Shown: piece by piece, positions 1 through 39,608 of the stretch
Layout: every line of letters begins with the position of its first letter
Numbering within the stretch: position 1 is the stretch's first letter
Assembly: GCF_945952055.1 (NCBI RefSeq)
Contig: NZ_CAMFHB010000053.1
Coordinates: forward strand, 1-39,608
Source of the DNA: an uncultured Alsobacter sp.
Lineage (GTDB): Bacteria; Pseudomonadota; Alphaproteobacteria; Rhizobiales; Beijerinckiaceae
Direction: 5' to 3'
Length of the DNA: 39,608 nucleotides
Position numbers and translations under genes: made by a program
Notes under the pieces: generated by a model
Database searches by the model: none
Seen by the model: the letters and a program-made list of their open reading frames with translations, nothing else
What the model was told of the DNA's origin: nothing

Positions 1-353
1 GCCGGGCTCGGCGAATGCGCGCCGATGGCGCGGGCCGCGGCGAGCGCGGCGGCCGCGGCGGCAATCTGGGCGTCGCTGGGGCCCTGGGTCCCGTTGAGCC
101 TGCGCATCGCGTCGATGGCGTGCTCGATCCGGCGGGCCACGCGCTCGGTTTCCGCGGCCAGAGTGATCATCGCCATGGTGGCGGCGGTCGCCCCGCGGCC
201 GGGAGCCATGGCCTCGCGGCCGGCCGACAGCGCGAGAAGGCCCGCCTCGCGCGCCAGCGCGACCAGGGCAGCCTCGCGCGTGAGCGCCGCGTCTGCCTCG
301 GCAACGGCGGTCGCAGGCTGGTCGGCCGCGTGATCGGACAAGGGCATGGTCAT
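1..353 (-). CDS. Partial unknown alanine-rich protein (N-terminal part)
   Basis: An open frame reads leftward from ATG 353 and runs off the left edge without a stop, so about 117 N-terminal residues are seen. A second ATG lies at 347. The product starts MTMPLSDHAADQ and is very rich in Ala, Glu and Arg, with the look of a soluble helical or coiled-coil protein. It has no signal peptide, membrane segment or motif that I recognise. Two forward frames cover the same DNA but have no ribosome binding site and an arginine/glycine-rich low-complexity composition, typical of antisense frames in GC-rich DNA. The gene is not evidently linked to the genes to its right, and its function is unknown. Confidence 0.5.
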   Translation of the reverse strand, partial: MTMPLSDHAADQPATAVAEADAALTREAALVALAREAGLLALSAGREAMAPGRGATAATMAMITLAAETERVARRIEHAIDAMRRLNGTQGPSDAQIAAAAAALAAARAIGAHSPSP

Positions 354-440
354 CTTCGGCACCGGTGAGGCCAGACGCGCGGCGCCCGCATGGGCGTGGT
401 CTGCCGGTCTCCAAGCTTCGCCGATTTGGTTAGGTTCGCG

Positions 441-1367
441 TTAAAGTTGGCCAACTCCCTGCGTCAACAGCCCATACGTGTCGGGCTGCCGGTGCTGGGC
501 GAAGTTGAAGATGTTGCGCTTGATCTCGGCGCAGCGGTCGAGGTCCACAGCCGCGCAGACGAGTTCGTCCCCGAGCGTGGCGGCTACAGCGAGGATCTCG
601 CCGGTCGGCGCCACGACGCAGCTTCCTCCGATCAGCTCGCAACCTTCCTCCACGCCCGCCTTCGCCGCGCCGACGACATAGGTGCCGTTCTGGTAGGCGC
701 CGGCCTGCAGGCAGAGGTGGTTGTGGAAGTCCTGCAGCCGGTCATGCTCCGGGGCGAGGGGATAGTGGCGCGGGGTGTTGTATCCGGCCATGACCATCTC
801 CACCCCGTTCAGGCCGAGCATGCGGAAGGCTTCGGGCCAGCGCCGGTCGTTGCAGATGAGGACGCCCGCCCTGCAATCCTCGACCGTGGTGACCGGGAAG
901 CCGAGGTCGCCGCGCTCGAAGTAGCGCTTCTCCAGGTGCTGGAACGGTCGCTGGGGTTCGTGATCGCGGTGTCCGGGGAGATGGACCTTGCGATATTTGT
1001 GGACGATCCGGCCGGCCCGGTCGACCAGGATGGCGGTGTTGAAGCGGCGCTCCACGCCGCTGTCGTCGACCTTCTCGGCGAACCCGAGGTGGAACGCGAT
1101 CTCCGCCCCGCGCGCCGCGTCGAAGAGCGGCTGGACGTCCGCCGACGGCATTCGCGTCTCGAAGAAGCGGTCTACCTCGCTCTGCCGCTCCATGAACCAG
1201 CGCGGAAAGAAGGTCGTGAGGGCGAGCTCGGGGAAGACCAGCCACGACACGCCGCGCCGGCGCGCCTCCTCGACGAGCCGCACCATCCGGGCGACGACGT
1301 CGCGACGGGGTTCGTCCCGGGCGATCGGGCCCAGTTGCGCGGCGGCGGCGATGAAGCGGCGGGACAT
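441..1367 (-). CDS. N-carbamoyl-D-amino-acid hydrolase (D-carbamoylase)
   Basis: This 308-aa cytoplasmic enzyme of the nitrilase superfamily hydrolyses N-carbamoyl-D-amino acids to the D-amino acid, CO2 and ammonia. The Glu-Lys-Cys triad is visible: E47 in VFPELALTTFFPRW, K127 in KYRKVHLPGH and C172 in LICNDRRWPEA. The length equals that of the well-studied Agrobacterium enzyme (about 304 aa), and RPFQHLEKRYFE, GYNTPRH and HIFNF-like C-terminal segments fit the same family. ATG 1367 is preceded by AGGAG at a good distance. The same frame stays open upstream to 1883, but that part is antisense to the cytochrome gene. No hydantoinase or transporter partner is in the window, so the natural substrate is unclear. 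Confidence 0.9.
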   Translation of the reverse strand: MSRRFIAAAAQLGPIARDEPRRDVVARMVRLVEEARRRGVSWLVFPELALTTFFPRWFMERQSEVDRFFETRMPSADVQPLFDAARGAEIAFHLGFAEKVDDSGVERRFNTAILVDRAGRIVHKYRKVHLPGHRDHEPQRPFQHLEKRYFERGDLGFPVTTVEDCRAGVLICNDRRWPEAFRMLGLNGVEMVMAGYNTPRHYPLAPEHDRLQDFHNHLCLQAGAYQNGTYVVGAAKAGVEEGCELIGGSCVVAPTGEILAVAATLGDELVCAAVDLDRCAEIKRNIFNFAQHRQPDTYGLLTQGVGQL

Positions 1368-1502
1368 GACGGGCTCTCCTTGGCGTGCGCCAAGCAAGCC
1401 GCGTTCCAGCGGGAGGGGAGCGCGGTGCCGCGCGAGGCGCGGAACCGGAGGGGCCGAGCGTTGTTGGCAGCAGATCCCACCCCAACCGAGAGGTCCAGCT
1501 CC

Positions 1503-1898
1503 ATGCTCCGTTCCGTCATCGTTGCAGGCACCGTGATTCTGGCGACCGCGTCCGGCGCCTCCGCCCAGGACGCGGCGGCCGGCGAAAAGGTCTTCACCGT
1601 CTGTCGCGCCTGTCATCAGGTCGGCGACACCGCCAAGAACGGCGTCGGCCCCGTCCTCAACGGGCTGTTCGGACGCAAGGCCGGATCGGTTGCGGGCTAC
1701 AGCTATTCGACGGCGAACAAGGAGTCGGGCCTGAGCTGGGACGAGGCGACCTTCGCCGACTACATCAAGGATCCCAAGGCCAAGGTTCCCGGCACGAAAA
1801 TGATCTACCCGGGGCTCAAGGACGAGCAGAAGATCAAGGATCTGATCGGCTATCTCCACCAGTTCGACAAGGCGCCCGTCCAACTTGGCAATTCGTGA
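1503..1898 (+). CDS. Cytochrome c2/c550-type class I cytochrome
   Basis: This 131-aa precursor of a soluble periplasmic monoheme cytochrome has a Sec signal peptide (MLRSVIVAG...ASAQD, cleaved near residue 21). The heme site CRACH follows, and the sixth-ligand Met lies in PGTKMIYPG. The conserved [13 protein letters not shown] loop is present. ATG 1503 is the first start in frame that gives a signal peptide, with GAGAGG upstream. It stands alone, divergent from the carbamoylase and about 150 bp before iorA. It is closely similar to the leftward cytochrome at 9480-9872: by eye about 61 of 84 aligned residues from the mature N-terminus are identical. It probably accepts electrons from the following iorAB, fcc or sox enzymes, or donates to the reaction centre. 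Confidence 0.9.
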
Positions 1899-2047
1899 AT
1901 GTTAGCAGGGCTCTGGACGCGCCCGGCGCGCTTCTGCCGCATCACCTTTTCGTGTGGTGCGGTTGCGCGGCGCGGCGCTCCGAAGCACTCTCACCGCCTC
2001 CAGGGAGCACCGCTAAGAAGGCTCCCTTCGTCGTGGGCGGGATTCAC

Positions 2048-2506
2048 ATGATCAAATTGAACATCAATGGGACTTTGCACGAGCTCGACGTGGAGCCGGA
2101 CACGCCGCTCCTTTGGGCCATCCGCGAGCACGCCGGCCTGACCGGCACGAAGTACGGTTGCGGCGTCGCCCAGTGCGGGGCCTGCACGGTGCACGTCGAC
2201 GGGGTCGCCATGCGCTCCTGCTCGATCCCGGTCGGGGAGTTCAAGCCGGAGCAGAAGATCGTCACCATCGAGGGGTTGTCCCCCACGGTGACGCATCCCA
2301 TCCAGAAGGCGTGGCTGGAGCTCGACGTCCCGCAGTGCGGCTATTGCCAGTCCGGCCAGATCATGGCCGCGGCGGCGCTTCTCCAGGCCAACCCCAAGCC
2401 CACCGACGAGCAGATCCGCTCCGAGATGACCAACATCTGCCGCTGCGGCACCTACAACCGCATCCAGGCCGCGATCAAGCTCGCGGCCACCGGCATGGCC
2501 GGCTGA
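2048..2506 (+). CDS. iorA: [2Fe-2S] subunit of an isoquinoline 1-oxidoreductase-type molybdenum hydroxylase (IorA)
   Basis: The 152-aa small subunit of a two-subunit xanthine-oxidase-family enzyme carries two [2Fe-2S] clusters. The plant-ferredoxin-like cluster is seen in [17 protein letters not shown] (residues about 37-53) with a fourth Cys at MRSCSIP. The second cluster uses CGYCQSGQ and [10 protein letters not shown]. There is no FAD subunit, as is typical for IorAB-type enzymes, which pass electrons to cytochromes. ATG 2048 follows about 150 bp of non-coding DNA, and iorB starts 14 bp after the stop. The true substrate cannot be told from sequence: many members annotated as isoquinoline oxidoreductase are aldehyde or N-heterocycle oxidases. 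Confidence 0.88.
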
Positions 2507-2520
2507 GGGGAGCGCGCACC

Positions 2521-4701
2521 ATGGGCAAGGTTTTCGACACCTCCCGCCGCGGCTTCCTGAAGGGAGCCGGCGTCACCGCCGCGGGGTTCACCCTCGGTTT
2601 CCACGTGCCTTTCGCCGGTGACGCGCAGGCCGCCGTCACACCCGACGAGATCAACGCCTGGGTTGTGGTGAAGCCCGACGAGACGGTCATCATCCGCATC
2701 GCCCGCGTCGACATGGGCCAGGGCACGCTCACTGGCCTGGCCCAGCTCGTCGCCGAGGAGCTCGAGTGCGACTGGAGCAAGGTGAAAACGGAATACCCCA
2801 CGCCCGGCGAAAGCCTGGCCCGCAATCGCGTCTGGGGGAATTTCGGCACGGCCGGCAGCCGCGGCATCCGCGACTCGCAGGACTATGTGCGCAAGGGCGG
2901 CGCCGCCGCGCGCATGATGCTCGTGCAGGCTGCCGCCACCGAGTGGAAGGTGCCGGCCTCGGAGTGCAAGGCATCGAAGGGCATCGTCACCCACCCGGCC
3001 AGCGGCAAGAGCCTGAGCTACGGCCAGCTCGCCATGGCGGCCTCCAAGCTCGAGGCTCCCAAGGACGTTCCGCTGAAGGACCCCAAGGACTGGACGCTCG
3101 CCGGCAAGCCGGTGAAGCGCCTGGACACGGTCGAGAAGCTGAGCGGCAAGCTCGTCTACAGCATCGACATGAAGATGCCGGGCATGCTGAACGCGGCGAT
3201 CCGCGACACGCCGGTGCTCGGCGGCAAGGTCAAGAGCTTCAACGCCTCCAAGGCCGAGGCGATGAAGGGCGTGAAGAAGGTCATGCAGGTCGGCGACTCT
3301 GCCGTCGCCGTCGTGGCCGACACGTGGTGGCGCGCCAAGTCCGCCCTCGAGGCGGTCGAGATCGTCTGGGACGAGGGGCCGAACGGCGCCATCTCGAACG
3401 ATCAGGTCAAGGCCATGCTCAAGGAAGGCCTCACGGCCGAGCAGGCCTTCGTCGGCAACCAGGCCGGTGACGTGAAGGCGGCGCTCGCCTCCGCCGCGAA
3501 GGTGGTCGAGGCCACCTACCACGTGCCGTGGCAGCACCACGTGACCATGGAGCCGATGAACGCCACGGCGCTCTGGACGTCGGACAAGTGCGAGGTCTGG
3601 ACGGCCACCCAGAACGCGGAGGCGGCTCTCGCCACCGCCGCGGATGCGGCCGGCCTGCCCGTGGCCAAGTGCGACGTCTACCGGCACGCGCTGGGCGGCG
3701 GCTTCGGCCGGCGCGCCACGAGCCACGACTTCGTGCGCCAGGCGGTGCTCATCGCCAAGGCGATGCCGGGCACGCCGGTGAAGCTGATCTGGTCGCGCGA
3801 AGAGGACATGATGCACGGGTGGTATCACCCGACGACCATGGCCAAGCTCACCGCCGGGCTCGACGCCAACGGCAACGTGACCGGGATGCACATGCGCATC
3901 TCCGGCCAGTCGATCCTCGCCACCGTGAACCCGCAGGGGCTCCAGAACGGCAAGGATCCGGCGACCTTCCAGGGCCTCAACCCCGGCGGCGCCGAGGGCG
4001 CGTTCGGCTACACGACGATCGCAAACCTGCTCATCGATCACGCCATGCGCAACCCGCCGTTGAAGGCTGGTTTCTGGCGCGGCGTGAACAACAACCAGAA
4101 CGCCTTCTACCTCGAGTGCTTCATCGACGAGGTGGCTCACGCGGCTGGCCAGGATCCCCTGGCCTTCCGCCAGAAGATGCTGGTCAACAGCCCCAAGCAT
4201 CTCGCCGTGCTGAATGCCGTGGCGCAGAAGGCCGGATGGGGCACGCCCGCGCCCAAGGGCGTGTATCGCGGCCTCGCCCAGCACATGGGCTACGGCAGCT
4301 ACGTGGCGGCCTGCGCCGAGGTGTCGGTCGACGACAAGGGCAAGCTGACGATCCATCGCATCGTGGCCGCGACGGACTGCGGCCACGCGGTGAACCCGCA
4401 GCAGATCGCCGCCCAGATCGAAGGCTCCTTTGCCTACGGACTGAGCGCCGCGCTGCACAGCGAGATCACCATCAAGGGCGGCAAGGTGCAGGAGGAGAAC
4501 TTCGACACCTATCCGGCCCTGCGCATGGAGGAGATGCCGAAGGTCGAGTCCATCGTCATGCCGTCCGGCGGCTTCTGGGGCGGTGTCGGCGAGCCGACGA
4601 TCTTCGTGGCCGCGCCCGCCGTGTTCAACGCGATCTTCGCCGCGACCGGCAAGCGGATCCGCACGCTGCCGCTGGCCGACCAGGACCTGCGCAAGGCGTG
4701 A
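2521..4701 (+). CDS. iorB: Molybdopterin subunit of an isoquinoline 1-oxidoreductase-type enzyme (IorB), Tat-exported
   Basis: This is a 726-aa molybdenum-cofactor subunit. The N-terminus has a twin-arginine signal (SRRGFLKGAG, residues 8-17), so the folded IorAB complex is exported together to the periplasm. Family motifs are visible: RVDMGQGTLTGLAQLVAEEL, the HHVTMEPMNATA block, ALGGGFGRR, and GVGEPTIF near the C-terminus with the catalytic Glu. ATG 2521 follows GGGGAGCG closely after iorA. A strong hairpin follows the stop before the fcc-sox genes. The single-chain arrangement without an FAD subunit predicts cytochrome c as electron acceptor, in keeping with the flanking cytochrome genes. 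Confidence 0.88.
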   Translation: MGKVFDTSRRGFLKGAGVTAAGFTLGFHVPFAGDAQAAVTPDEINAWVVVKPDETVIIRIARVDMGQGTLTGLAQLVAEELECDWSKVKTEYPTPGESLARNRVWGNFGTAGSRGIRDSQDYVRKGGAAARMMLVQAAATEWKVPASECKASKGIVTHPASGKSLSYGQLAMAASKLEAPKDVPLKDPKDWTLAGKPVKRLDTVEKLSGKLVYSIDMKMPGMLNAAIRDTPVLGGKVKSFNASKAEAMKGVKKVMQVGDSAVAVVADTWWRAKSALEAVEIVWDEGPNGAISNDQVKAMLKEGLTAEQAFVGNQAGDVKAALASAAKVVEATYHVPWQHHVTMEPMNATALWTSDKCEVWTATQNAEAALATAADAAGLPVAKCDVYRHALGGGFGRRATSHDFVRQAVLIAKAMPGTPVKLIWSREEDMMHGWYHPTTMAKLTAGLDANGNVTGMHMRISGQSILATVNPQGLQNGKDPATFQGLNPGGAEGAFGYTTIANLLIDHAMRNPPLKAGFWRGVNNNQNAFYLECFIDEVAHAAGQDPLAFRQKMLVNSPKHLAVLNAVAQKAGWGTPAPKGVYRGLAQHMGYGSYVAACAEVSVDDKGKLTIHRIVAATDCGHAVNPQQIAAQIEGSFAYGLSAALHSEITIKGGKVQEENFDTYPALRMEEMPKVESIVMPSGGFWGGVGEPTIFVAAPAVFNAIFAATGKRIRTLPLADQDLRKA

Positions 4702-4713
4702 GAAGCATCAGTC

Positions 4714-4750
4714 TCGCGGCGGGCCCAGGGCCCGCCGCGATTCGTTTTCG
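4714..4750 (+). terminator. Hairpin after iorB, probable intrinsic terminator
   Basis: A perfect 12-bp stem, TCGCGGCGGGCC (4714-4725) against GGCCCGCCGCGA (4729-4740), has a 3-nt loop and is followed by the modest T-rich tail TTCGTTTTCG. It separates iorAB from the fcc-sox operon. The tail is short, so termination may be partial. Confidence 0.6.
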
Positions 4751-4762
4751 TCCGGTGATGAC

Positions 4763-5071
4763 ATGATCCCCCCGCGTCACGTCAGGGCGATCGCCGTGGC
4801 CCTGGCCACCCTGATCGCCGTGCCACTGTCTGCCGCCAGGGCCGCCGGAACGGCGCCGGCGGGTGCCACGGCCTGCTCGGGCTGCCATGGCGGCCCGGCC
4901 GCGAGCGTGGGGCCGGCCATCGCTGGCCGCCCGGCCGCGGACATCGCGGGCGCCATGCAGGCCTTTCGCACGGGCGAGCGCGCGGGCACGGTCATGCCGC
5001 GCATCGCCAAGGGATTCACGGCCGAGGAGAGCGCGGCGATCGCCGCGTGGTGGAGCGAGGCGAAGCCATGA
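4763..5071 (+). CDS. fccA: Small cytochrome c subunit of flavocytochrome c sulfide dehydrogenase (FccA/SoxE-like)
   Basis: The 102-aa precursor has a Sec signal peptide (residues 1-28, ending ARAAG) and one heme site, CSGCH at residues 38-42. An axial Met is offered by [11 protein letters not shown], and the pattern of a short class-I cytochrome subunit is clear ([13 protein letters not shown]). Its stop overlaps the fccB start (ATGA), which fits co-translation with its flavoprotein partner. It takes electrons from the FccB FAD and passes them to soluble cytochrome c. Diheme FccA proteins are about twice this length, so this is the monoheme form. Symbol by context and similarity. Confidence 0.8.
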
Positions 5072-6336
5072 GGCCAGGCCCCGACCGCCGCACCCTGATC
5101 ACCGGTCTCGTCGCCACGCTGCCGGCCGCCCTGGCCGCGCCGCGTGTGCTCGCCCAGGCCCCGCCGCGGGTCGTGGTCGTGGGCGGCGGCTTCGGCGGCA
5201 CGACCTGCGCCCGCGTCCTGCAGCGCGCAGGCTTCGGCGTGACCCTGGTCGAGCCCTCCGCGACCTACACGTCATGTGCTTTTTCCAACGGCGTCGTCGA
5301 GGGCACCCGCAGCCTCGCCCAGCAGCAGTTCGGCTACGAGGGCGTGGCCCGGCAAGGCGTCGTCCTGGCCAGGCTCTCCGCCGTCGGCGTCGACGCCACG
5401 GCGCGCAGCGTGCGCCTCTCGGACGGCTCGAGCCTCGGCTACGACCGCCTCGTGCTCGCGCCCGGCATCGACCTGCGCTTCGACGCGCTGCCGGGCTACG
5501 ACCAGGCGGCCGCCGGGGTCATGCCCCATGCGTGGAAGGCCGGCGAGCAGACGCTGCTGCTGCGCCGGCAACTGGAGGCGATGGAGGACGGGGGAACGGT
5601 CGTCATCGTCGCGCCCGCCAATCCGTTCCGCTGCCCGCCGGGCCCCTATGAGCGGGCCAGTCTGATCGCCGCCTATCTCAAGGCCAACAAGCCGCGATCG
5701 AAGATCGTCATCCTCGACGCCAAGGATGCCTTCTCGAAGCAGAAGCTGTTCCAGAATGCCTGGGACGATCTCTACCCGGGCATGATCGAGTGGGTGGGAC
5801 TGTCCCAGGGCGGCAAGGTGGTGGAGGTGGTGCCGGGCGAGATGACGCTCGTCACCGAGTTCGGCCGCACCAAGGCCACGGTGGCCAACGTCATCCCCCC
5901 GCAGCGCGCCGGCGCCATCGCGGCCGCGGCCGGAACCGCCGACCGAAGCGGCTGGTGTCCCATCGACCCGGTGACGTTCGAATCCAAGCTCGTCCCCGGC
6001 ATTCACCTCGTGGGCGACGCGATCATCGCGGGGGGCATGCCCAAGTCCGCCTTCGCCGCGAATGCCCAGGCCAAGGCCTGCGCGGACGCGGTGGCCATGC
6101 TGCTGCGGGGGCAGGCGCCGGCTCCGCCCAAACTCATCAACACCTGCTACAGCCTGGTGGGGCCGGGATACGGGATCTCCGTGGCCGGCGTGTATCGCCC
6201 CGCCAATGGCCTGCTCACCGACGTGGAGGGAGCCGGCGGAACCAGTCCGGTCGATGCCCCCCGCGAGCAGCGGGCGCAGGAAGCGATCTACGCCGATGCC
6301 TGGTTCCGGACGATCACGGCCGAAGTCTTTGGCTGA
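5068..6336 (+). CDS. fccB: Sulfide dehydrogenase (flavocytochrome c) flavoprotein subunit FccB/SoxF
   Basis: This 422-aa periplasmic FAD protein oxidises sulfide to sulfur or polysulfide. It has an N-terminal export signal starting with a pair of Arg ([12 protein letters not shown]). The FAD-binding [10 protein letters not shown] motif is at about residues 39-48. The two redox cysteines sit in YTSCAFSNG and [35 protein letters not shown] is the second FAD contact and is characteristic of the family. Length and motifs match FccB/SoxF (about 420-430 aa). It overlaps fccA by 4 nt and is followed directly by soxX. Confidence 0.92.
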
Positions 6337-6811
6337 GGCCCGCCGCCTCGTCGCCGCACTGGCCCTCCTGGCGGCCTGGCCGGTCGCGGCCGCAGCCGAG
6401 ACGGTCCCGCCGGGAGCCGTCGCAGTCGTGGGGGACGGCATTCCCCGGCCGCTCACCGACCGCCCAGGCGATCCGGCGCGGGGCCGTGCGATCGTCGTCG
6501 ATCGGCAGAAGGGGCTCTGCCTTCTCTGTCACACGGGACCGTTCCCGGAGCAGCGCTTTCCCGGCACGCTGGCGCCGGACCTCGCCGGCGCGGGCTCGCG
6601 GTGGAACGAGGCCCAGCTGCGGCTGCGTCTGGTCGATGGCCGTCTCCTCAATCCGGACAGCATCATGCCTGCGTATTACAGGATCGACGGGTTCGTCCGG
6701 GTGGCCAGGGCCTTTGCCGGCCGGCCGATCCTGGAGGCCCAGGACGTCGAGGACGTGGTCGCGTTCCTGGCGACCCTGCGGGAGGAGCCCGTGAAGAAGG
6801 AGAGCCCATGA
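6329..6811 (+). CDS. soxX: SoxX, c-type cytochrome subunit of the thiosulfate-oxidising SoxAX complex
   Basis: The product is a 160-aa precursor with a signal peptide ([23 protein letters not shown]). It has a heme site CLLCH at residues 64-68 and an axial Met in SIMPAYYR. SoxX pairs with SoxA to couple thiosulfate oxidatively to the SoxY cysteine. I chose TTG 6329 because it overlaps the fccB stop by 8 nt and this operon otherwise uses tight 4-nt overlaps. ATG 6296 is an in-frame alternative that would add 11 residues and overlap fccB by 41 nt. The stop overlaps the soxY start (ATGA). Confidence 0.88.
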
Positions 6812-7278
6812 TCGCCTCGCGCAAGTCACTCCTCACGCCGAACCGCCGCGGTCTCCTGGCGGCGGGCGGCGGCCTCGTCGGCCTGCTCGCGCTGCGTCCG
6901 GCCCACGCCACGGCTTCGGCGATGCAGGAGGCCATGAAGGCGTTCTGCGCGGGCGTGACCCCGCAGGCGGGGCGCGTCACCCTGGACATCCCGCCGCTCG
7001 TGGAGAACGGCAACTCCGTGCCCCTGACCGTCAGGGTCGAGGCCGCCATGACGGCCCAGGAGCACGTGCGCAGGATCGGCGTGTTCAACGAGCGCAATCC
7101 GCAGCCCAACATTGCCGTCTTCCACCTCAATGCCAGGTCCGGCCGGGCCGAGGTCGCGACCCGCATCCGGCTCGGGGACAGCCAGATCATCGCGGCCATC
7201 GCCGAACTCAGCGACGGCTCGCTGTGGACCGCGACGGCCGAACTCGTCGTGACGTTGCCGGCCTGCGTGGAAAGCTGA
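6808..7278 (+). CDS. soxY: SoxY-type sulfur carrier with a non-canonical C-terminus
   Basis: The 156-aa protein has an N-terminal export signal with an RR pair (NRRGLLAAGGGLVGLLAL). The SoxY fold motifs are present: MKAFCAG, VENGNSVPLTV, HVRRIGVFNERNPQP and LSDGSLWTATAELVV. In SoxY the substrate is carried on a Cys in a flexible C-terminal GGCGG tail. Here the protein ends VVTLPACVES: the Cys remains, but the flanking glycines are missing and three residues follow it. Reading the other two frames through the end gives no GGCGG, so a simple frameshift does not explain it. Neighbours soxX, Z and A support the assignment. The protein may be a divergent or specialised carrier. Confidence 0.85.
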   Translation: MIASRKSLLTPNRRGLLAAGGGLVGLLALRPAHATASAMQEAMKAFCAGVTPQAGRVTLDIPPLVENGNSVPLTVRVEAAMTAQEHVRRIGVFNERNPQPNIAVFHLNARSGRAEVATRIRLGDSQIIAAIAELSDGSLWTATAELVVTLPACVES

Positions 7279-7290
7279 GGGAGACGCACC

Positions 7291-7611
7291 ATGGGACGCG
7301 CGCTCATCAACGTGCCGCCGAAGGCCCGCAAGGGCCAGGTCATCGACATCAAGGCGCTCGTCTCGCACCCGATGGAGACCGGCTACCGCACCGGCCCGGA
7401 CGGCGCGCTCGTGCCCCGCGACATCATCAACCGCTTCCTCGTGACCTGGAACGGCCAGGAGATCTTCAGCGCGGATCTCTTCCCGGCGATCGCAGCCAAT
7501 CCCTATTTCGCGTTCACGACGATCGCGCAGGAGAGCGGGACGATCACGTTCCGGTGGTTCGACGACAAGGGCAACGCCCAGGTCGAGACCGCCGCCATCG
7601 TGGTCGAATGA
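7291..7611 (+). CDS. soxZ: SoxZ, partner of the SoxY sulfur carrier
   Basis: This 106-aa protein without signal peptide is exported as a SoxYZ heterodimer on the SoxY Tat signal. The characteristic KGQVIDIKALVSHPMETGYR segment near the N-terminus and RDIINRFLVTWNGQEIF in the middle are present, and the length is normal for the family. It starts 12 nt after soxY with GAGGGAGA as ribosome binding site. Its stop overlaps soxA (ATGA). Confidence 0.93.
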   Translation: MGRALINVPPKARKGQVIDIKALVSHPMETGYRTGPDGALVPRDIINRFLVTWNGQEIFSADLFPAIAANPYFAFTTIAQESGTITFRWFDDKGNAQVETAAIVVE

Positions 7612-8378
7612 GGCGCCTCGTCGCCATCGCGGGCGTCGCCCTGGGGCTGGCCGCGGGGCTCCAGGCGTCGCGGGGTGACGAGCGTCGCTCCGGTGCCACC
7701 TTCATGAGCCCGCAGACGCAGGCCCTGCAGGCCGACGACGCGGCCAATCCCGGCATGCTGTCGGTCGCCGACGGGCAAGCGCAATGGTCGACCCCTGCCG
7801 GTCCGAACGGCACGGCCTGCACCGCCTGCCATGGCGACGCGCGGGACACGATGCGCGGCGTCGCCGCCCGCTATCCAGCCATCGACGCCGTCTCGGGCAA
7901 GGCGGTCGACCTGATGGGGCGGATCAACCTGTGCCGCACCCGGAACATGGGCGCTCCGGCACTGCCGGCGGAAGGGGCGGAACTGCTCGGGCTTGCGGCC
8001 TATGTCGGCTTCCAGTCCCGGGGCCTGCGCATTGCGCCGCCGACGGGAGCCGCCATGGATGCCGTGCGTGACGCGGGGCGCGCCCTCTACACCCGGCGCC
8101 AGGGGCAGCTCGATTTCAGCTGCGCGGCCTGTCACGACGACAACTGGGGCCGAAGGCTCGCTGCGGCACCCATCCCGCAGGCCCATCCGACGGGCTATCC
8201 GCTGTACCGGCTCGAATGGCAGGCCACCGGCTCGCTGCAGCGCCGCTTTCGCAACTGCATGACCGGCGTGAGGGCCGAGCCCTGGCCCTACGGCTCCGAC
8301 GAGGCGATCGCGCTGGAGGCGTTCCTGATGGACCGGGCGCGCGGGATGGCGGTTGAGACGCCCGCCGTCAGACCCTGA
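7608..8378 (+). CDS. soxA: SoxA, diheme cytochrome of the SoxAX complex
   Basis: The 256-aa precursor (signal peptide about residues 1-24) has two heme sites, CTACH and CAACH, making it the diheme form. RINLCRTRNMGAPAL and the QSRG segment are family hallmarks. The catalytic-site region FRNCMTGVRAEPWPYGS holds the Cys that becomes the persulfide heme ligand. SoxAX forms the disulfide between SoxY Cys and thiosulfate and passes electrons to small cytochromes c. In most clusters soxB follows soxA. Here the operon ends at 8378 and nothing resembling soxB or soxCD is in the window. Confidence 0.92.
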   Translation: MRRLVAIAGVALGLAAGLQASRGDERRSGATFMSPQTQALQADDAANPGMLSVADGQAQWSTPAGPNGTACTACHGDARDTMRGVAARYPAIDAVSGKAVDLMGRINLCRTRNMGAPALPAEGAELLGLAAYVGFQSRGLRIAPPTGAAMDAVRDAGRALYTRRQGQLDFSCAACHDDNWGRRLAAAPIPQAHPTGYPLYRLEWQATGSLQRRFRNCMTGVRAEPWPYGSDEAIALEAFLMDRARGMAVETPAVRP

Positions 8379-8487
8379 TCAAGAGTGCCACTCCCGTGGG
8401 ACAACTGATCGTTGACGAAACCTGACAATTCTGCGCAGCATTCGACACATGAATACTGGCTTAACTATTTCAGAGAAAACGATCCTG

Positions 8488-8506
8488 CGGTTGTAGTCGG
8501 TTGTAG
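8488..8506. repeat. Tandem 9-nt direct repeat in the soxA-8598 gap
   Basis: CGGTTGTAG occurs twice with one base between (8488-8496 and 8498-8506). The 10-bp period places both copies on the same helix face, as for an activator binding site. It lies about 90 bp upstream of the 143-aa gene, in an AT-richer stretch (8379-8597) that holds no gene I can see. Confidence 0.4.
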
Positions 8507-8597
8507 AAACCCCGGAAAACAACCTGAGATATAGGTTATTGGACGCGACGTGCCGCGTCTGCAATTTGTCTTGGGAGCCCCCGTGCGGGGTCTGTGA

Positions 8598-9029
8598 ATG
8601 ACGCCTGAGGAGCTCAGAGGTATCGAGCGGGATACGTTGGCGCGCCTGTGGGAGACTCAGGACGACGACCCGCCGTGGTCCTACCTGTACACCCGGCCCG
8701 GCTACACGAGCGCGTGGTGGTACCCCTGGCACGACGACAACGTGACGCTCGGTCTGGAGCGGGCGGTCGGGCGCGACGAGGTGCCCGCCACCCGCGTTTC
8801 GACCTGCTTGGCGCGCGCCGAGGATGCGCGCTGGTCTTGGGTCGTCTACGTCATCCCGGTCGATCACGTCAGCGAGAAGCGCTTCGCGGCGCTGGCATGC
8901 GGCCCCGACCTCGAATCCGTGCCGGCCATGCTCGGCGTGTTCGAGACGGAGGGCGAGGCCTGGCGCGCGGTGCGCCGGGCCGGCGCGATGGGCGGCGAGG
9001 ATCTGCCGGAATCCTCCGTCCACGGGTGA
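8598..9029 (+). CDS. Unknown 143-aa cytoplasmic protein, Trp-rich
   Basis: I do not recognise this protein. It starts MTPEELRGIERD, and its middle part is rich in Trp and Tyr (WSYLYTRPGYTSAWWYPWHDD). It has no signal peptide or membrane segment, and the C-terminal half looks like a compact alpha/beta fold. Upstream of the ATG lies a short CCCC-GTGC-GGGG hairpin rather than a clean Shine-Dalgarno. The 219 bp before it are notably less GC-rich and contain a tandem 9-nt repeat (8488-8506), so it probably has its own promoter. It may be unrelated to the sox genes. Confidence 0.65.
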   Translation: MTPEELRGIERDTLARLWETQDDDPPWSYLYTRPGYTSAWWYPWHDDNVTLGLERAVGRDEVPATRVSTCLARAEDARWSWVVYVIPVDHVSEKRFAALACGPDLESVPAMLGVFETEGEAWRAVRRAGAMGGEDLPESSVHG

Positions 9030-9251
9030 ACCCGGGCGGCTCTCGGGCGTTTCGAGTTTCAGCAGGATCGGCCGGCCCCGGCAACGGGGCGCGCCGCCAG
9101 CTCTGCGCCAGCGGGAACGCTGCAGCGCGCAGGGTGCATTGTGCAATGCGAAATGAAGGAATCCCTGGAGAAACGACGATCTAAGGCTTCGGATTGAGCG
9201 CTTGGTCGACGATTGGTTTCGGTTGAGACGAAAAAATCGAAACCCCAGGGG
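9030..9251. other. Intergenic region with two inverted repeats, no gene seen
   Basis: No convincing coding frame lies here. Two perfect inverted repeats do: GCATTG-TG-CAATGC at 9136-9149, and GGTTTCG/CGAAACC at 9215-9244 with a 16-nt spacer, the latter ending 7 bp before the -35 box of the small RNA promoter. They are candidate regulator binding sites for that promoter. Together with the RNA gene and the stretch up to 9479, they fill the 450-bp gap between flanking proteins. Confidence 0.45.
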
Positions 9252-9280
9252 TTGAAATGCTGCACTGCAGCATCTATGTT
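9252..9280 (+). promoter_or_regulatory. Sigma70-type promoter with a PhaR-like palindromic operator in its spacer
   Basis: TTGAAA (9252-9257), a 17-bp spacer, and TATGTT (9275-9280) form a near-consensus promoter. The spacer holds a perfect palindrome TGCTGCA-C-TGCAGCA (9258-9272). Its core CTGC-N3-GCAG matches the published site of PhaR, the polyhydroxybutyrate-responsive repressor. A bound repressor here would block RNA polymerase directly. The predicted transcript start, about 9287, gives a 77-nt RNA ending at the terminator below. Confidence 0.6.
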
Positions 9281-9286
9281 CAGGCC

Positions 9287-9363
9287 GTGGCGCTGAGGCG
9301 TCACATGCCCTCCTTGGGCGTTTCCTCCCTAGACTTGGGCCAGCCTGCGGGCTGGCCTTTTTT
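9287..9363 (+). ncRNA. mmgR: Candidate alpha-r8/MmgR-type trans-acting small RNA
   Basis: The predicted 77-nt RNA lies between the promoter above and a strong terminator. It folds as a small hairpin GCCC-TCCTT-GGGC (9307-9319), a single-stranded TTTCCTCCCT (9321-9330), then the terminator stem. From memory, that 10-nt UUUCCUCCCU element between two hairpins and a length near 77 nt are hallmarks of the Sinorhizobium MmgR family, which limits polyhydroxybutyrate granule accumulation. The CCUCCC stretch can pair with Shine-Dalgarno sequences. The PhaR-like operator supports the same role. The 5' end is inferred from the promoter and is not measured. Confidence 0.6.
9338..9363 (+). terminator. 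Rho-independent terminator of the small RNA
   Basis: A perfect 8-bp stem GGCCAGCC (9338-9345) with GGCTGGCC (9350-9357), loop TGCG, is followed directly by six T (9358-9363). This is a textbook intrinsic terminator on the plus strand, with only the small RNA upstream of it within 300 bp. Confidence 0.9.
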
Positions 9364-9479
9364 CTTTCCAGGGCAGGAAAGCGATCCCGCCCACCACAGC
9401 GGACCCGATCAGGACTCAGGACCGGCCGAAGCTGCGGCGGCGGACGGCGGCCCGGGGGAGGCCGCCGCCATGTCGTCGA

Positions 9480-9872
9480 TCAGGACTTCTTGCCGTCCGG
9501 GCCGAACTGCTTGAGGTAGGCCAGCACGTTGTCGACGTCGGCGTCCGACGTCAGCCCCGGGAAGATCATCTTGGTTCCCGGCACCTTGGCCTTCGGGTTG
9601 CGGATGTACTCCTTGAACGTGGCTTCGTCCCACGTGATGCCGGAGCTCTTGTTCGCGTCGGAGTAGTTGTATCCCTCGTACGTGCCTGCCTTGCGGCCGA
9701 TGACGCCGTTCAGAACCGGACCGACCGCATTCTTCGCGCCCTCACCGATCTGGTGGCAGACCTTGCACTTCAGGAACACTTTTTCGCCCGCCGCGGCGTC
9801 CTGGGCCATCGCCCCCGCCACCGAGGCCACCAGCGCGGCCGTGGCTGCGAGAGTCGTTGCAATCAGTCTCAT
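9480..9872 (-). CDS. cycA: Cytochrome c2
   Basis: The 130-aa precursor has a signal peptide (MRLIATTLAATAAL...GAMAQ), then DAAAGEKVF, heme site CKVCH, GPVLNGVIGRKAG and the axial Met in PGTKMIFPG. Cytochrome c2 carries electrons from cytochrome bc1 or other donors to the reaction centre, here via PufC. ATG 9872 has AAGGAG just upstream; the frame extends six codons further without a better site. It is divergent from bchI across a 281-bp region carrying a PpsR-type site, which may affect both. It is a close paralogue of the cytochrome at 1503-1898, in opposite orientation. Confidence 0.92.
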   Translation of the reverse strand: MRLIATTLAATAALVASVAGAMAQDAAAGEKVFLKCKVCHQIGEGAKNAVGPVLNGVIGRKAGTYEGYNYSDANKSSGITWDEATFKEYIRNPKAKVPGTKMIFPGLTSDADVDNVLAYLKQFGPDGKKS

Positions 9873-10023
9873 GCTCAGTCTCCTTCCCAAACGCCGGTCG
9901 AACCGGCGGTCCCCAATTTACGAGCGGTCGCAGGTCACGGATCCGAATTTGAGCGGCGGGGACTTATAATCTTTCGTCATGTTTTTTCGCCGATCGCAAA
10001 GCCGGTGGGCAGCAGATCGGAAG

Positions 10024-10041
10024 TGTCAATTTAGCGTGACA
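10024..10041. promoter_or_regulatory. PpsR/CrtJ-type operator upstream of bchI
   Basis: TGTCAATTTAGCGTGACA is an exact TGT-N12-ACA palindrome, the known target of the redox- and light-responsive repressor PpsR (CrtJ). It lies 112 bp before the bchI start and 151 bp before the divergent cycA start. Confidence 0.85.
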
Positions 10042-10153
10042 CTTTCTTTGTCCAACGCTACTGTCAGCGGGTCGGCAGCATCCCGTGGCTGCCGCTCGGT
10101 CGAGGCGGCTCTCCCGTCGCGGCGCAGTCGACGTGATCGGGCAGGGAAAGCCG

Positions 10154-11395
10154 ATGCGGCACACCAGGTCTCCTGAGCCTCTCGACGGTCTCCCCGATTC
10201 GCACGAGTGGACGGCCGCCGGCGCGAACCTATTTCGCCACGACAGCGGCGCGGGCGTCCCCAGCCGCAGGCGTTCGGCCCAGGGCGGGGGCGCGCCGGCG
10301 CGCGACGCCTCCCAGGCCAGGCCGGTCTTTCCGTTCTCCGCCATCGTCGGCCAGGACGAGATGAAGCTCGCGATCCTGATCGCGGCAGTCGATCCCTCGG
10401 TGGGCGGCGTGCTCGTGTTCGGCGACCGCGGGACCGGAAAATCGACCGCCGTGCGCGCCCTCGCGGCGTTGCTGCCGCGGATGAAGGTCGTCGCGGCCTG
10501 CCCTTACGGTTGCGATCCCGAGGCCACGTCCGGCCGGTGCGACGCCTGCCGCGCGCTCGGCAAGGCGCCGGCGGCGCGATCCGTCCCCGTGCCGGTCGTC
10601 GACCTGCCGCTCGGTGTCACCGAGGACCGGGTCGTCGGGGCACTGGATCTCGAGAAGGCCCTGGCGAAGGGCGAGAAGGCGTTCGAGCCCGGCCTGCTCG
10701 CCCGCGCCAACCGCGGATTTCTCTACATCGACGAGGTGAACCTCCTGGAGGACCACATCGTCGACCTGTTGCTCGACGTTGCGGCCTCCGGCGAGAACGT
10801 TGTCGAGCGTGAAGGCCTGAGCGTGCGCCATCCTGCGCGGTTCGTGCTGGTCGGCAGCGGCAATCCGGAGGAGGGCGAGCTGCGTCCGCAGCTGCTCGAC
10901 CGCTTCGGCATGGCCGTCGAGGTGTCGACGCCCTCCGACATCGCGACGCGGGTCGAGGTGGTGAAGCGGCGCGATGCCTTCGAGCGCGATCCGGCCGGCT
11001 TCTGCGCCAAGTGGGTGCGCAAGGAGCAGGCGCTGCGCCGGTCCATCTCCGCTGCGCGTGCCCGACTCACCAGCCTCGAGGCCCCCGACGAGGTCCTCGA
11101 GATGGCGGCGCGCCTGTGCTCCGTGCTGGGGACCGACGGCCTGCGCGGCGAACTGACCCTCCTGCGGACGGCCCGGGCCCTGGCCGCGCTCGACGGCGAC
11201 GACACGGTGACGCTGCGTCACCTGCGCCGCGTCGCGCCCTCCGCCCTGCGCCACCGCCTGCGCCGCAACCCCCTCGACGACGCGGGCTCGACGGTCCGGG
11301 TCGAACGCGCCATCGCCGAGGTGTTCGGCGCCGAACAGGGGCATGCCCCCCGTCCTTCAACCGCGCCGGCCGTCGCGGTCCATGTCTCCGCCTGA
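10154..11395 (+). CDS. bchI: Magnesium chelatase ATPase subunit I, N-terminally extended
   Basis: BchI is the AAA+ motor that works with BchD and BchH to insert Mg into protoporphyrin IX, the first step to bacteriochlorophyll. Walker A GDRGTGKS is at residues 90-97 and Walker B YIDEVNLL at about 191-198. NPEEGELRPQLLDRFG and the C-terminal sensor region DGLRGELTLLRTARALAAL are present. The protein is 413 aa, against about 350 in Rhodobacter. The conserved FPFSAIVGQDEMK begins at residue 59, so there is a non-conserved 58-residue leader. No later ATG, GTG or TTG occurs in frame before the core. The alternative GTG 10085 would be longer still. It overlaps bchD by 14 nt. Confidence 0.93.
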   Translation: MRHTRSPEPLDGLPDSHEWTAAGANLFRHDSGAGVPSRRRSAQGGGAPARDASQARPVFPFSAIVGQDEMKLAILIAAVDPSVGGVLVFGDRGTGKSTAVRALAALLPRMKVVAACPYGCDPEATSGRCDACRALGKAPAARSVPVPVVDLPLGVTEDRVVGALDLEKALAKGEKAFEPGLLARANRGFLYIDEVNLLEDHIVDLLLDVAASGENVVEREGLSVRHPARFVLVGSGNPEEGELRPQLLDRFGMAVEVSTPSDIATRVEVVKRRDAFERDPAGFCAKWVRKEQALRRSISAARARLTSLEAPDEVLEMAARLCSVLGTDGLRGELTLLRTARALAALDGDDTVTLRHLRRVAPSALRHRLRRNPLDDAGSTVRVERAIAEVFGAEQGHAPRPSTAPAVAVHVSA

Positions 11396-13157
11396 TCCGA
11401 CCCCTCCGCAGACCTCTGCCTGGACCGACGCGGTTCTCGCGGCCGCCATCACCGCGGTCGATCCCGCCTATGTCGGCGGGACCTGGGTCAAGGCGCGCGT
11501 CGGCCCCGTGCGCGAGCGCTGGACGAAATTGCTGCGTGGCCTGCTGACGGCCGACCGCCCCGCCAGGCGATTGCCGCTCCCGGTGGCCGACGACCGGCTG
11601 CTGGGCGGGCTCGACCTGCCGGCGACCCTGGCGGCGGGGCGGCCCGTCGCCCAGGCGGGCCTGCTGGCGGAAGCCGATGGCGGGCTCCTCATCGTTCCCA
11701 TGGCCGAGCGTCTGCCGACGGGGACGGCCGCGCGGCTCGCCGCCGTCATGGACACCGCCGTCGCGGTGGTCGAGCGCGAGGGCTTGGCGCTGCGTCTGCC
11801 GACGCGCTTCGGGGTCGTCGCCCTCGACGAGGGTGTCGAGCCGGACGAAGCTCCGCCGCCCGCCCTCACCGACAGGCTGGCCCTGCGCGTCGACCTGACC
11901 GGAGTGAGCGTGCGCGATCTCGACGTGCCTGTTCCCACGCCCGCCATGATCGCGCGGGCCCGGACGCTGCTGCCCGAGATCCACGATCCCGACGACGCCG
12001 TCGAGGCCTTCTGTTCGGTCGGCGCGGCCTTCGGCATCGATTCCCTGAGGGCACCCCTGCTGGCCCTGCGCACCGCGCGGGTGCTGGCCGCGCTCGCCGG
12101 CCGCGACCATGTGGTCCAGGACGACCTGCGGGCGGCCTCGCGGCTTGTGCTGGCTCCACGCGCAACGCAGCTTCCCGCCGAGCCTCCCGAGGCGGCCGAA
12201 CCGGAGCAGCCTCCGCCGCCCCCGTCCGAGACGCCGCCGTCCGAGGAGAACGAGGCGACCCGTCGCGACGACACGACGCCACGGGAGATCGTGGCCGAGG
12301 CCACGCGGGCCGCGCTTCCGCCCGGCTTGCTCGCGGCGCTACTCGCCGGCCAGGGCCGGCGCGGCCAGGCTCCCGCCGGCAGGGCTGGGTCGAGCCGGAT
12401 GACGCGGCTGCGCGGCCGGCCGGCCGGTGCCCAGGCCGGCATGCCGGGTGGCGGTGCCCGCCTGGCTCTCGTGGAGACGCTGCGGGCGGCCGCGCCCTGG
12501 CAGCCCCTGCGGCGGCGCGAGACGGCGGGCGCGGGATCGCGCGTGCTCGTGCGCCGGGACGACTTCCGCATCCGTCGGTTCATCCACCAGACCGAGACCA
12601 CCACCATCTTCGCCGTGGATGCCTCCGGCTCCTCGGCGCTGCACCGCATGGCGGAAGCCAAGGGAGCGGTCGAGCTGCTCCTGGCCGACTGCTACGTGCG
12701 CCGCGACCAGGTGGCTCTCGTCGCCTTCCGCGGCCAGGTGGCCGACGTGCTGCTGCCGCCCACCCGGTCGCTGGTGCGCGCCAAGAGGAGCCTCGCCGGA
12801 CTGCCTGGCGGTGGCGGAACGCCGCTGGCCGCCGGCCTCGAGGTCGCGGCGATGCTGGCCGATGCCGCGGCGCGCCGCGGGCAGACGCCCGTTCTGGTCG
12901 TGCTGACCGATGGCCGCGCCAACATCGCGCGCGACGGACGGCAGGGCCGGGGTCCCGGCGAGGAGGACGCACTCGCCGCCGCCAAGGTCATCGCGCAGGC
13001 AGGGCTGTCGACGATCCTGGTCGACACGTCGCCGCGGCCGCAGCGCCAGGCCGAGACCCTGGCGCGCACCATGCGGGCCCGCTACCTGCCGCTGCCCCAC
13101 GCCGACGCGCAGGGGCTCTCGACGGCCGTGAAGGCCTTGGCCGGAGGGCAACGCTGA
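11382..13157 (+). CDS. bchD: Magnesium chelatase subunit D
   Basis: The 591-aa BchD links the BchI ring to BchH. Its N-terminal AAA-like half has lost a proper Walker A, as usual for BchD. An acidic Pro-rich linker (around residues 265-295, with PPPPPSETPPSEENE) follows. The C-terminal von Willebrand A domain has the MIDAS motif DASGSS (from about residue 413) and the GGGGTPL and LTDGRAN segments. ATG 11382 lies inside the end of bchI; an ATG 39 nt earlier (11343) is possible but would overlap more. crtI begins one base after the bchD stop. bchO, which usually follows bchD in Rhodobacter, is elsewhere (30596). Confidence 0.93.
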   Translation: MSPPDPTPPQTSAWTDAVLAAAITAVDPAYVGGTWVKARVGPVRERWTKLLRGLLTADRPARRLPLPVADDRLLGGLDLPATLAAGRPVAQAGLLAEADGGLLIVPMAERLPTGTAARLAAVMDTAVAVVEREGLALRLPTRFGVVALDEGVEPDEAPPPALTDRLALRVDLTGVSVRDLDVPVPTPAMIARARTLLPEIHDPDDAVEAFCSVGAAFGIDSLRAPLLALRTARVLAALAGRDHVVQDDLRAASRLVLAPRATQLPAEPPEAAEPEQPPPPPSETPPSEENEATRRDDTTPREIVAEATRAALPPGLLAALLAGQGRRGQAPAGRAGSSRMTRLRGRPAGAQAGMPGGGARLALVETLRAAAPWQPLRRRETAGAGSRVLVRRDDFRIRRFIHQTETTTIFAVDASGSSALHRMAEAKGAVELLLADCYVRRDQVALVAFRGQVADVLLPPTRSLVRAKRSLAGLPGGGGTPLAAGLEVAAMLADAAARRGQTPVLVVLTDGRANIARDGRQGRGPGEEDALAAAKVIAQAGLSTILVDTSPRPQRQAETLARTMRARYLPLPHADAQGLSTAVKALAGGQR

Positions 13158-13158
13158 C

Positions 13159-14688
13159 ATGCTGACCCACACCGCCACGCCCCCGCGCGCATCGACGGAA
13201 GACCGGCGCCCGCTGGCGGTGGTGATCGGCAGCGGCTTCGGCGGCCTCGCCGCCGCGGTGCGGCTGGGCGCCCGCGGCTATCGCGTGGTGGTGCTGGAAA
13301 AGCTCGAGCAGCCCGGTGGACGCGCGAGCGTCTTTCGCCAGGACGGCTTCACCTTCGACGCCGGCCCCACCATCATCACGCTGCCGCAGCTCTTCGAGGA
13401 GCTCTGGGCGCTGTGCGGACGGCGCTTCGCCGACGACGTGACGCTGAAGCCCATGCAGCCGTTCTACCGGCTGCGCTTCGCCGACGGCACCGACTTCGCC
13501 TGCTCCGACGACCTGGAGGCGATGCGCGCCCAGGTCCGCCGCTTCAACCCGGCCGACGTCGAGGGCTACGACCGCTTTCTGGCGGAAAGCGAGAGGATCT
13601 ACGGCTTCGCCTTCGAGGAACTGGGCGACGTGCCCTTCCATCGCCTCTCCACGATGGCCAAGGCGATCCCGGGCTTCGTGCGGCACCGGGCCGACCGCTC
13701 GGTCTACGGCCTGGTGAAACGCTATTTCCGCGATCCGCGGCTGCGCATCGCCTTCAGCTTCCACCCGCTCTTCATCGGCGGGAACCCGTTCTCCGTCACC
13801 TCGATGTACGCGCTGGTCAGCCATCTCGAGCGCCGCTTCGGCGTGCACTTCGCGATGGGGGGCACCGGCAGCCTGGTGAAGGGCCTCGTCGACCTGATCG
13901 AGGGGCAGGGCGGCTCGATCCGCCTGCGCACGCCGGTCGAGAGGATCCTGGTCGAGAACGGGCGCGCGACCGGGGTGCGCCTCGAGAGCGGCGAGATCGT
14001 GCGCGCCGACGTGATCGTGTCGAACGCGGACAGCGCCACCACCTATGCCAGCCTGCTGCCGCCGGGCGCGTCGCGTCGCTGGAGCCAGGCAAAGCTGGCC
14101 CGCGCCGACTACTCCATGAGCCTCTTCGTCTGGTACGTGGGCACCGACCGGCAATGGCCCGAGGTGGACCACCACACCGTGATGCTCGGGCCGCGCTACC
14201 GCGAACTGCTCGACGACATCTTCCGCAAGAAGGTTCTCGCCGACGATTTCAGCCTCTACATCCACCGGCCGACGGCGACCGACCCCAGCCTCGCGCCGCC
14301 CGGCTGCGACACGTTCTACATGCTGTCGCCCGTCCCCCATCTGGAGAGCGGCATCGACTGGACGCGCGAGGCCGAGCCCTACAGGCGCAAGATCCAGGCG
14401 GTGCTCGAGGAGCGGCTCCTGCCGGGGCTCGGCTCCGCCGTGGTGAGCTCGCGGCTGTTCACGCCGATCGACTTCCGCGATCGGCTGTCCTCGGTCAACG
14501 GCGCGGCGTTCGGCCTGGAGCCGACGCTGACTCAGAGCGCGTGGTTCCGCCCGCACAACCTGAGCGAGGACGTGCGCGGCCTCTACCTGGTGGGCGCGGG
14601 CACCCATCCCGGTGCCGGTGTGCCGGGCGTCATCACCTCCGCCAAGATCCTCGACGAGCTGGTCCCCCATGGCGCAACTCTCTCCTGA
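13159..14688 (+). CDS. crtI: Phytoene desaturase
   Basis: This 509-aa FAD-dependent, membrane-associated enzyme desaturates phytoene in three or four steps to neurosporene or lycopene. The N-terminal dinucleotide fold VVIGSGFGGLAAAVRLGARG is at about residues 22-41, followed by EKLEQPGGRASVF. The C-terminal signature GLYLVGAGTHPGAGVPGVITSAK is complete. The number of steps cannot be read from sequence by eye, which leaves the final carotenoid open. crtI directly follows bchD with a one-base gap and overlaps crtB by 20 nt, so bchID and crtIB form one transcription unit here. Confidence 0.95.
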   Translation: MLTHTATPPRASTEDRRPLAVVIGSGFGGLAAAVRLGARGYRVVVLEKLEQPGGRASVFRQDGFTFDAGPTIITLPQLFEELWALCGRRFADDVTLKPMQPFYRLRFADGTDFACSDDLEAMRAQVRRFNPADVEGYDRFLAESERIYGFAFEELGDVPFHRLSTMAKAIPGFVRHRADRSVYGLVKRYFRDPRLRIAFSFHPLFIGGNPFSVTSMYALVSHLERRFGVHFAMGGTGSLVKGLVDLIEGQGGSIRLRTPVERILVENGRATGVRLESGEIVRADVIVSNADSATTYASLLPPGASRRWSQAKLARADYSMSLFVWYVGTDRQWPEVDHHTVMLGPRYRELLDDIFRKKVLADDFSLYIHRPTATDPSLAPPGCDTFYMLSPVPHLESGIDWTREAEPYRRKIQAVLEERLLPGLGSAVVSSRLFTPIDFRDRLSSVNGAAFGLEPTLTQSAWFRPHNLSEDVRGLYLVGAGTHPGAGVPGVITSAKILDELVPHGATLS

Positions 14689-15730
14689 TCCCGCCTCGGC
14701 CGTCGCGGCCGACTACGCGGCCTGCCGAGCGGCGATTCGCCAGGGGTCGAAGACGTTCTTCGCCGCCTCGCTTCTCCTGCCGGAGAGGGTCAGGGCGCCG
14801 GCCTACGCGCTCTACGCCTTCTGCCGCCTATCCGACGATGCCGTCGATGATCCCGATGCCGAGGCCGACGCCGTGGAGCGTCTCCGGTCGCGGCTCGACC
14901 GGATCTATGCGGGATGCCCGCGCGATGCGGCGGCCGACCGTGCCTTCGCCGACCTCGTCGCCCGTCACGCCCTGCCGCGCGCCCTGCCCGAGGCCCTTCT
15001 GGAGGGCCTGGACTGGGATGCCGGCGGACGCCGCTACGAGACGCTCGAGGCGCTGCGCGCCTACGCGGCGCGGGTGGCCGCCACCGTCGGGGCGATGATG
15101 ACGGTGCTGATGGGCGTGCGCGACGCCGACACGCTGGCGCGCGCCTGCGACCTCGGCGTGGCCATGCAGCTCACCAACATCGCCCGCGACGTGGGCGAGG
15201 ACGCCCGCAACGGGCGGCTCTACCTGCCCCGGACGTGGCTCCTGGAGGAGGGGATCGACCCCGACGCGTTTCTCGCCGCCCCGGCGATGTCGCCCGCGCT
15301 GGCGCGCGTCGTCGCCCGCCTGCTCGGCGAGGCGGAGGCGCTCTATCGCCGCTCGGCCTTCGGCGTCGCCGGCCTGCCGCTCTCCTGCCGGCCCGCCATC
15401 CACGCCGCCCGGCTGATGTACCGCGAGATCGGTTGCGACGTGGCCCGGCACGGCCACGACAGCTTGTCCCGGCGCGCCGTCGTCAGCGATGCGCGCAAGC
15501 TCGCGGTGCTGGCATCGGCGCTGGGCGCCACGGCCTTCGGCCTGCGCGGCTATGCGGCGGACGCACTGGCCGAGACCCGCTTCCTCGTCGAGGCCGCGGC
15601 CTTTCCCGGCGCCGAGGGCGCCAAGGGGTGGCGCGGGGCGCTGCAGCGGGCCGACGAGCGGACGGGCTGGGTCATCGAGCTCCTCGGCAGCATCGAGAAG
15701 CGCCGCTGGGCCGACGGCGCCCCGAGCTGA
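14669..15730 (+). CDS. crtB: Phytoene synthase
   Basis: CrtB condenses two geranylgeranyl diphosphates to phytoene. The 353-aa protein shows the first Asp-rich motif (CRLSDDAVDD), the second (NIARDVGEDARNGRLYLP) and RTWLLEEGI, all typical of the squalene/phytoene synthase family. ATG 14669 lies inside the end of crtI. The C-terminal region (LLGSIEKRRWADG) is followed 14 bp later by a small membrane-protein gene. Confidence 0.95.
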   Translation: MAQLSPDPASAVAADYAACRAAIRQGSKTFFAASLLLPERVRAPAYALYAFCRLSDDAVDDPDAEADAVERLRSRLDRIYAGCPRDAAADRAFADLVARHALPRALPEALLEGLDWDAGGRRYETLEALRAYAARVAATVGAMMTVLMGVRDADTLARACDLGVAMQLTNIARDVGEDARNGRLYLPRTWLLEEGIDPDAFLAAPAMSPALARVVARLLGEAEALYRRSAFGVAGLPLSCRPAIHAARLMYREIGCDVARHGHDSLSRRAVVSDARKLAVLASALGATAFGLRGYAADALAETRFLVEAAAFPGAEGAKGWRGALQRADERTGWVIELLGSIEKRRWADGAPS

Positions 15731-15744
15731 CGGGCCGCCCCGCG

Positions 15745-15897
15745 GTGGACGCTGCCTTCTACGGCTGGATCGAGATCGTCCTCGTCTTCGGGCTGGCGCT
15801 CGCGTTCTCCGCCTGGCAGCTTCTGGACCTGCGGCGCCTGCGCCGGGAGCGCGAGAAGCAGGAGCGCGAGCGCGAGAACCGGGAGGGCGGGCCCTGA
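15745..15897 (+). CDS. Small single-pass membrane protein downstream of crtB
   Basis: A 50-aa product from GTG 15745 has the shape of a real small membrane protein: an acidic short N-terminus (DAAFYGWIE), one hydrophobic helix (IVLVFGLALAFSAWQLL) and a very charged tail (RRLRREREKQERERENRE). It sits in the crtB operon, 14 nt after the stop. Its ribosome binding site is weak, so it may be translated by coupling. I recall short single-pass proteins at this position in other alphaproteobacterial clusters, but I cannot name it. Function unknown, perhaps membrane recruitment of carotenoid enzymes. Confidence 0.65.
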   Translation: MDAAFYGWIEIVLVFGLALAFSAWQLLDLRRLRREREKQERERENREGGP

Positions 15898-15928
15898 TGG
15901 CGCTTGGCCGCCACGTCTCGTGCCCCCG

Positions 15929-16873
15929 CTACCGGCGGCGCAGCGTGGCGCGGGCGGCCATGGCCGCCGCGGACGTCCTGCGGGCCGTGCACTTGGGCAA
16001 CCGCGGATCGACGCTGGTGATCGTCGCCACCACGTAGTCCCGCGGTCCGTCCTTCGGCACGATGACGCCGTACTCGATGATCGTGCCGATGCGCTTCAGG
16101 AACTCCACCGTCTGGTCCATCGTGTCGGTCTGCGGATCGTAGTTGCTGATCCGGTTCGACGTGAGCGTGAGCCTCGCGCCGCGCATGCAGATCCGTCGGA
16201 TCTCGGTCTGCATCCACGTGTCGAGCGGCGTGCTTCGGAAGCAGATGTCGCTGACGGTCCCGCTCGACACCATCGACGTCAGCATGCGCCCGTTCACCCA
16301 ATCCGCCATGAAGGGCTTGTCGCAGGCCGGATCGGGAACGCAGTCGACGAAGCCGAGGTAGTTCGCCTCGCCTTGCCCGCCGATGTTGAGCATCCGCCCG
16401 CTGCCGACGGGGTTCAACGGGGTCATCAGGTGGCTGATGGTTCCGTCCGGCTTGCTCTCGTTGCCGGCGGTGTAGGCCGGGCATTTCGAATGGTCGTGGG
16501 GCGCGCCGTCCATGTCGACGCAGATGTACCTGGAGGCCACCGGCGTTTCGTTCTCCAGGAAGTCCATCTCGTCATCCAGGCTCTTCATCGTCCGCTTGCC
16601 GACGATGTCGTCCGGCTCGGTCTGCCAGGGCTGCAGGATGTTGCGCTTCTTCTTGTAGGCTTTGACCGCGAGCGCCGTCGCCTTCCCGAAGATGCCGTCC
16701 ATCGCGAGGAACGTGGTCTGCCCGCGGCCTTCGTTCAGGCGGTTGAGCGCGATCTGGATCTTGCGCACGTGCTCGCCGCTGGCGCCGGGCGTGATGTGAT
16801 GGCGATCGTCGGCGAGCGCCGCCTCGAGCTTCGCGTCCAGCGGCGTGGAGAAGAGCTTCGAAACCAAGGGCAT
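15929..16873 (-). CDS. Peptidoglycan-binding-domain protein of unknown function inside the carotenoid cluster
   Basis: The 314-aa protein has an N-terminal peptidoglycan-binding-like module at about residues 28-95: SGEHVRKIQIALNRL, DGIFGKATALAVKAYKKK and VGKRTMKSLD are typical of the PG_binding_1 repeat. The remaining 200 residues match no family I know. They include a Cys-rich part (DCVPDPACDKP, DICFRST) and end in a basic tail. There is no evident signal peptide, so it may be cytoplasmic or exported by another route. ATG 16873 has a GAGG at good spacing. It lies between crtB and crtC, facing crtB, where no photosynthesis role is known. It looks like an inserted gene. Confidence 0.75.
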   Translation of the reverse strand: MPLVSKLFSTPLDAKLEAALADDRHHITPGASGEHVRKIQIALNRLNEGRGQTTFLAMDGIFGKATALAVKAYKKKRNILQPWQTEPDDIVGKRTMKSLDDEMDFLENETPVASRYICVDMDGAPHDHSKCPAYTAGNESKPDGTISHLMTPLNPVGSGRMLNIGGQGEANYLGFVDCVPDPACDKPFMADWVNGRMLTSMVSSGTVSDICFRSTPLDTWMQTEIRRICMRGARLTLTSNRISNYDPQTDTMDQTVEFLKRIGTIIEYGVIVPKDGPRDYVVATITSVDPRLPKCTARRTSAAAMAARATLRRR

Positions 16874-16914
16874 GGTTGACCTCGTCCCGTCTTGTGCGAA
16901 CGGAGCAAGAATTC

Positions 16915-16937
16915 GTGTCAACGTGCCAAGGTGTCAA
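16915..16937. promoter_or_regulatory. Paired GTGTCAA boxes upstream of the peptidoglycan-binding gene
   Basis: GTGTCAA occurs at 16915-16921 and again at 16931-16937, 16 bp apart. On the minus strand these read TTGACAC, so each resembles a -35 box for the gene starting at 16873, but no good -10 box follows either. The pair resembles half of the PpsR site without the ACA partner. The rest of the gap (16938-17055) is T-rich on the minus strand, with no clear hairpin for crtC termination. Confidence 0.35.
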
Positions 16938-17055
16938 TTCTCTCGGACGTTGTTGAACGGCCGATACTGGTGAGAGGCGACAAAAGAAAAAACAAAGAGC
17001 GTCGGATCTGATCCAATAAATACGTCAAAGGCGACGGAGATCTGCCCGCGAGTTC

Positions 17056-17892
17056 TCAGATGAATCGACGCGGCATGCGCCAGGGAAGCATCATGCGCAC
17101 GATGGTGGTGTCGACGCGGCCGGCGGCGAGGCTCTCGTGCACGGCGACGGTGTCCTGGCCCAGGAGCCGCGTCTGGATCTCGCTGCGTGCGTAGAACGGC
17201 GTGTCCTCCAGCGTGCGGCGGATGCGGGCCGTGCCGCCTCGCTCGCACTGCGTCTCCCGCGGCACCTGCCAGAGGGTGCCGGGCAGCGGGACGCGCGGCG
17301 GCGGCTCGAAATCCCGGTCCTGCCCGGTCCGGTCATAGGCGATGGCGATGCTGCGCCGGGCGCCCGAGGCTTCGACGGTGTCGTAGAGCACGGCACTGCC
17401 GTCGGCGATCGCCGCGCGCGACCATGTCCAGGACGCGAACCCGGCCGACAGCGGCTCGCTGCCGCCGTTCGTGTCGAAGTAGCCGTGCCCGGTGAAGCGC
17501 AGGTCGGGATGCCGGAACTCCGCCTCGACCCGGGCCGAGGGCGCGATCGGCATCCACTGGTGCCGGCCCGCCGCATCCAGGGTGACGACCCGGCTCGCCA
17601 GCCCCTCCGGCACGAGCCGGATGCGACCGGACACCCGCCGGGGCAGGGGGGCCGACACCTCGTCGAGGTCGAGCGTCAGGGCGTCGCCGGTCCAGCGCAG
17701 GCTGCTCGGGCCGATGGAGAGCGCCGTGGCGTTGCGTGACAGGGCCTGCCTGCCGCGCTCCGTCATCGTCCACCGCCGCACGCCACGTCCATAGATCGCC
17801 ACGTTCACCGACACGTGGTTCTCCGGGTCCCGGCGGCCCGACCACGCGTAGTAGGGTGAGAAGACGCTGCCGACGAAGGCGATGATGCTCAG
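17056..17892 (-). CDS. crtC: Hydroxyneurosporene synthase (carotenoid 1,2-hydratase), apparent CTG start
   Basis: CrtC adds water across the terminal double bond of neurosporene or lycopene. Family features: IAFVGSVFSPYYAWSGRRDPENH at the start (seen in parts), MTERGR, WTGDALTLDLDE and HGYFDTNGGSEPL. No ATG, GTG or TTG is in frame near the expected start. CTG 17892 overlaps the crtD stop as CTGA, mimicking the usual ATGA coupling. It gives 278 aa, close to the 281 aa I recall for Rhodobacter capsulatus CrtC. However, the same frame upstream also encodes the conserved-looking VPPGGYAWWYVDALSDDG (about 17893-17946), so translation may start earlier by an unusual route, or an assembly indel may hide the start. 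Confidence 0.85.
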   Translation of the reverse strand: MSIIAFVGSVFSPYYAWSGRRDPENHVSVNVAIYGRGVRRWTMTERGRQALSRNATALSIGPSSLRWTGDALTLDLDEVSAPLPRRVSGRIRLVPEGLASRVVTLDAAGRHQWMPIAPSARVEAEFRHPDLRFTGHGYFDTNGGSEPLSAGFASWTWSRAAIADGSAVLYDTVEASGARRSIAIAYDRTGQDRDFEPPPRVPLPGTLWQVPRETQCERGGTARIRRTLEDTPFYARSEIQTRLLGQDTVAVHESLAAGRVDTTIVRMMLPWRMPRRFI

Positions 17893-19451
17893 GCCGTAGC
17901 GCCCGTCGTCGCTGAGCGCGTCGACATACCACCAGGCGTAGCCACCGGGCGGAACCTGCCGGTCGAAGCGAAGTCCGACAGCACTTCCCGGGCCGCCAGC
18001 CGTCCCGACAAGGCCGCCATCGGCACCCCCGGTCCCGGATGCACGCTGCCCCCCGCCAAGAACAGCCCCGGGATCGCCGTGCGGGAGTCCGGCCGCAGGA
18101 ACGACGCCCTCCAGCCGTGCGACGCCCGGCCGTAGATCGCTCCGCCCGTCCCCGGGAAGAGGGTCGCGAACTCGTTGGGTGTCGTGAGCGTCGTCGCCTC
18201 CGGGTCCAGGGTCAGGGTCAGCCCGCAGGCCTTCAGCCGGCCCAGCATCTGGTCTGTGCATCGTTCGCGCTCGGTCCGGTCGAAAGTCCTGAGGTCGCCT
18301 ACGGCGGGGGCATTCACGAGAATGAGGAAGCGCTCGGGCCGTTCCGGCCCGGCCAGCGGCTCGTCGCCGCGGTCCTGCGCGCAGACATAGACCGTCGGGT
18401 CGTCCGGCATCGCCCGCCCGCGCTGGATCTGGTCGAACTCGCGTCGGTAGTCGCTTGAGAAGAAGACGCCGTGGCGCGTGAGCGGGAAGCCCGTGCTGCG
18501 TGCGACCGCCGTCCAGGCGAAGGCCGACAGCGAGCGGTCGTCCGGCGCGACGGGCCGCGTGGCCCCGGCGATCGCCGGGCCGAGCAGGCCCGCCCCCACG
18601 GCGCTGGCGTCGGCGTTGACGATGACCGCGTCGGCCGGAAGCATTTCGCCGGAGGCGAGCTTCACCCCGGTCACGCGCGAGCCCGACGCGACGACCTCGC
18701 CGGCCGCGCTGTGGCAGCGGATCGTCACGCCCAGGCCGGCGGCGATGCGGGCGAGATTGTCCGCGAGCCGCGCCATGCCGCCCTGCACGAACCAGACCCC
18801 GTCCTGCTCGACATGGGCCACGAGCATGAGGGTCGCGGGACACAGGAACGGCGAGGATCCGCAATAGGTGGCGTAGCGCCCGTAGAGCTGCTGCAGGCGC
18901 GGATCGCGGAAGTGCCGGCCCAGCGCCGACCACAGCGACGAGAAGGGCTGCAGGCGCAGCATGTCCGGCAGCCGGCCAAGGCCGATGCGCGTCGTGAGCG
19001 AGATCATGCCGGGACGCGACGAGCGCAGGAACGGACCCTCCAGGGTCCGGTAGACCTCGGCGGCCCGCGTCACGAAGTCCCTGAACCGGCGCCCCTCGTC
19101 GGGGCCGGCGAAGGCCGCGACGGCGTCCTGGGAGCGATTCACGTCGACGAACAGATCGAGGGTCTCGTCCTGCGACCAGGCGTGCCGCGCGAGCAGCTGC
19201 GAGGGCACCAGCGGGATCTCGTCGGCGAGCGACAACCCCGCCTCGGCCAGAAGCTCCTCGAAGACCCAGCGCATGGTGAAGACGGTCGGCCCGCCATCGA
19301 TCATGGCGCCGCCGACGGGAACCTCGCGCAGCTTGCCGCCGGGCTTGCCGGCCCGTTCCAGCACCGTGACGGCCACGCCCTTGGCGGCAAGCGCGATGGC
19401 GGCGGAAAGACCACCCACGCCCGCACCGACGATGACGACATGCTCCGACAC
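17889..19451 (-). CDS. crtD: Methoxyneurosporene (hydroxyneurosporene) dehydrogenase
   Basis: CrtD is a CrtI-family FAD enzyme that inserts the 3,4 double bond after hydration and methylation of the carotenoid. This 520-aa version has the N-terminal VVIVGAGVGGLSAAIALAAKG fold and ERAGKPGGKLRE. The C-terminal signature LFLAGGSVHPGPGVPMAALSG is complete. GTG 19451 (SEHVVIVGAG) is preceded by GGAGAGAG, and no ATG fits. The last residues (GRFRPVATPGG onward) look non-conserved and overlap the region encoding CrtC in another frame. It is divergent from crtE across two PpsR sites. Confidence 0.93.
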   Translation of the reverse strand: MSEHVVIVGAGVGGLSAAIALAAKGVAVTVLERAGKPGGKLREVPVGGAMIDGGPTVFTMRWVFEELLAEAGLSLADEIPLVPSQLLARHAWSQDETLDLFVDVNRSQDAVAAFAGPDEGRRFRDFVTRAAEVYRTLEGPFLRSSRPGMISLTTRIGLGRLPDMLRLQPFSSLWSALGRHFRDPRLQQLYGRYATYCGSSPFLCPATLMLVAHVEQDGVWFVQGGMARLADNLARIAAGLGVTIRCHSAAGEVVASGSRVTGVKLASGEMLPADAVIVNADASAVGAGLLGPAIAGATRPVAPDDRSLSAFAWTAVARSTGFPLTRHGVFFSSDYRREFDQIQRGRAMPDDPTVYVCAQDRGDEPLAGPERPERFLILVNAPAVGDLRTFDRTERERCTDQMLGRLKACGLTLTLDPEATTLTTPNEFATLFPGTGGAIYGRASHGWRASFLRPDSRTAIPGLFLAGGSVHPGPGVPMAALSGRLAAREVLSDFASTGRFRPVATPGGMSTRSATTGATA

Positions 19452-19539
19452 GATCTCTCTCCGCCGGAGGGCACCTGCCGCGAGGCGGCAAGGAAGCCGG
19501 GTCCGGCCCCAGAAAGGATTTGCCGGCCGCACCGAGGTC

Positions 19540-19557
19540 TGTCAAGCTTGCCTGACA
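19540..19557. promoter_or_regulatory. PpsR/CrtJ-type operator, crtD-crtE intergenic, site 1
   Basis: TGTCAAGCTTGCCTGACA is an exact TGT-N12-ACA palindrome. On the minus strand it begins with TTGACA, so it overlaps a possible -35 box for crtD. It is 89 bp from the crtD start. Confidence 0.85.
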
Positions 19558-19564
19558 GAAGGAC

Positions 19565-19582
19565 TGTCATCCTCGAATGACA
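19565..19582. promoter_or_regulatory. PpsR/CrtJ-type operator, crtD-crtE intergenic, site 2
   Basis: TGTCATCCTCGAATGACA is a second exact TGT-N12-ACA palindrome. It is centred 25 bp from site 1 and ends 22 bp before the crtE start. Two sites at short spacing allow cooperative binding of PpsR tetramers over both divergent promoters. Confidence 0.85.
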
Positions 19583-19604
19583 GAGCTCATGAGCGGGGAT
19601 CGCG

Positions 19605-20474
19605 ATGGACACCAAGTCGCGCATTGAGTCGGCCCTGGAAAAGGCCGTGGCGAGGGCATGCGGCACGAAGGCGCCTCCCCGTATCGCCGAAGCTCTCCGA
19701 CACGCCGTCTTCCCCGGCGGTGCGCGCATCCGCCCCAGGCTCTGCCACGCGGTGGCGGCCGCCTGCGGCGACGACGCCCCCGCCGTCACCGACGGTGCGG
19801 CGGCTGCCCTCGAGCTCCTGCATTGCGCCTCGCTCGTCCACGACGACATGCCCTGCTTCGACGACGCCTCGCTGCGGCGCGGCCGCCCCTCGGTTCACGC
19901 GCTCTACGGGGAATCCCTGGCGCTGCTCGTCGGCGATGGCCTCATCGTCCTCGCCTTCGAGACCATCGCGCTCGAATCCGTCCAGGCGCCCGCGCGCATG
20001 GCGCAGCTCATCAGCGCCGTGGCCCACGCCGTGGGCATGCCGCACGGCATCGTCGCCGGCCAGGCCTGGGAGGCCGAGGAGCGGATCGACCTGGAAACCT
20101 ATCACCGCGCCAAGACGGGCTCGCTGTTCGTCGGCTCGGCCATGGCGGGCGCGCTGGCGGCCGGAGCGGATCCCAATCCCTGGCGGCTCTTCGGCGACAG
20201 GCTCGGCGAGGCCTACCAGGTGGCGGACGACCTGCGCGACTCGGTCGGCAGCGCGGCCGAGATCGGCAAGCCGACCGGGCAGGATGCCGCCCACATGCGG
20301 CCGAATGCCGTGGCCCGGCTCGGCCAGGGTGGGGCCCTACATCATCTGCGCGAGCTCGTGGGCGGCGCCATCGCCGCCATTCCGCCGTGCCCCCGCGCCG
20401 GCGAGCTCGAGGCGCTCATCATGAGCGAGGCCAAGCGGCTGGTGCCCAAGGAACTCGCGCAGTCGGCCGCCTGA
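19605..20474 (+). CDS. crtE: Geranylgeranyl diphosphate synthase
   Basis: CrtE extends farnesyl to geranylgeranyl diphosphate, which feeds both phytoene and the bacteriochlorophyll tail. The 289-aa protein shows the polyprenyl synthase motifs: GGARIRPRL, first Asp-rich DDMPCFDD followed by RRGRPSVH, KTGSLF, and second Asp-rich YQVADDLRD. ATG 19605 follows a GGGGATC ribosome binding site. crtF starts 16 nt after its stop. Confidence 0.95.
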   Translation: MDTKSRIESALEKAVARACGTKAPPRIAEALRHAVFPGGARIRPRLCHAVAAACGDDAPAVTDGAAAALELLHCASLVHDDMPCFDDASLRRGRPSVHALYGESLALLVGDGLIVLAFETIALESVQAPARMAQLISAVAHAVGMPHGIVAGQAWEAEERIDLETYHRAKTGSLFVGSAMAGALAAGADPNPWRLFGDRLGEAYQVADDLRDSVGSAAEIGKPTGQDAAHMRPNAVARLGQGGALHHLRELVGGAIAAIPPCPRAGELEALIMSEAKRLVPKELAQSAA

Positions 20475-20490
20475 CCGGAAGGACGAGCGT

Positions 20491-21639
20491 GTGACCGACG
20501 TCCGGCCAGCCCTGCGCGACCACGAGCCACGCCGCCTCGTCGACTGGTGGTACGCGGTCCGCGATCCGCTGCTGCGCAGCGAGCGCTTCCAGCGCTGGGC
20601 CGCCGCCTTTCCGCTCACCCGTCCGCTTGCCAGGCGCAGAGCCGGCGAACTTTTCGACCTCGTCTCCGGGTTCGTCTACTCGCAGATCCTGCACGCCGTC
20701 GTGCGCCTGCGCTTGCTGGACCTCGTCGCCGACGAGCCGATGCGGGTGGAGGCGATCGCGCCCGCCATCGGCCTCGACGTCGCGGCGACGCGCCGCCTGT
20801 GCTCGGCCGCCGCGGCGGTGCGCCTCCTGTCGGAACGGGGGGAGGGCCGATTCGGGCTCGGCGACCTGGGCGCAGCGCTGCTCGGCAACCCCGGCGTCGG
20901 CGCCATGGTCGAGCACCACGCGCTCCTCTACGAAGACCTGCGCGACCCCGTCGCGCTGCTGCGGGGAGAGGTCCGCGACACGGCCCTGTCCCGATTCTGG
21001 GCCTATGCCTCGGCCGAGGATCCCGGCGCGCTGACGCCGGCGCAGGTCGCCGCGTACAGCCGACTGATGGGCGTGTCCCAGCAGTTCATCGCGGACGAGG
21101 TCCTCGATGCCTACTCCTTCGCCAAGCACCGCCGTCTGCTCGACGTCGGCGGCGGGGAGGGGGCCTTCGTGCGCACCGCCGCGCGGCGGCATTCGCACCT
21201 GTCCTGCGCCGTCTTCGATCTTCCGGCGGTGGCCGAGCGCGCCCGGGAGACGTTCGCCGCGGCGGGTCTGACCGGCCGCGCCGAGGCGTTCGGGGGCGAC
21301 CTGTTCCGGGACACGCTGCCGCAGGGGGCGGACCTCGTGACGCTCGTCCGGGTCCTCTACGACCACCCCCGCGACAATGCGCTGGCGATTCTCAAGGCCG
21401 TGCGGGCGGTCGTGCCGCAGGACGGCGTCCTCCTCGTCGCCGAGCCGATGGCCGCGACCCCTGGCGCCGAAACCGTCGGTGCCGCCTATTTCGGGTTCTA
21501 TCTCATGGCCATGAAGGGCGGCGACGCCCGGTCGGTCGACGAGATCTCAGGCCTGCTGCGAGAGGCCGGATTCGAACGCGTCTCACCGGTCCGAACCCGC
21601 AGCCCGCTGTTCACCAGCCTGATCGAAGCGCGCCCCTGA
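20491..21639 (+). CDS. crtF: Demethylspheroidene O-methyltransferase
   Basis: CrtF methylates the tertiary hydroxyl made by CrtC, using S-adenosylmethionine. The 382-aa protein has an N-terminal dimerisation and winged-helix part (ILHAVVRLRLLDLVADEP) and a Rossmann SAM site LLDVGGGEGAFV at about residues 216-227. DLVTLVRVLYDHPRD and LLVAEPMA complete the O-methyltransferase signature. It starts at GTG 20491 with GGAAGGA 7 nt upstream. Its presence with crtC, crtD and crtA predicts a methoxylated carotenoid. Confidence 0.93.
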   Translation: MTDVRPALRDHEPRRLVDWWYAVRDPLLRSERFQRWAAAFPLTRPLARRRAGELFDLVSGFVYSQILHAVVRLRLLDLVADEPMRVEAIAPAIGLDVAATRRLCSAAAAVRLLSERGEGRFGLGDLGAALLGNPGVGAMVEHHALLYEDLRDPVALLRGEVRDTALSRFWAYASAEDPGALTPAQVAAYSRLMGVSQQFIADEVLDAYSFAKHRRLLDVGGGEGAFVRTAARRHSHLSCAVFDLPAVAERARETFAAAGLTGRAEAFGGDLFRDTLPQGADLVTLVRVLYDHPRDNALAILKAVRAVVPQDGVLLVAEPMAATPGAETVGAAYFGFYLMAMKGGDARSVDEISGLLREAGFERVSPVRTRSPLFTSLIEARP

Positions 21640-21720
21640 ACGGGTGCGCCGGCGCGCATGCAACCGACTCGGATCAAAGCCTTTTTTTCCACCCATCAAG
21701 GCACGGGACGTCGTTCTTGA

Positions 21721-21752
21721 TTGACACTCCAGTGTGTCAAGTTAGAGTGACA
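21721..21752 (+). promoter_or_regulatory. bchC promoter with overlapping PpsR/CrtJ operator
   Basis: TTGACA (21721-21726), a 16-bp spacer and TAGAGT (21743-21748) make a reasonable sigma70 promoter. An exact TGT-N12-ACA palindrome, TGTCAAGTTAGAGTGACA at 21735-21752, covers the -10 region, so repression by PpsR would be direct. The -35 box is itself part of an inverted repeat TTGACAC-N6-GTGTCAA (21721-21740). It drives bchCXYZ and probably reads through into puf. Confidence 0.75.
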
Positions 21753-21810
21753 CATGGTGTCTTCGGATCGTGAATCCGCTTCAAGAACGCCAGTCAACAG
21801 TGGGTCGGTC

Positions 21811-22752
21811 GTGAAAGCTCTCGCCGTCATCCTCGAAAAGCCGCGGCACATCGTGCTCGGTGAGGTGGAGCTGACTCCTCCCGCTCCCGCCGACGTCGTC
21901 GTCGACATCGCTTTCAGCGGCATCAGCACCGGAACGGAGCGCCTGCTCTGGTCGGGCCGCATGCCCCACTTCCCCGGCATGGGCTATCCCCTCGTCCCCG
22001 GCTACGAGTCGGTCGGGCGGGTGGTCGAGGCCGGCACCGAATCGGGGCGCCGCGAGGGTGACTTCGTCTTCGTGCCCGGCGCCCGCTGCTACGGCGATGT
22101 CCGGGGCCTGTTCGGTGGCGCCGCCTCGCGCGTCGTCGTGCCCGGCAGCCGCGTCACGCCCGTCCCCGAGTCGCTGGGCGACCGGGCCTCCCTCCTGGCG
22201 CTCGCCGCCACCGCCTATCACGCCCGCCAGGGCTCGGCCGCCGAGGGTGGCGATCTCATCATCGGGCACGGTGTCCTCGGGCGCCTTCTCGCCCGCCTCT
22301 CCGTGCTGGCCGGCGGACCGCCGCCGGTGGTCTGGGAGACCAACCCGCGCCGCGCCGTCGGCGCCGTCGGCTACGACGTCGTCGATCCGTCGCAGGACGA
22401 GCGCGGCAACTACCGCACCATCTACGACGTCAGCGGCGACCCCACGATTCTCGACCGCGTCATTCCGCGCCTCACGCGCGGCGGCGAGGTCGTGCTGGCC
22501 GGCTTCTACGAGGGCCAGCTCGCCTTCACCTTCCCGCCCGCCTTCATGCGCGAGGCGCGCATCCGCGTCGCCGCCGAATGGCGGGAGACCGACCTCGAGG
22601 CGGTCCGTTCCCTGGTCGAAGCCGGCGCCCTGTCGCTGGACGGCCTGATCACCCATCGCGAGGCGGCCGTCACTGCGCCGGACGCCTACAGGACGGCCTT
22701 CGAGGATCCGTCCTGCCTGAAGATGATCCTCGACTGGAGTGCGCGCTCATGA
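21811..22752 (+). CDS. bchC: Bacteriochlorophyllide a dehydrogenase
   Basis: BchC oxidises the C3 hydroxyethyl group to the acetyl group of bacteriochlorophyllide a. The protein is of the zinc-type alcohol dehydrogenase superfamily: [33 protein letters not shown], seen in parts, and [19 protein letters not shown] are characteristic. I chose GTG 21811 ([11 protein letters not shown], 313 aa) because family members begin at this ALAV segment, and because ATG 21754 lies only a few bases after the predicted -10 box and operator. The stop overlaps the bchX start (ATGA). Confidence 0.93.
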
Positions 22753-23786
22753 CCGTTGCCCCCGACGCCGTGACGCTCGCGCCGGCCGCCGCTGCCAAGG
22801 CCACGAAGAGCCACACGCTCGTCGATCGCCTGCGCGCCGAGGCCCGCGTCGAGCCCGATCCCGTGCCCACCACGGCGACCAAGGAAACCCAGGTCATCGC
22901 CATCTACGGCAAGGGTGGCATCGGCAAGAGCTTCACGCTCGCCAACCTGAGCTACATGATGGCTCAGCAGGGCAAGAAGGTGCTGCTGATCGGCTGCGAC
23001 CCCAAGAGCGACACGACTTCGCTCCTCTTCGCCGGCCGCTCCTGCCCCACCATCATCGAGACCTCCTCGAAGAAGAAGCTCGCCGGCGACGACGTCAGCA
23101 TCGGCGACGTCTGCTTCAAGCGCGACGGCGTCTACGCCATGGAGCTCGGCGGTCCGGAAGTGGGCCGCGGATGCGGCGGTCGCGGCATCATCCACGGCTT
23201 CGAGCTCCTGGAGAAGCTCGGCTTCCACGAGTGGGACTTCGACTACGTGCTGCTCGACTTCCTGGGCGACGTCGTGTGCGGCGGCTTCGGCCTGCCGATC
23301 GCCCGCGACATGTGCCAGAAGGTCATCGTCGTCGGATCCAACGATCTTCAGTCGCTCTACGTCGCCAACAACGTCTGCTCGGCGGTCGAATACTTCCGCA
23401 AGCTCGGCGGCAATGTCGGCGTCGCCGGCATGGTGATCAACAAGGACGACGGCACGGGCGAGGCGCATGCCTTCGCGGAAGCCGTCGGGATCCCGGTGCT
23501 CGCCGCCATCCCGGCGCACGAGGACATCCGCCGCAAGAGCGCCAACTACGAGATCATCGGCCGCCCCGGCACCGAGTGGGCCTCGCTGTTCGAGGCCCTG
23601 GCCCAGAACGTGGCGGACGCGCCCCCGCGCCAGCCCACGCCGCTGTCCCAGGACGGGCTGCTCGGCCTGTTCTCCGGCGACTCGGTGGGACGCGACGTGG
23701 TGCTCGAGCCGGCGACCGCCTCCGACATGCGGGGCAAGACGGTCGTCGACAAGCCTTCCCTCGAAGTCGTCTACGAGACGGTGTGA
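22749..23786 (+). CDS. bchX: Chlorophyllide a reductase iron protein
   Basis: BchX is the NifH-like ATP-dependent electron donor of chlorophyllide a oxidoreductase, which reduces ring B. The 345-aa protein has the P-loop [11 protein letters not shown] at about residues 53-63. The two [4Fe-4S] ligands are in GRGCGGRGI and [10 protein letters not shown]. The N-terminal 45 residues are Ala/Thr-rich and variable, as in other BchX. It overlaps bchC by 4 nt and is followed by bchY after 8 nt. Confidence 0.96.
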
Positions 23787-23794
23787 GGCCGGTC

Positions 23795-25351
23795 ATGGAC
23801 GATCGCCCCGAGGTCTTCGACGAGCGAACGGCGCCGGTCCCCACCGGGGGCGGCGAACCGGCGCTGGCCGCCACGGGCGGCGGCTGCCATGCGGGTGCAG
23901 CCGAGATGGAGCGCGCCGCCCGTGCGGCCGGCCAATCGGAGATCCTCGACCGCTACGCGGCCGACTATCCGAAGGGGCCGCACGACCAGCCGCAGAGCAT
24001 GTGCCCGGCCTTCGGGTCGCTGCGCGTCGGCCTGCGCATGCGCCGCACCGCCACGGTGCTGTCGGGTTCGGCCTGCTGCGTCTACGGGCTCACCTTCACG
24101 TCTCACTTCTACGGGGCGCGCCGGACCGTCGGATACGTCCCGTTCAACTCCGAGACGCTCGTCACCGGCAAGCTCTTCGAGGACATCCGCGAGGCGGTCT
24201 TCTCGCTCGCCGATCCGGAGCGCTTCGACACCGTCGTGGTGACGAACCTGTGCGTGCCCACCGCGTCGGGCGTGCCGCTGCGGCTGCTCCCGCGCGAGAT
24301 CAACGGCGTGCGCATCGTCGGCATCGACGTGCCGGGCTTCGGCGTGCCGACCCACGCCGAAGCCAAGGACGTCCTCGCCGGCGCCATGCTGAACTACGCC
24401 CGCCAGGAGGTGGAGCAGGGGCCCGTGCAGGCTCCCGCCCAGGGCCGCTCTGGCAAGCCCACGGTCACGCTCGTCGGCGAGATGTTCCCCGCTGATCCCG
24501 TGATGATCGGGCGCATGCTCGAGCCGCTCGGCCTCGCGCCCGGCCCGGTCGTTCCGACCCGCGAATGGCGCGAGCTCTATGCCGCTCTGGACGGGGCGGT
24601 GGTGGCCGCAATCCATCCCTTCTACACGGCCTCGTTCCGCGAGTTCGAGGCGGCGGGCCGTCCGATCGTCGGGTCCGCGCCGGTCGGCGTGGAAGGCACC
24701 GACGCCTGGCTCCAGGCGATCGGCGACACGTTGAACATCAACCGCGAGACGATCGACCGCGCCCGCAACGCGGTCGTGAACCCGATCCGCGGGGCGCTCG
24801 CGGGCAAGCCCATCAAGGGCCGCATCACGCTCTCGGGCTACGAGGGCTCCGAACTGCTCGTCGGCCGCCTGCTCGTCGAGAGCGGGGCGGACCTGCGCTA
24901 CGTCGGCACCGCCTGCCCCAAGACGCGCTTCTCCGAAGCGGATCGCGACTGGCTGGAAGCCCATGGCGTCCAGGTGAAGTTCCGTGCCTCTCTCGAGGAC
25001 GACCTCGCCGCGTTCAACGCCTTCGAGCCCGACCTCGCCATCGGCACGACGCCCGTGGTGCAGAAGGCCAAGGAGAAGTCGGTCCCGTCGCTCTACTTCA
25101 CCAACCTCATCTCCGCGCGGCCCCTCATGGGCATCGCCGGGGCGGGCTCCCTCGCTCAGGTCATCAATGCGGCCATGGCCGGCAAGGACCGCTTCGACGA
25201 GATGAGCGCCTTCTTCGAGGGGGTCGGCACGGGCCATGCAGCCGGCGTCTGGGAAGACGTGCCGCAGGACCGGCCGGAATTCCGCAAGAAATACGCGGCG
25301 CGGGTGAAGAAGACCAACGCCGTCGACACCGGGGAGGCCGTGGGATGCTGA
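23795..25351 (+). CDS. bchY: Chlorophyllide a reductase subunit Y
   Basis: BchY is the NifD-like half of the catalytic component and holds most cluster ligands. The 518-aa protein shows the Cys-bearing segments [20 protein letters not shown] and [10 protein letters not shown], then [18 protein letters not shown]. It is normal in length. ATG 23795 follows the GAGGCCGGTC after bchX. Its end overlaps bchZ by 7 nt, so the two subunits are translationally coupled. Confidence 0.95.
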
Positions 25352-26802
25352 TCCTCGATCACGACCGCGCCGGCGGCTACTGGGGCTCCGTCTACGCCTT
25401 CACGGCGATCAAGGGCCTCCAGGTCATCATCGACGGCCCGGTGGGCTGCGAGAACCTGCCGGTCACCTCCGTCCTGCACTACACCGACGCCCTGCCGCCG
25501 CACGAGCTCCCCATCGTCGTGACGGGCCTCGCCGAGGAGGAGCTCGGGCAGAACGGCACCGAGCAGGCCATGAAGCGCGCCCACGGCGTGCTCGATCCGA
25601 ACCAGCCGTCCGTCGTGGTGACCGGCTCCATCGCCGAGATGATCGGCGGCGGCGTGACGCCCGAGGGCACCGGCATCCAGCGCTTCCTGCCGCGCACCAT
25701 CGACGAGGACCAGTGGCAGTCGGCCGACCGCGCCATCCGCTGGCTCTGGACCGAGTACGGCGCCAAGGGCGGCAAGCGTCCCAAGGCCCGTCCCCGCAAG
25801 GAGGGCGAGAAGCCCAAGGTCAACATCATCGGGCCGATCTACGGCACCTTCAACATGCCCTCCGATCTGCACGAGATCCGGCGGCTGGTGGAAGGCATCG
25901 GGGCCGAGGTGAACATGGTGTTCCCGCTCGGCAGCCACCTGGCCGACGTGCCGCGCCTCGTGGATGCGGACGTCAACATCTGCATGTACCGCGAGTTCGG
26001 CCGCCTCCTGTGCGAGGACCTCGACAAGCCCTGGCTGCAGGCGCCGATCGGGCTGCACTCGACCACCAAGTTCCTGCGCGCCCTGGGCGACCTGCTGGGC
26101 CTCGATCCCGAGCCCTTCATCACCCGCGAGAAGCACACCACGATCAAGCCGCTGTGGGACCTGTGGCGCTCCGTCACCCAGGACTTCTTCGGCACGGCGA
26201 GCTTCGCGGTCGTCGCCACCGAGACCTATGTGCGCGGCCTGCGCAACTTCCTGGAGCACGAGCTCGGGCTGCCCTGCGCCTTCGCCGTGCCGCGGCTGCC
26301 GGGCAAGAAGACCGACAACGCCGAGATCCGCTCGCTGGTGCGGGAGAAGGGGCCCCTGGTCCTCTTCGGCAGCTACAACGAGCGCATGTATCTCGTCGAG
26401 GCGGGCGGGCGCGGGACCTACATCCCGGCCTCGTTCCCGGGCTCGATCATCCGTCGCCACGTCGGCACGCCCTTCATGGGCTACTCGGGCGCGACCTACG
26501 TGGTGCAGGAGATCTGCAACGCGCTGTTCGACACGCTCTTCAACATCCTGCCGCTCGCCTCGCAGCTCGACGCCGTCGAGCCGACCCGTGCCCGCCTGCA
26601 CGACGAGCTGCCCTGGGACGACGACGCCCGCGAGACCCTCGACCGCTACGTCGAGGCCGAGCCCGTGCTCGTCCGCATTTCCGCCGCCAAGCGCCTGCGT
26701 GACGCGGCCGAGAAGGCCGCCCGCCAGGGCGGCGAGACCATCGTGACGGCGGAACGCGTCCGCCGGACACGGGCATCACTGCTGGAGGGACAAACGACAT
26801 GA
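25345..26802 (+). CDS. bchZ: Chlorophyllide a reductase subunit Z
   Basis: BchZ is the NifK-like partner of BchY; together they bind chlorophyllide a and a [4Fe-4S] cluster. The 485-aa protein starts [18 protein letters not shown] and has the ligand segment [17 protein letters not shown] near residue 35. [24 protein letters not shown] and a C-terminal [16 protein letters not shown] tail are typical. Its stop overlaps the next gene (ATGA), joining bch and puf in one transcript. Confidence 0.95.
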
Positions 26803-27110
26803 GCGACGCCTTCATGATGCCGGACGCCGGCACCACCCAGCGGATGTCCAAGACGGATCCGGCAGCGTGCGCCGGCTCGAAGCTCTACCAGGCATGGTCG
26901 GCCCAGAAGGCCGACGGCGCATCGCGCCGCGCCGCCGAACGCGAGTACCGCGTGCTGTCGGTTCTGGCCTTCATCGTTCTGCTTCCCATCGTCCTCGCCA
27001 TGAGGCTCCTGCCGCCGCGCCTGCGCGGCAGCGCCTACGCCCATCGGTCGGTCTTCGCGGAGACCCGCGCGCGGGCCGACGCGGTGATCCCGATCGTCTT
27101 CATGGCGTGA
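26799..27110 (+). CDS. pufQ: PufQ-like single-pass membrane protein
   Basis: The 103-aa protein lies between bchZ and pufB, the position of pufQ. A polar N-terminal 45 residues is followed by [28 protein letters not shown] (seen in parts), one transmembrane helix of the PufQ pattern, then a basic tail. PufQ stimulates bacteriochlorophyll formation and may bind or channel intermediates. Rhodobacter PufQ is about 74 aa, so this one is longer by an N-terminal tail. Sequence similarity is weak by eye, and the name rests mainly on position and topology. Confidence 0.65.
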
Positions 27111-27229
27111 GGATGGACGAAGCTCCCGCGCCCGCTCCGGCGGCGCGCGGTCACCAGGTTCGGCCGGGGTCACCCGGGCGAAACTTCGCGGCCGATCAGC
27201 CGTGATGGACTCCGCCGCACGGGATGTGT

Positions 27230-27240
27230 GCGGTAACCGC
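27230..27240. promoter_or_regulatory. Small palindrome in the pufQ-pufB leader
   Basis: GCGGT-A-ACCGC is a perfect inverted repeat 29 bp before the pufB start. The 159-bp leader 27111-27269 has no gene and no TGT-N12-ACA site. The palindrome could be a response-regulator (RegA/PrrA-like) site or a leader RNA hairpin; I cannot tell which. Confidence 0.35.
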
Positions 27241-27269
27241 CGCAAGGCACGTCAGTCGGAGGATAGACG

Positions 27270-27488
27270 ATGGCTGATAAAAGTGAGTCTTGGTCGGGCC
27301 TTTCCGACCAGGAAGCTCAAGAGTTCCACCAATACTACATGCAGGGCTTCATCCTGTTCGTTGCGATTGCGATCGTGGCACACCTCCTCGTCTGGTTCTG
27401 GCGTCCCTGGATTCCGGGCCCGAAGGGGTATACCGCGCTCGAAGCCGTAACGACGGTGGCGAGCAACGCCCTGCCCTTCATCTCGTGA
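27270..27488 (+). CDS. pufB: LH1 beta polypeptide with C-terminal extension
   Basis: The core antenna beta subunit spans the membrane once. His20 ([10 protein letters not shown]) and the bacteriochlorophyll-ligand His38 ([13 protein letters not shown]) are in place, and the Trp-rich C-terminal anchor follows. The protein is 72 aa, with about 20 residues ([20 protein letters not shown]) beyond the usual WRPW ending; Rhodobacter LH1 beta is about 49 aa. ATG 27270 has a strong GGAGGA. pufA starts 9 nt after the stop. Confidence 0.96.
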
Positions 27489-27497
27489 GGACGGCAC

Positions 27498-27644
27498 ATG
27501 TGGCGCATCTGGAAAGTCTTTGATCCCCGTCGGGTGCTCGTCGCCCAGGGGGTGGCTTTGTTCTCCATTGCCATCCTCATCCACCTGGTCCTGCTGAGCA
27601 CCGAGCGCTTCAACTGGCTGCTCGGAGCCCCGGCGGTCAAGTGA
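27498..27644 (+). CDS. pufA: LH1 alpha polypeptide
   Basis: The 48-aa core antenna alpha subunit starts [14 protein letters not shown]. The bacteriochlorophyll-ligand His29 lies in [11 protein letters not shown], and Trp40, eleven residues on, is the usual hydrogen-bond partner of the pigment acetyl group and helps set the 870-880 nm absorption. It has the classic alpha N-terminus and is single-pass. Two large hairpins follow within 75 nt of the stop. Confidence 0.96.
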
Positions 27645-27651
27645 GTGCATA

Positions 27652-27677
27652 GGTGCCACGGCTCGCGCCGTGGCACC
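27652..27677 (+). promoter_or_regulatory. pufA-pufL intercistronic hairpin 1
   Basis: A perfect 11-bp stem GGTGCCACGGC/GCCGTGGCACC with loop TCGC starts 8 nt after the pufA stop. There is no T-tract, so it is an mRNA stabiliser or exonuclease block rather than a terminator. Such hairpins keep the pufBA segment abundant relative to pufLM. Confidence 0.8.
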
Positions 27678-27681
27678 CCGA

Positions 27682-27718
27682 GGAGGGCGGGGCGACCCCG
27701 CAGGCCACCCCGCCCTCC
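27682..27718 (+). promoter_or_regulatory. pufA-pufL intercistronic hairpin 2
   Basis: A second perfect 11-bp stem, GGAGGGCGGGG (27682-27692) with CCCCGCCCTCC (27708-27718), has a 15-nt loop and sits 4 nt after hairpin 1. The tandem arrangement matches the known puf mRNA design that protects LH1 mRNA from 3' decay. Confidence 0.8.
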
Positions 27719-27769
27719 ATCATCCCGCCCATCGGCCGGGATTCGCATGACTTTCACGGGAGGGGCGCG

Positions 27770-28594
27770 ATGGCCTTGCTCAGCTTTGAACGGAAGTACC
27801 GGATCCGGGGAGGGACGCTGATCGGCGGCGACCTCTTCGACTTCTGGGTCGGGCCCTTCTACGTCGGTTTCTTCGGCGTCACGACGGCCTTCTTTGCCTT
27901 TGTCGGCACCGCGCTGATCCTCTACGGGGCAGCCATCGGGCCGACCTGGAACATCTGGCAGATCAACATCGCCCCGCCCGACCTGAAGTATGGTCTGGGC
28001 TTCGCCCCGCTGAAGGAAGGCGGCCTGTGGCAGATCATCACGATCTGCGCGCTCGGCGCCTTCGGCTCGTGGGCGCTGCGCGAGGTGGAGATCTGCCGCA
28101 AGCTGGGCATCGGCTACCACGTGCCGTTCGCCTTCAGCTTCGCGATCTTCGCCTACTTCACCCTCGAGGTGATCCGGCCGGTGCTGCTGGGCGCCTGGGC
28201 CCACGGCTTCCCCTACGGGATCTTCAGCCATCTCGACTGGGTCTCGAACGTCGGATACCAGTACCTGCACTTCCACTACAATCCGGCACACATGCTGGGG
28301 GTGAGCTTCTTCTTCGGAACCACCTTCGCGCTCTCGCTGCACGGCGCGCTGATCCTGTCCGCGACGAACCCGGCTCCGGGCGAGACGGTGCGGGGGCCCG
28401 AGCACGAGGACACGTTCTTCCGCGACACCATCGGCTATTCGATCGGCACACTCGGCATCCACAGGCTCGGCCTGTTCCTGGCGCTCGCCGCCGTGTTCTG
28501 GAGCGCCGTGTGCATCGTCATCAGCGGACCGTTCTGGACCAAAGGCTGGCCCGAGTGGTGGAACTGGTGGCTCAAGCTCCCGATCTGGGCATAA
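27770..28594 (+). CDS. pufL: Photosynthetic reaction centre L subunit
   Basis: The 274-aa subunit with five transmembrane helices binds the special pair, accessory pigments and QA/QB with PufM. It starts [50 protein letters not shown] (in parts) supplies the pigment-ligand histidines, and [10 protein letters not shown] the non-heme iron His. [22 protein letters not shown] is near the QB pocket. The frame is open upstream to 27653, but the start with GGGAGGGGC just before 27770 is the conserved one. Confidence 0.98.
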
Positions 28595-28609
28595 GAAAGG
28601 GGCTGGACC

Positions 28610-29602
28610 ATGCAACTCCTGGCCAATTATCAGAATATCTTCACCCGGGTGCAGGTTAACACGCCGCACCTCGACATGGGCGTCCCCGTCGATCGCGGCG
28701 AATTCGAGCGCTTCGGCGGCCCCGTCAAGAGCTACTGGGTCGGCAAGTTCGGCAACGCCCAGTTCGGGCCGATCTACTTCGGCACGCTCGGAATGATGGC
28801 GACGATCTTCTTCTCGATCGGCTTCGTCATCATCGGGCTGAACATGCTCGCCTCGGTGCACTGGAACCCGATCCAGTTCATCCGGCAGCTGCCGTGGCTG
28901 GCGCTCGAGCCGCCGCCGCCCTCCCAGGGCCTCAAGCTCATCCCGCCGCTCAACCAGGGCGGCTGGTGGAACATCGCCGGCTTCTTCATCACCCTCTCGG
29001 TGATCCTGTGGTGGGTGCGCATGTATCGCCGCGCCCGGGCGCTGGGCATGGGCACGCACGTGCCGTGGGCCTTCGCCTCGGCCATCTGGCTGTTCCTCGT
29101 GCTCGGCCTCATCCGGCCGGTTCTGATGGGCAGCTGGAGCGAGGCGGTGCCGTTCGGCATCTTCCCGCACCTCGACTGGACCACGGCCTTCTCGATCCGG
29201 TACGGGAACCTCTACTACAATCCGTTCCACTGCCTCTCGATCGTCTTCCTCTACGGTTCGACGCTGCTGTTCGCCATGCACGGCGCGACGATCCTGGCGG
29301 TGACCCGCTATGGCGGTGATCGCGAGATCGAGCAGATCGTCGACCGCGGCACGGCATCCGAGCGCGCCGCCCTGTTCTGGCGCTGGACCATGGGCTTCAA
29401 CGCCACGATGGAGTCCGTCCATCGCTGGGCCTGGTGGTTCGCGGTGCTCACGCCGCTGACCGGCGGCATCGGCATCCTCCTCACGGGCACCGTCGTCGAC
29501 AACTGGTACCTCTGGGGCATCAAGCACGGCCTCGTGGCGCATTACCCCGACGTCCACGGCGGCGTCCTCGATCCCTCGCTCGCTCCGGGAGCCAAGCCAT
29601 GA
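28610..29602 (+). CDS. pufM: Photosynthetic reaction centre M subunit
   Basis: The 330-aa subunit with five transmembrane helices is paired with Puf[31 protein letters not shown] (in parts) holds the special-pair His. [22 protein letters not shown] gives iron and quinone contacts, and [18 protein letters not shown] a further iron His. The C-terminus ([20 protein letters not shown]) is slightly longer than in Rhodobacter, as is usual where PufC is present. It overlaps pufC by 4 nt (ATGA). Confidence 0.98.
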
Positions 29603-30624
29603 AACTCGCCGTTCCCGTGATCGGAGCCATCGCCGTCCTGTTCACGGGCTGGATGATGGCGAAGGCCGGCTGGACGATCCCGCCGGTCGAGACGAAGCAG
29701 GTGGGCTACCGCGGCACGGGCGCTTTCGTGATCCATGACAAGGATCAGGAAAAGAAGACCATGGCCGCGAACGTCGCCCCGGCGCCGCCCTACGAACCGG
29801 ACCCGAACGGGCCCCGGGCGAAGGAGGCCCATCCCGGCCTGCAGGTTCTGGGCGACCTCAGCGAGGACCAGCTCAACCGGCTGATGGCCTCGATCGCGGA
29901 GTGGGTGGCGCCCGAGGAGGGCTGCACCTACTGCCACAACGCCGAGAACATGGCCGACTACAGCAAGTATCAGATCCAGGTCGCGCGCCGGATGCTGCAG
30001 ATGACCCGCACCATCAATGCGGATTGGAAGCAGCATGTCGGGCAGACCGGCGTGACCTGCTACACCTGTCACCGCGGCAACCCGGCTCCCAAGCAGGTCT
30101 GGTTCAAGGAGATCGGGCCGACGCCGACGGACACCGGCTGGGTGGGCTGGCGCAACGGCCAGAACGTGGTCGCCAAGAACGCCGACGGCAGCTCGCTGCC
30201 CTATGACGCGCTCAGCGAATACCTGCTGGGCGACCGTCCGATCCGCGTGCACACGCTGACCGCGCTGCCCTCGGGCAACAAGGCCGGCATCATGGACACC
30301 GAGCACACCTACGCGCTGATGACGCACATGTCGCAGTCGCTCAACGTGGGCTGCGTGTTCTGCCACAGCTCGCGCGCCTTCAACGCCTGGGACGAGAGCC
30401 CGCCGCAGCGCGTCACCGCGTTCTACGGCATCCGCATGGCCCGTGCGTTGAACAAGGACTACATGGAGCCGTTGACGAAGACCTTCCCGGCCAACCGGCT
30501 GGGCGTCACCGGCGACGTCGCGAAGGTCGGCTGCGCCACCTGCCACCAGGGTGTGAACAAGCCGCTCTACGGGGCCAACATGCTGAAGGACTACCTTGCC
30601 GAACTCGGGGGAAAGACCCAGTAG
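29599..30624 (+). CDS. pufC: Reaction-centre tetraheme cytochrome subunit
   Basis: PufC sits on the periplasmic face and re-reduces the special pair from soluble cytochromes. The 341-aa protein has four heme sites in order: CTYCH, CYTCH, CVFCH and CATCH. The N-terminus ([19 protein letters not shown]) is an uncleaved helix; there is no lipobox Cys, so it is anchored by a transmembrane segment, not a lipid. TWK-like spacing and ARRMLQMTR and THMSQSLN helices carrying the Met ligands are visible. It ends just before a very strong hairpin. Confidence 0.97.
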
Positions 30625-31576
30625 GCGACGGTTGCCGGATCCGGCCGGCAGCCGGGGGCGCGCGGCGACGCGCGCCCCCGCTGCCGTTTCCGCGCATCCG
30701 ACGCTCGACTGGAACGACGAGGGCCGCGACTGGCCGCTGCGCGAGGCCTGCCGGTTCGAGACGGCCGCGGGCCTGCGCTGGCTGGTGCTGCAGGCAGGGC
30801 AGGGGCCCGATGTCCTCCTCGTCCACGGCATGGGCGCCTCGACCCATTCCTGGCGCGGACTCGTGCCGCTCCTGACACCCTTCTTCCGGGTCCTGGCGAT
30901 CGACCTGCCGGGCCACGGCTTCACCGACCAGGCCCCACCGGACCAGCGCTCCCTGCCGGGCATGGCCAAGGCCATCACCGCGCTGCTGAAGACGCTCGAC
31001 GTTTCCCCCGCGCTGATGGTCGGGCACTCGGCGGGAGCCGCGATCGCGACGCGGATGACGCTGGACGGCGCCGCGGCGCCCGACGCCATCGTCAGCATCA
31101 ACGGTGCCTTCGTCGGCTTCCGCGGGCCGGCGACGCAGTTCTTCTCACCCATCGCCAAGCTCCTGATGCTCAACCCGCTCGTGCCGCACGCCTTCGCCTG
31201 GCGCGCGGGCGATCCCGCGGTGGCTGAGCGGTTGCTGCGCGACACCGGATCGCGGATCGATCCGGAAGGCATGGCGCTCTACCGGCGCCTCTTCGCCAAT
31301 CCGCGGCACGTGGCCGGGACACTGGGCGCGATGGCGGCCTGGGACTTGGACCCGCTGCGCCGCGACATGCGCCGCCTCGCGGTCCCGCTGATCCTCGCGG
31401 CCGGCCAGCGCGACGGCATGGTGCCGCCGTCGCAGGCCGACGAGGTCCGCCGCCTCGCGCCGCAGGCGAGGATCGTCCCGCTCCCCGGTCTCGGCCATCT
31501 CGCCCACGAGGAAGCCCCCGCGATTCTGGCCGATCTCGTGATCCGGGCGGGCCGGCACGACGAGGGGACCGCGTGA
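30596..31576 (+). CDS. bchO: BchO, alpha/beta hydrolase of the magnesium chelatase system
   Basis: This alpha/beta-hydrolase-fold protein is linked to magnesium chelatase and has no firmly known reaction. The nucleophile elbow is GHSAGAA, the oxyanion region HGMGASTHSW, DLPGHGFTD follows, and the late His is in GLGHLAHEE. No ATG precedes the conserved WNDEGRDWPLREACRF. TTG 30596 has AAGGA 5 nt upstream but overlaps pufC by 29 nt; TTG 30632 is the other choice (314 aa). Either way the first codons run through an 18-bp hairpin, so expression may be damped. In Rhodobacter, bchO follows bchD; here it is in the puf operon. Confidence 0.88.
   Translation: MPNSGERPSRRRLPDPAGSRGRAATRAPAAVSAHPTLDWNDEGRDWPLREACRFETAAGLRWLVLQAGQGPDVLLVHGMGASTHSWRGLVPLLTPFFRVLAIDLPGHGFTDQAPPDQRSLPGMAKAITALLKTLDVSPALMVGHSAGAAIATRMTLDGAAAPDAIVSINGAFVGFRGPATQFFSPIAKLLMLNPLVPHAFAWRAGDPAVAERLLRDTGSRIDPEGMALYRRLFANPRHVAGTLGAMAAWDLDPLRRDMRRLAVPLILAAGQRDGMVPPSQADEVRRLAPQARIVPLPGLGHLAHEEAPAILADLVIRAGRHDEGTA
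30646..30686 (+). terminator. Very strong hairpin after pufC (terminator or mRNA stabiliser)
   Basis: CGGCAGC-C-GGGGGCGCGCG pairs with CGCGCGCCCCC-GCTGCCG around the loop GCGA: 18 bp with one bulged C. The tail is only TTTC, so it probably shields the puf mRNA 3' end and terminates partly. It lies inside the 5' end of the bchO reading frame. Confidence 0.75.
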
Positions 31577-31873
31577 GTCCGGGCCGGAAAAAACCGCGAC
31601 AAAAAGTCCCCGTTCCACAGATCCGGATCGGCAAATCTGCGTAAGAGGAAGAGAGGCCTTTGCAGCGTCCGAACAGTCGAGCTTGTGACGTATCCAAAGG
31701 ACTCGTTCGCCTAAATCATGGGCGAAAATAGTCAATCCTGGCCTAAATCTTGAGATGAAAGACGTCGATCCCAAGGCCGGGCAGAAATCTCCCGGCCCAA
31801 TCGACTTGTCATCATCAAAGAATTGCCAGCAACCCTGCTCTTTTCAACGGTCAACTCTCCGACGAATTTCGAG
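31577..31873. other. Non-coding region upstream of pucBA
   Basis: I see no gene in this AT-richer stretch, which is the first part of a 461-bp gap. An inverted repeat GGCCGGG-N9-CCCGGCC lies at 31775-31797 without a T-tract. The remainder is likely the upstream control region of the puc operon. Confidence 0.5.
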
Positions 31874-31891
31874 TGTAAAGCCATGCGAACA
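31874..31891. promoter_or_regulatory. PpsR/CrtJ-type operator upstream of pucB, site 1
   Basis: TGTAAAGCCATGCGAACA keeps the TGT-N12-ACA rule, although the inner bases (normally TGTCA and TGACA) differ. It pairs with the site 26 bp downstream, like the two-site arrangement at crtD-crtE. Confidence 0.6.
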
Positions 31892-31899
31892 CTTGCGAC

Positions 31900-31917
31900 C
31901 GTCAAGTAGATGTGACA
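31900..31917. promoter_or_regulatory. PpsR/CrtJ-type operator upstream of pucB, site 2 (one mismatch)
   Basis: CGTCAAGTAGATGTGACA differs from a perfect TGT-N12-ACA site only in its first base, and otherwise closely resembles the bchC operator. It lies 121 bp before the pucB start. Confidence 0.65.
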
Positions 31918-32037
31918 CTTTGAAGCGGCGATCGCAGGACCGCAGATGGGCGAACTTCGCCTGCCCACGTCCGGCGGTTGTCACAAGCGTGCGGGCAACC
32001 GCACAGGGAAGACGGTAACTCTCCAGGAGGTGGAGCG

Positions 32038-32193
32038 ATGAACTACGATCCAGACAAGGTATGGCCGTCCGGCCTGACCTTGCGCGAAGCAGAAGAACTG
32101 CATCGCTATGTCATTGATGGCACGCGTGTCTTCGGATTCATTGCGCTTCTCGCGCATATCCTCGCGTTCATCTATTCTCCGTGGCTCGGCTAA
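32038..32193 (+). CDS. pucB: LH2 beta polypeptide
   Basis: The 51-aa peripheral-antenna beta subunit contains [26 protein letters not shown], the LH2 beta signature, with His22 and Arg30 on the B800 side. His40 in [15 protein letters not shown] is the B850 ligand. ATG 32038 has a strong AGGAGGTGGAG. pucA follows after 12 nt. Confidence 0.96.
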
Positions 32194-32205
32194 GGAGCAC
32201 CGGTC

Positions 32206-32535
32206 ATGAACAACGCCAAGATCTGGCTGGTCGTGAAGCCGACGGTCGGGCTGCCCCTGTTCCTCGGAGCTGTGGCCGCCACGTCCCTGTTCGTGCACTA
32301 CAACCTGCTGAAGACCACGACCTGGCTGCCCGCCTACTACCAGGGCAAGCCGAAGAAGGCCGCCGCCCTCGACGTCCCGGCCCAGCCGGGTGTCGGCCAG
32401 GCCGCCGTCGTCATGTTCAAGGATGGCGACGCTTCCCAGGAAGCCGTCGTCCTCCTGCCGGACGGACGCACCGCGAAGGCCGTCTTCGATGGCCGCACCA
32501 CGGTGGCCAGTACAGCACTCGACGTCGTGAAATAG
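32206..32535 (+). CDS. pucA: LH2 alpha polypeptide with a long C-terminal domain
   Basis: The first 50 residues are a standard LH2 alpha chain: [20 protein letters not shown], ligand His31, then [11 protein letters not shown]. Tyr44 and Tyr45 are the residues that give the B850 red shift in Rhodobacter, so a B800-850 type complex is predicted. The chain then continues for about 60 residues, to 109 aa in all. A Pro-containing linker ([16 protein letters not shown]) leads to a small beta-rich segment, [20 protein letters not shown] and on. Usual LH2 alpha is 50-60 aa, and Rubrivivax reaches about 71. The tail would lie in the periplasm. Confidence 0.94.
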
Positions 32536-32646
32536 CGACGGCGCGTCGCCGCACAACGGCCGGGGGACGGCTCGCGCCAACCCCCGGTCGATCCGGACGG
32601 ACCAGGCCTTCGGCTCTGCCGGAGTCGGTCCGTCCGTCGACGACGG
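32535..32646 (+). promoter_or_regulatory. Three tandem hairpins between pucA and pucC
   Basis: Perfect stems occur in a row: GCGACG/CGTCGC (32535-32549), CCGGGGG/CCCCCGG (32560-32587) and CGGACGGACC/GGTCCGTCCG (32594-32646). None has a T-tract. As in known puc operons, they should stabilise the abundant pucBA mRNA and reduce read-through into pucC. Confidence 0.75.
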
Positions 32647-32656
32647 GGAGACGGGC

Positions 32657-34087
32657 ATGAACAAGTTCAGCCGCATGGCCATGCAGGGCTGGGTCCGGGT
32701 CGGACCCCGGTTCCTGCCGTTCGCCGATGTCGCGACCCCCGACCTGCCGCTGTCGAGGCTCCTGCGCCTGTCGCTGTTCCAGGTGTCGGTCGGAATGGCC
32801 CTCGTGCTGCTCATCGGCACGCTGAACCGCGTCATGATCGTCGAGCTGGAGGTCCCTGCCTCGCTCGTCGGCATCATGATCTCGCTGCCCCTGGTCTTCG
32901 CGCCCTTCCGCGCGCTCATCGGCTTCAAGTCGGACACGCACCGCTCGGCGCTGGGCTGGCGCCGCGTGCCCTTCATCTGGAAGGGCACCATGCTGCAGTT
33001 CGGCGGCCTGGCGATCATGCCGTTCTCGCTGCTCGTCCTGTCGGGGATGGGCAACGCCTCGCACGCGCCGGCCTGGATCGGCCAGGTGGGGGCGGGCATC
33101 TCGTTCCTCCTGGTCGGCGCCGGCCTGCACACGGTCCAGACGGTCGGCCTCGCCCTGGCCACCGATCTCGCGCCGGTCGAGTCCCAGCCCAAGGTGGTCG
33201 GCCTCATGTACGTCATGCTGCTCGTCGGCATGATCGTGAGCGCCTTCCTCTTCGGCGCCATGCTCCACGACTTCACGCCCGGCCGGCTCGTGCAGGTGAT
33301 CCAGGCGGCGGCCGTCGCCACGCTCGTGCTCAACATCGTCGCGCTGTGGAAACAGGAGACCCGCCACAGCGCGCCGGTGGCGGGCGCGCAGGCGCCCACC
33401 ACGTTCCGCGAGTCGTGGGAGGTGTTCCTCTCCGGCGCGCATGCCGCCCGTCGTCTCCTGGTGGTCGGGGTCGGCACCATGGGATTCGGCATGGCCGACG
33501 TCCTGCTCGAGCCCTATGGCGGGCAGGTCCTGCACCTGAGCGTTTCGGACACGACGAAGCTCACGGCGACGCTGGCCGCCGGGGGCCTGGGCGGGTTCTG
33601 GTTCGCCTCGCGCGTCCTGTCGCGGGGCGCCGATCCGTTCCGCATGGCGGGCGCGGGGATCCTGGCCGGAATCCCCGGCTTCCTTCTCGTCATCGCAGCC
33701 GCGCCGGCGGGATCGGCCGCCGCCTTCGCCGCCGGCACCCTCCTGGTCGGGCTCGGCGCCGGGCTGTTCGGGCACGGCACGCTCACCGCCACGATGAACC
33801 TGGCGCCGCGCGGCCAGACGGGCCTGGCGCTGGGAGCGTGGGGCGCCGTCCAGGCGTCGTCGGCCGGCATCGCGATCGCCTTCGGCGGCATCCTGCGCGA
33901 CGTGATCGCGGCATGGCCCTCGCGGGCCGGCGCCGGTCCCGCCGTGCCCTACCTCTCGGTCTATGGCGTGGAGGTGGCCCTGCTGGTCGCCGCCCTCTTC
34001 GTCATGCGGCCGCTTCTCCGGTCAGGCCGGCACGGCACCCACGGTGCGGACGCCGCCCCCTTGCGGGAGGGCCTGCGCGCCCCATGA
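32657..34087 (+). CDS. pucC: PucC, light-harvesting complex assembly protein
   Basis: PucC is a 12-helix membrane protein of the major-facilitator fold (BCH2 family) needed for LH2 assembly, probably delivering pigment or shepherding subunits. The 476-aa sequence has the family segments LIGTLNRVMIVELEVPASLVG, PFRALIGFKSDTHRSALGWRRVPFIWKGT (in parts), THTVQTVGLALATDLAP-like GLHTVQTVGLALATD and the C-terminal GLGAGLFGHGTLTATM. It follows pucBA behind the hairpins, with GGGGAGAC before ATG 32657. Confidence 0.95.
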   Translation: MNKFSRMAMQGWVRVGPRFLPFADVATPDLPLSRLLRLSLFQVSVGMALVLLIGTLNRVMIVELEVPASLVGIMISLPLVFAPFRALIGFKSDTHRSALGWRRVPFIWKGTMLQFGGLAIMPFSLLVLSGMGNASHAPAWIGQVGAGISFLLVGAGLHTVQTVGLALATDLAPVESQPKVVGLMYVMLLVGMIVSAFLFGAMLHDFTPGRLVQVIQAAAVATLVLNIVALWKQETRHSAPVAGAQAPTTFRESWEVFLSGAHAARRLLVVGVGTMGFGMADVLLEPYGGQVLHLSVSDTTKLTATLAAGGLGGFWFASRVLSRGADPFRMAGAGILAGIPGFLLVIAAAPAGSAAAFAAGTLLVGLGAGLFGHGTLTATMNLAPRGQTGLALGAWGAVQASSAGIAIAFGGILRDVIAAWPSRAGAGPAVPYLSVYGVEVALLVAALFVMRPLLRSGRHGTHGADAAPLREGLRAP

Positions 34088-34165
34088 TCATGCGTGGGCG
34101 ACAGTCGAGACGAAGCCGAACCGCCGCCCCGGCCGCTCACCCCGTGCCGGTGCACACCGCTTACC

Positions 34166-34195
34166 CCCGCCCGTGGCGCTCGTCGCCAGGGCGGG
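34166..34195 (+). promoter_or_regulatory. Hairpin between pucC and the 191-aa gene
   Basis: CCCGCCC/GGGCGGG (7 bp), a bulged G and TGGCG/CGCCA (5 bp) close on CTCGT. There is no T-tract. It ends 20 nt before the ribosome binding site of the next gene and may set its expression. Confidence 0.55.
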
Positions 34196-34223
34196 TCCCT
34201 GAGAACCCACCACCGGAGGTGTC

Positions 34224-34799
34224 ATGACGACGATCATCACCCGACTGTTCGCCAGCCCCGACAAGGGCGCGGCCGCGGTCAGCGCCCTCAAGGCCAAGAA
34301 GTTCAAGGACAGCGACATCGACTGCATCGCCGGCGACGGCGCGGCCGGGGCGCTGAGCGCGGCCGGCGTGTACGAGGCCGCCGCCCAGACCTATGCCGAG
34401 AAGTTGAAGGACGGCGGCGCCGTCGTGGTCGTCCGCGCGCCCTACGGCAACGCCATCCTCGCCAAGCGCGTCCTCGACGCGGCCGGCCCCGAAGCCTCGC
34501 CCGTCAAGTACGACGAGGTCTATCTCGAGGCCGCCGACAAGCCGGTTTGCACCAAGGACCGCTATCTTCCCGAGCTCCTGCCCGAGGGGACGCTGGTCCT
34601 CTCCGACATGCTGTTCCCGCGCCCGGTCATCAAGGGCGACTGGCACATGTTCGGCGGCGGCCTGTCCAACCGGGTCCCGAGCGGCAACCTGACCGACTGG
34701 TCGTTCTCGAAGATGCTCGGCCTGCCGATGCTCTCGAACCGCGAGCCCAAGGTGAACCTCATCACCTCACCGCCCTACGCCTCGCTGATCGACAAGTGA
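34224..34799 (+). CDS. Unknown 191-aa protein at the end of the puc operon
   Basis: I do not recognise this protein with certainty. The N-terminal 75 residues (TIITRLFASPDKGAAAVSALKAKKF, GGAVVVVRAPYGNA) alternate helix and strand, recalling small stress-protein domains such as YflT. The C-terminal half (LPEGTLVLSDMLFPRPVIKGDWHMFGGGL, in parts) has no match I know. There is no signal peptide or membrane helix. A perfect CCGGAGGTGTC precedes ATG 34224, and a strong terminator follows, so it is the last gene of the puc transcript. Codon use matches its neighbours. A role in LH2 biogenesis is only inferred from position. Confidence 0.8.
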   Translation: MTTIITRLFASPDKGAAAVSALKAKKFKDSDIDCIAGDGAAGALSAAGVYEAAAQTYAEKLKDGGAVVVVRAPYGNAILAKRVLDAAGPEASPVKYDEVYLEAADKPVCTKDRYLPELLPEGTLVLSDMLFPRPVIKGDWHMFGGGLSNRVPSGNLTDWSFSKMLGLPMLSNREPKVNLITSPPYASLIDK

Positions 34800-34829
34800 G
34801 GCGTCGCGGCAGAGCCTGCGAGACCCAGA

Positions 34830-34854
34830 ACGGCCCCGGAGACGGGGCCGTTTT
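34830..34854 (+). terminator. Rho-independent terminator of the puc operon
   Basis: A perfect 9-bp stem ACGGCCCCG/CGGGGCCGT with a GAGA tetraloop is followed by TTTT (34851-34854, the first T also closing the stem). It lies 31 nt after the stop of the 191-aa gene. Confidence 0.85.
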
Positions 34855-34872
34855 CGCATCTGGAGATGGTGT

Positions 34873-34993
34873 GTCCTTCGGCGCACGGCCCTGCGGGCCG
34901 TGGCTCAGGATGAGGGGCGTAGGGGCGGTCTGGAGAAAGAGTCACAGGCTCTGACAAGCCGCCGAAGGCGGCGTGCCGAAGGGCGCAGGATGG
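34873..34993. repeat. Intergenic palindromic (REP/RPE-like) repeat element
   Basis: Between the convergent puc and idi operons lie CACGGCCC-TGC-GGGCCGTG (34884-34902) flanked by CCTTCGGCG and CTCAGGATGAGG, and GCCGCC-GAA-GGCGGC (34958-34972) followed by CCGAAGGGCGCAGGATGG. The CTCAGGATGAGG and CCGAAGG-type ends with GC-rich palindromes are the pattern of dispersed intergenic repeats common in Hyphomicrobiales genomes. Only one copy is in the window, so dispersal is from general knowledge. Confidence 0.6.
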
Positions 34994-34994
34994 A

Positions 34995-35552
34995 TCAGAG
35001 CACCAGGTCGGGGAACTGGTCGAGGTAGATCCGGAACCAGGGGGTGAAGACCTCCGGGCGCTCGTCCATCTCGCGGCGCAGGTCCTGCGGCGAGGCCCAG
35101 CGGGTTTCCGAGACCTCGCTCGGGTCCGGCGCGATCTTCAGGCGCGCCCGGTCGGCCTTGCCGACGAACATCTGCACGCGCTCATGCTCGATCAGGCCGT
35201 CTCCCACGACGGCGCGGTACTCCACCGTGCGCGCCTTGCGCAGCGGCAGGGTGAAGCCGAGCTCTTCCGAGAGCCTGCGGACGGCGGCGCTCTCCACCGT
35301 CTCGCCCCAGTGCGGATGGGTGCAGCAGGTGTTCGCCCACTGCCCCGCGCAGTGATACTTGCCGTCGGCGCGCCGCTGGATCAGCAGTTCGCCGTCGCTG
35401 AACACGAAGGCCGAGATCGCGACGTGCAGCCGCCCGGCGCGATGCGCGGCGAGCTTCTCGATCGGGTAGAGCGAGCCGTCCGGCGCGATGCCGGGGATCA
35501 TGATGGCGGGACCGGGGGGCGCCTGGATGTCGCGAGCGTGAATGGCCGACAT
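34995..35552 (-). CDS. idi: Isopentenyl-diphosphate delta-isomerase (type I)
   Basis: Idi interconverts isopentenyl and dimethylallyl diphosphate, supplying precursors for carotenoid and phytol synthesis. The 185-aa Nudix-fold enzyme shows the catalytic Cys segment NTCCTHPHWGE and the Glu helix VRRLSEELGF. ATG 35552 has GGGAGG 5 nt upstream and lies 11 nt after crtA. It is the last gene of the acsF operon, with the repeat element just beyond. Confidence 0.95.
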   Translation of the reverse strand: MSAIHARDIQAPPGPAIMIPGIAPDGSLYPIEKLAAHRAGRLHVAISAFVFSDGELLIQRRADGKYHCAGQWANTCCTHPHWGETVESAAVRRLSEELGFTLPLRKARTVEYRAVVGDGLIEHERVQMFVGKADRARLKIAPDPSEVSETRWASPQDLRREMDERPEVFTPWFRIYLDQFPDLVL

Positions 35553-35563
35553 GCGAACCTCCC

Positions 35564-36283
35564 TCAGGCCGGCTCTGGCATGCGCTGGCGTGCCAAGGGC
35601 CGACGGCCGTCCCAGGTTCCGTCGAACCCCAGCACGCGGAAGCGCGCGTAGAGTTCTTCCTTGAACCATCCGTTTTCGCGCACCCGGCGAACGGCATCGC
35701 CGTGCGTGCGCGACGCATAGGCGAAAGCCTTCATGCTGTCGTGGTCGTCCCAGATCGAGAACGTCACCTGCTGGAACCACGGCACCTCGCCGAGCCCCAT
35801 CTTGAACAGCAGGTGGGTCTGCTCGCGCACGGTCCCGCTGATGTCCGGGGTGCGCCCCCAGAAGGCGAGGACGTGGCGCTTCTTCAGCGTCGCCCGGGTG
35901 AGCACGGCGATCGGCTCGGCGGGGTCGAGGCGCTGTCCCTCGGCCGGGAACGGCTCGCCGGCATCCCAGCGACCCCGGCTCGAGACCGTCTCCAGGAACA
36001 CCGTGGCGCTCTCGCAGGCATGCCCGCGATAGTCGCGGTAGGCCTGCTCCTCCGCCACGGCGCGCCGCGCCGTGGCCAGGTCCGGCCAGGTGGCCAGGAC
36101 CGCGTAGACGCCGAAGTTGGGCACAGGCGTGAAGCCCTCGCCCGTGCCGGTCCCGAACAGCTTGTGGAAGCCGATCCCCGGGATCCTGCGCAGCTTGGCG
36201 CGGGCGAACTGCATCTGGCCGAACGCCCACAGCCGGTCGATCAACCCGGAAAACCGGAAGAAGGAGATCGACACGGCCGGCAT
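35564..36283 (-). CDS. crtA: Spheroidene monooxygenase
   Basis: CrtA adds the 2-keto group to spheroidene (giving spheroidenone) or to spirilloxanthin under oxygen. The 239-aa protein shows the family segments SISFFRFSGLIDRLWAFGQM, PGIGFHKLFGTGTGEGFTPVPN and TFSIWDDHDSMKAFAYASRTHG. It starts 4 nt after hemA and is followed by idi. Its position in the acsF-puhE-hemA operon, both oxygen-dependent enzymes together, fits a semi-aerobic life style. Confidence 0.94.
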   Translation of the reverse strand: MPAVSISFFRFSGLIDRLWAFGQMQFARAKLRRIPGIGFHKLFGTGTGEGFTPVPNFGVYAVLATWPDLATARRAVAEEQAYRDYRGHACESATVFLETVSSRGRWDAGEPFPAEGQRLDPAEPIAVLTRATLKKRHVLAFWGRTPDISGTVREQTHLLFKMGLGEVPWFQQVTFSIWDDHDSMKAFAYASRTHGDAVRRVRENGWFKEELYARFRVLGFDGTWDGRRPLARQRMPEPA

Positions 36284-36287
36284 GGCG

Positions 36288-37502
36288 TCAGGCCACCGCG
36301 CGGCTGAGCGCGCACTGCGACCACAAGGACTCCAAGGCGCCGACCAGGTGGTCGATGTCCGCGTCGGTGTGGAAGGGCGACGGCGTGATGCGCAGCCGCT
36401 CCGTGCCGCGCGGCACGGTCGGGTAGTTGATCGGCTGGATGTAGATGCCGTACTGGTCGAGCAGCACGTCGCTGATCCACTTGCACTTCACGGGGTTGCC
36501 CACCATGACGGGCACGATGTGGCTCGGGTTCCGCAGATGCGGGATGCCGATCTGGTCCAGGCGCCGGCGCAGCACCGCCACGCGGTCCTGCTGGCGCTCG
36601 CGCTCGGCCGAGCTTGCCTTGAGGTGACGGATGCTGGCGGCCGCGCCCGCGGCGATGGCCGGCGGCAGCGACGTCGTGAAGATGAAGCCCGAGGCGAAGC
36701 TGCGCACGAAGTCGCACATCGCCGTCGTGCCGGTGATGTAGCCGCCCATCACGCCGAAGGCCTTGCCGAGCGTGCCCTCGATGACCGTGATGCGGTCCAT
36801 CAGGCCCTCGCGTTCCGCGACGCCGCCGCCGCGCGGTCCGTAGAGGCCGACCGCATGGACCTCGTCGAGATAGGTCATCGCGCCGAAGTCGTCGGCCACG
36901 TCGCAGATCTCCTTCATCGGCGAGATGTCGCCGTCCATCGAGTAGACGGATTCGAAGGCCACCAGCTTGGGCCGGTCGGGGACGACGCGCGACAGCTTGG
37001 CGGCGAGGTCGCGCGGGTCGTTGTGCTTGAACACGATGCACTCGGCGCGGCTGTGCCGGATGCCCTCGATCATCGAGGCATGGTTCGAGGCGTCGGACAG
37101 GACCACGCAGTTCTTCATCTGCGAGGCCAGTGTCGACAGCGCCGCCCAGTTGGACACGTAGCCCGACGTGAAGAGCAGGGCCGCTTCCTTGGCGTGCAGG
37201 TCGGCGAGCTCCTGCTCGAGGAGCACGTGGTAATGGTTCGTGCCGGAGATGTTGCGGGTGCCGCCCGCGCCCGCGCCGGACCGGTCGAGCGCCTCGTGCA
37301 TGGCCGCCAGCAGGTCCGGGTGCTGGCCCATGCCCAGATAGTCGTTCGAGCACCAGACGGTCACGTCCTGCGTGCCGCCATCCTTGTGGCGGGTGGCCTT
37401 CGGAAAGGATCCCCGGTGCCGCTCGAGATCGGCGAAGACGCGGTAGCGTCCCTCCGCGTGGAGTTCGTCGATGCGGCTCTGGAAATACGCGTCGTAATTC
37501 AT
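36288..37502 (-). CDS. hemA: 5-aminolevulinate synthase
   Basis: HemA condenses glycine and succinyl-CoA to 5-aminolevulinate, the first tetrapyrrole precursor. The 404-aa PLP enzyme starts [20 protein letters not shown], has [13 protein letters not shown], the PLP Asp region [13 protein letters not shown] and the PLP Lys in [14 protein letters not shown]. The frame is open far upstream, but ATG 37502 overlaps the puhE stop (ATGA) and matches the family start. A second hemA elsewhere in the genome is common in phototrophs. Confidence 0.96.
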
Positions 37503-38368
37503 GGGACCCTCTGCGAGACGGAAGCGATGCGTGACGGACGGGTGGAAGCCGCCTCGCGATCGACACGGACGGGAATGGGGAGTGGCGTGGGGGCGGCCAC
37601 GGCGGGCTGCTTCGTCGCCCAGCGCCACAGGGCGGCATCGGGGAGCGGCAGGACGAGGAACCAGTGTTCCACGATGGCGAGGCCGAACAGCGTCGCGAAG
37701 AGCGTCGTGGCGACCGTGGCGTAGCCGGTCGGCGCCGTGATCGCGGCATGCACCGAGAACCCGAAGGCGAGGCTGGCGATCGTCACGGACACGGGGAAGA
37801 AGGCGCTCACCTTGCGGCGCGCGAAATAGCTGCCGAGATAGTCGAGATGGGGCGGCAGCAGCTCGATCGAAACGTTCGGCGCGCCGAAGAACAGGTTCAG
37901 CTTGGCGCTGATCCGCATGACCCAGAGCAGGACGAAGGTCCAGGTGCCGACGGCGTTGATCGCCCCGCTGGTCAGGGCCAGCAAGCCGACGCCCACCGCC
38001 AGGATGGCGAACTCGTGCCAGGCGAGCGTCGCGAACGCCTCGAGGAAGCGCCGCTTCTCGCTGGTCAGGCCGGGCGTCTGGGGGATGCGGCGGGGACCCG
38101 TCACGTAGCCCATCAGGAACGCCATCTCGAGCCAGCCCCAGATGACGATGCCGTAGGTGAACCCGGCCATGGCGCTGACGGGCGTGGCCTCGCCGCGCGT
38201 GGCGGAGAGGCCGATGGCGCAAAGCGCGGCCAGCACCGTCATCGCTCCCATGGCGGGCGCATGCCACGACCGGCGCATCCGCACGAGCATCAGGATGAGG
38301 CCCGTGGAAAACCACCAGACGAACAATGCGAACGCGATGGACGCGCCGGCGTGGGCCGCTCCCGACAT
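37499..38368 (-). CDS. puhE: PuhE, photosynthetic complex assembly membrane protein
   Basis: The 289-aa protein has about seven hydrophobic helices (for example [20 protein letters not shown], then [19 protein letters not shown]). The middle segment [21 protein letters not shown] and [19 protein letters not shown] are marks of the PuhE (assembly protein 2) family. It influences reaction-centre and bacteriochlorophyll levels, mechanism unknown. The Pro-rich tail is probably cytoplasmic. It starts 5 nt after acsF. The usual upstream puhABC are not in the window. Confidence 0.92.
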
Positions 38369-38373
38369 CGGCG

Positions 38374-39453
38374 TTACCAGACCGGCTGGAGACGGCTGGT
38401 CTCCGGAATGGTGTTGGGCACCGAGGGGATCATGTAGAGCTTGGCGAAGGCGATCGCGGCCGAGGCGGTGAGGCCCCACTTGCGGAGCTTGCCGCCGATG
38501 CCGCCCTGCTGCTCGGCCTTCTCCATGCTGTTGCGGATGGCGTTGAGCCGCTTCAGCTGCTTCATGAAGCGCGGGTCGTCGAGGTTGATCGTCAGCGGGA
38601 AGACCTGCTTGGAGATCTCGCTCGTCAGCCTGAACACCTTCATGTCGTAGTCGTCGACCTCGATGCCCACCGCGTTGTGGAAGTACGGCCGCGCGTGATC
38701 ACGGACATACATGGTGGAGAACACCGCCAGCAGGAAGAACTTCACCCAGAGCTTGTTGAGCCCGGACAGCATCTGCGGGTTGGCGCGCATGAGCAGCGAG
38801 AAGGCCTCGCCGTGGCGGAACTCGTCGTTGCACCACTTCTCGAACCACTTGAAGATCGGGTGGAAGCGCTTGTCGGGATTGCGCTGGAAGTGGCGGAAGA
38901 TGGTGATGTAGCGCGCGTAGCCGATCTTCTCCGACAGGTAGGTGGCGTAGAAGATGAACTTCGGCTGGAAGTACGTGTACTTCTTGGCCTTGGTCAGGAA
39001 GCCCAGGTTCACCGCGATGTCGAAGTCGCGCAGCGTGTCGTTGATGAACCCGGCGTGACGCGCCTCGTCGCGGCTCATGAACGAGAACAGCTCGCAGATC
39101 TCCTTGTTGGAGCCGCGGCGCTTCATCTCCTTGTAGAGGACGCAGCCGGAAAACTCGGCCGTCAGCGAGCTGACCAGGAAGTCGACGAACTCCTTGCGCA
39201 GGCCCTCGGGTAGATCGGCGAGCTCGACATGGTCCCACTCGTCGGTGCGGCGGAAATGGCCGCGGTTGGGGTCCGAGCGCATCTCCTCGATGAGCACGTC
39301 CCACTCGGCGCGCACCGGCGTGACGTCGATCTTGTCGAGCGCGTCGAAGTCCGTGGTGTAGAAGCGCGGCGTCAGGAGCGTGTCCTGCTGGGCGATGCGG
39401 GTCGTCTCGTTGACCGCGGCCTCGGAGGCGTGGGGAATCGCGTGGGCGTTCAT
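38374..39453 (-). CDS. acsF: Aerobic Mg-protoporphyrin IX monomethyl ester oxidative cyclase
   Basis: AcsF is the oxygen-dependent diiron enzyme that forms ring E of bacteriochlorophyll. The 359-aa protein has diiron ligand motifs [12 protein letters not shown] and [11 protein letters not shown], with an upstream Glu in the [14 protein letters not shown] helix. It starts at ATG 39453 ([14 protein letters not shown]), overlapping the previous stop as ATGA. A longer frame beginning MYKRQ is an artefact, because that peptide is translated from adapter sequence. The gene implies aerobic pigment synthesis; the anaerobic bchE is not in this window. Confidence 0.96.
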
Positions 39454-39561
39454 AGCGTCGGCCTTTCCGAGAAGCTGAATTCGCACAGTTCCATGAATTC
39501 GAGGTCGCCGGTCGCCTTCGTCCAGAGCCGCTCGATCAGGCTCGCGCGCTCGATGGTGGCC
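39450..39561 (-). CDS. 3' end of an unidentified gene upstream of acsF
   Basis: A frame reads out of the contig end and stops at 39450-39452, overlapping the acsF ATG as ATGA. The visible 36 C-terminal residues include [17 protein letters not shown] and end FSERPTL. In related clusters a short gene follows puhC here, so this may be that puh-linked protein. The coding part breaks off at the adapter junction. Confidence 0.6.
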
Positions 39562-39608
39562 CTGTCTCTTATACACATCTGACGCTGCCGACGACTCCTT
39601 ACGTGTAG
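39562..39608. other. Illumina Nextera adapter and index, not genomic DNA
   Basis: From 39562 the sequence is the Nextera mosaic end (complement of AGATGTGTATAAGAGACAG), then GACGCTGCCGACGA (39581-39594). An 8-base i5 index CTCCTTAC (complement of GTAAGGAG, the index known as S505) and GTGTAG, the start of the P5 tail, follow. The last genuine base is 39561, or 39560 if the C is shared. Confidence 0.98.

Follow-up and report, generated by a model that had tools for sequence, protein, structure and literature searches.

The intergenic region that separates a 143-aa ORF (8598-9029, + strand) from the cytochrome c gene convergent with it (9480-9872, - strand) raises the question of whether a functional regulatory RNA is encoded there and of which regulator reads the palindrome located in its promoter. 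The whole stretch of DNA analyzed, 39,608 nucleotides of a contig of an uncultured Alsobacter sp., is hereafter called the window. The present analysis indicates that this region very probably carries a functional gene of an alpha-r8 (MmgR-type) trans-acting small RNA (sRNA), repressed by PhaR and taking part in a negative feedback loop of polyhydroxybutyrate (PHB) storage. This reading draws on the family membership of the RNA, the anatomy of its promoter and operator, the presence of PhaR, the boxes of the phasin genes and the conservation of the box among relatives, all of them observed in this study.

The small RNA gene and its promoter

The following elements were identified at this locus:

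9252..9257, + strand: -35 hexamer TTGAAA (promoter search), beginning 13 nt upstream of the box centre
9255..9275, + strand: PhaR-type operator, 21-mer AAATGCTGCACTGCAGCATCT, matching in full the PhaR consensus published for S. meliloti
9258-9272, centre 9265: perfect palindrome TGCTGCACTGCAGCA, within the operator
9275..9280, + strand: -10 hexamer TATGTT (promoter search)
9287..9363, + strand: predicted 77-nt alpha-r8 (MmgR-like) sRNA (RF00519 match and fold; 5′ end predicted)
9287..9304, + strand: 5′ hairpin of the sRNA (predicted fold)
9305..9321, + strand: second hairpin, GCCC...GGGC (predicted fold)
9321..9330, + strand: conserved 10-mer UUUCCUCCCU of anti-Shine-Dalgarno type (sequence; 9/10 bases unpaired in the predicted fold)
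9337..9363, + strand: intrinsic terminator, stem 9337-9358 plus T tract (terminator search, predicted fold)

The match to RF00519 (alpha-r8, MmgR/suhB family) at 9300-9373 covers the full length of the model (1-77), reaches 66.5 bits for a cut-off of 41 and is the sole gathering-level Rfam match in the whole window. The likeness to MmgR that an earlier note had proposed from the letters of this DNA is thus borne out by the covariance model. The 10-mer is reported to be the hallmark of the alpha-r8 family (PMC12559287); here, UUUCCUCCCU follows a weak hairpin and is itself followed by a Rho-independent terminator (9321-9330 and 9337-9363), the arrangement by which this family is recognized. Binding by Hfq and a length of about 77 nt further characterize the expressed RNAs of the family. 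The fold predicted for 9287-9363 (-40.7 kcal/mol, z -3.6) consists of three hairpins (5′ hairpin, second hairpin and terminator) and leaves the 15-nt stretch 9322-9336 unpaired. All parts of the 77-nt RNA described earlier, including its single-stranded element and its strong terminator, are therefore present, its start at 9287 being a prediction. Comparison with a set of 195 alpha-r8 sites (218 loci, 19 of them without core, gave 207 sites, of which 195 have at most one mismatch, those with less than 85 nt upstream being skipped) showed that a 5′ hairpin with 5 or more base pairs is predicted at 185 of them. An open core, with no more than one of its 10 bases paired, is seen in just 71 of the 195 predicted folds, which counts against the preferred explanation.

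The promoter hexamers TTGAAA and TATGTT, separated by 17 nt, agree with 9 of the 12 consensus letters and form the sole sigma-70-like promoter found in 8500-10000 (0.1 expected), in line with the near-consensus promoter of the earlier note. The perfect palindrome claimed to lie between the two hexamers is indeed there: TGCTGCACTGCAGCA (TGCTGCA-C-TGCAGCA) occupies 15 of the 17 spacer bases and, when up to two mismatches are allowed, has a single match in the window (0.13 expected). The S. meliloti PhaR consensus WNWD2NYGCRNYGCRNH2WNW also has one match in the window, at 9255-9275 (0.06 expected), the centre of this operator being located 22 nt upstream of the predicted start. Furthermore, the 17-mer of the operator is, letter for letter, the rpoE8/acyP site of S. 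meliloti, which is positive in EMSA and is reported to be bound efficiently by PhaR (PMC12542648). The degenerate form YGCRNYGCR occurs 51 times in the window and, for this reason, is weak evidence by itself.

Two other repeats were noticed. The inverted repeat GCATTG-TG-CAATGC (9136-9149) overlaps a second YGCRNYGCR box (9142-9150); it lies 119 bp upstream of the operator centre and is possibly a distal PhaR site. The only other exact copy of TGCTGCACTGCAGCA in the genome (C21:98790-98804) is located shortly upstream of the point where a 161-aa protein lacking any Pfam match likely starts.

PhaR-type boxes in this genome and in its relatives

The genome encodes a single PhaR (C5:42895-43074) that carries both PhaR Pfam domains; judging from their sequences, two ORFs divergent from phaR are read as phaA and phaB. 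Searching for solved structures among PhaR relatives returned none. Boxes matching the full PhaR consensus are rare, with three in the 440 kb of this genome that were scanned, the operator at 9255-9275 included. Two of the four phasin genes (C36 and C7a) each have one full consensus match and two YGCRNYGCR boxes upstream; the phasin gene C20 has one degenerate box upstream and C7b none. Two degenerate boxes also precede a short-chain dehydrogenase that looks like a 3-hydroxybutyrate dehydrogenase from its sequence. No box was found in the phaR/phaA intergenic region nor for the C5 member of the two phaZ genes; for the other one (C9), a single degenerate box lies 234 nt upstream of the longest reading of its frame. 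Degenerate boxes are common in this GC-rich DNA (76 in 57.6 kb) and therefore count only by their position or number, so that, apart from the full matches, the boxes of phasin genes could be due to chance.

The alpha-r8 gene of the window (C53) is one of three paralogues, two of which have PhaR-type boxes. These three copies exceed the RF00519 cut-off, with 66.5 bits for C53 (9300-9373), 64.3 for C3 and 51.1 for C18; a fourth match, C23, remains below it (29.8 bits). Two boxes spaced by 21 bp precede the C3 copy, compared to one for the C53 copy, and no PhaR-type box was found for the C18 copy (C18:93009-93083). Therefore, control probably differs among the three copies. Upstream of the C18 copy, another inverted repeat, GGCGGCGATGCCGCC, is present.

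The earlier note had suggested looking for the same operator before mmgR in related genomes, and the box does recur there in its degenerate form. YGCRNYGCR is centred 25-75 nt upstream of the core at 94 of 118 alpha-r8 sites from this genome and its relatives, compared to 1-10 of 118 for five permuted or re-spaced patterns and a mean of 2.4 (at most 7) for shuffles of the same stretches. These sites derive from 123 loci, four of them without recognizable core, that gave 126 core sites, of which the 118 with at most one core mismatch and at least 200 nt upstream were kept. The strict form CTGC-N3-GCAG is found at 5 of them. The earlier designation of CTGC-N3-GCAG as the PhaR site is thus supported as to the protein, the operator being a full match to the PhaR consensus, with the nuance that the strict form is rare and YGCRNYGCR is the conserved one.

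In the order-level set (79 genomes), 63 genomes, among them the one studied here, bear phaR and an intact core, and every one of them has a box at one alpha-r8 copy at least. Boxes were detected there at 92 of 113 sites and two or more at 55 of them, several multi-copy genomes having a box at some copies only. Alpha-r8 matches above the cut-off are present in 63 of 68 phaR-bearing genomes of this set, compared to 4 of 11 phaR-less ones (Fisher p 7e-5), in a count made by eye that ignores kinship and genome reduction. The box is also present in 53 of the 72 genomes that do not belong to the order-level set, the class loci having been picked roughly down the score list and being neither a random nor a complete sample. 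When the class genomes are added, the box is found in 113 of 128 phaR-bearing genomes and is missing from the examined copies of the other 15. As for genomes without detected phaR (among class genomes with an alpha-r8 match, 18 of about 31, counted by eye, were examined), the box is found in 6 of 11 with an intact core and in 6 of 17 when a looser core is accepted. Of the six box-bearing phaR-less assemblies, five comprise 290-620 contigs, and phaR may therefore simply be missing from them. When phaR-less assemblies are restricted to those with no more than 100 contigs and an intact core, one of four has a box, compared to 113 of 128 phaR-bearing genomes of any contig number, kinship being ignored in these counts of phaR loss and box loss.

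The promoters of these genes also share a common architecture. Measured from the centre of the most upstream box, a TTG starts 14 nt before it in 69 of 137 promoters and 13 nt before it in 13 others, and -10-like hexamers most often start 9 or 11 nt after it. Spacings between boxes are of 19-22 bp in 67 of 85 cases, of which 40 are of exactly 21 bp. Among the 195 sites, the operator at 9258-9272 is the sole box with 14 of 14 palindromic positions. It should also be mentioned that three class genomes carry, upstream of the examined alpha-r8 copy, TTCGCAATTGCGAGATATGC, a palindrome with a two-base centre, in place of the PhaR-type box, and that one relative (G015) shows an unusual expansion to fourteen RF00519 matches.

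Neighborhood, candidate targets and alternative explanations

The alpha-r8 gene is preceded by soxY, soxZ and soxA and followed by bchI; the 143-aa ORF (8598-9029), located between the sox and bch clusters, has no Pfam match, and the closest named relatives of the cytochrome c mostly belong to Hyphomicrobiales, which places the genome there. The earlier note pointed to the location next to the photosynthesis cluster, a link that comparison with other genomes does not bear out. None of the ten alpha-r8 loci of three congeners (3.1-5.0 kb each) has a match to soxA, the 143-aa ORF, the cytochrome c gene or bchI. Likewise, none of 80 named cytochrome c loci (3.5-8.4 kb each) contains an alpha-r8 core, and bchI is present in seven of them. 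A DNA search with 9225-9365 in 298 genomes of the family found the RNA part widely. Besides the window, and among the matches listed, only that of G548 extends back through the operator (80% identity); its promoter carries a related box, TGCTGCAATGCATGA, and there is no sox, cytochrome c or bch gene in the 4.3 kb of this locus. More generally, such genes are lacking from all 23 loci with the best DNA matches in the family (G548 included, some of them overlapping). Since the arrangement is not conserved, the closeness to photosynthesis genes says nothing on the function of the RNA and the photosynthesis link was rejected as evidence.

In the functional sense, MmgR is an RNA that lowers the phasin level and PHB accumulation. 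Phasins were considered as direct base-pairing targets, an idea that duplex energies do not support. Pairing of the RNA with the ribosome sites of the four phasin genes is unremarkable, 0.10-0.73 of 52 background sites being as good or better. Since pairing singles out none of the phasin starts, the effect on phasins, if any, may be indirect.

Three other explanations have to be weighed against a functional PhaR-repressed gene. It is improbable that a protein other than PhaR, such as NtrC or an unrelated repressor, reads the palindrome and that the likeness of the latter to a PhaR site is coincidental or secondary. The full match of the operator to the PhaR consensus, the identity of its 17-mer to an EMSA-positive PhaR site, the full-consensus boxes upstream of two phasin genes of the same genome and the box found in 63 of 63 phaR-bearing, intact-core genomes of the order-level set all argue for PhaR, even though a palindrome alone names no protein, NtrC is the activator of mmgR reported for S. 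meliloti in reviews and some box-less class genomes have a different palindrome at the same place. It also seems unlikely that the C53 copy is a decaying or silent duplicate kept by chance at a non-conserved site, the C3 copy being the active one. Such a status would fit a neighborhood seen at no congener copy found and the single box of C53, compared to the two boxes 21 bp apart of C3; however, C53 retains an intact promoter, palindrome, core and terminator, and this copy combines the top RF00519 score of the genome with the only fully palindromic box of the 195 sites.

The remaining alternative, that the C53 copy was recruited to electron-transport genes and pairs with the ribosome site of the cytochrome c gene (9480-9872, - strand), coupling PHB state to its synthesis, is very doubtful. 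Pairing between the start region of this gene and the 17 nt at 9320-9336 is predicted at -19.7 kcal/mol, the best value obtained when 289 predicted gene starts from about 458 kb of the genome were scored. However, the margin is thin (-19.5 for the next best start) and the rank is exploratory because this gene was one of the 18 candidates first examined. Its homologues pair barely better than background (median of -10.75 at 42 of 80 loci vs -9.4 in 243 other ORFs, p 0.005), and the cytochrome c neighborhood of alpha-r8 is not conserved. There is thus little likelihood that an alpha-r8 duplicate specific to this lineage, provided with a perfect PhaR operator and recruited at the sox/photosynthesis border, couples the PHB reserve to cytochrome c translation and thereby storage to electron transport.

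The proposed circuit and known systems

In the preferred reading, that of a functional alpha-r8 gene under PhaR control, PhaR bound between the -35 and -10 hexamers would most likely repress the promoter. When PHB granules form, PhaR would be drawn onto them, the promoter would open and the amount of RNA would rise. The RNA would then pair through UUUCCUCCCU with ribosome-binding sites, probably with the help of Hfq, and restrain phasin synthesis and further storage, thus closing a negative feedback loop. PhaR repression and 10-mer pairing are inferred for the C53 copy from what is known in S. meliloti and Caulobacter, respectively. The loop from PHB through PhaR to MmgR, as the earlier note had drawn it, is well supported by the consensus match and the phasin boxes but is not new. 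The link between PhaR and the RNA, offered there as an inference of its own, has already been published for S. meliloti, in which AniA/PhaR is reported to repress mmgR and purified PhaR to shift its promoter (PMC12542648). According to the same source, the mmgR site CAATTGTGCACCGCAGCATTA is bound efficiently, the shift is abolished once the palindromes of the tested PHB-gene promoters, mmgR included, are removed or changed, and phaZ is bound as well. One review already mentions a conserved dyadic motif between -35 and -10; for the effect of MmgR on phasins, a review leaves open that it could be indirect, and another states that descriptions of a direct mRNA target of MmgR were lacking when it was written.

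The C53 alpha-r8 gene is real, was read correctly in the earlier note and belongs, as a well-formed example, to a circuit already known. Experiments have shown the PhaR box of alpha-r8 genes in one rhizobium, and its comparative breadth is what this work adds; how widely PhaR-type control over alpha-r8 extends in the order, and how often it relies on paired boxes, may be new. Alpha-r8 RNA is thus predicted to be a standing arm of the PHB regulon across much of the order, and a division of labor between PHB-responsive and other alpha-r8 siblings becomes directly testable.

The C53 copy resembles MmgR of S. meliloti by its 77-nt length, its three hairpins, its UUUCCUCCCU core and its terminator, as predicted here. 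In both cases the box lies between -35 and -10, its centre being located 23 nt before the start of S. meliloti mmgR and 22 nt before the predicted start of C53. The C53 box is a perfect palindrome, whereas that of S. meliloti mmgR (CAATTGTGCACCGCAGCATTA) is less symmetrical. As to the PhaR/AniA regulon, the shared features are the 17-mer of rpoE8/acyP and the full consensus, also found in two phasin promoters. Unlike in S. meliloti, whose phaZ is reported to be PhaR-bound, one phaZ gene lacks a box here (C5) and the other has one degenerate box (C9). Furthermore, S. meliloti is reported to have one MmgR copy (PMC12559287), compared to three in this genome. Caulobacter crescentus likewise has a multi-copy alpha-r8 family with a shared 10-mer, the SisA-D siblings, which are sponged by CrfA. 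This 10-mer is described as pairing upstream of the start codon of a target, a pairing proved for SisA by compensatory change (PMC12559287). The SisA-D siblings are reported in that source to lack a common promoter motif, whereas two of the three copies found here carry PhaR-type boxes.
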